Shown here: in pieces, positions 1 to 64,000 of the stretch
Layout: every line of letters starts with the position of its first letter
Position numbering within the stretch: position 1 is the stretch's first letter
Virus record (IMG/VR): IMGVR_UViG_3300033150_002070
Location: 1-64,000 of that record
DNA from: a virus
Direction: 5' to 3' (one strand)
DNA length: 64,000 bases
The notes under the pieces: model-generated
What the model saw: only the letters and a program-made list of their open reading frames with translations
What the model was told of the DNA's origin: nothing
Database searches by the model: none
Program-made: the position numbers and the translations under genes

Positions 1-18
1 ATCCAGTCTCACCTCCTT

Positions 19-1803
19 TCAGTTTGCGGGAGTTTCAGGAACGCCCATCTTCTTGAGAACGAACCTAAGCCTGTCGGACGGCGTCATATTATCAAACTCC
101 CTCGCCTCATCATCGGAGAGCTTGATCTGACGCTCCTTGCCCTGGGGCACAGGCTCCTCTTCAAGCTTCTTCTCAAGTTCGGCCAGCTTCTTCTCAAGCT
201 CCTCAACCTTATCCGACTTCTGAGTCTCAGGCTCAGCCTTTTCAGGCTCAGGCTCAGGATTCTGAGTCTGCTTTAGGGCAGCAAGCACTCTGGAGACAAC
301 CTCAGAGATGAAGGCTTCCTGATCTGCCTTCGGTTCAGGATACTTCCCAGCCTGAGGATAAGGATATGGCTTAGGATAGCCCTCGCCGGTTGCGATGGCC
401 TTAATCTGCTGAACGATCGTCTTGGCCTTGCCGCTTACCTTAGGAAGAAGCTTATCACACAGCCAGGCGATCTGTTCGAGCTTAGAGGCCTTCTGAATCT
501 CCTCAGGAAACTCCTCGGGTTCACTATCCTCCTCCACATCCTGCTCAGCTTCAGCCTTCTCAGCCTCAGACTCCTCAGACTCATCAGGAAGCTCCTCAGA
601 TTTCTGAGGTTCCTCCTTATCATCCTCTTGGTCCTGAGACTCGTCTTGAGGAGTATCCTCGGGAAGCTCATCGTACATCTTGATCTTGCCTTCAGCTTTG
701 AGCTTCTCGAACTCCTCCGGACTCAGCTTCTGCATACTCTCACCTCCTTTCGAGGGATCAATCCACCACTCTTTAATATAGCCCTTTTGGACCAACTCTT
801 CAAGCCCCTTCTCTACATAGGCCCTCAAAGTGCGTGCTTTCGGGTTGGCTGGAACGGAGACAAGTGAGATTTCCTTTATGATGATCTTCTTGATGATCGT
901 AACATAACACTTGTGCTCCTCATCGTACTCCTTGGCCAGAAACTTCTCAGGCGGGTTTGGGATCGAGGCCCTGAAGGAGAACTTGTTTATCACGCCCTCC
1001 ATTATCTTCGTCCAAAGCTCTCCTTCGGTCTTGGAGATCTCAACCTTAACCCAAAGACCCTCCGGTCTGGCCTCGGACTCGACAACCTTCCCTATCGGCC
1101 TATTGGGGTCGTGGTTGTAGAGAACTGTTGAACGCTCTTTGAGATCAACGGCTGCGTCCTCAAGAGCTTCAGGGGCTATCCGCTCGTACTGAAAATCTAT
1201 GTCAGGGGTAGCTGCAAAGCCCTCTACAATCCACTTGCCCGACTTATCATCCGCTTTTATGGCCTCAACCGGAGCTTCAAGTACGAAGGAATCGTCCATG
1301 TTCTCACCTCCTTCCTTTCTAGGCTCACCTATACTTGCAGAACGGGCCACTCTCCAAAGGCCGTTCTCTTTCGAGAAAGCCCACATGCCCTTTAACTTCT
1401 TCCCAGAAAATTTAAACTTTTTGAACTGAAGCCCATCCTGAAAGACGTCTAAAGTGCCTTTGTCCTCGATTCGCGCAAAGCATGGTGTGCTCTTAGTTGG
1501 GTTAAACTTAGTCTTAGGCTTAACTTCACCGTCGTGGTACATCCACTCGCCAAGATCCGTTCTAAGAAGCCCAGCAGTAACAGCTACATCAACAGGGTTT
1601 GAGTTGAGTGCATAGGAATATACCTTGTCGCCGATCTTGATGTGGAGCCACCACTGAGTCCTTGATGGGCCACGCCGAACAACAATTTGCCCACGCCACC
1701 ACTGATACTGCAAGCTGAACTCACCTTTCCGAGCCTCAGCACGCTCAGTAGCTCCAGGAGGTATAAGGCCGCCAACATTCCCAACATTAAGACTTTTCAC
1801 CAC
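19..1803 (-). CDS. PE-like domain + prohead protease + scaffold fusion, 594 aa
   Basis: This is a head-maturation protein with three parts. Residues about 1-165 end in a G-KLKG-W pattern typical of the C-terminal side of LigD 3'-phosphoesterase-type domains. Residues about 169-345 resemble HK97-type prohead protease (U35): a YNHD histidine motif, a KFSFRAS serine motif and an E-SLVSVPANP motif. The remainder is a Glu/Lys/Pro-rich coiled-coil region as expected for a scaffold. Two in-frame ATGs at 1299 (residue 169) and 735 (residue 357) each have a perfect AAGGAGGTGA ribosome site, so nested protease-scaffold and scaffold-only products are likely, as in lambda C/Nu3. The protease and scaffold calls are strong; the PE-like call is weaker. 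It directly follows the 1708-aa fusion with a 7-bp overlap. Confidence 0.85.
   Translation of the reverse strand: MVKSLNVGNVGGLIPPGATERAEARKGEFSLQYQWWRGQIVVRRGPSRTQWWLHIKIGDKVYSYALNSNPVDVAVTAGLLRTDLGEWMYHDGEVKPKTKFNPTKSTPCFARIEDKGTLDVFQDGLQFKKFKFSGKKLKGMWAFSKENGLWRVARSASIGEPRKEGGENMDDSFVLEAPVEAIKADDKSGKWIVEGFAATPDIDFQYERIAPEALEDAAVDLKERSTVLYNHDPNRPIGKVVESEARPEGLWVKVEISKTEGELWTKIMEGVINKFSFRASIPNPPEKFLAKEYDEEHKCYVTIIKKIIIKEISLVSVPANPKARTLRAYVEKGLEELVQKGYIKEWWIDPSKGGESMQKLSPEEFEKLKAEGKIKMYDELPEDTPQDESQDQEDDKEEPQKSEELPDESEESEAEKAEAEQDVEEDSEPEEFPEEIQKASKLEQIAWLCDKLLPKVSGKAKTIVQQIKAIATGEGYPKPYPYPQAGKYPEPKADQEAFISEVVSRVLAALKQTQNPEPEPEKAEPETQKSDKVEELEKKLAELEKKLEEEPVPQGKERQIKLSDDEAREFDNMTPSDRLRFVLKKMGVPETPAN
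733..750 (-). promoter_or_regulatory. Internal ribosome site and start of scaffold domain
   Basis: On the minus strand AAAGGAGGTGAGAGT precedes an in-frame ATG (735). The peptide made from here would be the acidic, Lys/Glu/Pro-rich C-terminal part alone, which matches a scaffolding protein made by nested initiation. Confidence 0.7.
1297..1312 (-). promoter_or_regulatory. Internal ribosome site and start of prohead protease
   Basis: On the minus strand AAGGAGGTGAGAAC precedes an in-frame ATG (1299). This is as good as any gene-start ribosome site in the window and sits exactly where homology to the prohead protease begins. Confidence 0.75.
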
Positions 1804-4800
1804 AGCTTAAGCTCACCTCGCTTGATCCTTCGGCGAATCTCGGCCCTCGCCTCAAGAGCTTTGGCACCCTCCATTGTCCAATATCTAAGTTCATCTGGAA
1901 TCTTCTTCCGCATCTCAGCAGGAAGCGCCGAGATGCCTTTTGGGGGCAGCCACTTCTTACGCTCAGCCCGCCTCGAAAGAACATAAGGCTCAGGATCAAC
2001 AGGTTTTATGCAAACCCATCCGCTCTCAGCCTCGCCGAAACCTTCCTGTCCAACGGGCAGGTCCTCAATGCCGCGTTCGGCAGTAACTACCTCATCGAGA
2101 TCAGCAAATGGATCTTCAGCAAGCTTCTCAAGAACATCATCTTTCTCACGCCAGATATTGGCTATCTGACGGAATATGATACGGCCAGCAAGCCCTTTGC
2201 CTTTAGTCGGATGGAACCAGAACTCGTGAATCCAGGGCTTCTGAGCCCCGTACTCACAGGTTCCCCGCTCTATGATGTGGAAAACGCCCGGATACTGCTT
2301 AGTAGCTCCGACTGTGCCAGGCTTCGTAACACCTTCAAATGTAAGCCACTCCGTATTGTGAGTAGCGAAGTTAGCTAAGCAGAACGTTCCATCCTCGGTC
2401 TGCAAGTTCCATACATACTTACAGTTGCCCTTCCAGATTTCGCTCGACTCCCAGACCGTCAGAAGAATTTTCTCGTCGTCTGCTGAGTAGTACTCCTGTT
2501 CAATATCAAGTTTTTGGGTTGTGAATTTTACTCTATTTGCACCAAACTTCTCATATCTGTTTTCAGTGAACGCACAAGGCTCACCGAGAAGCAACCTTGC
2601 AAAGAGGAAACTGCTCATAAGTTCAATAGAGCTATTGGTAAATCTGGTTTCTCGGCTAGTCCGATAGCCGTCAGAGTCAACTAACCCATCACAATAGCCC
2701 TTCAGAAATTCAGTATTGGTTCTCTGAAGAAATATCGGCGGCAGCCCTTTCAGATAGCTGCTTCCACGCTTTCCGTGATATGCTATTGATCTTATAAACT
2801 CAGCAAGTTTGGAATCATATATCGCAACAGAAAAGTAGTTTTCGGTTCCATGCCCAGTCAGCTTATAGGGGCGCTCAACCCGTTCACAGAACTTTTCAAT
2901 CATCTCGATCGGACGCTTCTTATCCGGACTCAGCGAGATTGTGATTCCAGTCTCGGATATATGACCATCTCCAAGAATAACCCCAAAAACATAGCCGGTT
3001 AGATAGTCAAGTGGCAGAACTTTCGCGGTCGAGTATTTGCCGTTTTGAGCAAACTGGAGATAAATGAGAGAGTCAAGTTCTCCGGTCGGCTTAACCTTCG
3101 GGAATACAAGTTTATCAGACTTAGAAAGCTCGGAAACCTTAACCCATCCAGACTCAGTTAGAACAGGATGATGTTCTGTCATTCTATACTTCAGCGACCT
3201 AGAGGCTCTTACCTCGAAAAGCCTCGACTTGAGTGGAACCCTTCCAACTTCAAGCACCTTAGTCCACTCGCCAGAAGCATCAAGAACAAGATCGCCCTTC
3301 TTAATTCTCTCTATAGGAACCAACCCAGTCGCAGTCCACACTAGAGATCCCTTCACGAGACACGGTTCCGGGGCCTTCTTCTGACACACAACTTCCACAT
3401 TAACATACTTATCACCACGTTTTCTTGTCTTCCACTTGCCACTGTTCCACCCAATCTTGAAGTGCGAGTCATCAGCGTCAAACTTCTTAGCATCAGCAAG
3501 CGTTAAAACCGGTTTGGTAATAGCCCCCCGGATCAGGTCATCCAAAGTGAAACCGACCAGAATATCCTTCCTTGGCCCATGTTCAATTCTCACATCTGCA
3601 TGGCAGGTTTTTCCGCGATAGTGGTGCTGGACAACATATCTATACGTTTGATCCTCAGGCGGTATCTCCAAAAGAAGGTCGGACTTCTTAAGATCGGAAG
3701 TAGCAAGCTTCCCAACCTTGACAACCTTCTCTTTCTTAGGCCTATGCTGTCCACGCACATATCCAGTTGATATAACTGTAAATTTGTCAATCTCGGCATT
3801 AGGAAAAACTTCCTCCCACTTGAAAGCAGACGAGTCGTCGCCGGTATCAGAGATCAGAAGCAGTTTGCAGCTTTTACCTAACTTCTTTCCAAGCTCAATG
3901 AACTTCTGGACATCGGATCTTGGAAGCCTTGTCTCACGCTGAAGCAGGAAGGAGGCAAGCTTCCAGTATCGTTCATATCTTGTATCACCTTCCTTTATTC
4001 TCAACTTCTCAGCTATGTATGGAGGGTCATAGTAAACTATATCAACTTTTGGTATCTTCATATTAAAAGCATTGCGACAGGTCACTCGCCCATGGCCGCC
4101 GTACTTTTCTTGGTATCTATGAACCCTTCCGAGCAAGCGCTTAACTGTGCTCTTGTTCATCTCTATGGAATCCGAGGCTCTATGAGGCTTGTTTTTGAAT
4201 TCGTAAAGGTTTTCGTAGCTCCCAGCCCACGCTATCAGGGTAGAAGCTATAGCGCCCATAGCCGTCCACATCTTGCGCCTCGGAAGCTTCATAGCAAAAT
4301 GAACAAGGCCGTCAAGGTGCATCCTAGCTTCCCGTCTGTGAGGTCTCGGAATAAGATCACGCCTCTTGGTCAAAAACCCCTCAACCTTCGGCGCGTTCAA
4401 GAAAGCGTTAATCTCATCATCGGTCAACGGCTCACCCTCAAGGACAGCTTTCAGCCAATAGTAGCAGATCGGGTTGGCGTCGTTAAGGATCACTTCACAA
4501 CCACGCTCAATAGCCGCAAATGGCACAGAACCCCAACCAGCCATAGGATCGAAAAGCGTCATACCTGTCATATCCTCAGGCATGTGTTTAAGAATCTTAT
4601 CTACGAACCTAGCCTTTGAACCCGTCCACTTAACGATCTCATCATCCAACTCGTCAGACGCTTCCTTCACAGAGAGTGTATTGGACTCCTTCCCGATCCT
4701 GATAGCTGTCGAAATGGAGTCTGGGTATTTATCGCTTTCGCGGTACTCGTGGAAAATCGGTTCGTAAAGATGAACTCTGATATGCCCAGTCTCCGGGTCC

Positions 4801-6923
4801 TTGTAAAGATTTATAGTGTGGAACCTAACAGTAATGATTCCGCCTATTGGAACCTTGACAGCGGTTGAGTAGGACCTTCCAGCTTTGGTGTACTGCTTGC
4901 CGTTTATCTCGACGATAGTCTTTGGATCGACGTTGTCGGCCTGCGAGAACGCAAGTGCGAAATCGTAGTTATAGACCCCCTTGGTCTTCGTCTCAGTTGC
5001 TTTCCAGACGATACAGTGGAGTTCAGCGTAGGTCTTGAGCTTCAAAATTTCAGTTGTAAGTCCATTCAGTGAGTATTTCATCGTCTGGAACTTGACCATA
5101 GCGCCTTCCGATGCTTCAGCCTTAGAGTAGCGAATCAGGGCCTCGCGGAGCTCCTTCTCTGTCTTTACATAGGTTGAAGGGGCAAGGTTGAAGCGGTATT
5201 TAAGATTGGGCTTACCAATCGTTGACTGTTCAAATTTGAAACCCCCTGTGAGCTTTTTCATCCTCTCCACATACGGCTCATTGTGAATATCTTGGCCGTC
5301 AAGGTACAGAAGATCGAAAACGTTAAGGACGATTTCGGAATCATCAGCCTTGCCCTTCGAGTGCAGATAGCCTGCCGTGTCCTCCCTTGGAGCGTGAGAA
5401 CCAGACGGCCAGTACTCTACCTCAACATCAAACACAAACTCGTCGTGCGGAAACTGAAGCGCCTCAGCAACGGTATTCGGAAGCCTGTCTGTAATATCAG
5501 CCCCATCATCGGAGTAAATGATTACCCGATCCTTCATCCTGTGAAGCTGACAGTGGATGCCGTCGTATTTTTTCTGAACAACCGACGGGACGATCTCAGT
5601 CTCAAGCTTCTTTCTCTTGGCAATCTCTTTGAGAACTTTAACCATACTGTCAACAGAGTATTCCTCGCCAGAACGGTAGCCGTGCAGAGACGAGATCGAG
5701 CTTTTAAGAGGATAGAAAAACTCTCCGAGGGTAATCTTATCGTTCCGCTTGGCCTTCTCAGCCTGCTCTTTAGCCCGCTTGCTCTTGGCCCGAACTTCAG
5801 CTTTGACCAAGTCATCCCGAGGCTCGAAGTCGCCCATCTCGTGAATCTTGTTCTCGGGATTAACCCGCTCAATAGTCATATCATAAAGCTCGATATAGTC
5901 TGTGAACGGACCCATGTTATCCCACAAGAAGTGGAACCGGTCCCAGTACTCCGGAGGGAAAGACCGCATAATCCGCCACTCGATTATATGCTTAAGCTGA
6001 TCTGGAAGATCCTCGGACTCCCTTACTACAATATCAATATCACCCTCAGTCTTCCCATTTACAACGAGCCCTCCAACAAGCATTATAAACGGCGAGCGGA
6101 CTTTGAACTCCTTGAAGTACTGCAAGACTTCATCGAGCGTAATCTCTTTGCCTCGCTTAACTCCGGAAGGGTTAATCGGCGCAAAACGGCGTGCTTTCTC
6201 AAGTGAAAGATCAAGCTCAAACTCCGGATCGGTTATAGCAGAATCGGCAAGAAGGCCCAAAAGCTCAGCATCGCTAAGATCAACAAGTTTAATCTCGTCG
6301 GCAAACTTGACTTTGCGGATGAAAGTCTGAACTCCAGCCGGCACGATAGCACGTCTTGGAGTTGAGAATTTCACAACCGGCTTAAATGAGTAGAACCAGT
6401 AGGTAGATCTCGATCCCCACCACTTATCAGCTTCAGCCTCGGAAACTCTGTGCTTTGCAGACAGCTTCTTGAAGGTGGATCTATCGCCCTCACGAATATC
6501 AGTGATCCTGATAGCTCCATAAACCTTCCTGTCGCTTACAAGCCAGAAGGTTCTATCAAGAGCAGACGGAAACTTTGCCGCCTTAACGATAAGGGTCTTC
6601 TTGCCGTCCGCAATCAGCCTTCCATGAGGCTCAACTAGGTAAAGACCAGGTTTGATCGCCTTCCTTAAAGCACGCTCAGCCTCATCACCAGCAAAAGACT
6701 TCATCTCATCAGGCTTGAATGTAGTCGAGCCTCTCAAGACAAGCTCGGCTACAATGTCGTCGAGAATGTTTCTCACCTGAGAGATCGAGTACTTCAGCTT
6801 TACCCCGCGCCTTAACGATGAAAGCCAAGCGAGTGCAATCCTGAAGTCGTCCCTAAGAACCTCATCTGAAAGGCTGGTCGGATCGTACTTGTCAAGATTT
6901 TCAATCTTAACTAAATCCATCAC
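1797..6923 (-). CDS. Multidomain nucleotidyltransferase / ATP-dependent ligase / DNA methyltransferase / PE-like protein with intein
   Basis: A 1708-aa fusion. Residues about 90-200 look like a PUA/ASCH-type beta domain. About 275-350 carry a GG-x(7)-DIDIVV nucleotidyltransferase motif. About 420-720 are an ATP-dependent polynucleotide ligase with the KYDG adenylation lysine at residue 452. About 750-1070 are a class I DNA methyltransferase (GSK, FDPMAGWGS, later DPPY near 965). About 1090-1187 resemble a LigD 3'-phosphoesterase (HADVRIEHG, like HYDFRLE). A 336-aa intein interrupts residues 1188-1523, and the extein resumes with TEWLTFEGV. Start is GTG 6923 or, more likely, ATG 6920, which overlaps the previous stop as TGATG. 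No strong internal ribosome sites were seen. It lies in the late head operon, so virion packaging or DNA end processing is possible, but that is inference. Confidence 0.8.
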   Translation of the reverse strand: MMDLVKIENLDKYDPTSLSDEVLRDDFRIALAWLSSLRRGVKLKYSISQVRNILDDIVAELVLRGSTTFKPDEMKSFAGDEAERALRKAIKPGLYLVEPHGRLIADGKKTLIVKAAKFPSALDRTFWLVSDRKVYGAIRITDIREGDRSTFKKLSAKHRVSEAEADKWWGSRSTYWFYSFKPVVKFSTPRRAIVPAGVQTFIRKVKFADEIKLVDLSDAELLGLLADSAITDPEFELDLSLEKARRFAPINPSGVKRGKEITLDEVLQYFKEFKVRSPFIMLVGGLVVNGKTEGDIDIVVRESEDLPDQLKHIIEWRIMRSFPPEYWDRFHFLWDNMGPFTDYIELYDMTIERVNPENKIHEMGDFEPRDDLVKAEVRAKSKRAKEQAEKAKRNDKITLGEFFYPLKSSISSLHGYRSGEEYSVDSMVKVLKEIAKRKKLETEIVPSVVQKKYDGIHCQLHRMKDRVIIYSDDGADITDRLPNTVAEALQFPHDEFVFDVEVEYWPSGSHAPREDTAGYLHSKGKADDSEIVLNVFDLLYLDGQDIHNEPYVERMKKLTGGFKFEQSTIGKPNLKYRFNLAPSTYVKTEKELREALIRYSKAEASEGAMVKFQTMKYSLNGLTTEILKLKTYAELHCIVWKATETKTKGVYNYDFALAFSQADNVDPKTIVEINGKQYTKAGRSYSTAVKVPIGGIITVRFHTINLYKDPETGHIRVHLYEPIFHEYRESDKYPDSISTAIRIGKESNTLSVKEASDELDDEIVKWTGSKARFVDKILKHMPEDMTGMTLFDPMAGWGSVPFAAIERGCEVILNDANPICYYWLKAVLEGEPLTDDEINAFLNAPKVEGFLTKRRDLIPRPHRREARMHLDGLVHFAMKLPRRKMWTAMGAIASTLIAWAGSYENLYEFKNKPHRASDSIEMNKSTVKRLLGRVHRYQEKYGGHGRVTCRNAFNMKIPKVDIVYYDPPYIAEKLRIKEGDTRYERYWKLASFLLQRETRLPRSDVQKFIELGKKLGKSCKLLLISDTGDDSSAFKWEEVFPNAEIDKFTVISTGYVRGQHRPKKEKVVKVGKLATSDLKKSDLLLEIPPEDQTYRYVVQHHYRGKTCHADVRIEHGPRKDILVGFTLDDLIRGAITKPVLTLADAKKFDADDSHFKIGWNSGKWKTRKRGDKYVNVEVVCQKKAPEPCLVKGSLVWTATGLVPIERIKKGDLVLDASGEWTKVLEVGRVPLKSRLFEVRASRSLKYRMTEHHPVLTESGWVKVSELSKSDKLVFPKVKPTGELDSLIYLQFAQNGKYSTAKVLPLDYLTGYVFGVILGDGHISETGITISLSPDKKRPIEMIEKFCERVERPYKLTGHGTENYFSVAIYDSKLAEFIRSIAYHGKRGSSYLKGLPPIFLQRTNTEFLKGYCDGLVDSDGYRTSRETRFTNSSIELMSSFLFARLLLGEPCAFTENRYEKFGANRVKFTTQKLDIEQEYYSADDEKILLTVWESSEIWKGNCKYVWNLQTEDGTFCLANFATHNTEWLTFEGVTKPGTVGATKQYPGVFHIIERGTCEYGAQKPWIHEFWFHPTKGKGLAGRIIFRQIANIWREKDDVLEKLAEDPFADLDEVVTAERGIEDLPVGQEGFGEAESGWVCIKPVDPEPYVLSRRAERKKWLPPKGISALPAEMRKKIPDELRYWTMEGAKALEARAEIRRRIKRGELKLW
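2355..3362 (-). other. Intein (336 aa) with LAGLIDADG-type endonuclease
   Basis: The intein starts with Cys (CLVKGSLVW) and ends with HN followed by Thr, the standard splice junctions. Block A (CLVKGSLV), block B (MTEHHPVL), and LAGLIDADG-like helices (LTGYVFGVILGDG and FLKGYCDGLVDSDG) are visible, then the terminal FATHN. It is inserted within the PE-like C-terminal part of the fusion protein. The DG/DSDG endonuclease acidic residues are retained, so homing activity is plausible. Confidence 0.93.
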
Positions 6924-7075
6924 TTAACCCTGCCTTTTCCTTTCCCTCTGCCTCCTCCTTTTCCGTAGCCGGGTCCACCGTTCCTGCACGGTCCAAGATT
7001 CCTTCCTCGCCTTCCACCACCAGGCATACCTCTACCTTTGCCGCGTCCATCTCTCGGAGGTTTGTAAGTCGCCAT
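6920..7075 (-). CDS. Small Gly/Arg/Lys-rich protein, 51 aa
   Basis: The minus-strand ATG at 7075 follows AAAGGAGACTAAG. The product is dominated by GRGKGRG, GGGRRGR and GKGGGRGKGKG runs with one Cys and no hydrophobic core. It resembles the Gly-rich DUF5320-like peptides, but similarity of low-complexity sequence is weak evidence. Such a strongly cationic RGG-like peptide could bind nucleic acid. Its stop overlaps the ATG of the ligase/methyltransferase fusion (TGATG), so the two are translationally coupled. A long inverted-repeat element lies just upstream. Confidence 0.65.
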   Translation of the reverse strand: MATYKPPRDGRGKGRGMPGGGRRGRNLGPCRNGGPGYGKGGGRGKGKGRVK

Positions 7076-7101
7076 CTTAGTCTCCTTTCTCGTTTTCCGA
7101 A

Positions 7102-7204
7102 GAAAGCGGGGCAGAGCACTCGCTATGTTAACGGAGGTCTGCGTTTGGCCGGGATTAGGGCTTTCTCAAGGGGGCTGCTTGAGGTGCGAGGTTGCCCCGC
7201 TTTC
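7102..7204 (-). ncRNA. Candidate structured RNA element closed by a 12-bp perfect stem
   Basis: The arms GAAAGCGGGGCA (7102-7113) and TGCCCCGCTTTC (7193-7204) are perfectly complementary. Inside, ACTCGC can pair with GCGAG(G)T, and CTCAAG (7165-7170) with CTTGAG (7178-7183). The fold resembles a multi-branch RNA rather than a simple terminator, and no T-tract follows. It fills the gap between the protease and Gly-rich genes in the late operon. RNA function is inferred. Confidence 0.4.
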
Positions 7205-7226
7205 TCCACGTATTAAGATAGTAAAT

Positions 7227-7937
7227 TCATAGACCAAACGTCAAGTCCTCAGCCTTAAGTCCTCGATAAATTGCCTTAATTAGTCCAGCAGGCTTCATAT
7301 TAGCAATAGTCCCCTCACCAGCTACTACAATCCCAAGCTGTTTTCTGTCAAAACCGATCACAGCCCCGCCACAGTCGCCGTTTCTGAACTCATAATCCTG
7401 GGAGTGAATTCTAACGGAAATTGAAACACCATATTGAGTCGAGAGCCTAACCGGTTTTCCGATTTTTACCGTCTTGATACCGTTTCTTGAATACACATAC
7501 GCAAGCTGGCCCTCTTCGCAAACTCCATCTTCCCTAACTTCCAGCCCGTCAAAGGTAGTCATTAGCACATCATTCAGGATAAAGTAGGCAAGATCATTGG
7601 CTCGATTAACGGCCTCAACTACACCAACGACTTGGGGCTTGCCGAAATCTCTCGGCGCAGGCTGGACAACAAGTTTCCCAGTCTCATAGTCGCAAAGATG
7701 AGCAGGAATTACTCCAACCAACTTATTACCATCCTTCATCACAAAGCCGAAACTTGCACCTGGAGATGATACGTCAAGACAGCCAACGGAAATACCAAGA
7801 CACAATCGCTCAAAAGGCTCTCTTGGGTTAACGGCAAAATGTCCGGAGTCAACATCGAAAGGCTTCACTGGGCTTAAGTGCCTCTCACACCCAAGAATTA
7901 GCAAGATGGCTATGACTACACAAGCACAGCTTCGCAC
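7227..7937 (-). CDS. Lipoprotein chymotrypsin-fold protease with Cys nucleophile, 236 aa
   Basis: The N-terminus is a lipoprotein signal peptide: short positive start, hydrophobic stretch and lipobox LILGC with Cys17. The rest has the order of a trypsin-fold protease: His80 in PAHLCD, Asp115 in NRANDLAYF and a nucleophile motif GDCGGAV with Cys189 in place of the usual Ser of GDSGG. This matches the G-x-CGG pattern of viral 3C-like cysteine proteases on a chymotrypsin fold. It sits between glycosyltransferases and the large multidomain protein in the head operon. A membrane-anchored protease could act on host surface proteins or virion parts; the substrate is unknown. The fold call is good; activity is inferred. 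Confidence 0.72.
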   Translation of the reverse strand: MRSCACVVIAILLILGCERHLSPVKPFDVDSGHFAVNPREPFERLCLGISVGCLDVSSPGASFGFVMKDGNKLVGVIPAHLCDYETGKLVVQPAPRDFGKPQVVGVVEAVNRANDLAYFILNDVLMTTFDGLEVREDGVCEEGQLAYVYSRNGIKTVKIGKPVRLSTQYGVSISVRIHSQDYEFRNGDCGGAVIGFDRKQLGIVVAGEGTIANMKPAGLIKAIYRGLKAEDLTFGL

Positions 7938-8686
7938 TGCGCCCTCACCTCCAACAAACGCTCAAAACACCTATCAGGCTCAGGGACCTTCTCAATAAGA
8001 ACATGACTAGGAACTGGGTCGGGAAGTTTGGCTGAAAGTGAGTCAACGCCGACCAGAGAATATACCACTGTCACTCTTCCCGCATACGCCGCAACCTGCC
8101 ACCTCCACGAACCAGCACCTATAAAAGCATCACAGTTCTGAATCGCGGAAAGCTCATCCACAAGATCACTCTCTATTACCAAGTCAAAGAGATCATCGTC
8201 AACCACATCGGTGCAATCCCCAAATCTAACGAGGCTGAACTGGCTCCGAAGGCTTATAAGAAGCTCATTCCACTTTTTCCCTGGAAGCGTTGATAGCGGG
8301 TTGAAAAAGCCGAGCAGTCCGCGATCAGCCGGCTCTACTCCGACAACAGGTCTCCCAACTTCCTTAAGCTCGTCCACAAGCCTCCCAAAATAGGACTCAG
8401 CCTCAGCAACATAGAATGGAAACCTGATTGGGAATTTACATGCAACCTTAGGAATCCGCCAGTCAAAAACAGCCGCTGGCCTCTCACAAGGTCTCCGCGA
8501 GGCAGTGGCAAGAGACGACAGGTTGAGAACTCTCTCAGCCTCACTCTGCATCGAGCTCCATCCTCCGACTAGCCAGAAATGAACCCTGGAAGCTCCAGTG
8601 AAGTCAAGCACAGAAGGCACTCTAGCGAGCAGCGCCAGCGCATCACTCAAACCACACGAAGCAACTATCTGGATAACGTCTGACAT
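7916..8686 (-). CDS. GT-B glycosyltransferase-like protein (GT9-like), 256 aa
   Basis: The C-terminal half has a GT9/heptosyltransferase-like order: GVEPADRG...LPGKKWNELL, then a SAIQNCDAFIGAGSWRWQVAAYAGRVTVVYS stretch of the type that holds the nucleotide-sugar site. The gene overlaps its neighbours on both sides by about 20 bp, so it is part of a tight three-gene sugar-transfer cluster. It probably modifies virion or host surface glycans. Sequence similarity is moderate and the donor cannot be deduced. Confidence 0.55.
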   Translation of the reverse strand: MSDVIQIVASCGLSDALALLARVPSVLDFTGASRVHFWLVGGWSSMQSEAERVLNLSSLATASRRPCERPAAVFDWRIPKVACKFPIRFPFYVAEAESYFGRLVDELKEVGRPVVGVEPADRGLLGFFNPLSTLPGKKWNELLISLRSQFSLVRFGDCTDVVDDDLFDLVIESDLVDELSAIQNCDAFIGAGSWRWQVAAYAGRVTVVYSLVGVDSLSAKLPDPVPSHVLIEKVPEPDRCFERLLEVRAQCEAVLV

Positions 8687-9432
8687 AGCAGCCCCTCCAC
8701 AGCTTCTTCAACTTCTGTCAAATCAGGAGTCAAAAGATCAACGGACGTCTCCTTGTAGCTTGAAAACTTGAAAAGATCTGGCCTGAAGTGGCAAACCACC
8801 TGAGGCTTGGAAAGATAGAAGGCAAGCACATTGATCGAGGAGTGAACTCCTACCACACATTTTGCTCCAAGCACATACCTTGCTACCTCAACCAGAGGCT
8901 TTCCCCTTAAGTCGATGTCGCAGTCCCTGCAAAAACCTATAGGCTCCCCAGGCCAGCCAACCCACACTATCGGAAGATCATGCGTGAAAAAGAACAGCGC
9001 TGGGATCTGTTTCCACCTTGAGATAGTCGAGGCATGAACCACAAGATACTCTCCTTTAACAGGTTCAAGATGAAGCCTCAGGTTCCAATCAGTCGGCTCA
9101 ATCCAAGGAACAGGCTTATGGACCGAAAGCACCTTACGCTCAATTATAACATCGTCGAAGTTGCCGAACTCAGCCAGATTATACTTAGTCGAAACCATCT
9201 GATTGAAACGCGAAATACTCCTAAGATCGGAGGGGATCTCGCTGGTTTTGATCTCAATAGTCTCCTTGATTGAAAGATCTGAGAACTCTTTTAGAAGCTG
9301 AACCGGCTCCCTCTCGTAGGATGAGTGAACCCACGTAATCTCAGAATCCCGCTTTAAGGCATTGAAAAACGGAACCAAATGAAACGTATCGCCAATTCTT
9401 ACCTGTCCAAATACAAAGAGTATCCGCCTCAT
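8665..9432 (-). CDS. GT-B glycosyltransferase-like protein (GT9-like), 255 aa
   Basis: The protein begins RRILFVFGQVRIGDTF, a Rossmann strand-loop with the G-x-GD pattern of GT9 enzymes. Near residue 180 it reads DLRGKPLVEVARYVLGA, then VGVHSSINVLAFYLSKPQVV, which closely follows the D-L-x-G-x-T..VG.DSG..HLA signature of heptosyltransferase-type GT-B folds. It overlaps the neighbouring glycosyltransferases by 4 and 22 bp. The acceptor is unknown. Confidence 0.65.
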   Translation of the reverse strand: MRRILFVFGQVRIGDTFHLVPFFNALKRDSEITWVHSSYEREPVQLLKEFSDLSIKETIEIKTSEIPSDLRSISRFNQMVSTKYNLAEFGNFDDVIIERKVLSVHKPVPWIEPTDWNLRLHLEPVKGEYLVVHASTISRWKQIPALFFFTHDLPIVWVGWPGEPIGFCRDCDIDLRGKPLVEVARYVLGAKCVVGVHSSINVLAFYLSKPQVVCHFRPDLFKFSSYKETSVDLLTPDLTEVEEAVEGLLCQTLSR

Positions 9433-10262
9433 ACTATACAGCTCCTCCGAATCGTATCCTCGCTCAGGTAGTCTTTATAGTGCGTCCAGCCAAACTCAAA
9501 CTCGCCAGTAAAACTATCAAGCAGTCTGGAAAGAGGCGTCTCGTGCGAGAACACAGCCCGCTCATATACAGGCGGATGAGTCGGGTGAAGATTCCTTAAG
9601 TTTGGGTTTACATCCCACGCCTTCCAGACGTTCCAGAACCACCTGATATAGTTAGTTGAGTGAATTGACTGAGAGTGCTTGGCCTTGAACAAAACCTCCT
9701 CATCGGTTCTCACATAAGACGGGTGCTGGAAACGCCAGCCATCGTACAAAGCCCGCTCAGCTCCGCCCTGAGGAATTCTGTCGAACTTGAATTCAAGACC
9801 TGCCCTCACAACCACTTCAGGAGGACCATGAGTCGGATGATGTATCTTGTGGTAGATGTCCTTCCAGTAGGTGTCAAGGTGGGCTGAAAAGATCGCCTTG
9901 TCCTCGTTGAATTCCACAAACGCCAATAGATCATCAACGGCATCAGGATCCCAGATCTCATCGCCGCCGATTATGAATATGAAGTCGTAGCCCTGCTCAC
10001 GTGCCCAATACGAAGCCCACGTAATCTCATCAGTTGAGTTATTCCAAACGCGAACTATCTCGTGCTCGAAAACACGAAGCTTCCTGGCTCGATCAAGCCA
10101 CCCAAGAGTCCCGTCATCGCCTGAAACCGGTTGGGAAAGACAACGCCATGGTTCCTTGGAGAGAAAGAGGGCAAGCGGGATCTTGCCGTACAGACCCTCG
10201 ATCACAGCAGGCAGGAAGAAGCCTTGTCGGTAGATCACAAGAACTCCAACGATCCTCATCAT
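9429..10262 (-). CDS. GT-A glycosyltransferase-like protein, about 277 aa
   Basis: The sequence has a GT2/GT-A like N-terminal half: strand GVLVIYRQGFFLPAVIEGL, helix, then FIFIIGGDEIWDPDAVDDLL where the GGDE stands at the DXD metal site. The C-terminal part is Trp/His-rich. The frame is open to a GTG at 10274, but GAGGGGTAGG precedes ATG 10262/10259, just past the portal stop, so I place the start there. First of three adjacent glycosyltransferases. Confidence 0.65.
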   Translation of the reverse strand: MMRIVGVLVIYRQGFFLPAVIEGLYGKIPLALFLSKEPWRCLSQPVSGDDGTLGWLDRARKLRVFEHEIVRVWNNSTDEITWASYWAREQGYDFIFIIGGDEIWDPDAVDDLLAFVEFNEDKAIFSAHLDTYWKDIYHKIHHPTHGPPEVVVRAGLEFKFDRIPQGGAERALYDGWRFQHPSYVRTDEEVLFKAKHSQSIHSTNYIRWFWNVWKAWDVNPNLRNLHPTHPPVYERAVFSHETPLSRLLDSFTGEFEFGWTHYKDYLSEDTIRRSCIV

Positions 10263-10263
10263 C

Positions 10264-11739
10264 CTACCCCTCACTCAAAATTTGCTCAGCCAGACTATCA
10301 TCTAAGCCTGGAACTATAGGCCTCACTGGGTCCTCAATTGCATCAGCGCCTTTCTCGAACATCTCCTCTTGATGCTCACTGATCTTGCTAAGGTAAAATA
10401 CTCGCCTTCCAACCACTATGAACGGCTCATCACCCCCTTCCTTCGGCGGCAGGCCCTCCTCGTCGCGCTCCTCATTTATCGAGGAGATCCCGCTCCTTAC
10501 TCTGAGATAGGCCGCCCTCGCGTGCTTAAGCTCATCGCCGTACGGCCTCACAATAAACTTGAACTCCAGCGGATACCTTGAAAGCTCCTGGACTATCTCG
10601 GTAGTGAAGTAGTACTCAAGCTGTTTGGCAATCGGCCTTATAAGACCAAGTCTTCCAAGACGCTCTTGGACTTCAGCACCGGCTGAGGCCTTCTGAACAC
10701 CAAGCTCAATTGGCTGTATCCCAAAGGCGCGCATTACAGCAAGCTCAAACCTGTCCAGAAGCTGAACCATCTGCATCTCCTCATTGGAGCGCTTGAAATC
10801 AATCCACTTGGCCCCGCTTCCAGACACAACCGCAAGCCTGTGCCTCATTTCAAGACCTCTGTGTTCCTCGAACCACTGCTCAAGCCGGCGTCTTGCATCC
10901 TCACCCATTCTTTCGACGTTCAGAATACCAGGCGGTATCTCATCCTCCTCGAAGAACCGGCCCAGAAGATTAAGAGCATAGAGATGACAGCCGACTTCAT
11001 TGTAGATCGACTCAATGATAGGCATCCCGAGAGGGCTTTCAGTTCGGGGAAAGAGCGAGAGGTAAATCACGTTCTCGGTTGGAAGTTCAATTACTGAGAG
11101 AAGCGGCTCAGACTCCTCTGGAACAACTTGGATATAAGTCTTGATCCGGCCGTGCTCGTCCTGATTCGGAAAGAATGAAGCGCCGTCCCTAGCCCAAAGC
11201 TCAACGATCTTGCCGCTTCTCGATCTCACCTTCTCAATCACGCCAGCGTCAAGAACCAGAAGGTCTCTGAGCATCTTTGAAAGAAGGCGCCCAAAAGATT
11301 CCGAGTTTGAGTTTGGGTTATAGAAAAGCCTCGCTACATTCTGAGCTTCAATCCTTGCATTCTTGAGGTCGTCGCCGCTGAGTCCCTTGACCGGAACTAC
11401 GGACCAAGTAAGGTTTGAAAGCTCCCTTACGATCGTGTCAATACAGGCTCTCACAATCGAGCTTTGACGATAGCACTCACGAAGATCGGAGTAAGTGAGG
11501 GAAAATCCCCTGCGCCTCGTTGACTCTCTGGTTGCTGTTCTTTCGGACTTGGTGGCTGTAACATATGCCCTCAGACGCCCTCTTGTCTCCGAAAGCTCCT
11601 GATCCAGCTTATCACGCTCCTCTTTCAGCTTTTCGACCTCAGCACGAACGCCCTTTACGGACTCCTGCTCAGCCTTCAAGGCTTGTAACTCACGCTCTAG
11701 CTCATCTACTCGCTTAGCTGAAACCAGAGGGAAATTCAT
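10264..11739 (-). CDS. Portal protein, 491 aa
   Basis: The N-terminal 60 residues form a predicted coiled coil (VDELERELQALKAEQ). The body matches HK97/SPP1-type portals: SIVRACIDTIVRELSNLTW early, IYLSLFPRTESPLGMPIIESIYNE in the middle, and the late SGISSINEERDEEGLPPKEGGD motif characteristic of the family. It forms the dodecameric DNA entry channel. It lies downstream of the terminase, separated by three genes for fibre-like and LamG-like proteins, an unusual order. Confidence 0.88.
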   Translation of the reverse strand: MNFPLVSAKRVDELERELQALKAEQESVKGVRAEVEKLKEERDKLDQELSETRGRLRAYVTATKSERTATRESTRRRGFSLTYSDLRECYRQSSIVRACIDTIVRELSNLTWSVVPVKGLSGDDLKNARIEAQNVARLFYNPNSNSESFGRLLSKMLRDLLVLDAGVIEKVRSRSGKIVELWARDGASFFPNQDEHGRIKTYIQVVPEESEPLLSVIELPTENVIYLSLFPRTESPLGMPIIESIYNEVGCHLYALNLLGRFFEEDEIPPGILNVERMGEDARRRLEQWFEEHRGLEMRHRLAVVSGSGAKWIDFKRSNEEMQMVQLLDRFELAVMRAFGIQPIELGVQKASAGAEVQERLGRLGLIRPIAKQLEYYFTTEIVQELSRYPLEFKFIVRPYGDELKHARAAYLRVRSGISSINEERDEEGLPPKEGGDEPFIVVGRRVFYLSKISEHQEEMFEKGADAIEDPVRPIVPGLDDSLAEQILSEG

Positions 11740-11750
11740 CTTGCCCTCCT

Positions 11751-14246
11751 TTACCTCGGCGCTATCCGCACAAACTGATTTCCGGTCCCTTGCTCAGTCA
11801 AATGGTTCGCATTGACAGTAGCGTCATTGTAAGTGTTATCAAACGTCCAGTCAGCAACACAGCCGACAGGGTGGATGGAGACATCATCTACATAGAACTC
11901 TGAGGCCCCCGTGTAGGAAAGAATCCTTACTTGAGAGTCTGGCGCAGGGGCAACTCGGGTTCCGTACAACTTCACCCATTGACCTGTAGATGTAGTCCAA
12001 TCGATTCCGGGGGTTCCAGATAGCCAAAGCCGAGCACCCCCTGATACAACGTACACCCAAGCAGTTATTTCATATATTTTCCCAGGAATTAGGGATAAGG
12101 TTTGCTTACCCCCGTGATTCTCTGAGGTTGTTATTACATGAAGGGAATACGTCCCCTCGTGTGCTTGTGCGTTAGACCGCTCGAACGTGGGTGGGGTGCC
12201 ATACGTAGTCCAATTGGAAGGTGGATCTCCGTTTTCCATCCCACCATTCGTCACCTTCTCAGTATCAAAGCTCTCCGCCATCTCAAGCTCAGGGAACCCA
12301 AGTTCTGAAAGTGAAGCGTATGGGCGGCGATAGATCCGAGCAGCGAAAGTGCTTTCTGCCTCGGCTACAGCCAAGCCGTGATAGGAAGCCCAGGTGGAAA
12401 GGCCGTTTTTGCCAAAATTAAAGATAGCGAGTCTGGAAAGAAAACCAACCCAACTATACTGGTCGCTTGGGCCATAACGTCCAGCATACAAGGCCTGTCC
12501 AACAACATCATCAGTAATTTCACTTGCAGACTCACTACGTATCTGAGTACCGTCATGATATAGTCGAGCAGCTCCAGCCCTCTCAACAAACCCAAAGAAG
12601 CTATGCCAACGATGAACCGCAAATACATCTGAAGGGTTCAATACCAAACTATTGTCACTCGAATCCCTAATTTCCCAAAACGCAGTGCCATTGCTTAACA
12701 AGCCAAATCCCCACCCCCGATTATTTGGTGGGTATCGGCAATCAACCATAAACCGATGTGTGCTCAGACTGCTTGGACGACCAATGCAAAGAAAAGCAAA
12801 ATCTCCAGCACCTGGAACTATTCCTACTTGATCCGCATCACTTATCTCAGCATACCCGTTTCCATCCAACCGAAGCGACTTGTGAAACGGCACTAGCCTC
12901 ACCTTCGCCGTGCCGCCCTCAGCCCTAACTCGAAGTGGATCTTCATACACAAACTCATTCCCCGTCCCCTGCTCAGTTAAGTCGTTACCGTTTACAGTTG
13001 CATCGTTATAAGTGCCCTGCACCGATGGGTCTCCGAACCAGTCTGCGATACAGCCGACGGGATGCAGGCTAATATTCTTCGCCCAAATTGTGTAAGGTGC
13101 GGTATATTCATCTACTTTTCCGACTTGAATGCTTATGTAACCCAACGTCGCATCTGTTGGTAAAATAAAGGTCAGTTCCACGTCAGTCCAGCCAGAAGAA
13201 TTAACAGTTATATTATTATCACTACCCACCACTGTTTTACCACCTTGCTTCCGGAAATTAAAGCCGATCCGTCCATCACCGGCCTGATCAGATTTGAATT
13301 GTCCCTTTAGCACATACATCTTTCCAAGTGTCATTCTTGAGTAAGTGCTCTGCGTAAGCGCAATATGGTGCTCCAAATCTGATTTCTGTTGTATAGTTAT
13401 CTTTGCCGCACTTTCTACTGAATCATAATCCCAGTCAGCGGCTCCGCTACTTTCCTTCTCATTCCAATCTGCAAAATCAACATTCGGTGCCGTTCCACTG
13501 TAACTTGAAAAATCACCATTAAGCACTTTCTCCGTATCAAAGCTCTCCACCATCTCAAGCTCAGGCCAGAAATCCTCTATTCGAAGATAGGGGTCTCGAT
13601 AGAATTTCTTGGCCATATCTGCACAGAGATCGGCCACAGAGGAAAAGTTGTGGTGGGATTTGAGGACGTCAAGGCCAGCGTAACCGGCCCTAATGAACCA
13701 CACTCGGCCTACCAACCCCTTGACATTATAGTTCCCAGATGCGTCGTAGGCCATCACATATAGGGTCTGTCCTGGTGATATATCAACGCCGTCAAATGTG
13801 GAGAAGTCAACGGCGGTTCCCGCAACACCATCAATGTATAGCACAGCATTAGCACTCCGATCAAGCGTAGCAAGCGCCACATGCCACCTACCATCTCGCA
13901 AGTCAATTCCGCCAGGACTGAATGCCCATAGACGATTGGCATTAGTTGTTCCACAGCCAAATCTAATACTGCCATCGTTATAAAAAGCAAACTGATATTG
14001 ATCGCCATCATTGACCCTCTCTGAAAGGAAATGAGCATAATTAGGAACATCTGAAACTTTGAAAACAAGCCCCATTATTATATCGCTGGTTCCAAGATCT
14101 AAACCTATTTGGTCAGCATTCGAAATGCTTAAATACCCATTCCCATCCAGCCTGAGGCTCTGATTCTGAGCCTTAAACCTCACTCCGGCAAAGGCAATAG
14201 AGCAGGCAAGGAGAACAACCAGTGCTAATAGTGCTACCCTTTTCAT
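11751..14246 (-). CDS. Secreted-type tandem LamG/carbohydrate-binding protein, 831 aa
   Basis: The N-terminus (MKRVALLALVV..CSIAFAGV) is a Sec signal peptide. The mature protein is an internal duplication of about 400 aa: each half starts with SLRLDGNGY-ISxADQ, continues with a LamG/concanavalin-like jelly-roll, then PELEMxESFDTEKV, a carbohydrate-binding-like sandwich, IHPVGCxADW and NDATVN-NxLTEQGTGN. This suggests a glycan-binding surface or fibre protein. A Sec signal on a protein encoded inside the packaging module is odd, since virion proteins are normally assembled in the cytoplasm. Confidence 0.75.
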   Translation of the reverse strand: MKRVALLALVVLLACSIAFAGVRFKAQNQSLRLDGNGYLSISNADQIGLDLGTSDIIMGLVFKVSDVPNYAHFLSERVNDGDQYQFAFYNDGSIRFGCGTTNANRLWAFSPGGIDLRDGRWHVALATLDRSANAVLYIDGVAGTAVDFSTFDGVDISPGQTLYVMAYDASGNYNVKGLVGRVWFIRAGYAGLDVLKSHHNFSSVADLCADMAKKFYRDPYLRIEDFWPELEMVESFDTEKVLNGDFSSYSGTAPNVDFADWNEKESSGAADWDYDSVESAAKITIQQKSDLEHHIALTQSTYSRMTLGKMYVLKGQFKSDQAGDGRIGFNFRKQGGKTVVGSDNNITVNSSGWTDVELTFILPTDATLGYISIQVGKVDEYTAPYTIWAKNISLHPVGCIADWFGDPSVQGTYNDATVNGNDLTEQGTGNEFVYEDPLRVRAEGGTAKVRLVPFHKSLRLDGNGYAEISDADQVGIVPGAGDFAFLCIGRPSSLSTHRFMVDCRYPPNNRGWGFGLLSNGTAFWEIRDSSDNSLVLNPSDVFAVHRWHSFFGFVERAGAARLYHDGTQIRSESASEITDDVVGQALYAGRYGPSDQYSWVGFLSRLAIFNFGKNGLSTWASYHGLAVAEAESTFAARIYRRPYASLSELGFPELEMAESFDTEKVTNGGMENGDPPSNWTTYGTPPTFERSNAQAHEGTYSLHVITTSENHGGKQTLSLIPGKIYEITAWVYVVSGGARLWLSGTPGIDWTTSTGQWVKLYGTRVAPAPDSQVRILSYTGASEFYVDDVSIHPVGCVADWTFDNTYNDATVNANHLTEQGTGNQFVRIAPR

Positions 14247-14255
14247 CTATCCCTC

Positions 14256-15461
14256 CTACGGCTTGGCTATGAAGTAAATCACACTCAAATCAGCCGTCTC
14301 ATCAGCAGTTGACTTGATAGTAAACGATCCACTGGCCTTGTTCGTAATATAAAGCTGACCCACAGGCGGCCCCTCTGGCGTTATGAAGATGAACGAGTTA
14401 GCTGTTACAAGAGAGTTCGATACATTCACCGAATCAGCAGCAGCAGTCAAAGTGACTCTTTCAAGAGGCAAGTTTGAACCGCTATGAATATTGACGTAAT
14501 TTAGGACCTCAAGAGAATCAGCTTGAGCATATTCCATTCCAGAAAGCGCCCAGTTATCCGGCGAAGTCCACGCACCGGTTCCGCCGTAGTCATCATCCCA
14601 GAGGATTTTGTGTGCGGTAAGGTCGCCGTCATCAGAGGCGTAAATTCCGCCGTCAAAGTTACCAGTTGTTGAATCAGCAACCGTAACATACTGGCTCCAA
14701 AGGTGCGGAACCGTTAGATCACCCGTCATAGTGTCACCATCAGCATTCACGAATATGTTCGCAAATGCCGAAGTGCCTACCCTCACAGCTATTCGGCTGT
14801 CGTAGTTGTTCTCCATTGTAAGAGTCACTGTAGGATCAGTACCGGAGCCGCTCACATTGGCATAGATTTTAAGGACAAGCCGGTCGGTTGCAGAAATAGT
14901 TGAGTCAGCGTTAAGGTAGGCTGAAAGAAGATACTGAGTTCTCGTATCGGCCAGTTCATCGCTCAGGCCGCTTGTGAGGATCAAAGTCTCATTGCCGCCG
15001 CTATCACGCTTGTAAAGCTTCCAGTAGACATTGACCGTCTTGTTACCGGTCTTTTTCAAAAAGAAAGTTCCCACATACGTTCCAAGCGACAAAGCGTCTA
15101 TTCCAGGATACCCGGACTCAGTTACAAAGCTCCACAAGAGCTGATCATCGCCAGTTGACAACGCCCCTGAGGTAAGCTCAGACAGAGTGTTGCCGGTCTC
15201 CTCATCATACATGTAGTAGTAGCCACCTACATCGGCATCGTCATCGGTGAGAAAGAAGTTCCACACAGCAGCGGCCAAAGATGCATCAACGTAATTTTTG
15301 GTCGCTACATCAGTCGCAGTCACAGGGTCCCTGCCGACTTTAAGAGAGTCAAGCCCACGACGCTCAATGAACCGCTTCCAGTTGAAGCGAATCTGACCGA
15401 AAGCCAGGCTGGGTATCAGAATACCTACCACCACCGCTAAAGTTAAAGCTGTCCTTTTCAT
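14256..15461 (-). CDS. Fibre-like protein with Sec signal peptide, 401 aa
   Basis: Starts with a signal peptide (MKRTALTLAVVVGILIPSLAFG, likely cleaved after AFG). Then DPVTATDVATKNYVDASLAAA, a segment common in tail-fibre proteins, and a long Thr/Asp/Gly-rich beta region. It shares the signal-peptide style (MKR..., ending ..AFxG-RF) with the next gene. Function is inferred as a surface or fibre component. Confidence 0.6.
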   Translation of the reverse strand: MKRTALTLAVVVGILIPSLAFGQIRFNWKRFIERRGLDSLKVGRDPVTATDVATKNYVDASLAAAVWNFFLTDDDADVGGYYYMYDEETGNTLSELTSGALSTGDDQLLWSFVTESGYPGIDALSLGTYVGTFFLKKTGNKTVNVYWKLYKRDSGGNETLILTSGLSDELADTRTQYLLSAYLNADSTISATDRLVLKIYANVSGSGTDPTVTLTMENNYDSRIAVRVGTSAFANIFVNADGDTMTGDLTVPHLWSQYVTVADSTTGNFDGGIYASDDGDLTAHKILWDDDYGGTGAWTSPDNWALSGMEYAQADSLEVLNYVNIHSGSNLPLERVTLTAAADSVNVSNSLVTANSFIFITPEGPPVGQLYITNKASGSFTIKSTADETADLSVIYFIAKP

Positions 15462-15467
15462 ATCACA

Positions 15468-15887
15468 TCACTCCTTGAATCCAATGTATCTCAGATACTG
15501 AGTAGAACCAGCCCCAGGAGCGTAAGCGTAGAAAATCGAAAGATCATTAACACCCTGAGGAAGCTGGAACGATCCACCTGCATCAAGCTCAATTCCGCCA
15601 GAACTACCAACATCAGCGCCGCCAAGCTCTATCACAGCATCGTTGAAAATATCCGCCTGTATGACGAAAGCATCAGCCGATACAGACGGAAGCTGAACCG
15701 TTGTAGAACCTACGGCAACCTTGCCAGAAACTACCTCAGAATAAGAATCGGACGAGCCACCTCCCCCTGTCGAAACAAGTAGCCGCCCGTCCGAGCTTAC
15801 CCTCACCATCTTAAGCTGATTACCAGCCTCATCAAAGCCTAAGATAGCCGGCACACGATTTTTGTCGCGCCTCGCATTCTCACTCAT
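15468..15887 (-). CDS. Small beta-rich phage protein, 139 aa
   Basis: A hydrophilic protein: charged start, GRLLVSTGGGGSSDSYSE linker, then beta-rich Gly/Val/Asp sequence. No signal peptide. It lies between the terminase and the fibre-like gene with strong ribosome sites. It could be a decoration or fibre accessory protein, but I do not recognise a family. Confidence 0.55.
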   Translation of the reverse strand: MSENARRDKNRVPAILGFDEAGNQLKMVRVSSDGRLLVSTGGGGSSDSYSEVVSGKVAVGSTTVQLPSVSADAFVIQADIFNDAVIELGGADVGSSGGIELDAGGSFQLPQGVNDLSIFYAYAPGAGSTQYLRYIGFKE

Positions 15888-15908
15888 AAGCTACTCCCTC
15901 CTTTCAAA

Positions 15909-17969
15909 CTACCTGGGCCTTAAACCCAGAAAGTTTACTCGGCCGCCGCCTGGAGCACGCGGCCTTTCAATATCTTTACTCGAAGGGATCCCAATCACGT
16001 CAAACGACGCGCCGCCCTCAAGCCTCATAGCCTGCCACATCAGCCACCACGCCATTAGAGGGTCCCCAGTCTTCCTACTCAATCTATACCTCGAAACACT
16101 CCTCACAAACTCACAGGCAGGACACTCACATATAAGATCATAGGGATGATCACTCCAAAACGACCACTCACCCCTTGAAAGCTCATTCATCAACGCAGGA
16201 ATACCCGATATAAGCGACCGCTTCTCCTCCGAAGTGAAGAAAGCCTCAAGAGGCATCCCCTCACACTTCCGCTTGAAATACTCCTCAATCGAGCTTTCTG
16301 AAGTCTCCATACCAGCCACCGACATCTCCTCAACCAGAAAATCACGAACCTCAGGATAAGTTCTCACTACCTGAATATACGAAAGACTTCTCACAAGATC
16401 AAGTAAAGCAACCTGAAAGCCGTTAGTCTCAACCATGATAGTTGTCGGCCTGAACTTAAGATACGCAATCAAGATTCTTGTCGCAAGCTCGGTCGGACTA
16501 TACCGGCCTATATCAAAATAAGTCGCCCACTTTCGCAAACTCTCATCATACCCACCAACCACAATGGCGCTCTTAGAACCCCTTCCCGAAAGCGACGAAG
16601 CTGGATCAACGCCCATATACACAAGCTTCAAAACAGGCCTCGAGGTCGTAAGAGCCGAGATAAGCTCATCATCGGCCACAAACACATCCTCATCGGACAA
16701 GGGCCTGTTTCTAAAGGCAAGATCGAAAATCTGAAGCCCAAGCACGCCAAGACGCTCAGCTAAAGCCTCACGCGACCACTTCTCAGGCCAAAGGGGGTTT
16801 AGATTTTCATCTATCGCATAAAACCTCACCTTCCAGGGTATCTTATCGCCTCGGCGGGCCTGCTCAACTATCTCACTCAAAAGATCTTTCTCGTGCCACA
16901 GCGTCCCCAGTATCCAGCACCGACCATCCTCCTCCAGAGTGTTAAGCCAAGCGCTCCTGAAAGAGCTTTTAACAGTCTCACGAAGCTTCGGCTGGCTCAC
17001 AGAGTTTCGCCAGTCACACACATCATCAAGTATCAGAAGATCAGCCCTCGCACTCGTAATACCGCTTGTGATACCCATCGCCTCAACTGTTGGGTCCTTG
17101 TTAAGCCCAGGACAAGTGCTTTTGAAATCCCACCTGCCGTCAGCCACAACAGAAAGCAGATGGCTCGACCAGGGATACCCAGGCTTAACCCAAGGAAAAA
17201 CAAGGCGAAACCGCTCGTTGTACTCAATAAGAGACCTCAAAGCAGAACATATTGCCGCAGCCTTACCATCGTTATGCGAGCCTATCTTTATGCGTATCGC
17301 AGGATTCCGGCCAATCTCCCACGAACCGCGCTTTATAGGAATCTGGGAGGTATTATGAGTGATGAACCCGTCGCCGGTAACGAAATTGTGCAGTCCATCA
17401 ACCTCAATACCGTAGCAAGGTTGAACGCCAATAAACTTCTTCTTCACGACAATGTCCGAGCCAATCTCATACCCTTCGGGGCCAAGAACAGCAACAACCA
17501 CTTTATCACCAACTCTCAAGTCCTCAGCCTTAACCCACTCAAGCCCTCTCAGAAACGGGTGATCCCAACTTACTCTAGCCCGCCTTCCAGTCGCAGTAAC
17601 TATCTCATAACTTTTCTTATACGCTGAAAAGAACGAGCTTGGCGAAAATGCAGGTTTGATCTCAAGACTCCCAGGATCTAAACTCAAAACTTCACCGCCG
17701 CGCCACTTTTCAACTGGAACAGCAACCCCATCAGCACCGAGTATAAGCTCACCCTCAACTAAACACTTCCCATGATCCCTCGGGGCTACAATCACCTTGA
17801 ACTTACCAGGCTCACTCAAAAACGCCTGCCACTCGCGGTGCATAGCACAGTCCTCTATTCCAAGCACATAAAGGCCGTAGTCATTCACATTAGCCCTCGC
17901 ACGCTTGATAACCCGCGCAAGCGAAGCCTTGCTTTCAATAAGACGAAGATCACCCCTGGAAAGTTTCAT
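15909..17969 (-). CDS. Large terminase subunit with mini-intein, 686 aa
   Basis: This is the packaging ATPase/nuclease. The Walker A loop APRDHGK-T is split after Lys68 by a 138-aa intein. The Walker B DLLILDDVCD is near residue 313, with a coupling-motif-like GTLWHEKDLL soon after. The C-terminal RNase H-like nuclease starts at YMGVDPASS near residue 450 with later acidic residues (MVETNG). Without the intein it is about 548 aa, normal for the family. It opens the structural cluster after the small-terminase-position gene and a methyltransferase. Confidence 0.92.
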   Translation of the reverse strand: MKLSRGDLRLIESKASLARVIKRARANVNDYGLYVLGIEDCAMHREWQAFLSEPGKFKVIVAPRDHGKCLVEGELILGADGVAVPVEKWRGGEVLSLDPGSLEIKPAFSPSSFFSAYKKSYEIVTATGRRARVSWDHPFLRGLEWVKAEDLRVGDKVVVAVLGPEGYEIGSDIVVKKKFIGVQPCYGIEVDGLHNFVTGDGFITHNTSQIPIKRGSWEIGRNPAIRIKIGSHNDGKAAAICSALRSLIEYNERFRLVFPWVKPGYPWSSHLLSVVADGRWDFKSTCPGLNKDPTVEAMGITSGITSARADLLILDDVCDWRNSVSQPKLRETVKSSFRSAWLNTLEEDGRCWILGTLWHEKDLLSEIVEQARRGDKIPWKVRFYAIDENLNPLWPEKWSREALAERLGVLGLQIFDLAFRNRPLSDEDVFVADDELISALTTSRPVLKLVYMGVDPASSLSGRGSKSAIVVGGYDESLRKWATYFDIGRYSPTELATRILIAYLKFRPTTIMVETNGFQVALLDLVRSLSYIQVVRTYPEVRDFLVEEMSVAGMETSESSIEEYFKRKCEGMPLEAFFTSEEKRSLISGIPALMNELSRGEWSFWSDHPYDLICECPACEFVRSVSRYRLSRKTGDPLMAWWLMWQAMRLEGGASFDVIGIPSSKDIERPRAPGGGRVNFLGLRPR
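17352..17765 (-). other. Mini-intein (138 aa) in terminase Walker A
   Basis: Begins with Cys69 (CLVEGELILG) and ends with GFITHN at residue 206, followed by Thr207. Block B is VSWDHPFL and block F is YGIEVDGLHNFVTGDGFITHN-like. There is no endonuclease domain. Precise removal restores APRDHGKT, so splicing is needed for ATPase activity. Confidence 0.95.
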
Positions 17970-18564
17970 CCTTCCTCCAAAACGCTAAATACGTCCCTCG
18001 AAGCCAAAAGACCCGATGCCCCGACGAAAACTCATTAACAAAACGATCCACACCATCCTCATGATGAAAGTCATGCCAGGCAATCACACCACCAGGAACA
18101 ACCATCCTTAAAGCCTCCAAGGTGTCGTGGGAGACCACCTCATACGAGTGATCGCCGTCTATGAAAACAAGGCCGACCCTGCCGTAAAAGGGAGAAAAGT
18201 CAAACTCAAGTGAGTCGGCCCTGATAAGATGAACACGCTCGTTGCCCTTTACAAGACTCCCGAAATCATCCACCCACGAGCCGTTATCAAGCGAATAAAC
18301 TACACCACCCTCACCGACATTCTCAGCCAAAGCACGAGTCGTGTGGCCAAGGAACGTTCCAATCTCAAAGACGGTTCTGAAACCGAAAAACTTGATGAAC
18401 CTACATAAAGCCTCCACCTCAGCCCTGAAACACGCCATCACAACACCAGAAGGATACGAGGGCCACCTTACGGAAGCAGTATCAAGCTTCCAAGAAAACG
18501 CCTCCCCGACCGATCTTACCGGAACCACCACTCGTCTCCTCCAAAATCTCAGCATCATCAACAA
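17950..18564 (-). CDS. Class I SAM-dependent methyltransferase, about 200 aa
   Basis: VFEIGTFLGHTTRALAEN (motif I), YSLDNG, then VFIDGDHSYEVVSHDTLEAL and GGVIAWHDF match the Methyltransf_24-type class I fold often acting on sugars or natural products. The start is uncertain: TTG 18564 and two following ATGs are possible, all overlapping the upstream gene by about 80 bp. It overlaps the terminase start by 20 bp. It may work with the phage glycosyltransferases. Confidence 0.75.
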   Translation of the reverse strand: MLMMLRFWRRRVVVPVRSVGEAFSWKLDTASVRWPSYPSGVVMACFRAEVEALCRFIKFFGFRTVFEIGTFLGHTTRALAENVGEGGVVYSLDNGSWVDDFGSLVKGNERVHLIRADSLEFDFSPFYGRVGLVFIDGDHSYEVVSHDTLEALRMVVPGGVIAWHDFHHEDGVDRFVNEFSSGHRVFWLRGTYLAFWRKDETFQG

Positions 18565-18868
18565 TATTCCCAGTAGATCCAGCTTCGCCCATCTTCTGAA
18601 GCGCAGCCTCAGCCTCCGTCAAAATCCTCTCAATATCATCGTGAGAAACCTCACCTCGACCAAGATCGACCAGAACTTTCCTCAAAACATCAACGGCCAT
18701 AACAAGCTCCCGGACCGAAGCCTCCTCAGCACGCATCCGAACTTCCTTGATGAGATAAAGAAGGTCGTTAACAACACGGAGCGTGTCTGCGTCCGAAAGC
18801 TGTACCACGCCGCTGAAATAGTTCTGCCTCGCCAGATGTCCCCTTACCCGCTTCTCTATCGCTCCCAT
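18482..18868 (-). CDS. First gene of late operon, possible small terminase, 128 aa
   Basis: The ATG at 18868 follows AAGGAGGTATT. The product is largely helical and charged (EVRMRAEEASVRELVMAVDVLRKVLV), ending with a Gly/Ser tail. Its position, upstream of the large terminase, and helical oligomer-like sequence suit a small terminase, but there is no clear helix-turn-helix, so the call is positional only. Confidence 0.45.
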   Translation of the reverse strand: MGAIEKRVRGHLARQNYFSGVVQLSDADTLRVVNDLLYLIKEVRMRAEEASVRELVMAVDVLRKVLVDLGRGEVSHDDIERILTEAEAALQKMGEAGSTGNIVDDAEILEETSGGSGKIGRGGVFLEA

Positions 18869-18891
18869 AATACCTCCTTCTTGCACTGGTT

Positions 18892-18920
18892 AAGATAAAG
18901 AAAGGGTGCGAAGTTGTCAA
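18892..18920 (-). promoter_or_regulatory. Late-operon sigma70-type promoter
   Basis: On the minus strand TTGACA (18920-18915) and TATCTT (18897-18892) are separated by 17 bp, 24 bp upstream of the first late start codon at 18868. A copy of the TTGTCCGA element lies just upstream of the -35. Confidence 0.75.
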
Positions 18921-18926
18921 GAGAGA

Positions 18927-18940
18927 ATTGTCCGAGAAAT
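18927..18940 (+). promoter_or_regulatory. TTGTCCGA element next to the late promoter
   Basis: ATTGTCCGAGAAAT differs by one base from the commonest form of the array at 21.4-22.5 kb. It lies 6 bp upstream of the -35 hexamer of the late promoter, which makes it a good operator or activator site. Confidence 0.65.
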
Positions 18941-19293
18941 ACGATTTTGGTGGGGCGAAATTTGGGAGGACGTTCCTACCCACCCTTCGCATCCTATTGA
19001 TTTTCAATAACTTCCCGATTTTTCTCTGATGGTGCAATGCACAGTTTACATATTGCTGTGGCAAAATGGGACAAGATGTGGAAAAATGGTACATTGGAAA
19101 ATTTTGTTGATTTCTTATAAATGGATATTTTTCAATCACTTATAGAATTTTTCAATTCAGCTCCATTTTTGAAGAAATATAACAAGCTCATAAATCATTG
19201 TCTTTCAATCGCTTACACCTTTTGGCACAGCAATTGCATCTTGGAAAGGATGACAATCGCTCTTTGACAATTAGGCTGGCAAAGGAGGTCAAG
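18941..19293. other. Divergent intergenic region between late and early modules
   Basis: AT-rich, without a convincing gene. It has several TTTTCAATnaCTTA-like words (near 19002, 19131 and 19203) that recur near 21914. A possible plus-strand promoter is TTGGAA (19094-19099), 16 bp, TATAAA (19116-19121). A CTCTTTGACAA word at 19260 recurs upstream of the gene at 20050. Confidence 0.5.
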
Positions 19294-19482
19294 ATGTACT
19301 ATACCTTTTCTAGGTTTCTGATCGAACGAAATAGCTATGGTATTTCTGTAGAATACTCACATCGGAATACCATAGCTTTCGTATCGATCTCCAGGAATCC
19401 GATCCATGGGTCGAAGCATTTCCACCTTCGTTTCCATCGGATCGGAAGAAACATTCTCGATCTCACATGGGATCGAGGATGA
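19294..19482 (+). CDS. Possible small basic protein, 62 aa, or structured leader
   Basis: AAAGGAGGTCAAG precedes an ATG, giving a 62-residue Arg/His/Ile-rich peptide with no family. The same DNA folds into three long hairpins: 19321-19388, 19398-19446 and 19456-19477. The peptide may therefore be fortuitous, the true product being a structured leader RNA, or the frame may serve attenuation. Confidence 0.35.
   Translation: MYYTFSRFLIERNSYGISVEYSHRNTIAFVSISRNPIHGSKHFHLRFHRIGRNILDLTWDRG
19321..19388 (+). repeat. Long hairpin, about 22-bp stem
   Basis: Left arm 19321-19344 and right arm 19366-19388 pair almost completely with two single-base bulges; the core AGCTATGGTATT/AATACCATAGCT is perfect over 12 bp. 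Two further hairpins follow at 19398-19446 (TCCGATCC-ATGG stem with an inner CGAAG/CTTCG) and 19456-19477 (CTCGATC/GATCGAG). Confidence 0.7.
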
Positions 19483-19487
19483 TCTCC

Positions 19488-19504
19488 AAGCCAAGCTGTG
19501 GGGC
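19488..19504 (+). repeat. Left arm of inverted repeat flanking the 80-aa gene
   Basis: AAGCCAAGCTGTGGGGC here is the perfect reverse complement of 19780-19796, which is part of the terminator beyond the gene. The arm lies just upstream of the ribosome site at about 19510, so leader and terminator could pair. Confidence 0.7.
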
Positions 19505-19523
19505 ATGAAAGGAGGACGAAGCG

Positions 19524-19766
19524 ATGGCAAATCTCCGAAATATTCTGAAGGTCGAGCAGAAAGAGAAGGGCTCGAAAAAGACCTACTTCATGTTCGAAAG
19601 TGGAAAGCCCTACTACGATGATGTGATAGAGGTCAGAAACCAGCTCGGCCCTCTTGCGAACGAGCTGGTAGGAATGTTTCTCGTGTTCCTGAATCAGGCT
19701 CCAGATCAGGATGTTCAGACTGTTCTGGAGATGATCAGAAAGAAGGATCAGAAGAAGAATAGCTGA
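19524..19766 (+). CDS. Small charged hypothetical protein, 80 aa
   Basis: GAAAGGAGGACGAAGCG precedes the ATG. The product has a Lys-rich start (VEQKEKGSKK), then a helical part (LANELVGMFLVFLNQAP) and a Lys-rich end. No family recognised. It forms its own short transcript with a strong terminator and is flanked by a 17-bp inverted repeat, suggesting separate and tight control. A regulator or host-takeover peptide is possible but unproven. Confidence 0.65.
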   Translation: MANLRNILKVEQKEKGSKKTYFMFESGKPYYDDVIEVRNQLGPLANELVGMFLVFLNQAPDQDVQTVLEMIRKKDQKKNS

Positions 19767-19772
19767 AAAGCC

Positions 19773-19802
19773 AAGCCAAGCCCCACAGCTTGGCTTTTTT
19801 TT
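19773..19802 (+). terminator. Intrinsic terminator after the 80-aa gene
   Basis: Stem AAGCCAAGC / GCTTGGCTT, loop CCCACA, followed by a run of eight Ts. Confidence 0.9.
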
Positions 19803-19807
19803 GAAAG

Positions 19808-19917
19808 ACTATTTGCGTTTTTGCGCAAATAGTACACTAATTAGTGTTTAGCTATTCTATGATCACATTCAGAATTGTGATCATAGAATTAGCGATTTGC
19901 GCAAGGACGCAAATAGC
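19808..19917. repeat. Cluster of four palindromes
   Basis: ACTATTTGCG/CGCAAATAGT (19808-19833, 10-bp arms), ACACTAATTAGTGT (19834-19847, perfect 14-bp palindrome), ATTCTATGATCACA and its perfect complement (19854-19889, 14-bp arms) and GCGATTTGCG/CGCAAATAGC (19892-19917, one mismatch). The outermost arms also pair with each other, so the whole block can fold as one cruciform. No gene lies here. Confidence 0.85.
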
Positions 19918-20020
19918 AAAGCAAATTTCATGCCAGCCCAGCGTCTAGCCCCTCCCCTTCCTTCTCTAGTAGAAGTCCAGACAGAAGAAGGGGGGGGCTG
20001 GTGCTCTTTGACAAACTAGC

Positions 20021-20044
20021 CTTCCTGGTGGCCCAGGAAGGAGG
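20021..20044 (+). promoter_or_regulatory. Hairpin overlapping a ribosome site
   Basis: CTTCCTGG-TGGC-CCAGGAAG forms an 8-bp stem whose 3' arm runs into AAGGAGG, the ribosome site of the gene at 20050. Translation may be tuned by this hairpin. Confidence 0.55.
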
Positions 20045-20049
20045 TACAG

Positions 20050-20343
20050 ATGAATAGATGGGTTGAAATCTGCCGTCGTTCGCATCCCCAGGGCGAGGGA
20101 TGCGACAAGGTTCACCTTTCGTCTGAGGATTTCGATCGAGTATGCAGGTGGACCCGCCCCTTCTGGGCCTACAGCCCGGATCTGGGGCGGTATGTTCGAT
20201 GCGTGAAGAGCAGGTTCGATCCGGCTCTTCATGGAGAAGGCAAGTCGGGCAAGGTCTGGACGGGCCTTGCCCGGGCTGAGGACATTGAAATAGTTCGAGA
20301 GGGAGATGTGAGAAACTATTGGGAGGGTCGGGCGAAACTCTGA
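20050..20343 (+). CDS. Hypothetical protein, 97 aa, single-gene transcript
   Basis: Strong site GGAAGGAGGTACAG before ATG. The product is Trp/Arg/Asp-rich (WVEICRRSHPQGEGCDKVHLSS; FDRVCRWTRPFWAY) with three Cys. No family recognised. It is followed by an intrinsic terminator and preceded by the CTCTTTGACAA word and a G8 tract, so it seems to be a separately controlled early gene. Confidence 0.65.
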   Translation: MNRWVEICRRSHPQGEGCDKVHLSSEDFDRVCRWTRPFWAYSPDLGRYVRCVKSRFDPALHGEGKSGKVWTGLARAEDIEIVREGDVRNYWEGRAKL

Positions 20344-20383
20344 TCCTCCCCAGCCAGAGGCCACCGGGAAGGCTACCCATACC

Positions 20384-20419
20384 AGGCCGTCGGGTAGTCA
20401 CCCGGCGGCCTTTTTTTTT
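20384..20419 (+). terminator. Intrinsic terminator
   Basis: Twelve-bp stem AGGCCGTCGGGT / ACCCGGCGGCCT (one G-T pair), loop AGTC, followed by nine Ts. Confidence 0.93.
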
Positions 20420-20507
20420 CTCCTAGTTCCTCGAAACCACACCATCAAGGCCTAGTAGAGTGAAGATGTGGTAAAGGGGGGGGCTGGGACTTCCAGAAAG
20501 GAGCTAA

Positions 20508-20939
20508 ATGATGGAAAAGTGGCTGTGCGTATACTCGTTCAAGGCAAAGGACGGGTACCAGTTCGAGTACGGGGACGTTTATACGTCCGAAGACCTTCTG
20601 AAGCACGACGCTTCGGCTGAGTGCTTCACTAGACTCGATCACATCGACTTCGACGCTGGCTCGATAGAGAAAATTTACGAATCAGCAGTCGAGGAAAACT
20701 GGGCTAGGACCCATTGGTGCCCACATGGGTATCGTCCTAGTCCAACGTGCCCCTTTTACGGCATCCGCTGTCGTGATGGATGCCGCAAGGGACCTAAACC
20801 GAAATACACGAAAAATATTAGAGGCTCTACTAACATGAAAGTCCTTGACCAGATAGACCGTATCCAGAGACGGCTTCCTGAGGCCCGTGCTGAGATATTT
20901 ATCGAAGCACTGGGCCTCAGGGACAGGATCAGGAGCTAG
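20508..20939 (+). CDS. Cys-rich hypothetical protein, 143 aa
   Basis: Ribosome site AAAGGAGCTAA before tandem ATGs (20508, 20511). The N-terminal half is acidic and aromatic; residues about 70-95 hold CPHGY, CPFYGIRC and RDGC, a likely metal-binding cluster; the C-terminal 40 residues form an amphipathic helix pair (VLDQIDRIQRRLPEARAEIF). Could be a small regulator. No family recognised. Confidence 0.6.
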   Translation: MMEKWLCVYSFKAKDGYQFEYGDVYTSEDLLKHDASAECFTRLDHIDFDAGSIEKIYESAVEENWARTHWCPHGYRPSPTCPFYGIRCRDGCRKGPKPKYTKNIRGSTNMKVLDQIDRIQRRLPEARAEIFIEALGLRDRIRS

Positions 20940-20941
20940 CG

Positions 20942-21295
20942 ATGGACAAGAAGGAGGAACCGATACATCCGCTTACTAAGCTGTGGGTTGCCGGAGAAGT
21001 TCTCAGCCTCCTTGAATCCAGCGGGGCTGAGTATCCGTCCAAGGCAGTGGAAGACTTCGCCAGCGAACTAGATAAGGTCTGCGCAGGATCACAGCTTGCC
21101 GGCGAAGTTCGCAGTGAAGTCAAAACCCAGAACATTGAGACGCTGAAGGGTTTGGTCAGAAGGCTTGATGGGCTGTACGCAGATGAGGTTGCTAAAGCCC
21201 TTACAGCAAAGACTCTTGAGGAAGAGGAAACTCATTTCGAGAGAGCTAGGGAGATCGAGACCATCCTGGGTCTCCTGCACATTTCTCTGCGCTGA
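20942..21295 (+). CDS. Helical hypothetical protein, 117 aa
   Basis: Starts two bases after the previous stop, so it is co-transcribed. It is almost entirely helical and charged, with no Cys motif or membrane segment. No family recognised. It is the last gene before the large repeat region. Confidence 0.6.
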   Translation: MDKKEEPIHPLTKLWVAGEVLSLLESSGAEYPSKAVEDFASELDKVCAGSQLAGEVRSEVKTQNIETLKGLVRRLDGLYADEVAKALTAKTLEEEETHFERAREIETILGLLHISLR

Positions 21296-21420
21296 GCAGA
21301 ACCGACGGCACGGCAGGACATTGGCCCGGACGCTAGTCCAGCCATGTCCTGCACCTTTCGAGAGTAAGTACCAGTACGGCAAGCTTCGAGAAAGGGGGGG
21401 GTGAATTAGAGTTTTCTAAC

Positions 21421-22527
21421 ATTTGTCGGACAATTCTTAGGCCGATCCAGGCGTTTTTGGCGGTATATAAACACGAATAACATTTCTCGGACAATCTAGT
21501 TTCCGAAGTGTTCACCCGTTCTTTGATAGTTAAGTTACTGAAAACAAAGAACTTAAGCTGGAAATGGGGCTGATTATTTTTCGGACAATCTGAGGGTGTG
21601 CTATTGTCCGAAAAATCCTCACACCCAACCCATTCAGCACGAAGAAGTTAGCTGGAAATGGGCTTGAGAAATCTTGCTATTTTTCGGACAATAGTGCGTC
21701 GGAAATTCGGACAATTCGTATGAAGCGAAGCAGTAAACTGTTCTGTCTCAACGGTTTAAAGCGACCGTTCTCATGTATAGGATTTTTCGGACAAAACAGA
21801 GACAATTGTCCGAAATTCCAAGCTCAATAAAATCAACAGCTTAAGTCCAAAATAGCCATTGTCCGAAAAATAGATTGTCCGAAAAATGTTAAGGATTGTC
21901 CGAAGTATAATTCATTATTTTTCAATAACTTAGCTCAAAAATAGCCCCAAAATCGGTATCAATCCCGAAAACATATACATGTGTATATAGAATGCATAAG
22001 TTCAATAAAAACAGACACTTATCTTATCTTCAAGAAAAACAATTACTTACAGAAAACTATTGAGACGCAGTAGTTTACGAATACCAGAAAATAAATCGGA
22101 CACAGAAATCTAACCTTTCCGAAAAACTAAATCATTCTGCGGCAAAAGCATAAACGTATAATTCGGACAAACGCATTCATTTCTAGGAAATGTCCGAATT
22201 ATACTGTTGAAATTCTAACTCAAAAACCCTATATTTAGGACAGAACTATGGAGCTAGTACTAGAAGCGAAAATAATAAGATACTGTAAAATATAGAGTTA
22301 TAGAGTCTATATACATACGTCGATATATGTGTGAGCTGAGAATGGGGTTGACGTCTGGCGAAGAAGAGTTGCGGCTGGCGTCCAAAAATTCCGCCTAACC
22401 TTCCACCAGCTCCAACTTCTTCCACCAGTCGTCACTCCCAAACCATCGAAAGTCATAAACACTGTAACTTAATGTCGGCGAGCTATTTACAGAAGGGGGG
22501 CGGTTGGTGAAGATTTGTCCGACAAAA
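21421..22527. repeat. Array of about 14 TTGTCCGAAAAAT elements, candidate origin or multi-operator region
   Basis: Copies of ATTGTCCGAAAAAT or its complement start at 21421, 21482, 21576, 21603, 21679, 21702, 21782, 21805, 21858, 21874, 21895, 22158, 22189 and 22514, in both orientations. Several form inverted pairs 23-31 bp apart; the pair 22157-22169/22191-22203 is a perfect 13-bp inverted repeat. A block beginning TTAaGCTGGAAATGGGG (21553) is repeated at 21648. The DNA is AT-rich and without convincing genes for about 1.1 kb. Iterons of a replication origin or binding sites for a phage-wide regulator both fit. Confidence 0.85.
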
Positions 22528-22541
22528 GCAGAGGAGGTTGT

Positions 22542-22739
22542 ATGGAGCGTCGAGTCTTTGTGTTCTTGTACGATGAGCATGAGGTAGGAAATCGTAGTTG
22601 TCCTGCATGCTTTGGACGAAACCCAGACCGCTGCAGGTGTGAAGGGTTGATACATCACGAGCTCCTTGACGAGTCTGAGGATGGGTATGTGGTCATCCAC
22701 ATGTGTGATAAGTGTGGCCTTCGTCAAGTGGAGGCTTAG
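22542..22739 (+). CDS. Small zinc-ribbon-like protein, 65 aa
   Basis: I start at ATG 22542 after AGAGGAGGTTGT, not at the earlier TTG which overlaps a TTGTCCGA element. CPACFG...CRC and a late CDKCG suggest one metal site. Function unknown; opens the long early operon. Confidence 0.65.
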   Translation: MERRVFVFLYDEHEVGNRSCPACFGRNPDRCRCEGLIHHELLDESEDGYVVIHMCDKCGLRQVEA

Positions 22740-22755
22740 CTGAAAGGGGGTTGAT

Positions 22756-22989
22756 ATGGACTTTCGCGTTGTCAACTTCGCTCGTCGTGAGTGGAAGGTT
22801 TATGATCCTGAGGCCAGGTCTAGTATAGCCAGGGTTGTGAGATCGGCCAGGAGGCTCTATGGAGGGCGTTCTATTCCGAGGTTCGTGCATGTCTCAGCGT
22901 GCTTCGTGGCGTCCCAGGTCAGGACTGAGGTCCAGCGTATCATAAGTGAGAAGGTGATTGATGTGCTGGTTGAGGAGGTCAGGAGGTAA
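22756..22989 (+). CDS. Small basic hypothetical protein, 77 aa
   Basis: Ribosome site AAAGGGGGTTGAT. Arg/Val-rich (RSSIARVVRSARRLYGG), ends in a helical VQRIISEKVIDVLVEEVRR. No family recognised. Confidence 0.6.
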   Translation: MDFRVVNFARREWKVYDPEARSSIARVVRSARRLYGGRSIPRFVHVSACFVASQVRTEVQRIISEKVIDVLVEEVRR

Positions 22990-23009
22990 AGCAAGCAAGG
23001 AGGTCTCAA

Positions 23010-23303
23010 ATGGTGCGGATAATTGATAGGACAGGTGGAAAGGGTTCCCGCTTTTCTCTCTTGAATGGGTTGACTGTATGCTATAAACTTCGTGGGGAGA
23101 TGCGGGATAACAGGTCGTTATTAGTTTTCACCGACTTAGCTTCTAGAACCGATAGAGAGGAGGGAAGATCGATGATCCGGATTGTGGATAGGACTAGAGA
23201 TGGCAAACTCCGCTCGGTTTTGATGGAGGACCAAGAAGTAGAGTACCGGCCCCAAAGAAGGGGAGGGGAAGACACACATAAGCCCCTGCTTGTTTTTTGT
23301 TAG
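23010..23303 (+). CDS. Internally duplicated small protein, 97 aa
   Basis: Two related halves: MVRIIDRT...RDNRSLLVF and MIRIVDRT...DTHKPLLVF. The second half has its own ribosome site (GAGGAGGGAAGATCG) and in-frame ATG at 23172, so a 43-aa product may also be made. It looks like a tandem gene duplication that has lost the stop between copies. Function unknown. Confidence 0.6.
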   Translation: MVRIIDRTGGKGSRFSLLNGLTVCYKLRGEMRDNRSLLVFTDLASRTDREEGRSMIRIVDRTRDGKLRSVLMEDQEVEYRPQRRGGEDTHKPLLVFC

Positions 23304-23341
23304 CTAGGTCTCTAAAGAGAAGTTCTTTCGGAGGTAGAAGA

Positions 23342-23386
23342 GGCTCTGACTAGTGCTGAGGGCAAACAGGAGCGTTAGTCAGGGCC
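23342..23386 (+). ncRNA. Candidate structured leader RNA
   Basis: GGCTCTGACTA (23342-23352) pairs with TAGTCAGGGCC (23376-23386) over 11 bp with one G-U. It lies in the 117-bp gap before the gene at 23421, and no T-tract follows, so a leader or processing structure is more likely than a terminator. Confidence 0.35.
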
Positions 23387-23420
23387 TTCCGTCCTGTCGT
23401 GTTACCAAGGAGGTGGAGAA

Positions 23421-23972
23421 ATGAAACGGACACTTAGACTTTCAGGCCAGGCCCTGCTTGAGGGCAAGACTCGCGTCGATCTATTTGAGGATGGGGACCT
23501 CTGGCTGTACGAAGGAACGCTCAGTACGGAGAGGGGATTAGTTTCCGCCCGCGGCAAGTACTCCTTCCGAGGCTTCGTATTCGACGTCGAGGCCTCAATA
23601 CTTCCCTCTACCTCAGAGCTAGAAACGCTTGACGATCTTCTTAGTGTGGAGTGGGTAGACCTCCAGCTTTATATCGGGGCACTTCAGGACATTCCTGACG
23701 GCGAGCCTGAAGAAATTCTCCAGCTCGCTGAGGAGGTTCAGAAAGAGCTTTCTCTCGATTCCGATTTCTTAGACCAAGTGAGGACGAAGCTAGGGAGCAG
23801 GTGCTGGATCAAAGCAAAAGAGGGAGAACACATCGAGGTCACCTGCCCCTTCTGCGGGACTGTGTGTAGGTGTGAGAGGGACGACGAGAATTTTGTCGTC
23901 ACCTTCTCCTGTGAGCATCTTACCGGGGAGTGGGACTATGACCCCGATCTTGAGTTTGCGTTTGAGGCATAG
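23421..23972 (+). CDS. Zinc-finger-like hypothetical protein, 183 aa
   Basis: Good site AAGGAGGTGGAGAA. The N-terminal 75 residues are beta-rich; the middle is acidic and helical; near the C-terminus CPFCGTVCRC followed by CEH looks like a metal-binding ribbon. No family recognised. Confidence 0.65.
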   Translation: MKRTLRLSGQALLEGKTRVDLFEDGDLWLYEGTLSTERGLVSARGKYSFRGFVFDVEASILPSTSELETLDDLLSVEWVDLQLYIGALQDIPDGEPEEILQLAEEVQKELSLDSDFLDQVRTKLGSRCWIKAKEGEHIEVTCPFCGTVCRCERDDENFVVTFSCEHLTGEWDYDPDLEFAFEA

Positions 23973-24024
23973 CCTTTCTAGGTAGCGAGAGTGTGAAGTT
24001 AGCTGGTGAAACAGGAGGTAGCTT

Positions 24025-24228
24025 ATGGGTCTTCTCATGGCCTGGACAGCGTTTGCTGGAAACCTCCTTTTCGGAGGACTGGTAGTGTGGCTTGTGTGGA
24101 ACTGGGCGCTTGTGGGTACGATATGCTTTGTGGATCACATTAGTTTCCCGAAGGCTGTGGGACTTATGCTTCTGGTGTGGACTTTTGCCAGGCCTTGGGT
24201 CAGGATAAAGTTAAACGGGAGGTTGTAG
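24025..24228 (+). CDS. Small membrane protein, 67 aa
   Basis: Two hydrophobic segments (FGGLVVWLVWNWALVGTICFV; GLMLLVWTFA) and a basic tail. Good ribosome site ACAGGAGGTAGCTT. Function unknown. Confidence 0.65.
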   Translation: MGLLMAWTAFAGNLLFGGLVVWLVWNWALVGTICFVDHISFPKAVGLMLLVWTFARPWVRIKLNGRL

Positions 24229-24229
24229 C

Positions 24230-24409
24230 ATGAAGAAAGTTCCACGATTCAAGTTAGTTTGGGCAGGCAAAAGCGAGCGTGTCCTTCACTTAAGGCTTGA
24301 AGGGCAAGATCGGACTCTCTGCGGAAGACGTTTCTATTGGCCGTCAGCACATAACAACAGGCCGCTTTGCAAAGTGTGCTACCAAGCGGCTCTCCGGTAT
24401 CTGCGGTAG
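24230..24409 (+). CDS. Small Cys-containing protein, 59 aa
   Basis: ATG two bases after the previous stop with GGGAGGTTGTAGC. Basic, with TLCGRR and PLCKVC, a possible metal-binding pair. Function unknown. Confidence 0.6.
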   Translation: MKKVPRFKLVWAGKSERVLHLRLEGQDRTLCGRRFYWPSAHNNRPLCKVCYQAALRYLR

Positions 24410-24455
24410 CGACGTGTAACCAGGAGAGTGAAACGAGCAGAAGGGGGTGTTAGTG

Positions 24456-24791
24456 ATGAGATGCGCGCTGTGTGGTAAGTCTATAGAGGATCAGGAGTGG
24501 GTCATGTACGAGAATGGCGTGGCTCACAGGGAATGTTGGGAAACTAAGCGCGGTGAGCGTGATAAGTGTCTGGACGTGTTGACTGATGCTGTTCTGGCTT
24601 ACCTTACGAAGGAGAAAGTTGATCTTGGACCGTTTCTCGACAAGACTGAAGTTCCGCCGTTTCTGGAAGAGTTTGTAGAGACGGTAATTGAGGTGGTAAG
24701 TGAGGAGCTGTGGGAGGAAGTTAAAGTGATGGCACGCAGGAAGCTCCAGGACGAGCTTTCCAAAAACGTATGGGAGGTGCTGGGCTTATGA
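24456..24791 (+). CDS. Zinc-finger hypothetical protein, 111 aa
   Basis: ATG 24456 is preferred over the GTG inside the ribosome site (AAGGGGGTGTTAGTG). The first 30 residues hold CALCGKSI...HRECW, LIM-like or treble-clef-like; the rest is helical and acidic. Function unknown. Confidence 0.65.
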   Translation: MRCALCGKSIEDQEWVMYENGVAHRECWETKRGERDKCLDVLTDAVLAYLTKEKVDLGPFLDKTEVPPFLEEFVETVIEVVSEELWEEVKVMARRKLQDELSKNVWEVLGL

Positions 24792-24913
24792 GCTACTGTG
24801 CAGTGTTTGTGATCGGGTTCGTAGCGGGGTGGGTGTGGAATGAGGTCGTGGACTGGGCGTTAAGTTCGTGGCTAAGAAAGGGGGCAGGCGATGAGGACTC
24901 GGAAGGTGTATAA
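24788..24913 (+). CDS. Tiny membrane protein, 41 aa
   Basis: ATGA overlap with the previous gene and 23-bp overlap with the next. One hydrophobic segment (CAVFVIGFVAGWVWNEVV) and an acidic tail. Function unknown. Confidence 0.5.
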   Translation: MSYCAVFVIGFVAGWVWNEVVDWALSSWLRKGAGDEDSEGV

Positions 24914-25313
24914 GCTGGTTTTCGAGGACCCGAGTGGTAAGCTTCTATCAGCGATAGTCCGGGGCCCAATCCAGATTGAGTATGGGCTAGGAGTATGGAC
25001 GATAGGTCGGTATGGTCCGATCCTTGCGTTCACTGATCTAAAGAGCGCGGCCTCGTTCTGGCGAAGCTGTATTAGAACTCAGAGGTGGAAAGTGTACGCG
25101 GCCGAGGCAAGGGGTGTTAGGCCTGTGAAAGTTCTGATGGGGTTCGGATTGCTTCCACAGCCTGGCTGTGGACCAGCCAGTGGAGCGCTTGTACGCACGT
25201 TCTGGTCGAATCGGCGTGCTTTCCGAGGTGATCGTATATGGGCTCCGTTCGGGACAGTCGCTTGCCGTGCCGTAAAGCTCCTGCACGAGGTCCCCAGACA
25301 CGAGCTCGAATAG
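24891..25313 (+). CDS. Paralogue array member 1, 140 aa
   Basis: First of eight tandem related genes. Shared pattern: an N-terminal VYKxV strand, SAxV near residue 20, Y-x-GxW, GPxLAF with L-x-A-x-x-F, a W-xx-EAxGVR segment near the middle, FW, then GTVACxxxKL at the end. Here these read VYKLV, SAIV, GPILAF, YAAEARGVR and GTVACRAVKL. No name is known to me. Likely small soluble alpha/beta proteins. Confidence 0.7.
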   Translation: MRTRKVYKLVFEDPSGKLLSAIVRGPIQIEYGLGVWTIGRYGPILAFTDLKSAASFWRSCIRTQRWKVYAAEARGVRPVKVLMGFGLLPQPGCGPASGALVRTFWSNRRAFRGDRIWAPFGTVACRAVKLLHEVPRHELE

Positions 25314-25323
25314 GAGGTTAGCT

Positions 25324-25716
25324 ATGGAGAAGGTCTATAAGGTCGTGATAAGGTCAAGTCGAGGCGTGCTCATGTCGGCGATGGTCTGGACGTCGCCGAT
25401 GGCGGTTGAGTACGAGCCAGGGGAGTGGGTAGAGGGCAAGTATGGTCCTCTTTTCGCTTTCGACAACCTCGAAGCCGCCAAAGGGTTTATGGAGCGTGGA
25501 CTCTATGCTAGAGAGGTGTGGGAAGCTCTGGCGGAGGGCATTAGGCCTATCCAGTCGGTGCTTTCGTTTAACTGGATCGACGATGTAGATGCTGTTGTGA
25601 AGTTTTGGCGTGGTGAGCTTGGGGGTGTTGAGGCGCCCTCAGGTTCTGTCGTGTGTGATAGGATTAAGCTGGTAAAGCGGGTCTGTAGTGTGGACGACTG
25701 GCTGGTAGGTGCTTAA
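25324..25716 (+). CDS. Paralogue array member 2, 130 aa
   Basis: Closest to the array consensus: VYKVV, SAMV, YEPGEWVEGKYGP, FAF, EALAEGIR, FWRG and GSVVCDRIKLVKRV. Strong ribosome site AGGAGGTTAGCT, 10 bp after member 1. Confidence 0.7.
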   Translation: MEKVYKVVIRSSRGVLMSAMVWTSPMAVEYEPGEWVEGKYGPLFAFDNLEAAKGFMERGLYAREVWEALAEGIRPIQSVLSFNWIDDVDAVVKFWRGELGGVEAPSGSVVCDRIKLVKRVCSVDDWLVGA

Positions 25717-25730
25717 GAAGGAGGCTCAAG

Positions 25731-26231
25731 ATGAAAGTTTACAAGTGGGACAGTAGTAATGCGATAGGATCAAGCTTGAGAGGAAACTTGGAGCGGTGCC
25801 AGGAGGGTACCATGAAGACAGTGTGTAAGGTGGTTACAAGGGTGGACGGTCGGCTCATGTCGGCCTTCTGTTGGGCATATAGCACCGCGATTGAGTATGA
25901 GGAGGGCAAGTGGGTGCGTGGCGTGCATGGGCCAATCTTCGCTTTCAAGGATAAAGTCTCTGCGTGGAAGTTTGCCTATCCTGGGTTTACTGGTGAGGAA
26001 GTGTGGCTCGCTGAGGCTGAAGGCGTGCGTGAGGCCAAGTGGATGCTTGAGGTGGGCCTTGTATACGATGAGAAGCTCGTTGAGGGCTTCTGGAAAAAGT
26101 TTCCGGTAGGCCGCTTTAACACGACCTATGTGGAATACGCTGTTCCTGGAACGGTGGTGTGCGATAGGTTGCGTCTTGTGAGACCCTTGTGGCGAAAGGA
26201 GGTTCAAGGATGGGTCGAGTGTACAAAGTAG
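25731..26231 (+). CDS. Paralogue array member 3, 166 aa (or 139 aa)
   Basis: Two good in-frame starts: ATG 25731 (AAGGAGGCTCAAG) and ATG 25812 (CAGGAGGGTACC). Array homology starts only at the second (VCKVV, SAFC, YEEGKWVRGVHGP, AEAEGVR, FWKK, GTVVCDRLRL). The extra N-terminus begins KVYK, perhaps the worn remnant of another copy. Confidence 0.65.
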   Translation: MKVYKWDSSNAIGSSLRGNLERCQEGTMKTVCKVVTRVDGRLMSAFCWAYSTAIEYEEGKWVRGVHGPIFAFKDKVSAWKFAYPGFTGEEVWLAEAEGVREAKWMLEVGLVYDEKLVEGFWKKFPVGRFNTTYVEYAVPGTVVCDRLRLVRPLWRKEVQGWVECTK

Positions 26232-26581
26232 TCTATTCGCCGAGGCCCGATACCTTCGTGAGCGCTGTAATGGCCTTTTCTCCGCTTGAGGTTAAGTACC
26301 GCGAAGGTGAGTGGGTAAGTGGAATAGACGGAACGCCGGTGCTGGCCTTCGACTGTCTGAGGAACGCCAAGCAGTGGATGGAGGGTTTCGGTATACGACA
26401 TGCCTTTTCAGTATGGGAGTGTGAGGCGGAGGGTGTAAGGCGGGTGAGTGAGCTGGCGGCACCGCATAGGCTTGCTGGTGAGCTTATTGCATACTGGAAA
26501 GGGTTCAGGAGAGCTGTGATACGACCACCTGTTGGAACGGTTGCGTGTGATAGGATCAAGCTTCTGAGGAGGGTTGTATGA
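26210..26581 (+). CDS. Paralogue array member 4, 123 aa
   Basis: Starts at ATG 26210 after AAAGGAGGTTCAAGG, overlapping member 3 by 22 bp. Motifs: VYKVV, SAVM, YREGEWVSGIDGTPVLAF, CEAEGVR, YWKG, GTVACDRIKLLRRV. Confidence 0.7.
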   Translation: MGRVYKVVYSPRPDTFVSAVMAFSPLEVKYREGEWVSGIDGTPVLAFDCLRNAKQWMEGFGIRHAFSVWECEAEGVRRVSELAAPHRLAGELIAYWKGFRRAVIRPPVGTVACDRIKLLRRVV

Positions 26582-26986
26582 GAGTGTTCAAGGTGTTTTC
26601 GGCCTGCAAAGGGCGTCTTGAGTCGGCAGTGGTGACAGGTGATCTTAGGGTGAAGTATGAGCCTGGTAAGTGGGCGGGTGGAGTGGCAGGGGACTCCTGT
26701 TCTTGCATTCAAGACGCTTCGGGACGCTGAGCGTTTTGTGAGAACTGGTCTTATCGGCCTTGATGAGTTTGAGATATGGGGATGTGAGGCTGAGGATATG
26801 CGTGAGATGAAGATGCTTGTTTTCCATCCGATCTCCGAGGATGATGTACGGACATTCCGGGATGAGTTTGAGAATGGAGTTGAGAAGCCAAGTGTTTTCC
26901 TTGGCACTGCTCCAAGAGGGACCGTTGCGTGTAGCAGGGTGAAGCCGGTCCGAGTGGTTGAGAAGTACGAGGCGGGTGATTTCTGA
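26578..26986 (+). pseudogene. Paralogue array member 5, frameshifted
   Basis: The gene starts at ATG 26578 (ATGA overlap) and reads VFKVFSACKGRLESAVV...YEPGKWAGGVAG, then loses frame. Homology resumes in another frame as GTPVLAFKTLRDAERF and continues to GTVACSRVKPVRVV. One surplus G in the GGGG run at 26689-26692 explains it: with GGG the protein reads KWAGGVAGTPVLAF, exactly as its siblings. Sequencing error, true inactivation and slippage cannot be told apart here. Confidence 0.75.
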
Positions 26987-27001
26987 GGGGGGGTGATCTG
27001 G

Positions 27002-27397
27002 TTGGTTTACAAGGTCTTCGCACGTGGTTCGTACGGGCTTGAATCGGCTGTAGTCTTGGGCGAGCTTAGGATAGTTTACAGGCCCAAGAAGTGGAGTAGT
27101 GGGTACTGTGAAACGCCGGTGCTTGCGTTCAAGACGCTTGAGGAGGCGAGGTTTTTCGCAAGGGCTAACCTCACTGGGATGTTCAGGTATGAGATTTGGG
27201 AGTGTGAGGCTGAAGAAGTTCGTGAGGTGAGTGTGCTCGCGTACTATCCGGTTTTCCTCCACGAGATCATATCGTTCTGGCATGGTAAGTTCGAGCCTCC
27301 CTACACCATGCCGGCTCCGGATGGGACAGTAGCGTGCACGAGGATCAAACCAATCCGAAAGATCGAGGAGGTTAACGTTGAGAAACCAAGTCTTTAA
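27002..27397 (+). CDS. Paralogue array member 6, 131 aa
   Basis: Homology and spacing after GAGGGGGGG favour TTG 27002 (LVYKVF) over GTG 26993. Motifs: SAVV, YRPKKWSSGYCETPVLAF, CEAEEVR, FWHG, GTVACTRIKPIRKI. Confidence 0.68.
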   Translation: MVYKVFARGSYGLESAVVLGELRIVYRPKKWSSGYCETPVLAFKTLEEARFFARANLTGMFRYEIWECEAEEVREVSVLAYYPVFLHEIISFWHGKFEPPYTMPAPDGTVACTRIKPIRKIEEVNVEKPSL

Positions 27398-27797
27398 GGT
27401 CTTCAAGTCTATTGATGGCAGGCTTGTTTCTGCAGTAGTAAGCGGTGGGCTTGCCGTTGATTACGAGCCTGGTAAGTGGTCAGCTGGGCCGTGCGGAACG
27501 CCTGTTTTAGCGTTCACTTCTCTTGAAGCGGCTCAGGAGTTTGTGAGGGATGTTGTTGAGACTGGGTTTACGTACGAGATATGGCTATGTGAGGCCCAGG
27601 GAGTTCGGAGAATTCGCAAAGTAGTCCTGTATCCTATGGCGTCGCCTTCGGAGGTTTTGTCGTACTGGATGGGTGTAAGGCGCGGCATTCCCACCATCAA
27701 AGCTCCAAGATGTACGGTAGCATGCAGTGCGGTTAAGCCTGAAAAGTTTATTGAGCTTCGTCACATGAGAGGAAGGAGGGACGTATGGGCTCGATAG
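27378..27797 (+). CDS. Paralogue array member 7, 139 aa
   Basis: TTG start with GAGGAGGTTAACG, inside the end of member 6. Motifs: VFKVFKSIDG, SAVV, YEPGKWSAGPCGTPVLAF, CEAQGVR, YWMG, CTVACSAVKP. Closest to members 5 and 6. Confidence 0.68.
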   Translation: MRNQVFKVFKSIDGRLVSAVVSGGLAVDYEPGKWSAGPCGTPVLAFTSLEAAQEFVRDVVETGFTYEIWLCEAQGVRRIRKVVLYPMASPSEVLSYWMGVRRGIPTIKAPRCTVACSAVKPEKFIELRHMRGRRDVWAR

Positions 27798-28189
27798 TTT
27801 ACAAAGTAGTTAGGCGGTGTGGAGACAATCTCCTTCACTCGTGTTCTGTTGATGGTACTCCGATTGAAGTTGTGTATCATCCTGGAAGGCGGGTGTGGAG
27901 TCCTCACGGGCCAGTGCTTGCCTTTGACACGGTTGAGCATGCGCGTGAGTTCATGTTAGAGGAACGTGAGGAGCTTTGGGAGGCTGAGGCCGAAGTTGAA
28001 GGGTCTGTTGAGACGCTTATCTTCACAGATGGGATAGGTGCATCTTCGCTCCCGAGAATAGTATCTCAGTTTTGGAAGAGTGGGGCTTACCAAAACCCCA
28101 ATCTTCACAGGACCTCTGCTATGTATTTTCTTCCACCACCTGGAACACTTGCGTGCAGGTGGATTGAGCTTAAAAGGAGGGTAGTATGA
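27785..28189 (+). CDS. Paralogue array member 8, 134 aa
   Basis: ATG after GGAAGGAGGGACGT. Most divergent copy: VYKVVRRCGD, YHPGRRVWSPHGPVLAF, EAEAEVEG, FWKS, GTLACRWIELKRRV. Confidence 0.68.
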   Translation: MGSIVYKVVRRCGDNLLHSCSVDGTPIEVVYHPGRRVWSPHGPVLAFDTVEHAREFMLEEREELWEAEAEVEGSVETLIFTDGIGASSLPRIVSQFWKSGAYQNPNLHRTSAMYFLPPPGTLACRWIELKRRVV

Positions 28190-28515
28190 AGCTTCTAACT
28201 GAGGAGATTAAGCGTAGGCTTCCTCCGCTTGGAGCCACTGAGGGCGAGGAAGATCCGATGGTCGTATGCAAGTTCTTCGATCCAGCTTCCTCTTGGACGT
28301 GGTATGTGATCGAGGGAAGTCCTGAGGGGAACGACTGGGTGTTCTTCGGGCTCGTGCATGGGCTTGAGGACGAGCTTGGATATTTCTCACTTAACGAGCT
28401 TGTTAGCATCACTTGGAACGGTACGGATGTTCCGAGGATTGAACGTGATATGTACTGGGACGAGATGCCGTTAAGCGAGGTTCGGCTTAGGCTTTCGGAG
28501 GGAGAGCTACCATGA
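28186..28515 (+). CDS. DUF2958 family protein, 109 aa
   Basis: Recognisable DUF2958 protein: KLLTEEIKRRLPPLGATE, DPMVVCKFFDP, WTWYVIEG and ELGYFSLNEL are the family hallmarks. The family is common on plasmids and phages and its role is not known. ATGA overlap with the paralogue array shows co-transcription. Confidence 0.85.
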   Translation: MKLLTEEIKRRLPPLGATEGEEDPMVVCKFFDPASSWTWYVIEGSPEGNDWVFFGLVHGLEDELGYFSLNELVSITWNGTDVPRIERDMYWDEMPLSEVRLRLSEGELP

Positions 28516-28643
28516 AAACGATGATACTCTCAGCCGTTACTGGGTTTTCTTGTGGGGTACTTATAGCCTGCGGTTGCTATATTGCGATGGCCTGCGTTCT
28601 GGCTTCGTTTTTCGTAGTAGCGTATTTTCTTGAAAGGAGGTGA
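28512..28643 (+). CDS. Tiny membrane protein, 43 aa
   Basis: Overlaps the DUF2958 gene by 4 bp. Nearly all hydrophobic with small residues (SCGVLIACGCYIAMACVL), two helices possible. Function unknown. Confidence 0.55.
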   Translation: MKTMILSAVTGFSCGVLIACGCYIAMACVLASFFVVAYFLERR

Positions 28644-28648
28644 GCAAC

Positions 28649-28816
28649 GTGAACGTAGCAGTCGTTGTTGAGACTATCCTTGGCCATGTCGAGGACGTCC
28701 AGGTTTTCCTGGACGATGAGGAGGCTGAGGACTTCGCTGATGAGCTTCAGGAGGCGGCCTGCAAGGAAGGCCGTGAGGTTGAGACTGAGATTACCGTTCA
28801 CTATCTGGAGGTGTGA
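28649..28816 (+). CDS. Small acidic protein, 55 aa
   Basis: GTG start after AAAGGAGGTGAGCAAC. Beta-alpha-beta style: VAVVVETI, EDVQVFLDDEEAEDFADELQE, REVETEITVHYLEV. Reminiscent of small phage proteins that format as one ferredoxin-like half. Function unknown. Confidence 0.6.
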   Translation: MNVAVVVETILGHVEDVQVFLDDEEAEDFADELQEAACKEGREVETEITVHYLEV

Positions 28817-28817
28817 G

Positions 28818-29150
28818 ATGGCACTGATCACTGTGGCGTTGGTGTTTTTCGCACTGTTTTGTGCGTTTGTGCTTGGGTGGATCTTTGGTAGGTACGAGTA
28901 TCTTGAGAGGTTTTGGGAGCGGTACTACTTTCCAAGATGGGACCGCGTGGTAGCTGAGATGTCCAAGACGCTCGATGACCCTGATAAGTTCTACCTTCAT
29001 CATGCTCAGGCCAAGATACTTGAGGAAGTTGCGCATTTCGGTCTTGAGGCGTTTGATGAAGGTTTCGTTGAGCGTGTGTGCGGCCGGATCGAAAACATGG
29101 TGAAAGCTGTTGGGCGTTCAGCGAAGAAGATGTGGAAGGAGGTGGTTTAG
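28818..29150 (+). CDS. Membrane-anchored helical protein, 110 aa
   Basis: I start at ATG 28818, one base after the previous stop. One N-terminal transmembrane segment (ITVALVFFALFCAFVLGWIFG) then a charged helical domain. Function unknown. Confidence 0.6.
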   Translation: MALITVALVFFALFCAFVLGWIFGRYEYLERFWERYYFPRWDRVVAEMSKTLDDPDKFYLHHAQAKILEEVAHFGLEAFDEGFVERVCGRIENMVKAVGRSAKKMWKEVV

Positions 29151-29309
29151 GTGAACTATTTCAGAATAATTTCCTTGCTTCTTCTGACGAGTTTGCTTGC
29201 CTATCTTGGAATCAGGCACTATTTCAAGGTTGAGTTTACCGATGTACTTGCGGTAGTAGCGGCCCTATTTTATATAATCTTCGGTGCGGTGTATGAGGCC
29301 ATTCATTAG
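29151..29309 (+). CDS. Small membrane protein, 52 aa
   Basis: GTG directly after the previous stop, with the ribosome site AAGGAGGTGG inside that gene. Two hydrophobic helices. Function unknown. Confidence 0.55.
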   Translation: MNYFRIISLLLLTSLLAYLGIRHYFKVEFTDVLAVVAALFYIIFGAVYEAIH

Positions 29310-29323
29310 GAAGGGGGGGTGAG

Positions 29324-30139
29324 ATGAGCCACTTTACAGTAGTTGTGATAGTTCCACCGTCCTACAGACGTGATGAGCTTAAAGGACGAGTTGATGAGCT
29401 TATAGCTCCGTACTACGAGGGCCTTGAGGTTCCTGAGTACGAGGATGTGTGCTACTGTGTTGGGCAAGCGGCTAGGAGAAAGGCCTCTGAGAGAGCTCTT
29501 GCTGAAATGGGCTTTAAGAGCTTTGACGAGATGCGTGACGAGTTTCGGAGGCGTCACCCGAAGCTACACGCGAAGCTCAAGGCTAAAGTAGATGAGGCAA
29601 GCCGGTGTAGCACGAAGGAAGAAACTAAGAGAGTGTGGAAGGAGTACGGTGCTATTAGGACTAAGCTTGATAAGCTCTGGGAAAAGGAGTGTCTCGCAAG
29701 ATATGAGGCACTTGAGGCGGCGTTTTTCGAGATGGACCCGCTTAAGGATAAGCCGGATCCTAAGTGTGAAGAGTGCAAGGGAACGGGCATAGTGAGGCTC
29801 ACCTATAATCCGTTCAGCAAGTGGGACTGGTATCGTGTGGGCGGGCGGTGGGATGGTGAAATGCTCGGGCTTGATATTGAGTCTGAGGATGGCGGCTTCA
29901 ACTTCTCTCCTGAGCACGAGTCGCTTGAAAACAATTCGTGCAGGGTAAAGGACATTCACAAGGACTTCATCCCGTTTGCCGTAGTTACGCCTGATGGTCT
30001 ATGGCACGAGAAAGGTGAAATGGGATGGTGGGCTGTGGTAACTAATGAGAAAAGCGATAGCAAGTGGAAGCGTGAGGTGAAGTCGATTTTCAAGAAATAT
30101 CCGGATCACTGGGCGGTTCTTCTTGACTGCCACATTTAG
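29324..30139 (+). CDS. Conserved phage/plasmid protein with zinc-knuckle motif, 271 aa
   Basis: Begins MSHFTVVVIV, has CEECKGTG near residue 145, then NPFSKWDWYRVGGRWDG, AVVTPDGLWHEKGEMGWW and a final LLDCHI. This whole pattern is a recurrent family on phages and plasmids, for which I know no function. Good ribosome site in AAGGGGGGGTGAG. Confidence 0.72.
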   Translation: MSHFTVVVIVPPSYRRDELKGRVDELIAPYYEGLEVPEYEDVCYCVGQAARRKASERALAEMGFKSFDEMRDEFRRRHPKLHAKLKAKVDEASRCSTKEETKRVWKEYGAIRTKLDKLWEKECLARYEALEAAFFEMDPLKDKPDPKCEECKGTGIVRLTYNPFSKWDWYRVGGRWDGEMLGLDIESEDGGFNFSPEHESLENNSCRVKDIHKDFIPFAVVTPDGLWHEKGEMGWWAVVTNEKSDSKWKREVKSIFKKYPDHWAVLLDCHI

Positions 30140-30152
30140 AAAGGAGGTTGGT

Positions 30153-30596
30153 ATGCAGTATGATCTGAACGTAAGGGTGAGGCTACCCGCCCCGACTCCC
30201 AAGCAGGTCTTCCAAGTTATAGCTGAGAAAGCTTACGCTACATTGTCGTATGACTCTCGCAGGGATACCCTGAGAGTGTATGACGAAGACGGCACGTTTC
30301 AGCTTTCCGGAAGGCTCGCATACGACGAAGTCGGATGGGTGAGCTATATTGAGTTTGGTCCCAGGGTAAGCGGCGATCCTCAGGCTATAATAGACAAGGC
30401 CAGAGCTTTTGAGGACCGTTTGGCTACTCAGTATAACCCGAGACAAACTGCCATGCTCAGAGTGCTTCACGAGATAGTAAGAAGCCTCCAGGAAGTCAGG
30501 GCAACGCTAAACTACCTGGATGCTGAAAACTTGAAACGTGAGCTTGAAGCTTTGAAGGGAGGAGACAATGCAGAGGATAGGAGTCGTTGTGAGTAA
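30153..30596 (+). CDS. Hypothetical protein, 147 aa
   Basis: ATG after AAAGGAGGTTGGT. Beta-rich first 90 residues (DTLRVYDEDGTFQLSGRL), helical last 50 (LRVLHEIVRSLQEVRATLNYLD). Reminiscent of DUF1257-like small proteins but not assigned. Confidence 0.55.
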   Translation: MQYDLNVRVRLPAPTPKQVFQVIAEKAYATLSYDSRRDTLRVYDEDGTFQLSGRLAYDEVGWVSYIEFGPRVSGDPQAIIDKARAFEDRLATQYNPRQTAMLRVLHEIVRSLQEVRATLNYLDAENLKRELEALKGGDNAEDRSRCE

Positions 30597-30987
30597 GCCT
30601 AGGATGCTCGGTGTTGTGATGAGGGAACGTGATAATAAGCTTCTTGTGACGTGGGGGTATAACAAGACTGGGCCTGTTAAGGTCGAGTGGGAGAACGAGT
30701 GTGATGTTAAGGATACCGGCGAGAAGACTGAGCTTTACTACGCATACCAGATGATTCCGATGGCTATATCGTATCTTAAGTCGCGTGATGAGCTAAAGAT
30801 TGTTGAGCGCGGTAGGCTCTTTGCCGTCAAAACATTTGATGGGAACGAGGAGCTCATCACGCTTTTTCTGGGAATAGCAGTCGCTGATCGTTCGACGCCG
30901 ATTCTTCAGTGGATGGTCTCGCTGGTTTTACTCTCTCTTGATTACAGGATACCAGTGCGGGAGCAGATTTTGGAAGGGGGTGAGTGA
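30568..30987 (+). CDS. Hypothetical protein, 139 aa
   Basis: Overlaps its predecessor by 29 bp; ribosome site GGGAGGAGACA. Beta strands early, a hydrophobic helix late (PILQWMVSLVLLSL). No family recognised. Confidence 0.55.
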   Translation: MQRIGVVVSKPRMLGVVMRERDNKLLVTWGYNKTGPVKVEWENECDVKDTGEKTELYYAYQMIPMAISYLKSRDELKIVERGRLFAVKTFDGNEELITLFLGIAVADRSTPILQWMVSLVLLSLDYRIPVREQILEGGE

Positions 30988-31418
30988 GTGTGAGTGAGGC
31001 TGATGCCATTAAACTTCTTGCGAGAATAGCGCCGAACGTTGAGCGTGGGATGGAGCTTGTGGTGGCTGACTTTGATGAGAAAACTATTCTTCAGCTTAGG
31101 CTCTCGAATCTGGTAATTGGGATCGAGAATGAGCTTGAGCGGATGTATCCGTTTCTGAGCTTCCTCCTTAAGGAAGGAACAAGGCGTCCCACATTTTCGG
31201 TTTGGGCTAGGCCGTTCGGGAGGGATCGTGAGAAGCTTGGTGAGTTCAGCGGTTTTGACTGGGTAGAGTGGGAAAGGCTCAACGCACTTTCCGAACGGAT
31301 AATGAACCTTGGAGGGTATATCTGCTCAAACTGCAGGAGATATTTCAGCGGTGAACCGTTTAAGATTGAGCCAGTGGCGAGGTACTTATGCGAGAAGTGC
31401 TGGCAACTTTATGAGTAG
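30984..31418 (+). CDS. Hypothetical protein with C-terminal zinc ribbon, 144 aa
   Basis: GTG 30984 or 30990. Helical body, then CSNCRR and CEKCW in the last 30 residues form one Zn ribbon. Function unknown. Confidence 0.55.
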   Translation: MSVSEADAIKLLARIAPNVERGMELVVADFDEKTILQLRLSNLVIGIENELERMYPFLSFLLKEGTRRPTFSVWARPFGRDREKLGEFSGFDWVEWERLNALSERIMNLGGYICSNCRRYFSGEPFKIEPVARYLCEKCWQLYE

Positions 31419-31427
31419 GAGGTTGGT

Positions 31428-31625
31428 ATGCTGGTATCCATTGAGGAGTTGGCGAGGGATTTCAGGGTTCCGCCGTATGCCATTAAGGCGATGGCGCGTA
31501 AGATGGGTTTTCTGGTTCGGAGGAAGCACGGCAAGGGGTGGTATCTTCGTCTTGAAGATGCTGAGGAGGTGGCAAGGGAGTTCAGGAGGCGGAAGGATAT
31601 TGAAAGGAGGGAACGTGGGCACTGA
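31428..31625 (+). CDS. Small helix-turn-helix protein, 65 aa
   Basis: VSIEELARDFRVPPYAIKAMARKMGF is a winged/MerR-like helix-turn-helix, followed by a basic wing RRKHGKGWYLRLEDA. A DNA-binding regulator or excisionase-like protein. It is a candidate reader of the repeated elements in this genome. Confidence 0.65.
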   Translation: MLVSIEELARDFRVPPYAIKAMARKMGFLVRRKHGKGWYLRLEDAEEVAREFRRRKDIERRERGH

Positions 31626-31635
31626 AGGTTTATAA

Positions 31636-31690
31636 AGCGGTCAGCCGCCCACAGCTGAAGCCGTGGGCTTCCTTGCGTCAATTTCTGTGA
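31636..31690 (+). mobile_element. Possible IS200/IS605-type right-end (omega-RNA tail) relic
   Basis: The gap between two DNA-binding genes holds GCCCAC (31647-31652)-AGCTGAAGCC-GTGGGC (31663-31668), very close to the CCCACGGCTGAAGCCGTGGG hairpin typical of IS200/IS605/IS1341 ends. No TnpA or TnpB gene remains, so it would be a relic or captured regulatory hairpin. Confidence 0.35.
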
Positions 31691-31711
31691 AGCTGGAAAG
31701 GAGGGTAAGTC

Positions 31712-32065
31712 ATGCCTAGGGTGAAAGAGGCTAAGTACAGGACGATTGACGGTCTTCCTCACTTCTCGCTTAGGGGAGCGGCGAGGGTTCTTAAGAGGAG
31801 TCGTGAGTCGATAAGGAAGGATCTGGACCGACTTGGGATCTATCCGCCGCTGAGGCTCGGCCAGGGCAAGTCTATATGGCTTGGTCCTGATGAGATGATA
31901 GAGCTTAAGGCGATGGAGTATCTGAGGGAGTCGTTCGGGAAAAAGTCAATCCATGCGCTGAAAACTTCTCCGATTGTTGTGGCCGACTGCCGCCATCGTG
32001 CGGCTGAGTGGTTTAAGACGCTGATTCACGCGATAGAGTCTGGTGAGATTAAGCTTGGGAGGTAA
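31712..32065 (+). CDS. Helix-turn-helix DNA-binding protein, 117 aa
   Basis: SLRGAARVLKRSRESIRKDLDRLGIYPPLRLG is a clear helix-turn-helix with a following basic loop, and LGPDEMIELKAMEYLRES continues as a helix. Sequence style is like phage transcription regulators. Ribosome site AAAGGAGGGTAAGTC. Confidence 0.65.
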   Translation: MPRVKEAKYRTIDGLPHFSLRGAARVLKRSRESIRKDLDRLGIYPPLRLGQGKSIWLGPDEMIELKAMEYLRESFGKKSIHALKTSPIVVADCRHRAAEWFKTLIHAIESGEIKLGR

Positions 32066-32067
32066 GT

Positions 32068-32472
32068 GTGGCAAGAGTAGGATGGATGAACGTGGCTCAG
32101 GTTCTTCAGGGGAGGGCTAAGGCCCTCTCCTACCAGAATCCTGAGAGGACGTTTACAGTAGATGATGCTGAGCGGATCGTTAGCAAGCTCAAGGAGCTTG
32201 GAGTAAGAGGTGGCCCTCTTTGCTTTGAGCTAACCAAGTTCTACGGTCAAAACTACTGGGATGTGCTCTGGAAGATGCTTGACCCTCTGAATGAGCGCTC
32301 AGTAGTTTCGAGGTTTCCTGAGCTTGTTGACGTTCTTGAAAGTGAAATTGTAAGGGCGTGGGATAGCCTTCCGCACGAGGTTAGGAGTCCGTCAAGGAGG
32401 GTGAGGAGCAAGCGGGCGCAACTAATACTTGATCTTCTCGGTAGGAAGGCGTCGGGAATGTCCGACAAATAA
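32068..32472 (+). CDS. Helical hypothetical protein, 134 aa
   Basis: GTG start two bases after the previous stop. Charged and helical with a basic C-terminus (RSPSRRVRSKRAQLILDLLGRK). No family recognised. Its last codons overlap a TTGTCCGA element copy. Confidence 0.55.
   Translation: MARVGWMNVAQVLQGRAKALSYQNPERTFTVDDAERIVSKLKELGVRGGPLCFELTKFYGQNYWDVLWKMLDPLNERSVVSRFPELVDVLESEIVRAWDSLPHEVRSPSRRVRSKRAQLILDLLGRKASGMSDK
32457..32470 (+). promoter_or_regulatory. TTGTCCGA element upstream of the Ro60 promoter
   Basis: AATGTCCGACAAAT is a variant of the repeat family (compare TTTGTCCGACAAAA at 22514) and lies about 55 bp upstream of the -35 of the Ro60 promoter. Confidence 0.55.
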
Positions 32473-32524
32473 CAAATATAAATCATTGAAAAACAATAAT
32501 TTATAAAATATTTAAAAAAAATTC

Positions 32525-32553
32525 TTGACAAATTATTTGAATTTTCTTATATT
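32525..32553 (+). promoter_or_regulatory. Strong sigma70-type promoter for the Ro60/Y-RNA operon
   Basis: TTGACA (32525-32530), 17-bp AT-rich spacer, TATATT (32548-32553). The Ro60 start codon is at 32616 with AAGGAGGACTT before it. Confidence 0.8.
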
Positions 32554-32615
32554 TAGATTGAAATTAAGAGACTGAAACAGTAACAGTCACCGTAGCTAAA
32601 CACTAAGGAGGACTT

Positions 32616-34163
32616 ATGCCTTCCAGGAATATCTTTAACACTAAGACTTCTCATCTTCCCAAGGTTAATACGGTGAACGAGGCTGGTGGAACAGCCTATA
32701 AGTTTTCGCCGAAGCATACGCTGGCCCAGCTTGCCGTCACAGGCACATTCGAAAAGACGTATTATACGGACGGCGAAGCTCAGCTTGATAAGCTCAAGGA
32801 GATACTTCCTGAGATCGAGCCTGAGTTTATAGCCAAGTGCGCAGTCTATTCTAGAAGGCGTGGGTTTATGAAGGATATGCCGGCCTTCCTTCTTGCGTAT
32901 CTTTCGACAAGACACCTGGGACTGTTTGAGCGGATCTTTCCCAAGGTCGTGAATAACGCTCGTATGCTTCGAGGCTTCGTCCAGATAGTAAGAAGCGGGG
33001 CCGTCGGAAGACGATCTTTCGGATCGTGCCCCAAAAGGCTCATCCGGAAGTGGGTCGTCCAGCGAGACTTGTCCCAGCTTTTCAGGGATTCTATCGGCGA
33101 GCCTTCGATGGGCGACATTATCAAGATGGTACACCCAAAGCCCAAGAGCAAGGCACAGGAAGCCTTATTCGGGTATCTTATCGGAAGTGAGGTTAACGCC
33201 GAGTATCTTCCTGATCTTGTAAAGGAGTTCGAGGCTTTCAAGGCGTCTCCCGACTCCACGAAGGTTCCCGATGTTCCGTTCATGCTTCTTACAGGCGTAA
33301 ACTTCGGAGAGCAAAAGAGGGCTATCTGGAAGCGTATCCTTGAGAACGCCTCGTGGCAACAGACAAGGATAAATCTCAACACTTTCAAGCGTCACGGCGT
33401 TTTCGACGATCCTGAGACGGTTGAGCTTGCGGCAAAGCGTCTTTCGGATCGGGATCTTATTCTGAGGGCCAAGGCGTTCCCGTTCCAGGTATATGCAACG
33501 CTCAAGTTCGCAAGATATGACCATAGGATCGAGAAGGCCTTACTCGACGCTCTTGAGGTAACAGTTGAAAATATCCCTGAGTTTGAGGGTAACGTCCTTG
33601 TCTTTCCAGATGTTTCAGCCTCAATGGGTTCACCTATAACGGGTGAGCGCGGCTCTGCTTCGAGCAGAGTCCAGTGTGTAGATGCAGCCGGGCTTTTTGC
33701 GGCGTGCATACTCAAGAAGAATAAAAACGCTGTGGTCTGGCCATTTGACACACGGGTCTATCACTGGGTTCGTCTGAGCCCGTTCGACACAGTCTATACT
33801 AACGCCGAAAAGATCGCCGGGCTTTGTGGTGGTTCGACTGCAATCCACGCTCCTCTTGAAATGGCCAACGACGAGGGGCTTAAGGGCGATCTTGTGATCT
33901 ACATATCGGATAACGAGTCCTGGGTTGGGTCTGAACCGTTTGAAACGCGGACGATCAAGGCCTGGGATAAGTTCAAGCGGCGCAATCCCAACGCGAAGCT
34001 CGTCTGCATAGACATTCAGCCTACAGGTTCAACTCAGGCACCCGACGATCCGTCAATCCTTAACATAGGCGGGTTTTCTGATTCGATCTTTGAAGTAATC
34101 CGTCTTTTCGCAACTGGATCGCCGGATCACTGGGTAGAGGTCATTGAGAATGAGAGGATCTAA
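32616..34163 (+). CDS. rsr: Ro60 homologue (TROVE + von Willebrand A), 515 aa
   Basis: A bacterial/phage Ro60 (Rsr) protein. Residues about 10-320 form the TROVE HEAT-repeat ring (TYYTDGEAQLDKL; AKCAVYSRRRGFMKDMPAFLLAYL; GEPSMGDIIKMVHPKPKSKA), and about 325-515 a vWA domain with MIDAS D332-x-S-x-S (DVSASMGS) and CGGSTAIHAPL. Length and order match the family (about 530 aa). Known Ro60 proteins bind Y RNAs and structured RNA ends and, with PNPase, form an RNA-degrading complex in some bacteria. The Y-RNA-like genes start 6 bp after the stop codon. It has its own promoter, so it is set apart from the operon before it. Confidence 0.93.
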   Translation: MPSRNIFNTKTSHLPKVNTVNEAGGTAYKFSPKHTLAQLAVTGTFEKTYYTDGEAQLDKLKEILPEIEPEFIAKCAVYSRRRGFMKDMPAFLLAYLSTRHLGLFERIFPKVVNNARMLRGFVQIVRSGAVGRRSFGSCPKRLIRKWVVQRDLSQLFRDSIGEPSMGDIIKMVHPKPKSKAQEALFGYLIGSEVNAEYLPDLVKEFEAFKASPDSTKVPDVPFMLLTGVNFGEQKRAIWKRILENASWQQTRINLNTFKRHGVFDDPETVELAAKRLSDRDLILRAKAFPFQVYATLKFARYDHRIEKALLDALEVTVENIPEFEGNVLVFPDVSASMGSPITGERGSASSRVQCVDAAGLFAACILKKNKNAVVWPFDTRVYHWVRLSPFDTVYTNAEKIAGLCGGSTAIHAPLEMANDEGLKGDLVIYISDNESWVGSEPFETRTIKAWDKFKRRNPNAKLVCIDIQPTGSTQAPDDPSILNIGGFSDSIFEVIRLFATGSPDHWVEVIENERI

Positions 34164-34168
34164 GTTTA

Positions 34169-34305
34169 GCCCTGGATGCCGAGGGGGATTACATCCGCAT
34201 GGGACGGCGTGGTTACAGGTTCGAGTCCTGTCGTCCAGCCCTAGTGGCTGGATGTAGCTCAATCGGCAGAGCACGATAGTAAATCTCTCTCACTATTGCC
34301 AGGGC
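34169..34305 (+). ncRNA. Y RNA 1 with circularly permuted tRNA-like domain (Yrl type)
   Basis: The closing stem is GCCCTGG (34169-34175)/CCAGGGC (34299-34305). Then ATGCC faces ACTATTG as an internal loop, and a 9-bp helix forms from GAGGGGGAT and ATCTCTCTC, followed by the TAC bulge and ATCC. These match RNAs 2 and 3. In between lies a tRNA module in permuted order: T-arm ACAGG-TTCGAGT-CCTGT (34215-34231), acceptor 3' strand CGTCCAGCC, loop CTAGT, acceptor 5' strand GGCTGGATG, TA, then D-arm GCTC-AATCGGCA-GAGC (34257-34272). This is the architecture reported for YrlA-type bacterial Y RNAs. Confidence 0.85.
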
Positions 34306-34317
34306 AAAGGAAGTCAA

Positions 34318-34380
34318 GGCCCAGATGCCGGTTGGGGTTACATCCTGGTTGCGGATTACCTCACCACTTCTTGCTGAGCC
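34318..34380 (+). ncRNA. Y RNA 2, short form
   Basis: GGCCCAG (34318-34324)/CTGAGCC (34374-34380) closing stem with one mismatch, then ATGCC, a GGTTGGGGT strand, TAC bulge and ATCC that pairs with GGAT (34353-34356) over a 7-nt loop. Same order and bulge as RNAs 1 and 3. Confidence 0.75.
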
Positions 34381-34395
34381 TTGTAAGATTCAGCA

Positions 34396-34471
34396 GGCCC
34401 AGATGCTGGTTGGGACTACATCACAGTGACTAGCAGTTACTGACGGATGTCTCAACCGATTTTGCTGGGCC
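34396..34471 (+). ncRNA. Y RNA 3
   Basis: Perfect closing stem GGCCCAG (34396-34402)/CTGGGCC (34465-34471); ATGCT/GATTTTG internal loop; 9-bp helix GGTTGGGAC/GTCTCAACC; TAC bulge; ATC/GAT; apical hairpin CAGTGAC-TAGCA-GTTACTG. The bulged helix is the probable Ro60-binding site. Confidence 0.82.
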
Positions 34472-34481
34472 TTATAAGTTT

Positions 34482-34561
34482 GGCTCCGGCGGAGGGGTTC
34501 CTTCCTCCTTCCGGTCATATAAGGAGCTGAAAAGCAGGCCAAGCACCTCTTCGCCGGAGCC
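34482..34561 (+). ncRNA. Fourth structured RNA downstream of the Y RNAs
   Basis: Perfect 10-bp closing stem GGCTCCGGCG (34482-34491)/CGCCGGAGCC (34552-34561), extended by GAGG/CCTC across a TT bulge. It lacks the TTACATC module, so it is not an obvious Y RNA. It is followed by TTATT and may also end transcription. Confidence 0.6.
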
Positions 34562-34582
34562 TTATTAGAACGGAGGTCTGCG

Positions 34583-35401
34583 ATGGAGCTAACTGCAACT
34601 CAGGTCAACGACTTTCTTACATGCCCGCGGATGTACTGGTATGCGCATGTTCTTGAGCTACCGCTTGAGTATGCACGTCCTGAGATGGTGGTTGGGAAGG
34701 CGATCCATGCCGCGATAGCCTCAGTGCATGACGATTTTGAAAAAAGCGCGGATCAGTCGGATCTTATTCAAAGCGGCATTGATACATACTTTAAAAGCAT
34801 CGAGAGTCAGCTTAGCGAACATCCTGAGTTTGGCCTTGATATTTTCGACCTCAAGCCTTTTGAACCTAAAGCTCTCTCCATGATAACCTCGTATCTTCAG
34901 GACGGGCGCAACTTCCAGGCTCCGGAGGTTTTGACCGAAGTTCACTTTGAGTTTGAGATTGACGGTCTTAAGCTCAGGGGTTACATAGACCAGCTTAGAT
35001 TTCACCCAAGTCGAGTTGATCTAGTTGAGATTAAGACTGGTAAGTTTCCTCCGTCTGATGCTTTCCTTGCGATGAGCCCTCAGTTTTCGATCTACCGTCT
35101 TGCTGTGGAACGCTCGCCGGAAATCAAGGAAATGGTTGGTGATCGTAAGATCGCTATCTTCCACTTACAGCTTCAGGACTACCTGAAGCGCCGCGGGGGC
35201 GATGTGTACTACCCAGTCTTCCGGGACAAAATGTCTCTTAAGAGTGCGGTAAATGAGTTGATGGTGATCAAGGAATCTATCGAGCATAATCTATTTCCGA
35301 GGAGAGTGCTGTCGTTTTCATCGTGCAAGGGCTTTTGTAGATACGTCGACAGGTGTTTGAGTGAGTTTGGGGGCATTGGCCGGGTACCAAGTATCTTTTA
35401 G
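34583..35401 (+). CDS. Cas4/RecB-like PD-(D/E)XK nuclease with Fe-S cysteines, 272 aa
   Basis: Starts LTATQVNDFLTCPRMYWY, the usual entry of the PDDEXK_1/Cas4 group with the first Cys. Core nuclease residues are GYID136 and E149-I-K151 (VEIKTGK). The last 30 residues hold C-x3-C-x5-C (SCKGFCRYVDRC), completing a probable 4Fe-4S site. Likely a 5'-3' exonuclease producing ends for the Sak4-like recombination protein coded next. Confidence 0.82.
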   Translation: MELTATQVNDFLTCPRMYWYAHVLELPLEYARPEMVVGKAIHAAIASVHDDFEKSADQSDLIQSGIDTYFKSIESQLSEHPEFGLDIFDLKPFEPKALSMITSYLQDGRNFQAPEVLTEVHFEFEIDGLKLRGYIDQLRFHPSRVDLVEIKTGKFPPSDAFLAMSPQFSIYRLAVERSPEIKEMVGDRKIAIFHLQLQDYLKRRGGDVYYPVFRDKMSLKSAVNELMVIKESIEHNLFPRRVLSFSSCKGFCRYVDRCLSEFGGIGRVPSIF

Positions 35402-35420
35402 AAAAAAAAAGGAGGTCTGT

Positions 35421-36122
35421 ATGGCTGAGCTTGAGTTTTACTCACCTGGTGAGAATGAGTGGAAGTCGGTTCTCTTGTATGGGCAGCCGAGAACCGGCAA
35501 GACTGTTTGCGCTTCAACTGCCCCGAGGCCGCTTTTTCTTGACTGCGAAGGCGGTCTTCTGTCTATCAAAGACAGGGACGTTAAGGCTGTGAGAATCAGG
35601 TCTATCGCTGATCTTGAGGCGGCCTACACCTGGCTTGAAAAGCACGGTAAAGATGAGAAGCGTGAGTTTGACACTGTGGTAATTGACTCAATTACCGAGC
35701 TTCAGGTAATCTTAGTTGAGGACCTTACTAAGAAGCAGGGGGCTCAAACTCCCGACATACGCACCTGGGGACTTGTCTTTACCAAGATGCGTTCGATTAC
35801 CAAGGCGTTCAGGGAGCTTCCGTACCATCTTGTTTTTACTGCTCTTGAAAGAACCTTCCGCGATGAGATTACCGGCAAGGTGTACTTCGGGCCTGATCTT
35901 CTTGGTCAGAGTGCCGACAAGGTTCCAGCTTATTTTGACTTCATCTTCCGAACAGTTACTAAGCCTGTAACGGATTCCAAGGGTCTCAAAACCGGTGAAG
36001 TTTCATACCGGCTTATCACACGTGGAACCGACTCGTACTTTGCGGGCGGGCGTAGTCCTGTCCTTGAGATCGAGGAGGAGCCTGATCTTACTAAGATTTT
36101 TGAGAAAGTGGGGGCGGTGTGA
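35421..36122 (+). CDS. Sak4-like RecA-fold ATPase, 233 aa
   Basis: Start ATG 35421 after AAAAAAGGAGGTCTGT. Walker A GQPRTGKT (residues 21-28), Walker B TVVIDS near 90, and GPDLLGQSADKVPAYFDFI late, as in phage AAA_24/Sak4 single-strand annealing proteins. Neighbours, an exonuclease and a DUF669-like protein, form the usual recombination set. Confidence 0.82.
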   Translation: MAELEFYSPGENEWKSVLLYGQPRTGKTVCASTAPRPLFLDCEGGLLSIKDRDVKAVRIRSIADLEAAYTWLEKHGKDEKREFDTVVIDSITELQVILVEDLTKKQGAQTPDIRTWGLVFTKMRSITKAFRELPYHLVFTALERTFRDEITGKVYFGPDLLGQSADKVPAYFDFIFRTVTKPVTDSKGLKTGEVSYRLITRGTDSYFAGGRSPVLEIEEEPDLTKIFEKVGAV

Positions 36123-36346
36123 TGTTCAGGATAGTTGTATGTTTCAAGGATCAGGTTATAAGTCCATGGGCAGGTGGTAAGATGAGAGTGCTTGCTGTGA
36201 AATCCGAGTCGAGGCCGGTTCTCACACTTCGCGGTGAGTACTTCGCGGTGAATGTAAGCAGATCAACTGTCGGTGATAAGGTAGATGGGCAGTTGTATCT
36301 TTCGAGGGATGCGGTAGCGTACCTGTACGTAGAGAAGGAGGCTTAG
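36122..36346 (+). CDS. Small hypothetical protein, 74 aa
   Basis: TGATG overlap with the Sak4-like gene. Beta-rich (RPVLTLRGEYFAVNVSRSTVG). Function unknown. Confidence 0.55.
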   Translation: MFRIVVCFKDQVISPWAGGKMRVLAVKSESRPVLTLRGEYFAVNVSRSTVGDKVDGQLYLSRDAVAYLYVEKEA

Positions 36347-36571
36347 ATGGAAAGGCGTATTTTAATCGGCGAGAAAGGGGGTGAGGTGATCTTTGAAGTC
36401 GAGCCGTCTTCAATTGACGAGCTTTCGGAGCTTCTGGTAGAGCTTTTCAAAGCTCACCCGGATGCGTTCGATGCTCTATCGGCGGTAGTTAGGATAGCTG
36501 AGGTTAAGATTGAGCTTGAACTAAGGAGGTCTGAGTATGGCAAGGTTTACCATTCCGAAGGACTTGGATGA
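36347..36571 (+). CDS. Small hypothetical protein, 74 aa
   Basis: ATG directly after the previous stop; overlaps the next gene by 35 bp. Acidic helical part (DELSELLVELFKAHPDAFDALS). Function unknown. Confidence 0.55.
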   Translation: MERRILIGEKGGEVIFEVEPSSIDELSELLVELFKAHPDAFDALSAVVRIAEVKIELELRRSEYGKVYHSEGLG

Positions 36572-36932
36572 TGTTGAGGAGTTTCCGGTTGTAAAGCCGG
36601 GTGTGTATAATGCGGCCATCAGGAAGGCTGAGGTTCGGCCTTCGCAGGATGGAACAAGCGACAATCTGTGGCTCCACTGGATTATTGAGGATGGGGACGA
36701 GGAGGAGATTGGTAAGCCTGCGATCCAGATTATATCGCTTAAGGAGCAGGCCCTCTTTCGTCTCAAGCAGGTGATGGTAGCGCTTGATATGGAGGCGTCT
36801 GGAACCGAGTTTGACACTGATGATTTTCTTGATCGTCGAGCTCAGATTTCGGTGTCGCACCGCGAGTGGCAGGGCCAGACGCGCCAGGACATCAAGGTCT
36901 TAGGACCGCCGACTGATGGGATTAAATTCTAA
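36537..36932 (+). CDS. DUF669-like single-strand DNA-binding protein, 131 aa
   Basis: PKDLDDVEEFPVVKPGVYNAAIRKAEVR, a beta barrel, then FRLKQVMVALDM and FLDRRAQISVSHREWQGQTRQDI follow the phage DUF669 plan. These serve as SSBs beside Sak4-like annealases. Confidence 0.72.
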   Translation: MARFTIPKDLDDVEEFPVVKPGVYNAAIRKAEVRPSQDGTSDNLWLHWIIEDGDEEEIGKPAIQIISLKEQALFRLKQVMVALDMEASGTEFDTDDFLDRRAQISVSHREWQGQTRQDIKVLGPPTDGIKF

Positions 36933-36944
36933 GAGGAGGTTGGT

Positions 36945-37160
36945 ATGGCAACTGTTCCCGATGCAAGTTCCAAGCCGACTCTGAGTGGTGTAGTAAACGA
37001 GCTTGAGGCTATCACTGACTCGATCTTTCAGAAGCTTGAGCTTGTGGAGGACTCGAAGGAAGTTCCTAAAGCGGGTTCCAAGCTTGAGGTTGAGATACAG
37101 CGGGTCGAGTTAGTAGTTGAGAAGCTTCAGCGAGTAGGGAGAGTTCTTGAACTGCTTTAA
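36945..37160 (+). CDS. Small coiled-coil protein, 71 aa
   Basis: AAGAGGAGGTTGGT before ATG. Two heptad-rich helices (VVNELEAITDSIFQKLELVED; EVEIQRVELVVEKLQRVGRVLELL). Function unknown. Confidence 0.55.
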   Translation: MATVPDASSKPTLSGVVNELEAITDSIFQKLELVEDSKEVPKAGSKLEVEIQRVELVVEKLQRVGRVLELL

Positions 37161-37163
37161 TTT

Positions 37164-37260
37164 CCTGCAGAACGGCTTGAGTGTTGGTCGCGGGTTTAAA
37201 CAGCGTGTGGTGCAGTCGTTCTGCTGGACAGGGCGGGTGGGGCTTGGTCCCCACCTGCCC
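37164..37260 (+). ncRNA. Two adjacent RNA hairpin structures in a gene gap
   Basis: GCAGAACG (37167-37174) pairs with CGTTCTGC (37217-37224) round a 42-nt interior, with outer CC/GG. Next, 37231-37260 is a near-perfect 12-bp hairpin GGGCgGGTGGGG-CTTGGT-CCCCACCTGCCC, directly before the ribosome site GGGAGGTTGAT of the next gene. No T-tract follows. Confidence 0.5.
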
Positions 37261-37271
37261 GGGAGGTTGAT

Positions 37272-37499
37272 ATGCCAGGAGTTCCGTTTTTCTCGATAGG
37301 CAGTGGTGAGCTTGCTGATCTTCCTGAGATACCCGATGAGGTTACTTGCAAATGCGGCGCTCGATGCAGGGTTAAGTTTTCTGAGGGGAAGGCGGTAAAA
37401 CTCGGATTTATTGACTGTAAAAGTTGCGGAGCGACGTATCTTGTGAGTATCAACGGGAAGGATCTCACGAGGTATTACAGGGATACGGGGCGGTGGTAA
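37272..37499 (+). CDS. Zinc-ribbon protein, 75 aa
   Basis: CKCGARC and CKSCGA, 23 residues apart, make one Zn ribbon. Ends with a basic aromatic tail (DLTRYYRDTGRW). Function unknown. Confidence 0.6.
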   Translation: MPGVPFFSIGSGELADLPEIPDEVTCKCGARCRVKFSEGKAVKLGFIDCKSCGATYLVSINGKDLTRYYRDTGRW

Positions 37500-38164
37500 G
37501 AAACGGTCGAACGTCTTGGGAGAGAGGGAGGTTAAGAGAAGGAAGTGACACGCCTGTCACCAGATATAATTTTCACTCTTAAGTTATTGTGGGACAGCAG
37601 TTTGGGAAGAAGGAAGTGACACGTCTGTCACTATTCACAAGTGGTGACACGGTACCCGTACGAAACAGAAAAAAAAAATACTAGATGATATATCAAACTA
37701 GAAAATACTAGCTAGAAAATACTATAAAGTACTAGCTGCTAACCCCGATAAAAAAATAATAAAATATATAAATACCAGAAAATACTAGATAATAAAATAT
37801 ATATAAATACTAGAAAATACTAGAAAATACTAGATTATATATTAATAGCAATTTTCATGCCAGAATGATTCAGAATGGAGATTTTTATTCGATTCGGTTC
37901 GGCCTGGAGGAATTTTTGAGGAGATTCAGTTCGATCTGAACCCTATTTCAGATTTGGCCGAGAATGGCCCGAATTTCGATTCTAAGCAACGTTTTTTCTT
38001 TCCATGGGTCCTAACCATGTGGAAAGGAGAAATGGCTGAGAATGGCTCAAATTTCAATTCTGAGCAACGATAACATATAGGTTCAAAAGATAAAAATTGG
38101 GGACAATTTTTCCTGGGGCATTGAAAGGATGCTTGAGCTAACCAGAAAAAAAAGGAGGGATCTG
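37500..38164. other. AT-rich gene-free region, second origin-like candidate
   Basis: Contains GTGACA-N4-TGTCAC palindromes at 37545-37560 and 37616-37631, both within the longer repeat GAAGGAAGTGACACG, and a third half at 37644. From 37670 to 37850 there are about eight AAATACTAG(A) units in almost pure AT DNA. Then repeat unit A (37948-38085). I see no gene. Confidence 0.75.
37948..38085. repeat. 138-bp repeat unit A
   Basis: Matches unit B at 38380-38517 over its whole length with scattered changes. Each starts TCAGATTTGGCCGA, has two GGCnCnAATTTCnATTCTnAGC words, a CTTTCC/GGAAAG hairpin between them, and ends ACATATAGGTTCA. Confidence 0.8.
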
Positions 38165-38281
38165 ATGGATGAAGCAAGGATTGAGAAGCTGTGTCGTGAG
38201 GCTCCGGAGGAGGTTCGCACGGAGGTGGCTGATTATCTGGAGAATCTTCTTGAAAGCCAAGCTGGGGAAGAGTCGATTTGA
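38165..38281 (+). CDS. Very small acidic protein, 38 aa
   Basis: AAAAAGGAGGGATCTG before ATG. Helical (EVRTEVADYLENLLESQ). Lies between the two 138-bp repeats. Function unknown. Confidence 0.5.
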   Translation: MDEARIEKLCREAPEEVRTEVADYLENLLESQAGEESI

Positions 38282-38283
38282 TC

Positions 38284-38358
38284 GTGCTTGACTTCCAGAT
38301 TTATAAGAGGCCGCGTGCGATGGTTGAGGGATGGGTGAAGATGCTGAGGGCTGATTGA
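38284..38358 (+). CDS. Possible 24-aa peptide
   Basis: GTG frame just after the previous stop, coding a basic peptide (LDFQIYKRPRAMVEGWVKML). No separate ribosome site; may be a gene fragment. Confidence 0.2.
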   Translation: MLDFQIYKRPRAMVEGWVKMLRAD

Positions 38359-38379
38359 GGATGTTTTTTCGAAATCTTC

Positions 38380-38517
38380 TCAGATTTGGCCGATAAGGCC
38401 CCAAATTTCGCTTCTGAGCGATGTTTTTCATTTCCATGAGTGAAACATCGTGGAAAGGCTAAAATGGCCATTAAGGCCCCAAATTTCAATTCTAAGCGAT
38501 GTTTACATATAGGTTCA
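38380..38517. repeat. 138-bp repeat unit B
   Basis: Second copy of the unit at 37948-38085, ending 28 bp before the helicase start codon. Two copies framing a small gene suggest a duplicated control element or recombination target. Confidence 0.8.
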
Positions 38518-38545
38518 GAAAGAGACAGGAAAGGAAAGAACTGCA

Positions 38546-40105
38546 ATGCTTGAGCTCAACAGAAAAACAGGCCGTGTGATACTTGACAGGCCCTACTTCG
38601 TGAACGAGGGCGTCTACCGCTCTAAGCGTGATGGCCGAACAGAAGTTCTTCCAAATCTCGACATTCTTCTCGGCCTTATAAAACGTGGAGCTAAGCCTTC
38701 AAGCGAGGTAACGTCGCTTATCAAAATTGAGCTTGCGCTTCCGAAGAAGGCGGCCTCCCTTGAGGAGTATGCCGAAATGGTCTTAAGGTCATCTGGACTG
38801 AAACCCTACCGCCATCAGGTTAAGTCCTTGGCCTTCGCCCTTGCGGCAGAAAAGTGCGGTCTTTTCCTTGAGATGGGGCTTGGAAAGACTCTGGTTGCAT
38901 TGGGCTTCGTGAAGGCTCTCCTTGATGAGGAAAGGATCGAAGGGGCTCTTATTGTGGCTCCACTTTCAGTAATCCCGTTCTGGGTGAAGGAGGCTAAGCG
39001 GTTTGGCATTGAGCTTACAGTGCTTCACGGCCCAAAGGCCAAGCGCCAGGCTAAGTGGAACGGTCAAGGCAGCTATGTGATAAACTACGAGGGTCTGAGA
39101 GTGATGGGCTGGAAGCCTGACTCTTTCAAACGCTTTGCTGTGGTTCTCGACGAATCTGAGAAGATCAAGACTCCCAAAGCTCAAGTTACGAGACTTTCCT
39201 GGAAGCTTTTCAAATACACTCCATACAAGCTTATCCTGAACGGCATTCCGTTTACCGAGTCTCCGCTTGAGATATATTCGCAGTTTCGGTTTCTCGATCC
39301 GGCCTTCCTTGGATTTACAACTTATTCCAACTTCAAGAAGCGCTATGCTGTTTTCGGCGGCTATATGAACTACGAAGTAGTTAGCTACCAGAATATCGGC
39401 GAGCTTGCTTCACGGGTTAGAAGGCGCTCTGTATCTTACCAGCGCAAGGACTGCATTGACCTTCCGCCAAAGGTTTACGAGGTAAGATATGTCGAGCTTC
39501 CAGAAAAACTCAGGAAGCTCTACGATGAGATGGAGAAAAACTACGTGATTGAGCTTCGTAAGAACAAGATTACTGCTTTCAACGTGCTTTCCAAGCTCAC
39601 TAAGCTCGCCGAGCTTACAAGCGGCTTTGTGATTTCAAGCGACAAAGCTCAGCGGATTGTAAGCTCTCCCAAACTTGATGAGCTTACCTCAATCCTTCCA
39701 AGCCTTGGCAAGGTCATAGTCTGGTGCAGGTTTCGTGAGGAGCTTGCTGAGTTAAGGCGGGCTGTTAGAGGCTGTCGGACAATGGACGGCTCAACAAGTT
39801 CAGAGGAACGTAAGCGAATTCTTGAGTGGTTTGATTCGGTCGAGAAAGGTGTTCTTGGGATCGAGATAAACGTTGGCAAGTATGGTCTTAACCTTCAGTC
39901 GGCTTCAACTGCTGTGTATCTATCAAGTTCGTTCTCACTTTCCACAAGGCTTCAGACAGAAGACCGTATTTACAGGATTGGATCAAACGGGGCGCTTATC
40001 ATTGATATTCTCGCCAAAGATACAGTCGACGAAGTGATATACGAGGCGCTGAAGCGTAAGGCTGATGTAAAGCAGGCCTTCATTGAGTATCTCAGGGCAA
40101 GATAG
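38546..40105 (+). CDS. SNF2-like DNA helicase, 519 aa
   Basis: Q-like RHQ, Walker A EMGLGKT near 109-115, DESE (motif II) near 201, NGIPFTESP, and motif VI TEDRIYRIG near 475 identify a SWI/SNF-type superfamily 2 helicase of the phage kind. Probable role in replication or recombination. AGGAAAGAACTGCA precedes the ATG; the ribosome site is weaker than usual here. Confidence 0.88.
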   Translation: MLELNRKTGRVILDRPYFVNEGVYRSKRDGRTEVLPNLDILLGLIKRGAKPSSEVTSLIKIELALPKKAASLEEYAEMVLRSSGLKPYRHQVKSLAFALAAEKCGLFLEMGLGKTLVALGFVKALLDEERIEGALIVAPLSVIPFWVKEAKRFGIELTVLHGPKAKRQAKWNGQGSYVINYEGLRVMGWKPDSFKRFAVVLDESEKIKTPKAQVTRLSWKLFKYTPYKLILNGIPFTESPLEIYSQFRFLDPAFLGFTTYSNFKKRYAVFGGYMNYEVVSYQNIGELASRVRRRSVSYQRKDCIDLPPKVYEVRYVELPEKLRKLYDEMEKNYVIELRKNKITAFNVLSKLTKLAELTSGFVISSDKAQRIVSSPKLDELTSILPSLGKVIVWCRFREELAELRRAVRGCRTMDGSTSSEERKRILEWFDSVEKGVLGIEINVGKYGLNLQSASTAVYLSSSFSLSTRLQTEDRIYRIGSNGALIIDILAKDTVDEVIYEALKRKADVKQAFIEYLRAR

Positions 40106-40116
40106 GAGGAGTGTGT

Positions 40117-40344
40117 ATGAGCAGGCCAAAGCAGGTCAAATTCATTATCTTCCACTGCGATGCGTGCCCTTACTGCAAGTGGGATCAGTCCCTTGGGGAG
40201 CCTAAACACGCTGGGCTTGACTGCACGCATCCCAAAGTGGTACGCCGGCGGATTGTGTCGGCTCTTGATCGCCAGACGTTTACTGATATCCCTGAATGGT
40301 GCCCACTTGAGGATGTGTTGATGGACGATCTAACGGAGGGATAA
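40117..40344 (+). CDS. Small Cys-rich protein, 75 aa
   Basis: ATG after AGGAGGAGTGTGT. CDACPYCKW...CTHPK and a late WCPLED look metal-binding. Function unknown. Confidence 0.6.
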   Translation: MSRPKQVKFIIFHCDACPYCKWDQSLGEPKHAGLDCTHPKVVRRRIVSALDRQTFTDIPEWCPLEDVLMDDLTEG

Positions 40345-40348
40345 GAAA

Positions 40349-40603
40349 ATGGATGAAGGAATTGCTGTTGCTGAGTACTACAGCGATAAGGACAATCCGA
40401 AGTTCAAGATTGAGAGAAACCCGATGCGCTGTGCTCACTGCAGGAGGGAGGTTAAGCTGATTCACGGTGCTGTTAATCCAGAGGCGTTTCCAATCGAAGT
40501 AAGGATGGGCGACGGTAAATTCAGTGGGGTTCTCTGCGAGGAGTGTATGAAAGAGTTTCAGGAGCTGTTTATAAAGTTCTTCTTTGCAGAGGGTGAGGTA
40601 TGA
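40349..40603 (+). CDS. Zinc-finger protein, 84 aa
   Basis: CAHC and CEEC pairs 32 residues apart. Aromatic helix at the end (EFQELFIKFFF). Overlaps the next start by 4 bp. Confidence 0.6.
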   Translation: MDEGIAVAEYYSDKDNPKFKIERNPMRCAHCRREVKLIHGAVNPEAFPIEVRMGDGKFSGVLCEECMKEFQELFIKFFFAEGEV

Positions 40604-42081
40604 GGCGGAAGCTAGGTGAATACATATTCGAAGTTGAACCGGTAAGAAAGGGGCGTGAATGGCGGACTCAGATCAAGGTCTTCGAGGGTGATCGGATAGT
40701 CTTCCAGGATCAGAGCAACCTCGCCGCTTCCAAGTCCAGGGTAACTTTCATCAACTCGTTCAGCAGGGCCATCGGAGCTCATATTCCTAGAGACTCGATG
40801 GAAGACTTTCTTCTCAAAATCCAGGCTGAAATCGAGGAGAACGTGAGGCGGCTTGAGGAGGCTAAAGACGAGCCGGAGGAGATCGAGGACATCGGCCAGG
40901 TCTCTGAGAAGGATGTTGAAGACCTATATAACAACCCACATATTCTCAAGGAGTTTATTGAAGTCACTTCAAGGCTTGGAATAGCTGGTGAGGAAACCCT
41001 AAGGCTTCTTGTGTTTTTTGTCTTTTCATCGAGGATACTTGATAAGCCTGTTTCACTTATCGTCAAGGGTGAGTCCTCAAGCGGTAAGAGCTATGTGTGT
41101 CAAAACATTATGCGGCTCATGCCTCCAGAGGCTTACTTCTACATTACACGGGCATCGTCTATGGCACTGTATCACCTTGAGGAAGACGCTCTGGTTCACA
41201 AGATACTTTATGTGAACGAGATGGCTGGAGTAAATGAGAAGCTTGATTATTCGATCAGGTCTTATCAGTCTGAGAACGAGCTTATATCGCTTGTTACTAT
41301 TCGTGATCCTGATTCAGGCGAATTCGTGGTTCGTGAGAAGCGGATAAGGGGGCCGATGGGCTTTCTGGTAACGACTACATCTGATACGATTCACCTTGAG
41401 AATGAGACGCGTAACTTTTCGGTCTATACTGATGAGACACCGCTTCAGACGGACAGGATAAAAGAAGTGGTGACACGTAGGGCACTAGGTGAGTTTCCCG
41501 AAGTTTCTAACGATGAGATACAACTGTGGTGGGAGCTTCAGCGAAGGCTGAAACCCTATACCGTCGTGATACCTTACGCAAGGGAAGTGTTCCTGTCTTT
41601 TCCGTCTGGGCCTCTGAGGATTAGAAGAGATTTGGAACATTTCCGGAATCTTATAGGAATAATTACATTGGTTCATCAGGCCAATAGAAGGAAGGAAAAA
41701 CGTGGTGACAGGGAAGTCATCATATCCACACCGGCCGATTACCATATAGCCAAGATGATTTCGCAAAATCTGCTCTCCGTGTCACTTTATGCGATGAACC
41801 CTAAATCGCTCCAGGTGCTTGTAACACACGATCAGTTGATAAGCGAGGGTAAACTAGTGACAGCGGAGACACTAGCTAAAAAACTGAACTGGAGACTCGA
41901 TACGGTAAGAGTTGCACTGCTACCGCTTATCAGACATGGCTATATCGAGGAAGTTACTGAGGCTGGAGTAAGGCTCCTTGTTGGAGGCCTCAAGGGTCCA
42001 AGAGTTAACTTCCTCCCAAGCACTGAGGAGCTTATTGAAAAGTATGGATGCAAACCGGAACTCGTCTATGAGCCCTTCTAA
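40600..42081 (+). CDS. AAA+ replication ATPase with winged helix, 493 aa
   Basis: Walker A GESSSGKS (about 157-164) and Walker B ILYVNE (about 204). A helical linker then TAETLAKKLNWRLDTVRVALLPLIRHGYIEEV, a winged helix, near 425-460. The N-terminal 150 residues are acidic and helical. The ATPase resembles the helicase-like module found with primase domains in phages and mobile elements; no primase motif is present here. Likely initiator or helicase. Confidence 0.7.
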   Translation: MRRKLGEYIFEVEPVRKGREWRTQIKVFEGDRIVFQDQSNLAASKSRVTFINSFSRAIGAHIPRDSMEDFLLKIQAEIEENVRRLEEAKDEPEEIEDIGQVSEKDVEDLYNNPHILKEFIEVTSRLGIAGEETLRLLVFFVFSSRILDKPVSLIVKGESSSGKSYVCQNIMRLMPPEAYFYITRASSMALYHLEEDALVHKILYVNEMAGVNEKLDYSIRSYQSENELISLVTIRDPDSGEFVVREKRIRGPMGFLVTTTSDTIHLENETRNFSVYTDETPLQTDRIKEVVTRRALGEFPEVSNDEIQLWWELQRRLKPYTVVIPYAREVFLSFPSGPLRIRRDLEHFRNLIGIITLVHQANRRKEKRGDREVIISTPADYHIAKMISQNLLSVSLYAMNPKSLQVLVTHDQLISEGKLVTAETLAKKLNWRLDTVRVALLPLIRHGYIEEVTEAGVRLLVGGLKGPRVNFLPSTEELIEKYGCKPELVYEPF

Positions 42082-42091
42082 GGAGGATGCT

Positions 42092-42487
42092 ATGAAACTT
42101 GAAGCAGTTGTCGCTGATTCGATCCCGGATTCAACTCGTGAACGCTTTACGGTGAAAGCACTTAAGGATGCGGCAAGGACGTTCACAGGCCCAATACCAG
42201 TATTCTTTGGAAGTGAAAGCGGCATTTATCCTTTTGGGAAGGCTGTTTCAGCCAAGTTTTCTCCTCGGGAAAAGGTTAAAGAGCTTGTGCTTGAGATTGA
42301 GTGCGATTCCGAAAGGGGCGAGCGTGCCTTGGCCCTGAGACTTAAACCCTATCTTCAGATGGTTGTATTCAACTCAGCATATGTTAAGGATGTCCGTGAG
42401 ATTCGGAAGTTCCGCATCCAGGCAGTTGGCCTCGCACTTTCGGAGTACGTTGACAATAAAAGGCTTAGACTCAGGAGGGCAAGATGA
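42092..42487 (+). CDS. Hypothetical protein, 131 aa
   Basis: ATG after AAGGAGGATGCT. Contains GPIPVFFGSESGIYPFGKAVSA, similar in style to small phage proteins of the replication module, then beta-rich sequence. No family recognised. Confidence 0.55.
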   Translation: MKLEAVVADSIPDSTRERFTVKALKDAARTFTGPIPVFFGSESGIYPFGKAVSAKFSPREKVKELVLEIECDSERGERALALRLKPYLQMVVFNSAYVKDVREIRKFRIQAVGLALSEYVDNKRLRLRRAR

Positions 42488-42660
42488 ACCAAGTCAAAGT
42501 CAAGTACGACTACGACGATACCAACGTTGAGCTAAGCTTCATGCCAAACCACCTTGTAGTCTCAATAAGAAGGCCCAAAGCAAATCTCACATATATCTTC
42601 GACTATGAGGAGTTTACAAGACTTATAGAGAAACACGTCAAGAAGGAGGGAAGAGTATGA
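42484..42660 (+). CDS. Small hypothetical protein, 58 aa
   Basis: ATGA overlaps at both ends. Beta strands VKVKYDYDD...VELSF...LVVSIRRPK then a helix. Function unknown. Confidence 0.55.
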   Translation: MNQVKVKYDYDDTNVELSFMPNHLVVSIRRPKANLTYIFDYEEFTRLIEKHVKKEGRV

Positions 42661-42905
42661 CTTGTGGGAGAATTATCAAAGCGATAAGGGTATATTCCGG
42701 CATGACTCAATACGAGCTTGCGAAGCGTGTCGGAATATCGGCCAACTGGCTCCACCTTATCGAAAGCCGCGACTCGATTAGTCCAGACAGCGAACTCCTT
42801 GAGAAAATTCTTGAGGAGCTTGCACCCGTCCTTGACGACTTCAACGACGATGTAAAGGTCGTCAATGCGCTGGTCTCAAAGATTAAAAGGAGGGCCGTGT
42901 TTTGA
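42657..42905 (+). CDS. XRE-type transcription regulator, 82 aa
   Basis: IIKAIRVYSGMTQYELAKRVGISANWLHLIESR is a standard Cro/CI-type helix-turn-helix, with a short C-terminal helix and no sensor domain. It could be the reader of one of the palindromic sites in this genome. Confidence 0.82.
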   Translation: MTCGRIIKAIRVYSGMTQYELAKRVGISANWLHLIESRDSISPDSELLEKILEELAPVLDDFNDDVKVVNALVSKIKRRAVF

Positions 42906-43429
42906 AATTCAACATCTACTTAGGCCTTGGAACCCGGATAAAGGACGGCGAAGTTGTCTCAATGTTTGAGGTCTTTGAGGCGACAGTCCAAAACTACAAA
43001 GAAGGAGCTTACCAGTCAAATGAGCCGGATGGTTCAGTTACCTCAACCGATCTTAGGAAGTGGTTCGAGGTTGAAGCCGATTCGCTTAGAGACGCTCTGC
43101 GTGAAGCAGGGGGAAGATTTTGGAGGGAGGTGCTTGAAAGGGATATGAAGTACTATGTCTATTCTACCGAGGTCGTTGACAGAGACGGCCAAGCGATAGC
43201 AAGCTCAATGACCGTCTCAAAGTATCCAGGAAGTACCCAGCTTGGAAGTATGAGGTTCTCAGACAAGTTCGATGGTGAGTCTCTCAGGATAGTTCAAAGA
43301 GAGATCGGCGTCGTTGAGGCTAACACTCCTGAAGAAGCTCTTGCAAAGGCCAGGCTCGGTGAGTTCATATCAAGAAAGGAGGATAACGATGGCGTTTCAG
43401 CCGACGGTCAGGACGGAGTTATTAGCTAA
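42902..43429 (+). CDS. Hypothetical protein, 175 aa
   Basis: TTG start overlapping the regulator stop, with AAAAGGAGGGCCGTGT. Mixed alpha/beta; tail is acidic and Gly-rich. Overlaps the clamp gene by 41 bp. No family recognised. Confidence 0.55.
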   Translation: MKFNIYLGLGTRIKDGEVVSMFEVFEATVQNYKEGAYQSNEPDGSVTSTDLRKWFEVEADSLRDALREAGGRFWREVLERDMKYYVYSTEVVDRDGQAIASSMTVSKYPGSTQLGSMRFSDKFDGESLRIVQREIGVVEANTPEEALAKARLGEFISRKEDNDGVSADGQDGVIS

Positions 43430-44447
43430 TCTCTCAAAGTGCGTTTCATCAATTGCTCAGAAGAAATCGTTTTACGGATTTGAATGGACGAAGTATGCGA
43501 GAATATCCTGGGACGGCTCCGAGCTTAAGCTGTTCTCATCTAACTACGATGAATTCATAATAGCTTCGACGAAGGTGCCGTCCGTAAGTAGCGGGGCCGC
43601 TGTCTTCGATCCCAACGTGCTTTCAAGGGTTCTTTCTAAGATTACCGATGATGAAGTTACGTTAAGTGAGAAAGACAGCCAGCTTATTGTTCAGGGGCGA
43701 TATCGTCTTGCCGGAGGTTGTGAGGTAGACTCCTTCCCAGAAGCTCCTGAGATCGAAGGTGATCTTGAAGATATTGAGAGCGAGGTTTCTAAGAAACTCG
43801 CTCACGTGTCTTTTGCAGTTCCCGACCAGTGGAACGAAAAACTTTACCAGATCCGCTTCCAAAACGGCGCTGTCATAGCAACCGATGCTGTGGTTCTTGC
43901 CATGGTCAACGCGGGATTCTCCGAGAACTTCTCGATCTACCCTTTCTCAGCAAAACCTATTATGAGAATTGGAAGCCACTTTCCATTGAAAGGCGTCAAG
44001 ATAGGTGAAAACGGCGGGCTTGCCTTCATCTTCAGAAACGACGAGGCAGAAGTTATCTACATTACAAAAGATCCTACCGTCGAGTATCCCGACCCCAGCT
44101 CGCTTTTCAACGCTGAAGTTTTGGCCCAGGCTACAGTTCCTTTCAGTCTCTTTTCAAGGGGAGTTGAGCTTATCGCGGCAGTTGGAGATCTGATAGGCCT
44201 TGAGCTTAAAGAGAACGAGTTCCAGCTTAAGACTTTCGATGCTCTCGGTGAAGCGCACTTTACGTTCAGGGTCCCAGAAAGCACCGGTGAGTTTGAGAAG
44301 CATCTTGATGCTAAGCAGTTGAGAAAAATTGTGAGGGAGCTGAAAGGTGCCGATTCCATTAAGGTCATAGCGCATGCTAACTTCGTAAGATTCGATGCTG
44401 AAACCGACGCTGAAAGCCTTACATATTTTCAGGCTTTGAGCGTGTAA
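43389..44447 (+). CDS. DnaN-like sliding clamp, 352 aa
   Basis: ATG after AAAGGAGGATAACG. Three pseudo-repeats of clamp type: FDPNVLSRVLSKITDDEVTLSEKDSQLIVQGRYRLAGG, SFPEAP, then a repeat with VFRND-like strands, and a final domain with VIAHANFVRFDAE. Length is near that of bacterial beta clamps (about 366 aa). It would tether a polymerase; no polymerase is in the window. Confidence 0.75.
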   Translation: MAFQPTVRTELLANLSKCVSSIAQKKSFYGFEWTKYARISWDGSELKLFSSNYDEFIIASTKVPSVSSGAAVFDPNVLSRVLSKITDDEVTLSEKDSQLIVQGRYRLAGGCEVDSFPEAPEIEGDLEDIESEVSKKLAHVSFAVPDQWNEKLYQIRFQNGAVIATDAVVLAMVNAGFSENFSIYPFSAKPIMRIGSHFPLKGVKIGENGGLAFIFRNDEAEVIYITKDPTVEYPDPSSLFNAEVLAQATVPFSLFSRGVELIAAVGDLIGLELKENEFQLKTFDALGEAHFTFRVPESTGEFEKHLDAKQLRKIVRELKGADSIKVIAHANFVRFDAETDAESLTYFQALSV

Positions 44448-44460
44448 TCGGAGGTTGAGG

Positions 44461-45071
44461 ATGCTCAGTGATGAGCTTATTGATGGGTAGCTAAACGGAC
44501 AGTCTGGCTTGGCCGAAACTGGTCTGAGATAAGCTACGCCGAGATGGCTCAGTTCACAAACCTCACTAGACGTCACGTAATCCGCGTGATGGAAAACCTG
44601 AGGAAAAGGCGGGTTCTGCGCCGGTATGGGATCAGATGGGCACTTGAGCTTGATGCTTCCAAATGGGGCATAGATCGCTTGGCGCAGGTTGACGAGTTCG
44701 AGGACGAGTCCGAGGAACCTGAGAAAGAAGGTCGGTTGATGAAGCTATACAATAAGATCATACGGCCAGAAAAGCTCAGGGCAATGTACTCGGATGAGAT
44801 GAAGGCCAAGCTTCCAAAGCGGTTCTGGAACGTGTTTGAAACCTATCCGGGACTCAAACCTCCAAGCGAAGATTTCTTATGGATGCTTGCGGACGACTGG
44901 CCAAACTTCACTGAAATTCTACACAGGTGGGCTATCTGGTGCCTTGGCAATCCTGCAAAAATGCGGCTTCGGAAAGACGCTAAAAGGTGTCTTACCAACT
45001 GGTTCTTGAAGGAGGAGCGGCCGGCTGATGACGGCAAGTCCGCTTCAGAGCTTCTGAAGGAGGAGTTATGA
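44461..45071 (+). CDS. Phage replisome organiser, apparent frameshift, about 203 aa
   Basis: ATG 44461 with GGAGGTTGAGG reads LSDELIDG then stops. In another frame the sequence continues VAKRTVWLGRNWSEISYAEMAQFTNLTRRHVIRVMENL, the usual N-terminal winged helix of O/DnaD-type initiators. One extra G in the GGG at 44486-44488 would join them. The open part alone begins at ATG 44544. C-terminal half is helical with FLWMLADDW and NPAKMRLRKDAKRCLTNWF, like helicase-loading domains. Confidence 0.7.
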
Positions 45072-45622
45072 CAAGATGGTACGACAAGCTAAGTGATGTT
45101 GAACGTGAGAACAGGATTGATTTTCTCAGAAACCTTCTGAATAATCTTGCTGATGCATTCGGTTCGTCTCATCCAAGTGAACGTCGGGTCAAGGAATACT
45201 TCAAGATGTTTGGGATGGTTGATAGGGAAATTCTTATTGAGGCGGCTGAGATAGCTAGGTTCGTAGGTGAGAAATTTCCTTCGCCCAAGGCATTTAGATC
45301 AGCGATCTGGGAAGCTACAGCGCGGCGGTCAGAAGGTGAGGGTGAGCTGGAGTGCGAAAGGTGCGGATCAGCCGGACTTTTCTTTTACCACATAAAGCTT
45401 GATGACGGACGTCTTTCACCTCAGTTTATCGCAAGGTGCTCATGTCCTTTAGGTCTTAAGTATAGAGACTGTCCTGTGATGTGGGAACAGGTAGTAGCCA
45501 AGCATGGGCGTGAGAAGCTAATCGAGCTTCGTGATCCTGACGATCTCAGATACTTTGTAGCAAACAGAGACAAGGTAATGAGGATGGATGAGTGGAAGGA
45601 GTTTAACGCAGTTCCATTCTGA
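45068..45622 (+). CDS. Zinc-ribbon replication protein, possible helicase loader, 184 aa
   Basis: ATGA overlap with the organiser gene. First 95 residues helical (G39P-like pattern: VKEYFKMFGMVDREILIEAAE, FPSPKAFRSAIW), then CERCGSAG...CSCPLG...CPVMW metal-binding segment. Position after an O-like gene suggests a P-like loader. Confidence 0.55.
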   Translation: MTRWYDKLSDVERENRIDFLRNLLNNLADAFGSSHPSERRVKEYFKMFGMVDREILIEAAEIARFVGEKFPSPKAFRSAIWEATARRSEGEGELECERCGSAGLFFYHIKLDDGRLSPQFIARCSCPLGLKYRDCPVMWEQVVAKHGREKLIELRDPDDLRYFVANRDKVMRMDEWKEFNAVPF

Positions 45623-45624
45623 TG

Positions 45625-45643
45625 GTGAATGATAATCATTCAC
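45625..45643 (+). promoter_or_regulatory. Perfect 19-bp palindrome resembling a Fur box
   Basis: GTGAATGAT-A-ATCATTCAC, 9-bp arms. It agrees with the classic GATAATGATAATCATTATC box at 15 of 19 positions. It lies between the stop of one gene and the AGGAGG of the next, so it could also be a translational hairpin. Confidence 0.5.
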
Positions 45644-45654
45644 AGGAGGTCTTG

Positions 45655-45930
45655 ATGGGCATAAACAGGGTTGAAGTCAAAGGCCATAAGATTGAGCTTA
45701 GTGATCTTGTATGGAGAAAGGCTAGGTTCAAGCCGGTTGAAGTGAAGGTTGTCCGCATTTTCCAGCCCTTCACAGTTTACACAATTGATGGGGTTAAGTC
45801 GGGAAGTCCAGGAGACTATTTGATAAGTGGGCCGTACGGTGAGCTTTATCCAGTTAAAGCAGAAACGTTTCACGAAATATTCGAGCTTCTAGCCAGAGAG
45901 GAGGTCTGCGATGAGAGTGATGGTGTATGA
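45655..45930 (+). CDS. Small hypothetical protein, 91 aa
   Basis: ATG 45655 after ACAGGAGGTCTTG. Beta-rich (VEVKVVRIFQPFTVYTIDGVKSG), acidic end. Function unknown. Confidence 0.55.
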   Translation: MGINRVEVKGHKIELSDLVWRKARFKPVEVKVVRIFQPFTVYTIDGVKSGSPGDYLISGPYGELYPVKAETFHEIFELLAREEVCDESDGV

Positions 45931-46537
45931 TGTTGAGGTCAGACAGGGCCCAGAGAAAGTCAAGGGCGGATGGGATAACCCTGAGGGAATGGGATTTGCA
46001 AGCTGTGTAGTTTACGACTACAGCACGAACCTCTACAGGTTTTTCATGACGCTTCCTCACGGCCATATCCCGCCGAGTCTTGACAGATCATATCAGCGCT
46101 GGCTCAAGTGCCGTGCGTTCCTTGAGGAGGCGACGCTTCTTGTGGGGTTCAATAACATCCGCTTCGATGATAGAGTAATATGGGGTAACGATCTGGTAGG
46201 TTCGCCTCCGATAAGAAGATACGACATCCTCCTTGAATACGTCAAGGGCCGCTTTGGATTTGAGTCAGTAGAAGAAGCCCAGGAGAAGCTCGGTGACAGA
46301 ACCATCCACGATGGGTCGTTCAGCCTCGACGGCCTTGCCGAAGGGACGCTTGGTCTTCGCAAAACTGGGCACGGCGCGAAAGCGCCGAGGCTCTGGTCGG
46401 CTTACTGCTTCGACGAGCTTCTCGAATACAACCTGAACGATGTCCGTCTCACAGTCCGCCTTTTCGATTTCATCAAGCGCTACGGCTTTGTAAGAGATAG
46501 AGCAGGTAGAACAGTAGAGATGCCGAGGCCGTTCTAA
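45911..46537 (+). CDS. DEDDy 3'-5' exonuclease (RNase H fold), 208 aa
   Basis: YD7VE9 (ExoI), GFNNIRFDDRVI (ExoII) and YNLNDVRLTVRLFDF (ExoIII, Y-x3-D) are the catalytic motifs. A stand-alone proofreading-type or recombination nuclease. Confidence 0.82.
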   Translation: MRVMVYDVEVRQGPEKVKGGWDNPEGMGFASCVVYDYSTNLYRFFMTLPHGHIPPSLDRSYQRWLKCRAFLEEATLLVGFNNIRFDDRVIWGNDLVGSPPIRRYDILLEYVKGRFGFESVEEAQEKLGDRTIHDGSFSLDGLAEGTLGLRKTGHGAKAPRLWSAYCFDELLEYNLNDVRLTVRLFDFIKRYGFVRDRAGRTVEMPRPF

Positions 46538-46552
46538 GGGGAGGTGACTAGA

Positions 46553-46726
46553 GTGAATGAGCGTGATTTCGACGAGTTGGCTGAGGTGATTGAGGAGGTT
46601 TACTTCAAGCTCAAGGAGATTGAGGAAGCTTTACAGGATTCAGCGATGAGATTTGCTGAGCTTGAGGAGCGTGTGGCTGCTCTTGAAAGAGTAGTGGGAC
46701 CTAAAATCCGTGAAGCTGATATTTAA
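46553..46726 (+). CDS. Small coiled-coil protein, 57 aa
   Basis: GTG 46553 fits AAGGGGAGGTGACTAGA better than the GTG inside it. Entire length is heptad-like (LKEIEEALQDSAMRFAELEER). Function unknown. Confidence 0.55.
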   Translation: MNERDFDELAEVIEEVYFKLKEIEEALQDSAMRFAELEERVAALERVVGPKIREADI

Positions 46727-46741
46727 TCAAGGGGGCAGAAG

Positions 46742-46939
46742 ATGGAACTTCGAGTCAACGAAATCGCTCTTATTCAAGGAGAACGTGAGATCTTTATAAG
46801 CGGCTGGGCTTTAGCAGACCAGGTAAGCATCACTTTCAAAAACGGGAGGGCCTGGTCTAGAACGTATAAGATCAGCTTCAATGATCTTTGGGAGTTGCTT
46901 CAGAAAGCGGTTAGAGAAAACAAGGAGGCTGGCGCATGA
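46742..46939 (+). CDS. Small hypothetical protein, 65 aa
   Basis: AAGGGGGCAGAAG before ATG. Beta strands then a helix. Function unknown. Confidence 0.5.
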   Translation: MELRVNEIALIQGEREIFISGWALADQVSITFKNGRAWSRTYKISFNDLWELLQKAVRENKEAGA

Positions 46940-47355
46940 TCGCTCTTGACTCGCTTTTATGGGTGGTCTGGATCGTCGTTGAGGCACTTCTTGTAGCTGG
47001 TTGTATCCAGGCTGTCAAGTGGGATGGGTGGCAAGCAGGAATTGGCTGGCTTGCCGTGATAGTCGCTGTAACAGCTGGAAAACTACTTCTTGAAGTGGCT
47101 ATTAGCGGCGAGTTCCCCGAGTACCTTCTCTATTTAGTCTGGATTGGCTGGATTCTGCTTGCGATCTCTCTTGGAAGGATGATGATAATTGAGATACTTG
47201 ATAGGGACTTCTTTCTCGGTATCTCGTGGTTTCTGCTGATTGCACTTACGTTTTTTCTGGTTAACCTTTTGACCTTCAAGCTTAGAGAGGTCCAGAAGGA
47301 GGAAGAAGCTGGAAGGTTCTCAAACTACTGTGAGATTACTAGACTTGACAGGTGA
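46936..47355 (+). CDS. Four-helix membrane protein, 139 aa
   Basis: Four hydrophobic segments and a charged cytoplasmic tail. Overlaps neighbours by 4 bp each. Possibly superinfection exclusion or lysis related, without direct evidence. Confidence 0.6.
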   Translation: MIALDSLLWVVWIVVEALLVAGCIQAVKWDGWQAGIGWLAVIVAVTAGKLLLEVAISGEFPEYLLYLVWIGWILLAISLGRMMIIEILDRDFFLGISWFLLIALTFFLVNLLTFKLREVQKEEEAGRFSNYCEITRLDR

Positions 47356-47675
47356 GCAGCTATGACCGGCACTTGGCCGCAGAGCTTGTGAGTTTGGCCT
47401 TCTTTGACCTTCTTTCGTGGCCGGAGTTTCGCAAGCATCAGTCGAAGCCAGGAAAGCGCACACTGCTTGAGAACCACATCTCAGCTATCGAGTTTTTCAA
47501 CAGCTACGAGAACACTGTTTGGGCTGAAGCTCTAAGTATCTCACCTGTTACAATCAAGAAGGCGGTATTTGAGCAACTGAGCGGAAGGCGTAAGAAAGTA
47601 AAGAAAGGTGCTATTTTGTCACGATTTCACTTAAGAGGAGGACGTAGAAATGCTCGAAAGGAAATTCACGTCTAA
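47352..47675 (+). CDS. Helix-turn-helix-like small protein, 107 aa
   Basis: GTG start in GTGA overlap. ENTVWAEALSISPVTIKKAVFEQLSGRRKKVKKG is a helix-turn-helix-like stretch with a basic tail. Overlaps the nuclease gene by 26 bp. Confidence 0.5.
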   Translation: MSSYDRHLAAELVSLAFFDLLSWPEFRKHQSKPGKRTLLENHISAIEFFNSYENTVWAEALSISPVTIKKAVFEQLSGRRKKVKKGAILSRFHLRGGRRNARKEIHV

Positions 47676-48009
47676 GCTTGCTGAAGGCTTCAGGAAAGCC
47701 GGTTACTGGGTTCACGTATTCCGCGACTCAGGCACAGGTTTGAAACCAGGAGATCTGATAGTTCTTGCTACAAAACAGGCACACCTTATCGAGAACAAAA
47801 CTACAAAGAAGGAGACGATAACGGCGAAAGATGCACTGAGGCTTCTTAAGAAACATCAAGTTGAATCGCTCAGAACCTTTGCTGAGAATGGAGGGTTTTC
47901 CTGGGTAATAGTTGCAGGGCCAAGTAAGTTTACACTCGTCAAGTTCGGCACCAAGCTCTGCAAGGAGTTTAACAATCTTGACCCGCTTATAACTTATATT
48001 GTAAGCTGA
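47650..48009 (+). CDS. PD-(D/E)XK resolvase/VRR-NUC-like nuclease, 119 aa
   Basis: RDSGTGLKPGDLIVL, HLIENKTTKKE and a following LLKKHQVESLRTF match the order G..PD..(D/E)-x-K..Q of Hjc/VRR-NUC nucleases. Small stand-alone form suits a Holliday junction resolvase. Confidence 0.72.
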   Translation: MLERKFTSKLAEGFRKAGYWVHVFRDSGTGLKPGDLIVLATKQAHLIENKTTKKETITAKDALRLLKKHQVESLRTFAENGGFSWVIVAGPSKFTLVKFGTKLCKEFNNLDPLITYIVS

Positions 48010-48022
48010 AAGGAGGCACATT

Positions 48023-48514
48023 TTGCAGGTTACCGAGGAGATGGGCATTCACAATGAGTGGTATAACGAGGCGAAAAGCCAAACTCTTGAGACACTTCCC
48101 GAATTTCTAAATCACCTTCTCAATGACTATGAGCACGACTACGGAACGATTGTTCACGCAATGGCAGCAGGGATTCTTGCAACCTTTCACGCGATGAACG
48201 AGCATGAGCAGGGTGGGATCACCGGGTTTCAGGCTAGCATTCTCATGTGGTTCTTCATCAACAAGCTCATGCACTGGGACGGTATTCCGAAACGGATCGT
48301 GCTTTATGAGGACATGCTGTATCCTCAGCACCGCTACAAGTTCGAGAAAACCATCAATCCGGAGACGTGGGAGTGGCTCCAGGAAGAGGCCAGAAAGAGG
48401 CTCGCAGACTATGATCCGCGATACGTGGCAGAAGGGGTTGTCAAGCACTGGAAGGAAATAGCTAATGGCAAAGTTCCATTCGGGTACAAGGTGGAGGTAA
48501 GGGATCATGGTTAA
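48023..48514 (+). CDS. Hypothetical protein, 163 aa
   Basis: TTG after AAAGGAGGCACATT. Helical, His-rich (NDYEHDYGTIVHAMAAGILATFHAMNEHEQ). Conserved-looking but not named by me. Confidence 0.6.
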   Translation: MQVTEEMGIHNEWYNEAKSQTLETLPEFLNHLLNDYEHDYGTIVHAMAAGILATFHAMNEHEQGGITGFQASILMWFFINKLMHWDGIPKRIVLYEDMLYPQHRYKFEKTINPETWEWLQEEARKRLADYDPRYVAEGVVKHWKEIANGKVPFGYKVEVRDHG

Positions 48515-48791
48515 GTTTACTAAAGAGGACCTTCTCGGGAGACTAAGTGCTCTGGGTAACCAGATGAGAATTAAGCCTCAGGCAATCTGCGACGATTGGC
48601 TGGGGCAGAAGCGAGTCAACACCCTTGGGAAGGCGATCCTTGAGTGCGTCTCGCTCTTAAGAGCAATTGAGGAAGGAAACAAAGAGACCGAGCTTGAGCT
48701 ACTCGAAGATATTAAGAAGTATGGTTCGGATTGGGAAGCTGCAATGGTGTATTGGAGGATGAGAGGAGGGAGCAATGGAGACGGTCCTTAA
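48507..48791 (+). CDS. Small helical protein, 94 aa
   Basis: Overlaps both neighbours. Charged helices (LLRAIEEGNKETELELLEDIKKY). Function unknown. Confidence 0.5.
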   Translation: MVKFTKEDLLGRLSALGNQMRIKPQAICDDWLGQKRVNTLGKAILECVSLLRAIEEGNKETELELLEDIKKYGSDWEAAMVYWRMRGGSNGDGP

Positions 48792-49215
48792 GGCATATCT
48801 TCCAAGGATCGAAACGATGTACGAGGTAGTGGACGGAGCTTACGCTTTCAATGAAAGAGGCAAGCTCAAGTGGCTTCAGAAGCTTTGCCTCAAGATTCTT
48901 GATAAACTCGGCTGTCAGTACTACAACCAAGCGGTCGAGGTAAAGGCAATATTAGTCGACTTTGACAAAGTCATTGACCTGATCCAGGCCCAGCGTGATG
49001 CGATCGAAATGACCTATGGGAGAAGATGTAAGTATGCGATACTCGGTCAAAACGCAATGCGGAGGCTTAACATTGAGTGCGGTGATAGGTTTACCTTCGT
49101 ACTACCAGCTGGGCCGAACAGAAGATTTCGTGAGTTTGCCGGAATGAGGGTGATACTCTGTCCATGGTTCGATGGGGTCCTGTGTCTTGATGAAATCGAA
49201 GGAGGTAGCTATTGA
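48775..49215 (+). CDS. Hypothetical protein, 146 aa
   Basis: Ribosome site GGAGGGAGCA. N-terminal helices with KWLQKLCLKILDKLGCQY, then beta-rich C-terminus similar in style to phage capsid-linked small proteins. No family recognised. Confidence 0.5.
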   Translation: METVLKAYLPRIETMYEVVDGAYAFNERGKLKWLQKLCLKILDKLGCQYYNQAVEVKAILVDFDKVIDLIQAQRDAIEMTYGRRCKYAILGQNAMRRLNIECGDRFTFVLPAGPNRRFREFAGMRVILCPWFDGVLCLDEIEGGSY

Positions 49216-50030
49216 TCTCACATAAAATCGTGATCGAAACGGACGCTAACGAGGTTCACATCGCTTTCATAGGCGATACCCACTGGGGTGCAGGTGCTTC
49301 AGATGAGCGGTCAATTCTGAAGCGTGTAAACAGAATAAGCCGCTCGTCGAACTTCTGGTGGATTGGAATGGGCGACTTCATCGACGCGATCAACTACACC
49401 GATAGGAGGTTCGATCCGCTCACTCTTCCCGATAGATACCGGATACAAGACCTGGACGACCTTGTGTTTATCCAGCTTTCCGAATTCTGCGAAAACTTCA
49501 AGGAGATTGCCCACAGATGCCTTGGCCTTCACAACGGCAACCACGAGGACACAATAAGGCGAATCCACAAGGTAAACGTCCACCACGAGATCTTAAGGCG
49601 TCTAAATGAAGCCGTTGAGGATCGTGAGGAGAAGCCTCCCGGCGGTAAGATTATAAGCCTCGGTGATATGGCCTTCACAACGATTGAGATACCGCACCTG
49701 GAAAAGACGTTCACGATCTGGTCGGCTCACGGCACGGGGAGGGCATCATCGCCTGAGGCCGCGCTTCGGAAGGTCAAAAGCTACCTGAGGTCTTTCGAGG
49801 CTGATGTGTATGCATTGGGTCATATCCACTATGCGCTGGGTGATGAGGAGGTTGCACTTGGATATGGTCAGCAGATGAAAAAGCGCATCTTTCTCGTAAC
49901 AGGATCATTCCTCAAATCCTACATGGATCAGGTAAGCACCTATGCGGAACGCAAGATTTATCCACCAATACCTCTTGCAGCCATGCAGCTTATTGTTGAC
50001 AAGGACGGGCTTCACTATTCAAGGTTTTAG
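49212..50030 (+). CDS. Calcineurin-like metallophosphoesterase, 272 aa
   Basis: GDTHWG near residue 20, GMGDFID, GNHED near 112, SAHG and GHIHY give the full metal-binding series. TTG start overlaps the previous stop. Could act on nucleotides or nucleic acid ends (Mre11-like core). Last gene of the rightward operon; its stop overlaps the stop of the leftward gene by 3 bp. Confidence 0.85.
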   Translation: MISHKIVIETDANEVHIAFIGDTHWGAGASDERSILKRVNRISRSSNFWWIGMGDFIDAINYTDRRFDPLTLPDRYRIQDLDDLVFIQLSEFCENFKEIAHRCLGLHNGNHEDTIRRIHKVNVHHEILRRLNEAVEDREEKPPGGKIISLGDMAFTTIEIPHLEKTFTIWSAHGTGRASSPEAALRKVKSYLRSFEADVYALGHIHYALGDEEVALGYGQQMKKRIFLVTGSFLKSYMDQVSTYAERKIYPPIPLAAMQLIVDKDGLHYSRF

Positions 50031-50734
50031 AACATGTAGCCGACAAAACCTCCAACCGATCCCTGTTCAAGAATGAGGCCGCCCATGTAATGGCTGAAAG
50101 TTACAGCCCCACCGAGAATTGCCGGTCCCTGAGCTTTGGAGTAGCCAAGAGCAATGAAAGGCGAAAATCTTCTGGGCTTTCGGACCGGCAGTTTTCTCTC
50201 AACCTTCAAATCCCACTCAACTACCTCAAACACGTCAGGATCAACTTTGAGATAGCTCCGCTTCACACCTTCAGGAGTTTCAGTTACAGCCGTTGTGATT
50301 GAGAGAACCGGAACGTTAAGCTGGAATGAATACCGTCCAAGCGAAGTGAAGGAGCCTGTAAGAAGGAAGCCTGAACCGAAGTCGTGCCCTACCTCAAAAA
50401 CTCTTTCCGGTGCCTTGCTAGAATCGCGCTTCACCTTGCTCTCAACCTGAAGCGGCTTTGTCTTGAGCTTCACACGCTCAACCCTTACCACCCGCTCGTG
50501 CTTCTCAAGCTTCACCTTAAGCCCAGCAAGTTCAGCGTCCTTCTCTGAGAGCTTGCTTTCAAGCTCAGCAGTTCTTGAGTAGAGCGAGTCGACCTGCTGA
50601 ATGGACAAGCCAAGCTCACTTTGAAGCTCAACATACTTACTGAACCACTCCTGCTCAGTTTTAGCCTTGTCATACCTGAGATATGCTATAACAGCCAGAA
50701 GCAAAGCTACGAGGATTATGAGCACCTTCCGCAT
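50027..50734 (-). CDS. Membrane-anchored coiled-coil protein, spanin-like, 235 aa
   Basis: ATG 50734 after GGGAGGGTGTGAGA (the frame stays open to 50812 without support). One N-terminal membrane segment, a long coiled coil (ELESKLSEKDAELAGLKVKLEKHE), then a beta-rich C-terminus. Position beside holin and amidase suggests a spanin or other lysis accessory. Confidence 0.55.
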   Translation of the reverse strand: MRKVLIILVALLLAVIAYLRYDKAKTEQEWFSKYVELQSELGLSIQQVDSLYSRTAELESKLSEKDAELAGLKVKLEKHERVVRVERVKLKTKPLQVESKVKRDSSKAPERVFEVGHDFGSGFLLTGSFTSLGRYSFQLNVPVLSITTAVTETPEGVKRSYLKVDPDVFEVVEWDLKVERKLPVRKPRRFSPFIALGYSKAQGPAILGGAVTFSHYMGGLILEQGSVGGFVGYMF

Positions 50735-50736
50735 TC

Positions 50737-50994
50737 TCACACCCTCCCAAGGAGCGTCTTTTTGACGAGACTGTAAAAGCCGCTTGAAAACTGCCCGGCT
50801 ATTAGACCCCAAAGCACCCTCATCATTATTGGAGCGTCCATTGAGAAGATCATAAGCGCAACAGCAACCCCAAGGGCTATGAGGTTGATAATCCGCTTAG
50901 GAATGTTAAACTGCTTGATAACCTGAACGATTGCGGCAGTGCCGGCTCCAACCAAGGCAACTGTAAGGCTTATTGTCTGGCTTATCTCAATCAT
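50737..50994 (-). CDS. Holin-like membrane protein, 85 aa
   Basis: Three hydrophobic segments (TVALVGAGTAAIVQVI; IINLIALGVAVALMIF; VLWGLIAGQFSSGF) and a basic C-terminus (KKTLLGRV). Directly follows the amidase gene. Confidence 0.7.
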   Translation of the reverse strand: MIEISQTISLTVALVGAGTAAIVQVIKQFNIPKRIINLIALGVAVALMIFSMDAPIMMRVLWGLIAGQFSSGFYSLVKKTLLGRV

Positions 50995-51000
50995 TTTTTT

Positions 51001-51534
51001 TCACCTCCAACTTATGAGCATGTTTCTAAACCACCACATATCAAGCCCAGGACATAAGGGCTTATTTGGATCAACTTCACAGTGTCCAAGGACATTGTAA
51101 ACCGGGATATCCAGAATCCTCATCACCTCCCGAGTGATTGTAATAAGTCCGAAGATCTGCCTTATCGAGTACGGTAGCGTCTTATGAACGGCGCAGATAC
51201 CTATCGAGTTCCGGTTAAGTCCATACACATGAGCGCCGACTTCATCTTCCTCGATCTCGCTGTCAAGATCGAGGGGGCGGCCGCACTCAATTGAGCCGTC
51301 CAGAACAGCCGAATACCTGCCGTGCTGGAAGTCCTCAGCAGTTGGATAGCCGTTCAGAACCACGAACGAATACCCTATCATCTTCCACCCGCGATCTTCA
51401 CGATGCCATCTGTCAATCTCAAGAGCAGTTCCCCAGTCCGAGGCTGAATGGTGGATGAAGATAAACCTTTCCCCTTGAGCCATCCGAGCCTTGACCTCCT
51501 GAAATTTAACTTCTGGATTGCCCATCTCACTCAC
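51001..51534 (-). CDS. N-acetylmuramoyl-L-alanine amidase (endolysin), 177 aa
   Basis: FIFIHHSASDWG provides the first zinc His; GLNRNSIGICAV and GHCEVDPNKPLCPG provide the second His and the Cys ligand of Amidase_2/PGRP enzymes. Cuts the peptide from glycan at lysis. No signal peptide, so it needs the holin. Confidence 0.9.
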   Translation of the reverse strand: MSEMGNPEVKFQEVKARMAQGERFIFIHHSASDWGTALEIDRWHREDRGWKMIGYSFVVLNGYPTAEDFQHGRYSAVLDGSIECGRPLDLDSEIEEDEVGAHVYGLNRNSIGICAVHKTLPYSIRQIFGLITITREVMRILDIPVYNVLGHCEVDPNKPLCPGLDMWWFRNMLISWR

Positions 51535-51782
51535 CCTTCATCAACCTTCGTCTCAAGCCTTGTAAGCCTGGTGTCCAGCATGTGTGTAAGATCGTTAAGC
51601 GACCGTATCTGAGCCTCAATCCGGTCCAAGCTGCGTTCAGTCTGCTCTCTGAACATTTGAAGTTCAGTCCGCATAGACGAAACCTGAACCTTAAGCGTAA
51701 GATACGATGAGATCACAACGGCCGCAACAGTTACAGCAAGCTGGATCACCCTCACAAGAGTTTCAGAATTCTTGAACGTCAT
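51531..51782 (-). CDS. XhlA-like membrane-coiled-coil protein, 83 aa
   Basis: One membrane segment (VIQLAVTVAAVVISSYLTL) and a C-terminal coiled coil (MRTELQMFREQTERSLDRIEAQIRSL), the mirror order of hemolysin XhlA. In the lysis cassette. Confidence 0.55.
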   Translation of the reverse strand: MTFKNSETLVRVIQLAVTVAAVVISSYLTLKVQVSSMRTELQMFREQTERSLDRIEAQIRSLNDLTHMLDTRLTRLETKVDEG

Positions 51783-52615
51783 ACCGGCTTCTCCTTGATA
51801 AGTTCAGCAGCCACTAGCCTTATCGAACCAGAAAAGGCTACAAGAAGGTTTTCAAAGTAGTCCCTCTCGTAGTCGCCGTCCCAGATGCAGGGGACGAAAA
51901 ACGAGTTGTCCTTGTGAGGATAGATCACAACAAGCTCGCCTTCCGAAATCCTCGATCTTGCCGTTTCATCGTCGTCATCGAGATAGTCAAAGGAAAGCTC
52001 AGTCTCATACTGCCAGCCGATCACGGACTCAACAATTCTGCCGTCGGCCATTCTGAGCCGCTTTCTAGTAACCTTTCTGAAGTTTTGCCGCCACTCTTGT
52101 GGCTGGTCAAACTCGAAATCGTATAAGGCTTTTCTGCAGGATACATTGTCAAGATAAAGTATTCCTGTCTCGGCTACCACATCACAAGGGTAGAAAAGGA
52201 GGTAGAAGCACGTTCCAGCCGCTGTCTCAGGAATCCTCAGCGCAGCCGAAAACCTGCCCTGAGATGTAGTTGGTGAAAAGGTATCTGAAACGTACTTATC
52301 CTGACAGAGAATACTTACCCTGGAAGTAAGAGCCTTGTCGGAGCGAGCCGCCCAGGTTATGAGGAATGTAAGTCCCGCAAGGGCCTGGCCGTAGTTTACT
52401 TCGCAGAACGCGCCGTATCTTACGGTTGCGTCGTTGTCGAAAATTTTAAGCGAGTAGTTTCCATAGTACGTGTCGTCATCCTCGAAATGCGACATTGAGC
52501 CGTTCGCCGTTCCAGAAGTTTCGGCCCATCCAGATGCACTTTCCTCAAATGAGCCGTCAACGACTAGTTCTGGGCCGCATACAATGATGCGCGTTTTGTC
52601 GGTTCCAAGTATCAT
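51779..52615 (-). CDS. Tail tip protein with carbohydrate-binding-like domain, 278 aa
   Basis: Residues about 10-165 form a carbohydrate-binding sandwich (ELVVDGSFEESASGWAETSG; YGNYSLKIFDND; ILYLDNVS). The rest resembles a tail component (DFEFDQPQEWRQNFRKVTRKRLRMADG). Overlaps the previous gene by 4 bp. Likely host glycan binding. Confidence 0.6.
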   Translation of the reverse strand: MILGTDKTRIIVCGPELVVDGSFEESASGWAETSGTANGSMSHFEDDDTYYGNYSLKIFDNDATVRYGAFCEVNYGQALAGLTFLITWAARSDKALTSRVSILCQDKYVSDTFSPTTSQGRFSAALRIPETAAGTCFYLLFYPCDVVAETGILYLDNVSCRKALYDFEFDQPQEWRQNFRKVTRKRLRMADGRIVESVIGWQYETELSFDYLDDDDETARSRISEGELVVIYPHKDNSFFVPCIWDGDYERDYFENLLVAFSGSIRLVAAELIKEKPV

Positions 52616-55600
52616 TCCTCACTCAACTCCAGAGTCATCGCTCCACTGTGAATGTCAAGTTTGATACCTTCTATAATATAACTTCTCGAGGCCAGATCAT
52701 CAACCTCATCGCGGTCTAAGCGCAAGAAAACTCTATCGAGAATATCAAGATGGATAAGCGGCCTTGTCGTTACCACAGCACGTCTGCCGCGTGAGAGAAG
52801 CTTCTTCGCGGCAAGCCTTGCAACTGCTTTCGCCGAAGACGCCGATTTCAGAAGCGAGCTTGAGATCGTAACCTGAGATCCTTCCTGCGAGACTTTCCCG
52901 AACCTCACAGCACCCTCCTCAGACTCAACTCTAACGAAGTCAACAGCTTCATCGGTTGAAAACTTAACCGAGCCATGCCTGAGAAAGTAAGTCCCTCCGG
53001 GAACATTACGCGATCTTAGAACAACTTTGCCTTCATCAGAGACAGTCTGAGTGAAGTTGACCAGACCCAGTATCTCATCAAGCTTAGACCTTACAGACCC
53101 TTCAAGATCGAGCGGCAGAATGGGTTCAAACTTCGGCCCGTATGATACAACCTCGTTCTTTGACCCGAAAGCAAAGAGGCAGTCGTTGAAGTGAACCAGA
53201 CCTGTTTGGAAATCAACTTGAGCCCCAAGGTCAATCGTCCTTGAGGGAGTAAGATCACCACTGTACTCAATCACTTTAGCGTTTCTGAACTTCTTGGACG
53301 AGAAGATCCCAACTATGCTTCCGTCAAGCCCCCCGAAAGCGGTCGGAACAAGGGCCGAAATATCTTCACCTTCCGAATCAACAGTCGAGACGTCAAGGTG
53401 AGTGTATGAGGCAAGTGCGAACGCACCGAAGCTCAGGTTGTCTCTGTCAAAAACCCCGCCGTAGACTGTCGAGCCTATCACAGTAATATTCATTGGGGTG
53501 AGATAAGTCTGTAAGGGTGCGTCCCAGGAGTACCAGAGCCCCACCCAGGTTGCCCTTACACCGTGAAGCATCATATCGCATCCAGGAGCGTCGAACTTGA
53601 GGCGGACCCACTTTCGCTGGTTGGTTCCATCGGGCGGATCCCCGAGGGCGTAATAGGACTGTGGATCATTGTAGTCTGGAGACCAAACAGCCTCCCATAT
53701 GCCGGCGCTTGACTCATACCTTATTTCAGATGGCTCCTGCCAGCCCTCAACCCATTCAGATCCATTCCAGTACTGCCTTCTAACTTCCAGTTTAAGATTG
53801 GCGAAATAGTCCGAGTCTGCTGAGACTCGAACTCTGAAAACCAAATTGTGATCGAATCCAAGATACACGTAGTCGCCGCTTTCAATCAGCCTATTGCTGG
53901 TCCCGGCGTTAATCTCACTTGTGATGTCAATCCAGGAAGACGCTGAGTCGTTCCAGAACCACACCTTATCCCAGGCTTTAACCCGCTCGGTTCTATCAAG
54001 AGCCGCACACGATATAATAGCCTTAAGCGGAATGGATGAATCTGCTCGGTTGTCCTTCGTAACTATGTGGGAGAGATAGAGAAGGTTGTCGACTACGTCG
54101 CCGCTTACAGCGTAGTGGTGCTTTCCGAAAAAGAAGTTGAGGTAAAGATCCTCAGAAGTCCAGGTAAGTGGATTGAAGGCCTCAAGGCGGATTCCATTAT
54201 AGTCGAACTCCTGAACCTGGTAGATGAACCTCGGAACGTCGTTGTGGCGAGTCCAAAGCACTATCCCACGGTTACCGAACTCAGACGAGAATCCCAAGTC
54301 ATACTCACCGCCTGTGTTATCGTCCTCATCCCACACGCAGTAAAAGCCCTTGGAAAGTTTCGCAACTGGACCTCTCAGACCCTCCTCGCTTGCCGACTCG
54401 TAGTTGTACCAGACTGCGGCCACACCGCCGGGGGCGGCCGTGCTCCAAAGACCGGCTCTCGGCCTAACTGAGTGCCCGTTCTCACCCGCGCCTAGGCCTG
54501 CTGTGGCATAGTACAGCATCGAGATTTTTTGATCGAACGGGATTGGGATGTTTTCAGATGCCTTGCGGGTTGCTGAAACCTGCCCGATGTAAGTTAAGTC
54601 AGAACCTGGACTCCACCCAGTCCGCTTCAGGAATTTTCCTGTTGTAGCGAAGTTGAGAAGTGATGTAACTGAAAGCCCAGCCGATGAAGTGTTGTAGGCA
54701 AAAGCGAAGGCGTTCGCAAAACCACCAGACTCAGGCTTAAGCTCGTCTGGTTTCGAGGCAGTGCATATCCCGTAAACCCACTCACCAAAGGTTCCAAGAC
54801 AGACTATCGGATAAATCACATACGGTGCAAGATAGCCAGATGGAAATCTGTCTGAAGTTGGAAGCTCAACAAGTCTGGATGTTCCAGAAAGGCGATCGGC
54901 AACCCATAGCTCACTTCCAACGCCGAAGTAAAGCTTGTCGCCGGAGGCTGTAAGCGCAAAGACCTCGCCGTACTCTTTCGATGGAAGGTATCCAACTATC
55001 CCGGCCTCGTTTCTGTCAAGTGAAAGCGCAATGTCATCGGCCTCACACTGAGCGGATGAGAAAACACCCGCAAGAAGTTTCCTCGAGGCGGCCGTTGCGA
55101 ACATACCAGGATCGGGAGTGTATGCACCGCCACTGCTTCGCACAGCCACCTTGACGGACTTCTTATCAGGCACAGCAAGCTCAGGATCAAACGAGAAGTA
55201 TATAAGACCCCCCTCACCGTCATGCACTACGTTGACAGGAAGAATTCTGTCAACCTCGACGGTTACACCAGCGGGAGCCGAGGCTGAAAACCTAACAAAG
55301 TATAGCGGCGGCGAGGCCCAAGAGCTTATCCCAATGTCGTCATCCAGATAGTTGTCGGATCTATCAATAAGATGTATGTCGCTTTCCCAGTCAAGCGGAA
55401 TCTTCCAGGTAATAACACCGGAGTGCTTGAGGGTTTCCGTCGTATCCTCAAGAAGCTCAAGCGGCTCCCAAGACCCTCCATTGGAATACTCAATGGTAAG
55501 TCCAACGGCGTTTTGAGACGAGTAAGGTATGAGAAGCTCAACGCCGCCGAAAGGTTTCCTGGATGCAACGTAGATGTAATCCCAGGAGGTTGTGTGGTCT

Positions 55601-56310
55601 ATGAAAAGCTTTGAACTGTCTGAGGCTGAGACACTCTTGGTATAAAACTGAGTCTCAAGACCTTTTTGACAGGCGAACGGTTTCTCATCGAGAAACGAGT
55701 TAGATGCGGACGAAAACCTTCCAGCTTCAACAGGAAGCGGATCAAAGTATTCCTTCTCGCCAGTAATAGAGGCATAGAACCTTCCAGGAGACTTTATGCT
55801 GTTACCGCGATCCTCGACAGGATAAAAGAGGTCGAACGAGTCCGTTGGAACGTAGGCCGTATCGCCGAAAAGGTCCTCCTGGAATCCTCCTGTGTCAATA
55901 ATCTTCTGGTCAGATGAACCGAAAGTTGGCCGGTAGTATCTACCGTAAGTCCACTGGAAAGCACGTGCAAACTGGTTATAGCCAAGCACTGCCCAAAACT
56001 TCTCGCGGTAGCTTCTCGAAACGTGCGGCGCGTTGGTAGATTTCACAAGAACCGACTTGATGTCAAACTCTTCAAAGCCAAACTCAATCTCATTTGACTG
56101 AGGATAGACAGCGTCTCCTTTCTCCAAGTAGTAGCCGTGAATTCTTACGGCTGGGTAGTCCGGCGAGACCGATCCAGACACAATCTCACTTACAGGCACA
56201 CCATCCTCAAGCGAGATAAGGCTGTTTGCCCTAACCCTCACATATTCGCTTGTGGCCTCCACCGAATCAGGCTCAATTACTCCGAAAAAGACGCTGCGGC
56301 CTACCCTCAT
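52612..56310 (-). CDS. Large tail tip/host-specificity protein, 1232 aa
   Basis: Long beta-rich protein with Trp/Tyr/Asp repeats between distal tail protein and tip. N-terminus is a tail-hub-like beta domain; the end (ASRSYIIEGIKLDIHSGAMTLELSEE) fits a baseplate element. Role as tail-associated or receptor-binding protein follows from order and size. Confidence 0.65.
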   Translation of the reverse strand: MRVGRSVFFGVIEPDSVEATSEYVRVRANSLISLEDGVPVSEIVSGSVSPDYPAVRIHGYYLEKGDAVYPQSNEIEFGFEEFDIKSVLVKSTNAPHVSRSYREKFWAVLGYNQFARAFQWTYGRYYRPTFGSSDQKIIDTGGFQEDLFGDTAYVPTDSFDLFYPVEDRGNSIKSPGRFYASITGEKEYFDPLPVEAGRFSSASNSFLDEKPFACQKGLETQFYTKSVSASDSSKLFIDHTTSWDYIYVASRKPFGGVELLIPYSSQNAVGLTIEYSNGGSWEPLELLEDTTETLKHSGVITWKIPLDWESDIHLIDRSDNYLDDDIGISSWASPPLYFVRFSASAPAGVTVEVDRILPVNVVHDGEGGLIYFSFDPELAVPDKKSVKVAVRSSGGAYTPDPGMFATAASRKLLAGVFSSAQCEADDIALSLDRNEAGIVGYLPSKEYGEVFALTASGDKLYFGVGSELWVADRLSGTSRLVELPTSDRFPSGYLAPYVIYPIVCLGTFGEWVYGICTASKPDELKPESGGFANAFAFAYNTSSAGLSVTSLLNFATTGKFLKRTGWSPGSDLTYIGQVSATRKASENIPIPFDQKISMLYYATAGLGAGENGHSVRPRAGLWSTAAPGGVAAVWYNYESASEEGLRGPVAKLSKGFYCVWDEDDNTGGEYDLGFSSEFGNRGIVLWTRHNDVPRFIYQVQEFDYNGIRLEAFNPLTWTSEDLYLNFFFGKHHYAVSGDVVDNLLYLSHIVTKDNRADSSIPLKAIISCAALDRTERVKAWDKVWFWNDSASSWIDITSEINAGTSNRLIESGDYVYLGFDHNLVFRVRVSADSDYFANLKLEVRRQYWNGSEWVEGWQEPSEIRYESSAGIWEAVWSPDYNDPQSYYALGDPPDGTNQRKWVRLKFDAPGCDMMLHGVRATWVGLWYSWDAPLQTYLTPMNITVIGSTVYGGVFDRDNLSFGAFALASYTHLDVSTVDSEGEDISALVPTAFGGLDGSIVGIFSSKKFRNAKVIEYSGDLTPSRTIDLGAQVDFQTGLVHFNDCLFAFGSKNEVVSYGPKFEPILPLDLEGSVRSKLDEILGLVNFTQTVSDEGKVVLRSRNVPGGTYFLRHGSVKFSTDEAVDFVRVESEEGAVRFGKVSQEGSQVTISSSLLKSASSAKAVARLAAKKLLSRGRRAVVTTRPLIHLDILDRVFLRLDRDEVDDLASRSYIIEGIKLDIHSGAMTLELSEE

Positions 56311-57038
56311 ACTTCCTCCAAGTACATCTCAACCATACAGTAGATCCTCGGACTCCACTTCAACCTCACGAGATCACCAGTTTTGACGCTTCCAAGGTTC
56401 ACATCGCTTGGAACAGTTACCCAGTCAAGACCAGACGATACAACAGGCTCAATCTTACCCTGAAGCTGGCCGTCCAGAAACTCAATAATACCTCCGCTGT
56501 ATGAGCCGCCAATTGGGCTTGAGAAACTCACTAGTCCGGACCCGGCAGAGCTTACAGTTGCAACCTCAACTGATCTTCTGAACCATCCGCTTTGAGACCT
56601 TTCATTAAGAACTAAGTTAGCTTTTTCAAGCCTGAAGCTGAACTGATCGGCAACAGACGGCCCGAACTGATCTCCGCTTGAAACGTCAACTCGTCCTTCG
56701 CCATCGACAAGATACTCGGTAAAGACCCTTTTCTTTGCGATCTTGTACCCGATGTCCGAAGCCGGGCGGGGGGCGTCAAGGGTTATGCTTGTGTATGGAT
56801 CAGAATACGATACACCCTGAACCACAAACTCGGTTGAAAGAAGCTCTGAAGTAAGAACAGCCTTGTCTCCGGCCGAGAAAAGCCAGCTTGCATCGCCCCT
56901 GACCTTGACTACATCGCCGAGCACCGACTGAATTGCAACAGGATATTCGAGGGCAAGAACAAGTCTCGGCCTGGGTCTGAACTCAGCCGCCTCAAGAAGC
57001 CTCTTGTATACTGCGTTATTGTAAAGCTCAGAGTCCAC
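56307..57038 (-). CDS. Distal tail-like protein, 243 aa
   Basis: Beta-rich; starts with SELYNNAVYKRLLEAAEFRPRPRLVLALEY. It lies between tape measure and tip, the place of Dit proteins. Overlaps both neighbours. Confidence 0.6.
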   Translation of the reverse strand: MDSELYNNAVYKRLLEAAEFRPRPRLVLALEYPVAIQSVLGDVVKVRGDASWLFSAGDKAVLTSELLSTEFVVQGVSYSDPYTSITLDAPRPASDIGYKIAKKRVFTEYLVDGEGRVDVSSGDQFGPSVADQFSFRLEKANLVLNERSQSGWFRRSVEVATVSSAGSGLVSFSSPIGGSYSGGIIEFLDGQLQGKIEPVVSSGLDWVTVPSDVNLGSVKTGDLVRLKWSPRIYCMVEMYLEEV

Positions 57039-60000
57039 GCTTGCCCAACCTCCTAAGCTGCGCTCTATTCATCTCACTTACCATATCAGTAAGATCGCTC
57101 ATCTGCTCACGAGAGGGTGGAACAACTGTCGTGATCTGGTTGATTATCGTAGTTCCAAGACCGGCCTTCTCAAGCGGTATCACAGCTTCACCGGCGGCAA
57201 GCCCAGTTACTGTCGGTCCCGTTATAAGTCTTCCAATGGCTCCCTCGAGCGACCGGACCGAACTTTGAAGCCTTGCGATTATCTCAGGCCCAGCTTCGCC
57301 AACTAAACCAACCATGTTTCGGGTTACAACACCGCCGTATTGAAGCCCAGGAAGTCCAGCCAACCTTTGCCACTGAGTTATTGACCTGACATAAGCACCA
57401 GCTCCTGCACCAGCACCGGCTCCACCGCCGCCTCCAAACATTGCGCCGATCGCCTTAGCGGCCATATCAATAATCATCTCATAGACCTTCTCCTTGATGA
57501 AGGCCTTGAGCTTCTGAGCAAGAAACTCCCTCCACGATTCAAGAAGCGATTGCCACAGCCTCTGAAGCCAGGAGGAGTGCTGAGACTCAAGCTGCTTGAT
57601 CTCGTCCATCATCTGCTTATAGCGGCGGGTCTTGTAGCCGTACATCTTGAGTTCCTCAGCGGCAAGCAGGGTAAACGAGTCAACGAATGTGTCTGTCGTG
57701 GTTCCAACAAAGTCCCTGATAGTCTCAGTAGTCCTTCCAGCCTCCTCGCGGATTAGCTCGAAAACACTTGGAAGCTGTTCAAGGGGCTCGAAGTCAACCT
57801 CTGGCTTAAGCTCAGGAACCGGAAGCTCAGAAATCCTCATTTTCTGCTCGCTGCCCTTCATAAACTCGTCAAGCTGAGACTTGAGCTTCTCAACAGTAAT
57901 TTTCTGGCGGAGAATGTCTTTCTCGGAGAACTTGTCCTTGTTCTTTTCCATCTTCTTAAGGATTTCAAGCTCTCCCCAGTACTGGTCAAAGGTTGCCTTT
58001 CTGTAAGCCTCGGTTCCTTTCTTCGTGCTTGCAATCGCAAGCTCCCATCTGAGCCTATCAAGCTCGAAAAGCTCAGTGAGCTTCTTCTTCATATCATCAA
58101 CGCTTTCGCTCCAGTACTTGCGAAGCTCATCAATTAGCCCCCTCCATCTATCCGGAATTCCCTCAGGAAACATCTCAAGAATCTTGTCGTAGAAGTCCTT
58201 GAAGAAGAACTCCGCATAGTACTTCATCTCGACTGTGCTGTCTTTAGCCGAGTCAACTATTCTCTGCCAAGCCTCAAGCCAGGCAACAGCCGTCATCTTG
58301 GCGGACTTATAGAGCTTCATTCCAAGAAACTCAGCCGCGCCGCCAAGCTCTCTCTGATCCTGAGCAGCTTGGTGTGATAGCTCGCTTAGCCAAGCCTCTT
58401 TCCTGGCAAGTTCTTCAAGCTGTTCGGAGGTGTAGCCGAATTTCTCGAAAAGTTCCCTGGTTTGATCAGCGAGATTGGAGAAGTCCCTTGTGACTCCACG
58501 AGATTCACTCCTGAGTCTGCGCCAAACTCCCTTCAAACCGTTTGCTATCTTTGACAAAACTCCGGTCTTTCTCAGGAGAATTTCAATAAGACTGATTCCA
58601 GTTAGGATCAGGCCAACAATCCCGAAGCCTTTCGCAACGGTCAGAGCCTTGAGTGTGATACCGAGATTTTTCAGCAGTATCACAAGTGCCGTGATAGGCA
58701 GGATCACTGACGCTACTGCCATCGCAAGCCCGCCAAATGCTCCAATAAACGATATAGTCGTTTGAGTGTTCTTGGACATCCAGTTGAGGACTTTAGCCAA
58801 AGCCCCAGCCAAGGGGCCCATCGCAAGTGAGATGTTCTGGCCTGCTGTGATTCTAAGGTTATCGTAAGCTTGGTTAAGCTTTTTAAGCTGAAGCTGAGTC
58901 TGAACAATTCGGGCATTGAAAGCCTCCTGGACGGTTGAGGACCTCTCAAAGATCTTGAGAGCATCCTCCATTAGCTCATTGGCTCGTCCAACCAGAGTCG
59001 CCGTTCCAAGGAGTGCCCTTATCCTTCGGAAGACTGCGGCTGTTTCACTTGGAAGGGCGTGTTCTGCAAGCGCAAGTATAATCCTGAAAAACTCACCTTC
59101 TTTGTCAGTGGTGTCTCTCAGAATTATTCCATACTTCGCAAGTACCTCATAGCCTTCCTTCTGCTGTCTAATAAGCGCTATAGCAGCATTCCGGATAGCT
59201 GTGAAGGTCTGAGCCGCTGGAATTCCAGCGCGGGTAAGGAGGGCGACTGAGGAAGCAACTTCCTCAAAGGACATGCCGAGTCCAGCGGCAAGACCGGCAG
59301 TTTTCCTCAAGCCTTCCGAAAGCTGATCCATGGTGAGGCGGCCTCGGCGTATCACTTCCATCAAAACATCAGCAACCTCAGCCGCTTCCTCAACCGGACG
59401 CTTCCAAGCCTTTAGAACCGTTATAATAGCGTTAGTGGCCTCACGCATAGTCGAAAGGCCACTTACAGCAAGCTTGCCGGCAGCATCAAGTATCTTTACA
59501 GCGTCCCTTGCCGCATAAAGCGATGAAACCGCATCATACAGGGACATGGCAACGTCCTCAACAGCAATTCCGAACCTGGCCTTAAGGTCCATTACCTCGC
59601 GGCCAAGATACCGCATCGCTGAGGCCGTCGAGGAGAACCCCTTGGCAAGATCAGCTGTCATAAGCGTCGCAGTCCGGCTTATGAGCTCCTGGAACCTAGC
59701 CGACTCTTTGCCAAGGGCTGTGAAGTAAGACAGCCAGCGTCTTGTCCACACAGCGCCGAGGGCCACCATCGAGGCTATTGCCCATTTGGTAGACTCCCTA
59801 AGCAGGTGGAACGACATCCTGAACCGCTTGATCCGCTCAGACATCGAATCAATCTGGTATGTTACGCCTTTGGCGTTGACCCAGAAACCCCTTGTAAAGA
59901 GGTTCCAGTAGCGGATCATATACTTAGCCGCATTAGCAAAGTTTTCACCAAACTTGCTAATACGCCTCGAGGCGTAATCCATACCCCAGATGAAACGACC

Positions 60001-60048
60001 GACCTGAGCTACGAGTGTTACGCTCAGCGATCCAAGACTTCGCGGCAT
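57028..60048 (-). CDS. Tape measure protein, 1006 aa
   Basis: TP901-type core near 120-300 (ATLMTADLAKGF; GLAAGLGMSFEEVASSVALLTRAGIPAAQTF), hydrophobic helices about 430-500, coiled coils, and a Gly/Ala-rich C-terminus. About 1000 aa predicts a tail of roughly 150 nm by the usual 0.15 nm per residue rule. AAGGAGATGTGAT before ATG. Confidence 0.88.
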   Translation of the reverse strand: MPRSLGSLSVTLVAQVGRFIWGMDYASRRISKFGENFANAAKYMIRYWNLFTRGFWVNAKGVTYQIDSMSERIKRFRMSFHLLRESTKWAIASMVALGAVWTRRWLSYFTALGKESARFQELISRTATLMTADLAKGFSSTASAMRYLGREVMDLKARFGIAVEDVAMSLYDAVSSLYAARDAVKILDAAGKLAVSGLSTMREATNAIITVLKAWKRPVEEAAEVADVLMEVIRRGRLTMDQLSEGLRKTAGLAAGLGMSFEEVASSVALLTRAGIPAAQTFTAIRNAAIALIRQQKEGYEVLAKYGIILRDTTDKEGEFFRIILALAEHALPSETAAVFRRIRALLGTATLVGRANELMEDALKIFERSSTVQEAFNARIVQTQLQLKKLNQAYDNLRITAGQNISLAMGPLAGALAKVLNWMSKNTQTTISFIGAFGGLAMAVASVILPITALVILLKNLGITLKALTVAKGFGIVGLILTGISLIEILLRKTGVLSKIANGLKGVWRRLRSESRGVTRDFSNLADQTRELFEKFGYTSEQLEELARKEAWLSELSHQAAQDQRELGGAAEFLGMKLYKSAKMTAVAWLEAWQRIVDSAKDSTVEMKYYAEFFFKDFYDKILEMFPEGIPDRWRGLIDELRKYWSESVDDMKKKLTELFELDRLRWELAIASTKKGTEAYRKATFDQYWGELEILKKMEKNKDKFSEKDILRQKITVEKLKSQLDEFMKGSEQKMRISELPVPELKPEVDFEPLEQLPSVFELIREEAGRTTETIRDFVGTTTDTFVDSFTLLAAEELKMYGYKTRRYKQMMDEIKQLESQHSSWLQRLWQSLLESWREFLAQKLKAFIKEKVYEMIIDMAAKAIGAMFGGGGGAGAGAGAGAYVRSITQWQRLAGLPGLQYGGVVTRNMVGLVGEAGPEIIARLQSSVRSLEGAIGRLITGPTVTGLAAGEAVIPLEKAGLGTTIINQITTVVPPSREQMSDLTDMVSEMNRAQLRRLGKRGL

Positions 60049-60049
60049 A

Positions 60050-60238
60050 TCACATCTCCTTCACGGGGATTCCTACTGCTTTGAGCCTCTCAAGCGCCGA
60101 CTGCCCGTCCCGAAGATCAATGGTATTTCCATCGGACTCTTTCGGAAGGCTCTCGAAGATAAGCTCGATCTCCTCGACGGAAAGGTCGAGTATTTCATCA
60201 ATAGTCCAGCCGAACAAGCTCGCAAGATGAACTATCAC
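60050..60238 (-). CDS. Tail assembly chaperone, frameshifted part, 62 aa
   Basis: Open in the -1 frame relative to the gene before it. WTIDEILDLSVEEIELIFESLPK is typical of the T part of G/GT chaperones. Probably made only as a fusion by frameshifting at 60238-60244, although a GTG start exists at 60238. Confidence 0.7.
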   Translation of the reverse strand: MIVHLASLFGWTIDEILDLSVEEIELIFESLPKESDGNTIDLRDGQSALERLKAVGIPVKEM

Positions 60239-60645
60239 TTTAAAAATCGAGACATCTTGTCTTGAATAGCTGCTACCTTGCCGAGCTTGCGTATCACTTC
60301 TTCGTAGAAAGGGAGTATAAGCTCCACCACCGAATCAAGATCGAGGTTCTCAGCCACCCATTCCTCATCGCGGCCGACTATCACGGAGGCGATCTTCAAT
60401 ACCTCCTCGGGAAGTGTCTCAAGAATCTCAGCAACAATGCCGATACCCTTCTGAAGATCGAACTCCTCTCCCTCAAGAACGTCTTGCGGAAACCTCTTGA
60501 GAATTCGTCCTAACGACTGAACAACCTGAAGCTGAACTCTGAGTGTGGACTTAGGAACCTCAATCCTTTCACCGTCAACGGTGGTTACAAACTCTTTCTT
60601 GGGAAACAGAACCTCAATCTCACGATCAAGTTTGCTCTTGGCCAT
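60235..60645 (-). CDS. Tail assembly chaperone (gpG-like), 136 aa
   Basis: Helical protein (FVTTVDGERIEVPKSTLRVQL start, then long helices) between major tail protein and tape measure. Its last codons hold the slippery heptamer. Confidence 0.72.
   Translation of the reverse strand: MAKSKLDREIEVLFPKKEFVTTVDGERIEVPKSTLRVQLQVVQSLGRILKRFPQDVLEGEEFDLQKGIGIVAEILETLPEEVLKIASVIVGRDEEWVAENLDLDSVVELILPFYEEVIRKLGKVAAIQDKMSRFLK
60238..60244 (-). promoter_or_regulatory. -1 ribosomal frameshift slippery site TTTAAAG
   Basis: Zero-frame codons are T-TTA-AAG immediately followed by TGA. A -1 slip continues into the 62-aa frame, giving RFFKVIVHLASL. Position between tail tube and tape measure genes is exactly as in the lambda G/GT arrangement. 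Confidence 0.75.
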
Positions 60646-60675
60646 AGAAGTCTCACTCCTCTCTAACTTTCAGGG

Positions 60676-61215
60676 TTAGGTGATGTGTTTAATCGCTATG
60701 AGCTGCTCCTCCTCATCGAGGGATTCGCCGCTCCAGGCTGTAGGCGTGTGAAGTGCGACGAACGTCATCGGGAACTGATGAACATCATCGCCAAACGCTA
60801 TCTCCATCTCCCCACTGCCCTGAGCATACCAGATATCAAGCTCTATAGTTCCGCCGGAGGCCATCTGGTGGACGAACTTCAACGCTACATGATTGAAGTT
60901 CATATCTCCGCCGAAGCCAAGCTCAGAGCTGGTCTGGTTGCCCCCACCAAGAGCCTTGTGGAGATTGGCGAGGTTCCACTCAATTCCCGTTATCACAAAC
61001 TCAACGCTCTCACGTCTGGCCCAAGTCTGGATGATTACCGCTGGAGTACCCTGCTCAACATCGAGCCGTTCTCTAGAAATTCTGAGCGTCGCTTCACGTA
61101 CAGCTCCCACATCAGTTGAGGGGGTGGAACCAGCCACATCCATGTAGAGGATGCCTGGACCAAACGTGATCTTGCTCGTATTGTAGGATGGAACATTATA
61201 CGCCACTTGACTCAC
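60676..61215 (-). CDS. Major tail (tube) protein, about 176-179 aa
   Basis: Beta-rich: ITFGPGILYMDVAGS, VGAVREATLRI, FVITGIEWNLANLHKALGG and FPMTFVALHTPT are typical of phage tail-tube proteins. GTG 61206 fits GGAGGTGAGTCAA spacing better than GTG 61215. Confidence 0.78.
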   Translation of the reverse strand: MSQVAYNVPSYNTSKITFGPGILYMDVAGSTPSTDVGAVREATLRISRERLDVEQGTPAVIIQTWARRESVEFVITGIEWNLANLHKALGGGNQTSSELGFGGDMNFNHVALKFVHQMASGGTIELDIWYAQGSGEMEIAFGDDVHQFPMTFVALHTPTAWSGESLDEEEQLIAIKHIT

Positions 61216-61471
61216 CTCCCTTCATAGGTTTTGCCCAAGTCTTTGCATCAACCCCTCGCCAGATCATCACAGATCCGTCAAACGAGAGTGTGTTCGGCGT
61301 TCCGCAGTGGCGGCATAAGATCGAAATGTCGCCCCTCGTGATCGTGGCGTAGAGGTCCTTGTATTTAATGCGGATGGTATCGTTTGCGACGATACCGAGA
61401 AACTTACCGCAGTTAGAACATAGCCAGGGCTTCTCTTTAGGGCCTAACTTGATCGTCTGTTCTCGTCTCAT
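61196..61471 (-). CDS. Zinc-ribbon protein, 91 aa
   Basis: CSNCGKFLGI and CRHCGTPN with beta strands, like the Com/rubredoxin-like regulators seen in tail operons, though longer. Overlaps both neighbours. Confidence 0.6.
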   Translation of the reverse strand: MRREQTIKLGPKEKPWLCSNCGKFLGIVANDTIRIKYKDLYATITRGDISILCRHCGTPNTLSFDGSVMIWRGVDAKTWAKPMKGGESSGV

Positions 61472-61887
61472 GAGTACCTCACAAGTTTAACCTCAAAGTC
61501 TCCAACCATTGCATACAAGCCGGCCTCTGGATCAGTTGTATCAATTGGTTCTGAATCGCTATCACATACTATTGAGTAAGTGTAACCGCCAATTGACTTG
61601 GTGAATCTCGATCCTTTGAGCTTTGCCTCTATAAGATCGTAAATCTCAGCCGCTTCGTCAAGCGACTCCTTTGACCAAACCCAAAACCTTACATACGAGG
61701 TTCTAAGCTCACGAATGCGTGGTTCAGTCGTGCTCGGGGTGCGTTTGAGATTGACGCATGGATACGAGGGGTTCTTAACCTCGAATAGCTCAGCGCCATA
61801 GACCCGAGTGCCTACCTTGGATCTGATCGTCGCATCGCTTAGAAGCACCGATCTTAGTATCTCAATTGCAGCGGTTATAAGATTCAC
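61468..61887 (-). CDS. Tail terminator/completion protein, 139 aa
   Basis: LITAAIEILRSVLLSDATIRSKVGTRVY and YPCVNLKRTP follow the DUF3168/tail-terminator pattern. Correct position before the tail tube gene. Confidence 0.65.
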   Translation of the reverse strand: MNLITAAIEILRSVLLSDATIRSKVGTRVYGAELFEVKNPSYPCVNLKRTPSTTEPRIRELRTSYVRFWVWSKESLDEAAEIYDLIEAKLKGSRFTKSIGGYTYSIVCDSDSEPIDTTDPEAGLYAMVGDFEVKLVRYS

Positions 61888-62501
61888 CTCAAGCCTCCAC
61901 TAACAACATATCTTCTGAGTATCGCGTGGCGTGCGCGCATTTCCTCAACACTGCGCTCAAACTCCTTGTAAGTTCCCATCGCATGGGTCCTGAACTTACC
62001 CCAAAGCTCGTGCCTGTGCTTCTCAACTGTCTCCTCCAACACAGGACGAGCGTGCATCTTCCTTGTTCCAAAAAATACATACTTCCAATACCGAGGAGGC
62101 TCGACGAGCCTGATACCCCACACTATGCGATCCTTGGTGACTGGCAGAAGCGGCCCTGCGGGAACGGTTTCACCATACACAAATGACTGAATACTTCTAG
62201 CGAGATCGCCGGTTCGCCTGTGAACGCTGAACCAGGGCCATCTTCCATACCGATGAATTCTCGGCTCAGGCCACTTTGTTGAGTACGGGCCGGCTCCTCG
62301 CCTTTTAGCATACCGCCTCATCCACCTCAAAGAATGTGAGTCAACTACTGAACAGTACTCACGGGCACGGTCTCTAAGCCAATCGGCCGTTTTACCACAT
62401 GCCCTCTCGGTGCTGTGAAGTATACCACGCTTGGAAAACCTTAAGGCATCTACAATGCTCGTGTATCCTTCAAGTTTCAAAATTACCCCTTCAGCCGGCA
62501 T
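61884..62501 (-). CDS. HK97 gp10-like tail/connector protein, 205 aa
   Basis: ATG 62501 after GAGGAGGTTGACG; the frame is open to 62537. Basic, with WRRTGDLARSIQS-like and FGTRKMHARPVLEETVEKHRHEL motifs near the end that mark gp10-type head-tail proteins. Confidence 0.65.
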   Translation of the reverse strand: MPAEGVILKLEGYTSIVDALRFSKRGILHSTERACGKTADWLRDRAREYCSVVDSHSLRWMRRYAKRRGAGPYSTKWPEPRIHRYGRWPWFSVHRRTGDLARSIQSFVYGETVPAGPLLPVTKDRIVWGIRLVEPPRYWKYVFFGTRKMHARPVLEETVEKHRHELWGKFRTHAMGTYKEFERSVEEMRARHAILRRYVVSGGLR

Positions 62502-64000
62502 CGTCAACCTCCTCAAACGGCAGAAGGCCCTTAGCACTCACCTTTTGGTGGCGAATTGATCCAACCCTGATTGGAGTCTCAGGCGTGAACGGCTGGATCG
62601 CCTGAACCAGCTCCTCAGCATACTGCTTGAATGGATGATCTGCTGGAAGCTGGCGAGTCACGCTCCTCATCAAAACTAGAGCTCTCAGAAGCGAGATTGA
62701 GGCAAGCTCTTTCTTAGCCTGGTAGTGGTTCGGATTTCGCTTCAGGGCCTCATACAGAAGCTCCTCAGCTTCATCATAAGCTCCCTCGTTGATCCTGTGA
62801 AGCGCCAGGTTGAAATACGGCCGCGAGTCCATCGGGTCATCCTTCATCTGCTGGATGTTGAGCCTCTCATAAAGCTCAAGCTTCCTGTCAAGATCTTCAT
62901 CCTTCTTAAGATAACCGCGATGTTCGATCATAAAGGGAGCCTTTTTGATCTTGAGCCTATTCCTGAAGCGTCTCAGGCACTCGTCGAAGTTCTCGTGGAC
63001 TCGGCCAGTGTAGTAAAACTCAGGAATGTTTCTGAAAAGCCTGACCGCCTCTGAAAGTGTAAAGGCACCGATCTTCTGGATGTTTTTCACAAAGAACATC
63101 CATCCATCGGCATCCTCATCCATCATCCGCCTAAGTGTTACAAGCTTTTCGGTGTCGAAGTGCTCATCAGCATCCATGTGCAGTATCCACTTGGATGAAC
63201 AGTGGTCCTTTGCAAAGTTTCTAACATCCGAGAACGAGTCGTTCCACTTGAAATCGTAAATCTTGACGTTTGGATAGTAGTCCGCAATCTCCTTAGTATC
63301 ATCAGTTGAACCGGTATCTACCAGAACCACCTCGTCCACAAAGTAATACAGCTCATCCAGGAGCCTTGGAAGCTCCTTGCCCTCGTTCTTGACGACCATA
63401 CAGAGCGAGATGTTGGAGTTCTCATCCCACTTGTTGACCCGAATCGAGGTATCAACCAAGTGCCTGTACGACTCACCACCAACAAGCCTAGGATCTGGAT
63501 GTTCATCAAGCTTCGAGTAAAAGCTGTACTTCCGCTCACGGAGATCCTGTGAGTCATATCCAAGGTGCTTAACCCTGACAGACGTCACTCTCGTGTACTC
63601 CCTTGGATAGACAGGCACGTTACCGCAGTGAAGACCCTTTTCATCGCCGAGAAGTATCTTTCGGCCTTTCTCAACCTTGAAAAGCCTGGGTCCGGCCATA
63701 CGGCCGAATATCCCGTCGGACCTCCACCATTTGCTTCCATCCTGATCGTTGATAAAGATTGTGTACCAAGTGAAAGTGTAGAGCTTCACTTCAGGATTGG
63801 GCGGGTGGATCAGCCTTTGAGCATATTCGTATGTCATCTTGTCCTCAAATATCTCGTCTGCATCCACCGAGATTATCCACTCAGCGCCTTCCTCTGCGGC
63901 CATCTCAAGGGCACGATTTCGCTCATCCCGCTCATTGAATCCACACTTCCACTCCTCAACTCTTATAACCTTGGGATGGGATTTAGCGATTTCAAGAGTG
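62491..64000 (-). CDS. Tandem GT2 glycosyltransferase with TPR tail, 5' end outside window
   Basis: The frame runs past the window edge, so the N-terminus is missing. First GT-A part includes WIISVDADEIF. The second starts ISLCMVVKNEGKELPRLLDEL with VDTGSTDDT and HMDADEHF. The C-terminal 100 residues hold TPR-like helices. Same plan as SunS-like multi-domain transferases. It lies at the head-tail junction of the late operon, suggesting virion or host-surface glycosylation. Confidence 0.85.
   Translation of the reverse strand, partial: TLEIAKSHPKVIRVEEWKCGFNERDERNRALEMAAEEGAEWIISVDADEIFEDKMTYEYAQRLIHPPNPEVKLYTFTWYTIFINDQDGSKWWRSDGIFGRMAGPRLFKVEKGRKILLGDEKGLHCGNVPVYPREYTRVTSVRVKHLGYDSQDLRERKYSFYSKLDEHPDPRLVGGESYRHLVDTSIRVNKWDENSNISLCMVVKNEGKELPRLLDELYYFVDEVVLVDTGSTDDTKEIADYYPNVKIYDFKWNDSFSDVRNFAKDHCSSKWILHMDADEHFDTEKLVTLRRMMDEDADGWMFFVKNIQKIGAFTLSEAVRLFRNIPEFYYTGRVHENFDECLRRFRNRLKIKKAPFMIEHRGYLKKDEDLDRKLELYERLNIQQMKDDPMDSRPYFNLALHRINEGAYDEAEELLYEALKRNPNHYQAKKELASISLLRALVLMRSVTRQLPADHPFKQYAEELVQAIQPFTPETPIRVGSIRHQKVSAKGLLPFEEVDDAG

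What the first reader, a model, noticed from the sequence alone, without database searches (positions are those of the whole stretch)
32616..34561. Phage Ro60 with a tandem cluster of Y-RNA-like genes
Seen: a full-length TROVE-vWA protein followed 6 bp later by three RNAs sharing one plan (7-bp closing stem, ATGCC/T loop, 9-bp helix, TAC bulge, ATC), plus a strong dedicated promoter. Known: Ro60 binds Y RNAs, and some phages carry Ro60. Inference: a phage RNP for RNA surveillance or for redirecting host RNA decay, with several interchangeable Y RNAs.
Basis: partly seen in the sequence, partly recalled or inferred. Interest (0 to 1): 0.93.

Follow-up and report, generated by a model that had tools for sequence, protein, structure and literature searches.

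The report
Phage Ro60 with three Y RNAs
A bacterial virus carries a gene for the RNA-binding ring protein Ro60, immediately followed by three small non-coding "Y RNAs", one of which imitates a transfer RNA; the RNAs are real, but this is a new example of a known kind of system.

Summary
Confirmed. ORF 32616-34163 is a full-length Ro60/Rsr: sequence and fold both match solved Ro60s, and the MIDAS residues are intact. It is followed directly by three bacterial-type Y RNAs. Covariance models built without any window sequence find exactly these three in 64 kb: the tRNA-mimic (YrlA-type) at 34165-34307 (E 1e-19), and two short YrlB-like RNAs at 34314-34382 (E 4e-10) and 34392-34473 (E 5e-12). All 16 handle pairs of the short model covary among phage and bacterial relatives. 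The only near-perfect sigma70 promoter in the window (32525-32553) lies just upstream. Phage Ro60 and phage YrlA are already reported, so this is a new member of a known kind. Arrays of 3-9 Y RNAs turn out to be usual in this Ro60 clade. Side findings: these phages are unusually tRNA-rich, though this one has no tRNA genes, and the seam of the tRNA-like heads often keeps a CCA, suggesting capture from tandem tRNA genes. What the particle does in infection is inferred.

The parts
32525..32553 (+). sigma70-type promoter TTGACA-17-TATATT upstream of Ro60
   Evidence: 11 of 12 consensus matches; only site this good in 64 kb on either strand; in a 22% GC intergenic gap. Consensus only, no transcript data.
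32605..32612 (+). ribosome binding site AAGGAGGA, 3 nt before the ATG
   Evidence: read directly from the sequence
32616..34163 (+). Ro60/Rsr protein, TROVE HEAT-repeat ring plus vWA domain, 515 aa, MIDAS D332-x-S334-x-S336, T408, D432
   Evidence: Pfam, PDB sequence hits, AlphaFold and Foldseek; the five MIDAS residues are invariant in 49-50 homologues
34165..34307 (+). Y RNA 1, YrlA type: Ro60 handle carrying a permuted tRNA-like head
   Evidence: own model R2 81.4 bits, E 1.3e-19; Rfam YrlA 43.7 bits, E 1.6e-8, below the gathering score of 69
34215..34231 (+). T-arm of the tRNA-like head, ACAGG-TTCGAGT-CCTGT
   Evidence: sequence; helix 3 of A3 97.9% paired with covariation; GGTTC.A..CC invariant across 14 YrlA-type RNAs
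34232..34254 (+). acceptor-like stem closed by a 5-nt loop (CGTCCAGCC-CTAGT-GGCTGGATG, 9 bp): the permutation seam
   Evidence: sequence; seam analysis
34257..34272 (+). D-arm of the tRNA-like head, GCTC-AATCGGCA-GAGC, with the GG needed for the elbow
   Evidence: sequence; helix 5 of A3 99.1% paired
34314..34382 (+). Y RNA 2, short YrlB-like, small head
   Evidence: model R1 43.1 bits, E 3.5e-10; Rfam YrlB 16.2 bits only; weak on single-sequence folding, z -0.8
34392..34473 (+). Y RNA 3, YrlB-like with an extra apical hairpin as head
   Evidence: model R1 49.5 bits, E 5.2e-12; folds at -38.8 kcal/mol, z -6.05; Rfam YrlB 21.1 bits
34482..34561 (+). fourth structured unit: 17-bp hairpin with the same leader and tail as the Y RNAs but no AUGC/UAC handle; role unknown
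   Evidence: inverted repeat and direct repeats D3, D4; fold z -3.41; not hit by R1 or R2
34376..34388 (+). shared tail GAGCCTTGTAAGA after RNA2; repeated at 34467-34479 and 34557-34569 (possible 3' processing site)
   Evidence: direct repeat family D3; the processing role is inferred

Best explanation
A phage-encoded Ro60 ribonucleoprotein module. Ro60 and the Y RNAs are most likely transcribed together from the promoter at 32.5 kb, and the RNAs are cut out of the 3' part of the transcript. Each Y RNA binds the outside of the Ro60 ring through the same handle (closing stem, AUGC loop, helix with the UAC bulge) and offers a different head. RNA1's head folds like the elbow of a tRNA with the anticodon arm replaced by the Ro60 handle; RNA2 and RNA3 have a small head and an extended hairpin. 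The heads act as swappable tethers or gates. In infection they bring host tRNA-binding proteins or an exoribonuclease (PNPase in the bacterial RYPER precedent) to structured or damaged RNA held by the ring. Shown here: gene identity, the fold, the RNAs, their conservation. Inferred: co-transcription and processing, binding, partner, effect on infection.
For: Ro60 identity and intact MIDAS. Three Y RNAs found by independent models. Handle helices covary: 93.6% of cells paired against 60% shuffled and 37-54% slid; 95.6% against 74% and 39-50% for the tRNA-mimic class. Ro60 and Y RNAs are neighbours in 36 of 55 viral and 36 of 39 bacterial loci, with at least 3 RNAs in 25 and 29 of them. The bacterial precedent (Rsr tethered to PNPase by Y RNA through a tRNA-like domain) is reviewed in PMC8394870 and PMC7790460. 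Different heads on one handle within one array.
Against: No expression, binding or partner data exist for this phage. No PNPase or other exoribonuclease was recognised among the window ORFs scanned, and RtcB is absent from the whole record, so any partner would have to be the host's. RNA2 is weak by single-sequence folding. 19 of 55 viral Ro60 loci show no Y RNA within the DNA fetched.
Confidence: 0.6

Rival explanations
1. Anti-defence role: the tRNA-like Y RNA is an uncleavable decoy or sponge for host enzymes that destroy tRNAs during infection (anticodon nucleases, tRNA-cleaving abortive systems), or helps clear cleaved tRNAs.
For: The head keeps the tRNA elbow but has no anticodon loop. 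Hughes et al. (PMC7790460) suggest YrlA could be a competitive inhibitor of an anticodon nuclease, and report it is not cleaved. Related Ro60 phages are strongly enriched in tRNA genes, which others explain as evasion of tRNA-targeting defences (PMC10264068).
Against: Two of the three window Y RNAs have no tRNA-like head. Anticodon nucleases usually need the anticodon arm, which is missing. The window phage carries no tRNA gene and no RtcB.
Confidence: 0.2
2. Translation support: the Ro60/Y RNA particle is a chaperone or quality-control station for phage tRNAs and other structured RNAs.
For: 42 of 48 Ro60 phage records carry tRNAs, often 20-45, and Y RNAs lie within the tRNA arrays of several; medians about 9.5 against 0 in size-matched random viral contigs, p 1.2e-4.
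Against: This phage has Ro60 and Y RNAs without a single recognisable tRNA gene in 71.7 kb. The control set is small and many records are fragments.
Confidence: 0.12
3. Not Y RNAs: remnants of a decayed tRNA array plus chance hairpins downstream of a Ro60 gene.
For: The middle of RNA1 matches junctions between neighbouring tRNA genes in other phages; RNA2 folds weakly on its own.
Against: Independent covariance models hit all three RNAs end to end. The outer handle stems, which no tRNA has, covary across phages and bacteria.
Confidence: 0.01

Closest known systems
Salmonella rsr-yrlBA-rtcBA operon (YrlA RF02553, YrlB RF02565; YrlA crystal structure 6CU1)
   Same: Ro60 gene followed directly by Y RNAs of both types; same handle; same permuted T-arm/acceptor/D-arm head
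   Different: no RtcB in the phage record; order is YrlA-type first, then two YrlB-like RNAs; window RNAs score below Rfam gathering cut-offs (43.7 against 69; 21 and 16 against 97)
Deinococcus radiodurans Rsr / Y RNA / PNPase (RYPER)
   Same: Ro60 fold (2nvo, Foldseek E 3.6e-17); Y RNA as partner of the Ro60 protein
   Different: about 18% identity over the structural alignment; no evidence here of a PNPase contact
Ro60 and YrlA of isolated phages: Vibrio BONAISHI, Gordonia GMA2, phage csAssE-Sib; Thermus phage phiLo Ro60 structure 9l5y; Ro-like proteins of many Mycobacterium and Streptomyces phages
   Same: phage-borne Ro60; YrlA-type RNAs beside Ro60 in BONAISHI, GMA2 and csAssE-Sib
   Different: those Ro60s are only about 22-25% identical to the window's, which belongs to another, mostly metagenomic branch
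Myxococcus phage Mx1 Ro60 (WNM70118.1) and IMG/VR relatives L002, L006, L007
   Same: closest phage Ro60s (43-51% identity); L002 has the same three-Y-RNA layout 3' of Ro60
   Different: no Y RNA found within 6 kb of Mx1 Ro60; both Mx1 and the L002 record carry many tRNA genes, this phage none

Membership tests
Ro60/Rsr (TROVE) proteins | TROVE HEAT-repeat domain plus C-terminal vWA domain | tested here: met
   Pfam vWA_Ro60 61.7 bits (cut-off 27.7), TROVE 23.3 (cut-off 23); full-length fold match to Ro60 structures only
Ro60/Rsr (TROVE) proteins | MIDAS motif DxSxS...T...D in the vWA domain | tested here: met
   D332, S334, S336, T408, D432 invariant in 49-50 homologues
Ro60/Rsr (TROVE) proteins | binds Y RNA on the outer ring surface | not testable with these tools
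   needs a binding assay
Bacterial Y RNA | encoded beside Ro60 | tested here: met
   RNA1 starts within 6 nt of the Ro60 stop; adjacency conserved in 36/55 viral and 36/39 bacterial loci
Bacterial Y RNA | 5'/3' closing stem plus conserved AUGC loop and bulged helix forming the Ro60 handle | tested here: met
   independent model hits; covariation
YrlA (RF02553) | head with T-arm, acceptor-like stem and D-arm in permuted order | tested here: met
   RNA1
YrlA (RF02553) | score at or above the Rfam gathering threshold | tested here: not met
   43.7 of 69 bits; phage BONAISHI YrlA (59.3) also falls short, so the threshold looks strict for phage members. RNA1 is called YrlA-type, not an Rfam-certified YrlA.
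YrlB (RF02565) | score at or above the Rfam gathering threshold | tested here: not met
   21.1 and 16.2 of 97 bits; filed as YrlB-like handle RNAs, not as YrlB
RNA repair operon (rtcBA) | RtcB ligase in the same locus or genome | tested here: not met
   no RtcB in the 71.7-kb record; only 3 of 48 related records have one
RYPER (Ro60-Y RNA-PNPase) | Y RNA tethers PNPase | not testable with these tools
   needs pull-down or reconstitution

The most novel reading that the evidence does not exclude
The heads of phage and bacterial Y RNAs are repeatedly captured from tandem tRNA genes: the 3' half of one tRNA, its CCA, the spacer and the 5' half of the next become a permuted tRNA module on the Ro60 handle. 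Phage arrays would then be evolving sets of mimics of different tRNAs that couple Ro60 to the tRNA economy of the infected cell. RNA1 of the window would be one such captured head, with RNA2 and RNA3 as non-mimic heads.
Probability: 0.35. Interest if true: 0.7.

Novelty: new member of a known kind. Interest (0 to 1): 0.45.

Why it matters
It gives a well-supported, compact phage Ro60 RNP (one protein, three Y RNAs, one promoter) outside the studied Deinococcus and Salmonella cases, in a phage without its own tRNAs or RtcB, which separates Ro60/Y RNA function from phage tRNA handling and from the rtcBA repair operon. The models made here also show that Rfam's YrlA and YrlB cut-offs miss the window's Y RNAs and those of the isolated phages scanned, so Y RNAs are probably under-annotated in phage genomes.

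Tried and rejected
Rfam at gathering thresholds found nothing in the window, and ARAGORN found no tRNA. DNA-level BLAST of the locus against phages found nothing. Chance hairpins or decayed tRNAs were rejected by independent models and covariation. Coupling to RtcB repair was tested and not supported. RNA2 looked weak by single-sequence folding (z -0.8) but is confirmed by the model. The fourth hairpin was considered as a fourth Y RNA and not accepted, because it lacks the handle motif and no model hits it. The miRNA, snoRNA and other low-score Rfam matches are chance. 'Escherichia phage ECO95 1-6-1' (L005) has full YrlB and YrlA scores but is a 1.7-kb unverified assembly fragment, probably bacterial, and is not used as phage evidence. 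The founding papers (Chen 2014, Wang 2018, Sim and Wolin 2018/2020) are not in the held library or were not readable here; my statement that Chen 2014 reported Y RNAs in bacterial and phage species is from memory, supported indirectly by PMC7765460.

Full report
What was claimed. A Ro60 gene at 32.6-34.2 kb followed by three RNAs of one plan, with its own promoter, in a phage.

The protein. ORF 32616-34163 is 515 aa. Pfam finds the Ro60 vWA domain (1e-16) and TROVE (4.5e-5, just over its cut-off). It aligns over its whole length with Ro60 chains in the PDB and more strongly as a profile. Its AlphaFold model (pLDDT 88.8) matches only Ro60 structures at E<=1e-3: Xenopus and human Ro60, Deinococcus Rsr, and two TROVE entries, 9kop and 9l5y, the latter the Ro60 of Thermus phage phiLo. 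The MIDAS residues D332, S334, S336, T408 and D432 are invariant in 49-50 homologues. The record is a 71,720-b IMG/VR virus record with portal, terminase large subunit and head maturation protease genes, so the phage label is sound.

The RNAs. Rfam at its gathering thresholds sees nothing. At relaxed thresholds it aligns RNA1 end to end with YrlA (43.7 bits, E 1.6e-8) and RNA3 and RNA2 weakly with YrlB (21.1 and 16.2 bits). Related Ro60 loci were fetched from viral contigs and bacterial genomes. The AUGC...TAC motif is about ten times denser just downstream of Ro60 than elsewhere, and the helices around it score far above shuffled controls. Two alignments were made from these loci without any window sequence. 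The short class (46 sequences) has 16 handle pairs, all with double compensatory changes; 93.6% of cells pair, against 60% in shuffles and 37-54% when the partners are slid. The tRNA-mimic class (28 sequences) shows the same in 24 of 28 pairs. Models built from them were run over the window: the short model hits RNA3 (5e-12) and RNA2 (3.5e-10) and nothing else up to E=10; the tRNA-mimic model hits RNA1 (81.4 bits, 1.3e-19) and, weaker, the other two through the shared handle. E-values are rough, as the calibration is short.

Anatomy of RNA1. The Ro60 handle (34169-34175 with 34299-34305; AUGC; 34181-34189 with 34283-34291; UAC bulge) carries, in order, a T-arm (34215-34231, loop TTCGAGT), a 9-bp acceptor-like stem closed by a 5-nt loop (34232-34254) and a D-arm (34257-34272, loop with GG). 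That is a tRNA cut at the anticodon side and closed at the acceptor end: the circular permutation described for YrlA (PMC11472068). The anticodon arm is replaced by the Ro60 handle. The elbow letters are invariant across YrlA-type RNAs. RNA2 has a small head, RNA3 an extended hairpin. A fourth hairpin (34482-34561) shares the leader TAAGTTTRGC with RNA1 and the tail GCCTTRT with RNA2/RNA3 but has no handle; its role is open.

Expression. One promoter-like site (TTGACA-17-TATATT, 32525-32553) is the only match of 11/12 or better in the window. No terminator-like site was found between Ro60 and the RNAs, which suggests one transcript; the shared tails could be processing sites (inferred).

How usual it is. 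Counting model hits, 36 of 55 viral and 36 of 39 bacterial loci of this Ro60 clade carry Y RNAs beside Ro60, with at least three in 25 and 29 loci and up to nine in two phages. So three in tandem is typical for the clade. Isolated phages BONAISHI, GMA2 and csAssE-Sib also carry YrlA-type RNAs beside their more distant Ro60s, and a Vibrio phage paper already notes that phages have YrlA (PMC7765460). A Ro60/TROVE protein is also noted in jumbo phages (PMC7824862). In a quick tree the window protein sits in a mostly viral set of 33 rows (31 viral), with weak backbone support.

Mechanism. In bacteria Y RNA tethers Ro60 to PNPase and directs it to structured RNA (PMC8394870). The same layout here makes a phage-encoded adaptor with swappable heads the most likely reading (0.6). 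The main rival is a tRNA decoy against tRNA-cleaving defences, an idea floated for YrlA by Hughes et al. (PMC7790460). Against a pure decoy role, two of the three RNAs have no tRNA-like head and the anticodon arm is missing. Against a link with RNA repair, RtcB is absent from this record and present in 3 of 48 related ones.

Two wider observations. First, Ro60 phages are rich in tRNA genes: 42 of 48 records have some, often 20-45. Records of 40-100 kb have a median of about 9.5, against 0 in 19 random viral contigs of 40-63 kb (p 1.2e-4; small control, fragments included, not corrected for relatedness). The window phage is an exception with none. Second, the seam of the permuted heads keeps NCCA exactly where a tRNA's 3' end would be in 10 of 98 cases, against 7 of 795 at other offsets (p 1.7e-6, relatedness not corrected). 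Heads fall into several D-arm classes (TAGCTCAG, TCGTCTAATGG, TGGCCGAGTGG, TGGTGTAACGG). BLAST of RNA1 hits junctions of neighbouring tRNA genes in other phages. One phage Y RNA frame (L032:6234-6375) holds a complete unpermuted tRNA-Ile(AAU). Together these suggest repeated capture of heads from tandem tRNA genes, which is a proposal, not a demonstration.

Verdict. It is a new member of a known kind, with useful side observations.

Noticed in passing
window 34482-34561: Fourth structured unit with the Y RNA leader and tail but without the Ro60 handle; no model hits it.
   Followed up: partly
records behind L002-L064 and L113-L116: Ro60 phages are strongly enriched in tRNA genes (42 of 48, often 20-45), while the window phage has none.
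   Followed up: partly
YrlA-type RNAs in L002, L062, L022, L088, L089, L090, L096 and others: The permutation seam of the tRNA-like head often keeps NCCA, as if made from two neighbouring tRNA genes.
   Followed up: partly
L032:6234-6375: Phage Y RNA frame holding a complete, unpermuted tRNA-Ile(AAU) at 6277-6349 in place of a permuted head.
   Followed up: partly
L003:9837-9975, L084:1898-2034: tRNA-like Y RNA heads with a Leu/Ser-like D-arm (GTGGCCGA), unlike the usual GTAGCTCA class.
   Followed up: partly
L025 and L062: Arrays of about nine Y RNAs beside a phage Ro60.
   Followed up: partly
L002:9928-10324 and L116:4198-4609: Phage tmRNA gene directly next to the Ro60/Y RNA cluster; GMA2 (L116) also has a Pistol ribozyme match at 4919-4975.
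   Followed up: no
window 34583-36932: Genes after the cluster are a recombination/replication set (PD-(D/E)XK exonuclease, Sak4-like annealing ATPase, DUF669 ssDNA-binding-like protein).
   Followed up: no

Follow-up and report, generated by a model that had tools for sequence, protein, structure and literature searches.

The question raised by this phage locus is how much of a tRNA is contained in the small RNA that adjoins its Ro60 gene. The stretch analyzed, referred to here as the window, comprises the first 64,000 bases of a virus record of 71,720 bases. Its + strand encodes, at 32616-34163, a Ro60/Rsr protein of 515 aa with TROVE and vWA domains (vWA_Ro60, PF25045, E 1e-16; TROVE, PF05731, E 4.5e-5), which matches the phrog_850 RNA-binding protein (E 4e-32) and shares roughly 35-52% identity with the Ro60 relatives fetched from phages and bacteria. 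Ro60 genes are common among phages (319 of 50,697 records). Five bases after the end of the gene at 34163, an RNA element designated Y RNA 1 begins (34169-34305, + strand). The first-pass annotation had placed this element correctly and had described it as holding a circularly permuted tRNA-like domain, with the usual tRNA ends joined, in close imitation of YrlA-type Y RNAs.

In relatives, Ro60 is held by the stem of the Y RNA, which in Deinococcus also links the protein to PNPase (PMC7790460, PMC8394870). YrlA has been likened to the D, T, and acceptor arms of tRNA and is modified by DusA and TruB; its tether, gate, and modification-enzyme roles have been summarized in the same review (PMC8394870). 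Additionally, a 2024 structure comparison reported that 6CU1, a bacterial Y RNA, can be superposed on tRNAs through a circular permutation (PMC11472068). The permuted YrlA architecture is already known and its order has been published; the main claim of the annotation is therefore correct and rediscovers a family already described. What appears to be unreported, as far as the literature searched shows, is a split anticodon arm retained across the YrlA-type family; no report of such an arm or loop in YrlA was found in that literature, which excluded key primary papers.

The ends of Y RNA 1 pair into a stem that carries the AUGC and UACA motifs of YrlA. The closing helix consists of seven Watson-Crick pairs between GCCCTGG (34169-34175) and CCAGGGC (34299-34305). 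It is followed by ATGCC (34176-34180), which contains the AUGC motif, a putative Ro60-binding site common to the YrlA and YrlB consensus, and by a helix of nine pairs, two of them G-U, between 34181-34189 and 34283-34291. Alignment to the Rfam YrlA model RF02553 assigns 34276-34305 to the 3' strand of the predicted Ro60-binding stem together with the closing helix. The TACAT motif (34190-34194) is mostly unpaired in the family consensus. The minimum free energy corresponds to a z-score of -3.33.

The arms of a tRNA follow in the order proposed by the annotation, as both RF02553 and a permuted-tRNA model indicate. The T-arm, ACAGG-TTCGAGT-CCTGT (34215-34231), leads directly into an acceptor stem (34232-34254) whose 3' strand, CGTCCAG (34232-34238), precedes its 5' strand, CTGGATG (34248-34254). 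Its seven canonical pairs are extended by two more, CC (34239-34240) with GG (34246-34247), around the loop CTAGT (34241-34245). Next come TA (34255-34256), corresponding to U8 and A9, the D-arm GCTC-AATCGGCA-GAGC (34257-34272), A26, and C27 G28, the segment from U8 to G28 spanning 34255-34275 in the permuted-model alignment. The T-loop TTCGAGT and the D-loop AATCGGCA had been called nearly canonical, and the tertiary core bears this out in full: U8, A14, A15, G18, G19, A21, U48, G53, U54, U55, C56, G57, A58, U60, and C61 are all present. The sequence has a U at position 55, and a further U lies in the D-loop; the T- and D-loops are where TruB and DusA modify YrlA.

The permuted-tRNA covariance model was built from 22 genuine tRNAs of Ro60 loci, each cut in the 5' strand of the anticodon stem, with the former tRNA ends joined by four random bases. 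Applied to both strands of the 64-kb window, it gave a single significant match, at 34195-34275 (54.7 bits, E 1.4e-14), in which 21 of 21 pairs are standard; the next-best match reached 10.2 bits (E 0.56). When Y RNA 1 was put back into normal order with the Ro60 helix omitted, the re-ordering that the annotation had proposed for comparison with shuffled controls, ARAGORN called tRNA-Pro(tgg), with a UGG anticodon, and made no call among 2000 shuffles of the re-ordered sequence. In its native order, in which a genuine tRNA would be recognized, the element elicits no tRNA call from ARAGORN.

RF02553 aligns to Y RNA 1 from end to end (model positions 1-114 of 114 at 34169-34308; 43.7 bits, E 1.7e-8). 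This score lies below the gathering cut-off of 69 bits, and a scan at the gathering threshold returned nothing; the cut-off is an inclusion threshold of Rfam and not a biological feature. Clear YrlA relatives beside Ro60 score between 46.7 and 65 bits. However, several matches that resemble tandem genuine tRNAs, in ordinary genomes, reach about 43 bits, and RF02553 also finds matches in control genomes such as that of E. coli. The score alone was therefore rejected as proof of YrlA identity, low-scoring matches require a check for Ro60, and the assignment made here is based on anatomy. With its Ro60 neighbor, AUGC and UACAU motifs, closing helices, and lack of a tRNA call, Y RNA 1 is a YrlA-type phage Y RNA, and its resemblance to YrlA, described in the annotation as a close copy of YrlA-type tRNA mimicry, is one of homology. 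Like elements adjoin Ro60 in both phages and bacteria. Y RNA 1 shares with YrlA (RF02553; Salmonella YrlA structure PDB 6CU1) the Ro60 neighbor, the closing stem with AUGC/UACA, the permuted arms, and the joined ends. It differs in its score below the cut-off, in an acceptor helix of nine pairs in place of the six of the consensus, and in an insertion of 15 nt that is left as an unaligned insert by Rfam and corresponds to the split anticodon arm.

Two further Y RNAs follow on the + strand, Y RNA 2 at 34316-34382 (RF02565, 16.2 bits, which alone is not significant) and Y RNA 3 at 34392-34473 (RF02565, 21.1 bits, E 0.11; fold z -5.2). Both share the AUGC..UACAU motif of Y RNA 1 and weakly resemble YrlB (RF02565), which has the same Ro60-site motifs as Y RNA 1 but, unlike it, has no tRNA-like arms; Y RNAs 2 and 3 are likewise without such arms. 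A pattern scan for promoters and terminators at the Y RNA locus found nothing. A long GC-rich hairpin (GGCTCCGGCGGAGGGG ... CCTCTTCGCCGGAGCC; 34475-34568, fold z -4.2) lies directly 5' of the next gene; it contains neither Y RNA motifs nor a terminator pattern and may represent another small RNA, the fourth at this locus, or else an element that acts in processing or attenuation. The genes located 3' of the Y RNAs are concerned with recombination and replication and include a PD-(D/E)XK nuclease, a Sak4-like ATPase, an ssDNA-binding protein, an SNF2-type helicase, and a sliding-clamp-like protein. Elsewhere in the window, at 24891-28189, about eight tandem + strand ORFs of ~110-165 aa are apparently paralogous, sharing 'LAF', 'EAEGVR', and 'GT(V/L)AC'.

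One part of the annotation was not supported, namely that the Ro60-binding stem replaces the anticodon arm. The segment CCG-CATGGGA-CGG (34195-34207), which it had overlooked, supplies positions 29-31, a loop of seven bases (32-38), and positions 39-41. The adjoining CG (34208-34209; 42-43) pairs with the CG at 34274-34275 (27-28), which completes an anticodon arm at tRNA spacing. C29 C30 G31 (34195-34197) thereby face C39 G40 G41 (34205-34207), C27 G28 face C42 G43, the Ro60 helix enters at 28|29, and the variable loop TGGTT (44-48; 34210-34214) follows in the permuted-model alignment. This geometry is reached with p 0.010 by shuffling. However, the loop has A33 in place of U33, and a fold based on energy only pairs the anticodon and T regions otherwise (-60.4 versus -51.0 kcal/mol). 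Because these two features oppose it, the hairpin in the window rests on comparison, that is, on the shuffling result and the family statistics. On this sequence-based evidence, it is likely to be homologous to an anticodon hairpin, and its status as a working loop is uncertain.

To obtain those statistics, elements consisting of a T-arm, acceptor strand, linker, acceptor strand, and D-arm, in this order, were sought in the Ro60 loci of viral contigs and bacterial genomes; a contig scan with the single phage Ro60 protein as query yielded no relatives, whereas an alignment as query recovered them. A criterion of geometry only was applied, by which every one of positions 39-43 must find its partner among the 5' bases of the inner hairpin and those that come right after the D-arm. 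A complete anticodon stem of 5 bp with a 7-nt loop was present in 53 of 103 permuted elements, including that of the window (16 of 28 viral and 37 of 75 cellular elements), and the other half are without a complete hairpin. In the first set, the stem was complete in 42 of 77 elements, against 2.06 (maximum 6) when the region was shuffled and 7.97 (maximum 17) when partners were swapped among elements. A second set of 26 elements, absent from the first and drawn from loci that a later search with the Rfam model had added, gave 11 against 0.59 (maximum 4) in shuffles. These counts treat related sequences as independent, and since related elements are not independent, the nominal P values are too small.

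The loops selected by geometry in the first set, without any sequence criterion, have the framework of anticodon loops, with U33 at a frequency of 0.90, Y32 at 0.93, R37 at 0.88, and A38 at 0.79, while positions 34-36 are variable. Examples lying 5' of the variable loop at tRNA spacing are CTGATAA, CTGTCAC, CTGTTAA, CTACGAA, and CTCCTAA, and this diversity argues for many independent cases. Relatives with a canonical loop include the elements at L096 3873-3953 and L084 2069-2146. Across the family, the Ro60 helix enters the 5' strand of the anticodon stem at 28|29 or 29|30. Because the full stem and loop remain, the helix is an insertion into the anticodon arm and not its replacement. ARAGORN calls on re-ordered sequences were also considered as evidence for the hairpin and were dropped, since on average 39 of the 53 elements were still called with the hairpin shuffled.

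Among 101 Y RNAs without T or D arms, nine anticodon loops were found versus 1.2 expected, an excess that is only suggestive because some of these RNAs still contain T-arms; Y RNAs 2 and 3 of the window have no anticodon-like loop under the criterion used. Several individual loci merit description. In L003, a Y RNA (4982-5062) that has neither a T-arm nor a D-arm carries an intact 17-nt anticodon arm, CCTGA-CTCATAA-TCAGG, with a CAU anticodon; two adjoining YrlA-type RNAs of that locus have regions with TTCCCAA and TTGGAAA loops. In three Neisseria loci (L088, L089, and L106, near 1733-1880), Y RNAs that appear to be orthologs have a constant stem, TAAC/GTTA, around a 7-nt loop that reads CTTCCAC or CTGTAAA. 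A record of 1748 bases labeled 'Escherichia phage ECO95 1-6-1' (OR845705.1; L005) contains a Ro60 end, YrlB (105.5 bits), and YrlA (70.9 bits) with a degenerate anticodon region, and looks more like a bacterial rsr-yrlB-yrlA contig than a phage. On a 195-kb viral contig (L002, 4928-5324), a tmRNA-like gene (RF00023, 69.1 bits) and a tRNA array adjoin Ro60 and Y RNAs.

A trace of origin is found at the joined ends. Among linkers of at least 5 bases, NCCA occupies positions 73-76 in 17 of 78, versus 1.7 expected, and the neighboring offsets give 1 and 2; the linker of Y RNA 1 in the window has no CCA. The NCCA remnants fit an origin from tandem tRNAs, of which the first copy left its 3' half and the second its 5' half. 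Probably, such a pair contributed a 3' half, then the spacer between the copies, then a 5' half; the old tRNA ends would now lie inside, and the new ends would interrupt the anticodon stem on its 5' side, at the site that received the Ro60-binding helix. By analogy with its relatives, we infer that the lower stem binds the phage Ro60 and serves it as a tether and gate. The tRNA-like head may dock the complex on a partner that recognizes tRNA, such as host PNPase, tRNA-modifying enzymes, or anticodon-loop enzymes, and phage Ro60 would thereby be directed, in the course of infection, to RNA that is structured or damaged. Taken jointly, a tRNA-derived, YrlA-type phage Y RNA that stands beside its own Ro60 gene and docks the Ro60 complex through a tRNA-like head is the reading that we regard as probable.

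How the anticodon hairpin should be understood is a separate matter. It may be a fossil of tRNA descent without a present role, in which case the only parts of importance would be the body formed by the T, D, and acceptor arms and the Ro60 stem, an account that we hold to be possible and that is the main alternative to a role as bait or sensor for anticodon nucleases. The CCA remnants are fossil-like as well, half of the elements are without a complete hairpin, the window has A33, and the anticodons of several relatives begin with A34 (ATC, AAC, ACC, AAA). Anticodons starting with A34 are unusual in bacteria. Nevertheless, close relatives retain U33, R37, and A38 even though they differ at 34-36, and such persistence beside changing anticodon bases would be unexpected under neutral drift, unless loops are often re-acquired.

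Alternatively, the tRNA-like head could offer a cleavage site to anticodon nucleases or compete with tRNAs for them, and in bacteria the fragments or the bound nuclease would feed RtcR/RtcB repair. We judge this to be rather unlikely; the broader proposal that YrlA-type RNAs are whole permuted tRNAs with varied anticodon loops, which phages and bacteria deploy together with Ro60, and with any RtcB they have, to bait or sense enzymes that cut anticodon loops, we rate as unlikely. The pattern of variation is consistent with such a role: where the bodies of two elements are at least 78% identical (214 pairs), the bases at 34-36 disagree in 61-73% of pairs, in contrast to 12% for position 33 and 29% for position 37, and in each of the seven loci that have two hairpin-bearing elements, the two loops are different. 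RtcB was found in six of the eight bacterial loci with a scanned downstream ORF (L066, L078, L080, L081, L087, and L096) but not in the ORFs of L094 and L098, and RtcR lay upstream in both places where an upstream gene was scanned, although this neighbor scan covers ten ORFs of a chosen set. Variovorax and Chthoniobacter are examples of bacteria with an RtcR-Ro60-YrlA-RtcB arrangement. YrlA has been proposed as a competitive inhibitor of anticodon nuclease, which favors this role, and in Salmonella this operon responds to damaged tRNAs; yet no YrlA fragments were seen in Salmonella (PMC7790460). RtcB was not found in the phage record, and the loop in the window has A33. The link to anticodon nucleases is a lead and not a result.

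Permuted tRNA genes exist in red algae and archaea, with the 3' half before the 5' half. Y RNA 1 shares this order, and its product could in principle be cleaved and rejoined to give a functional tRNA; ARAGORN reads the re-ordered sequence as a tRNA, some relatives keep an encoded CCA, and the ligase RtcB is a neighbor in bacteria. We nonetheless consider this very improbable. Nothing in Y RNA 1 points to excision or ligation; in the window, the ends are sealed by the two additional acceptor pairs, and the break is occupied by a conserved Ro60 helix. Moreover, the loop has A33 and relatives have unnatural A34 anticodons, and the phage record contains neither RtcB nor any other tRNA. That the remains of two genuine tandem tRNAs were misread as a Y RNA is scarcely credible: RF02553 does give about 43 bits to tandem-tRNA-like matches and has matches in control genomes, but no genuine tRNA was predicted by ARAGORN in the window or by the Rfam tRNA model (RF00005) in the 71,720-base record, and the closing helix, the AUGC/UACAU motifs that recur in Y RNAs 2 and 3, and the Ro60 gene five bases away all stand against it.

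Returning to the tRNA-derived Y RNA that we favor, sequence and statistics establish that the arms are permuted, that the core positions are canonical, that a loop closes the acceptor stem, that the ends pair in a closing helix, and that a Ro60 gene adjoins. The complete split anticodon stem with its 7-nt loop is shown for the family and, on sequence comparison, is likely for Y RNA 1 of the window. Tandem tRNAs with a fossil CCA represent a possible evolutionary route to a permuted tRNA. If the anticodon arm has been retained, with its framework bases kept and its anticodons changing, the tRNA mimic would be complete. A complete mimic would offer a concrete way to ask why such RNAs adjoin RNA-repair genes in bacteria and Ro60 in phages.
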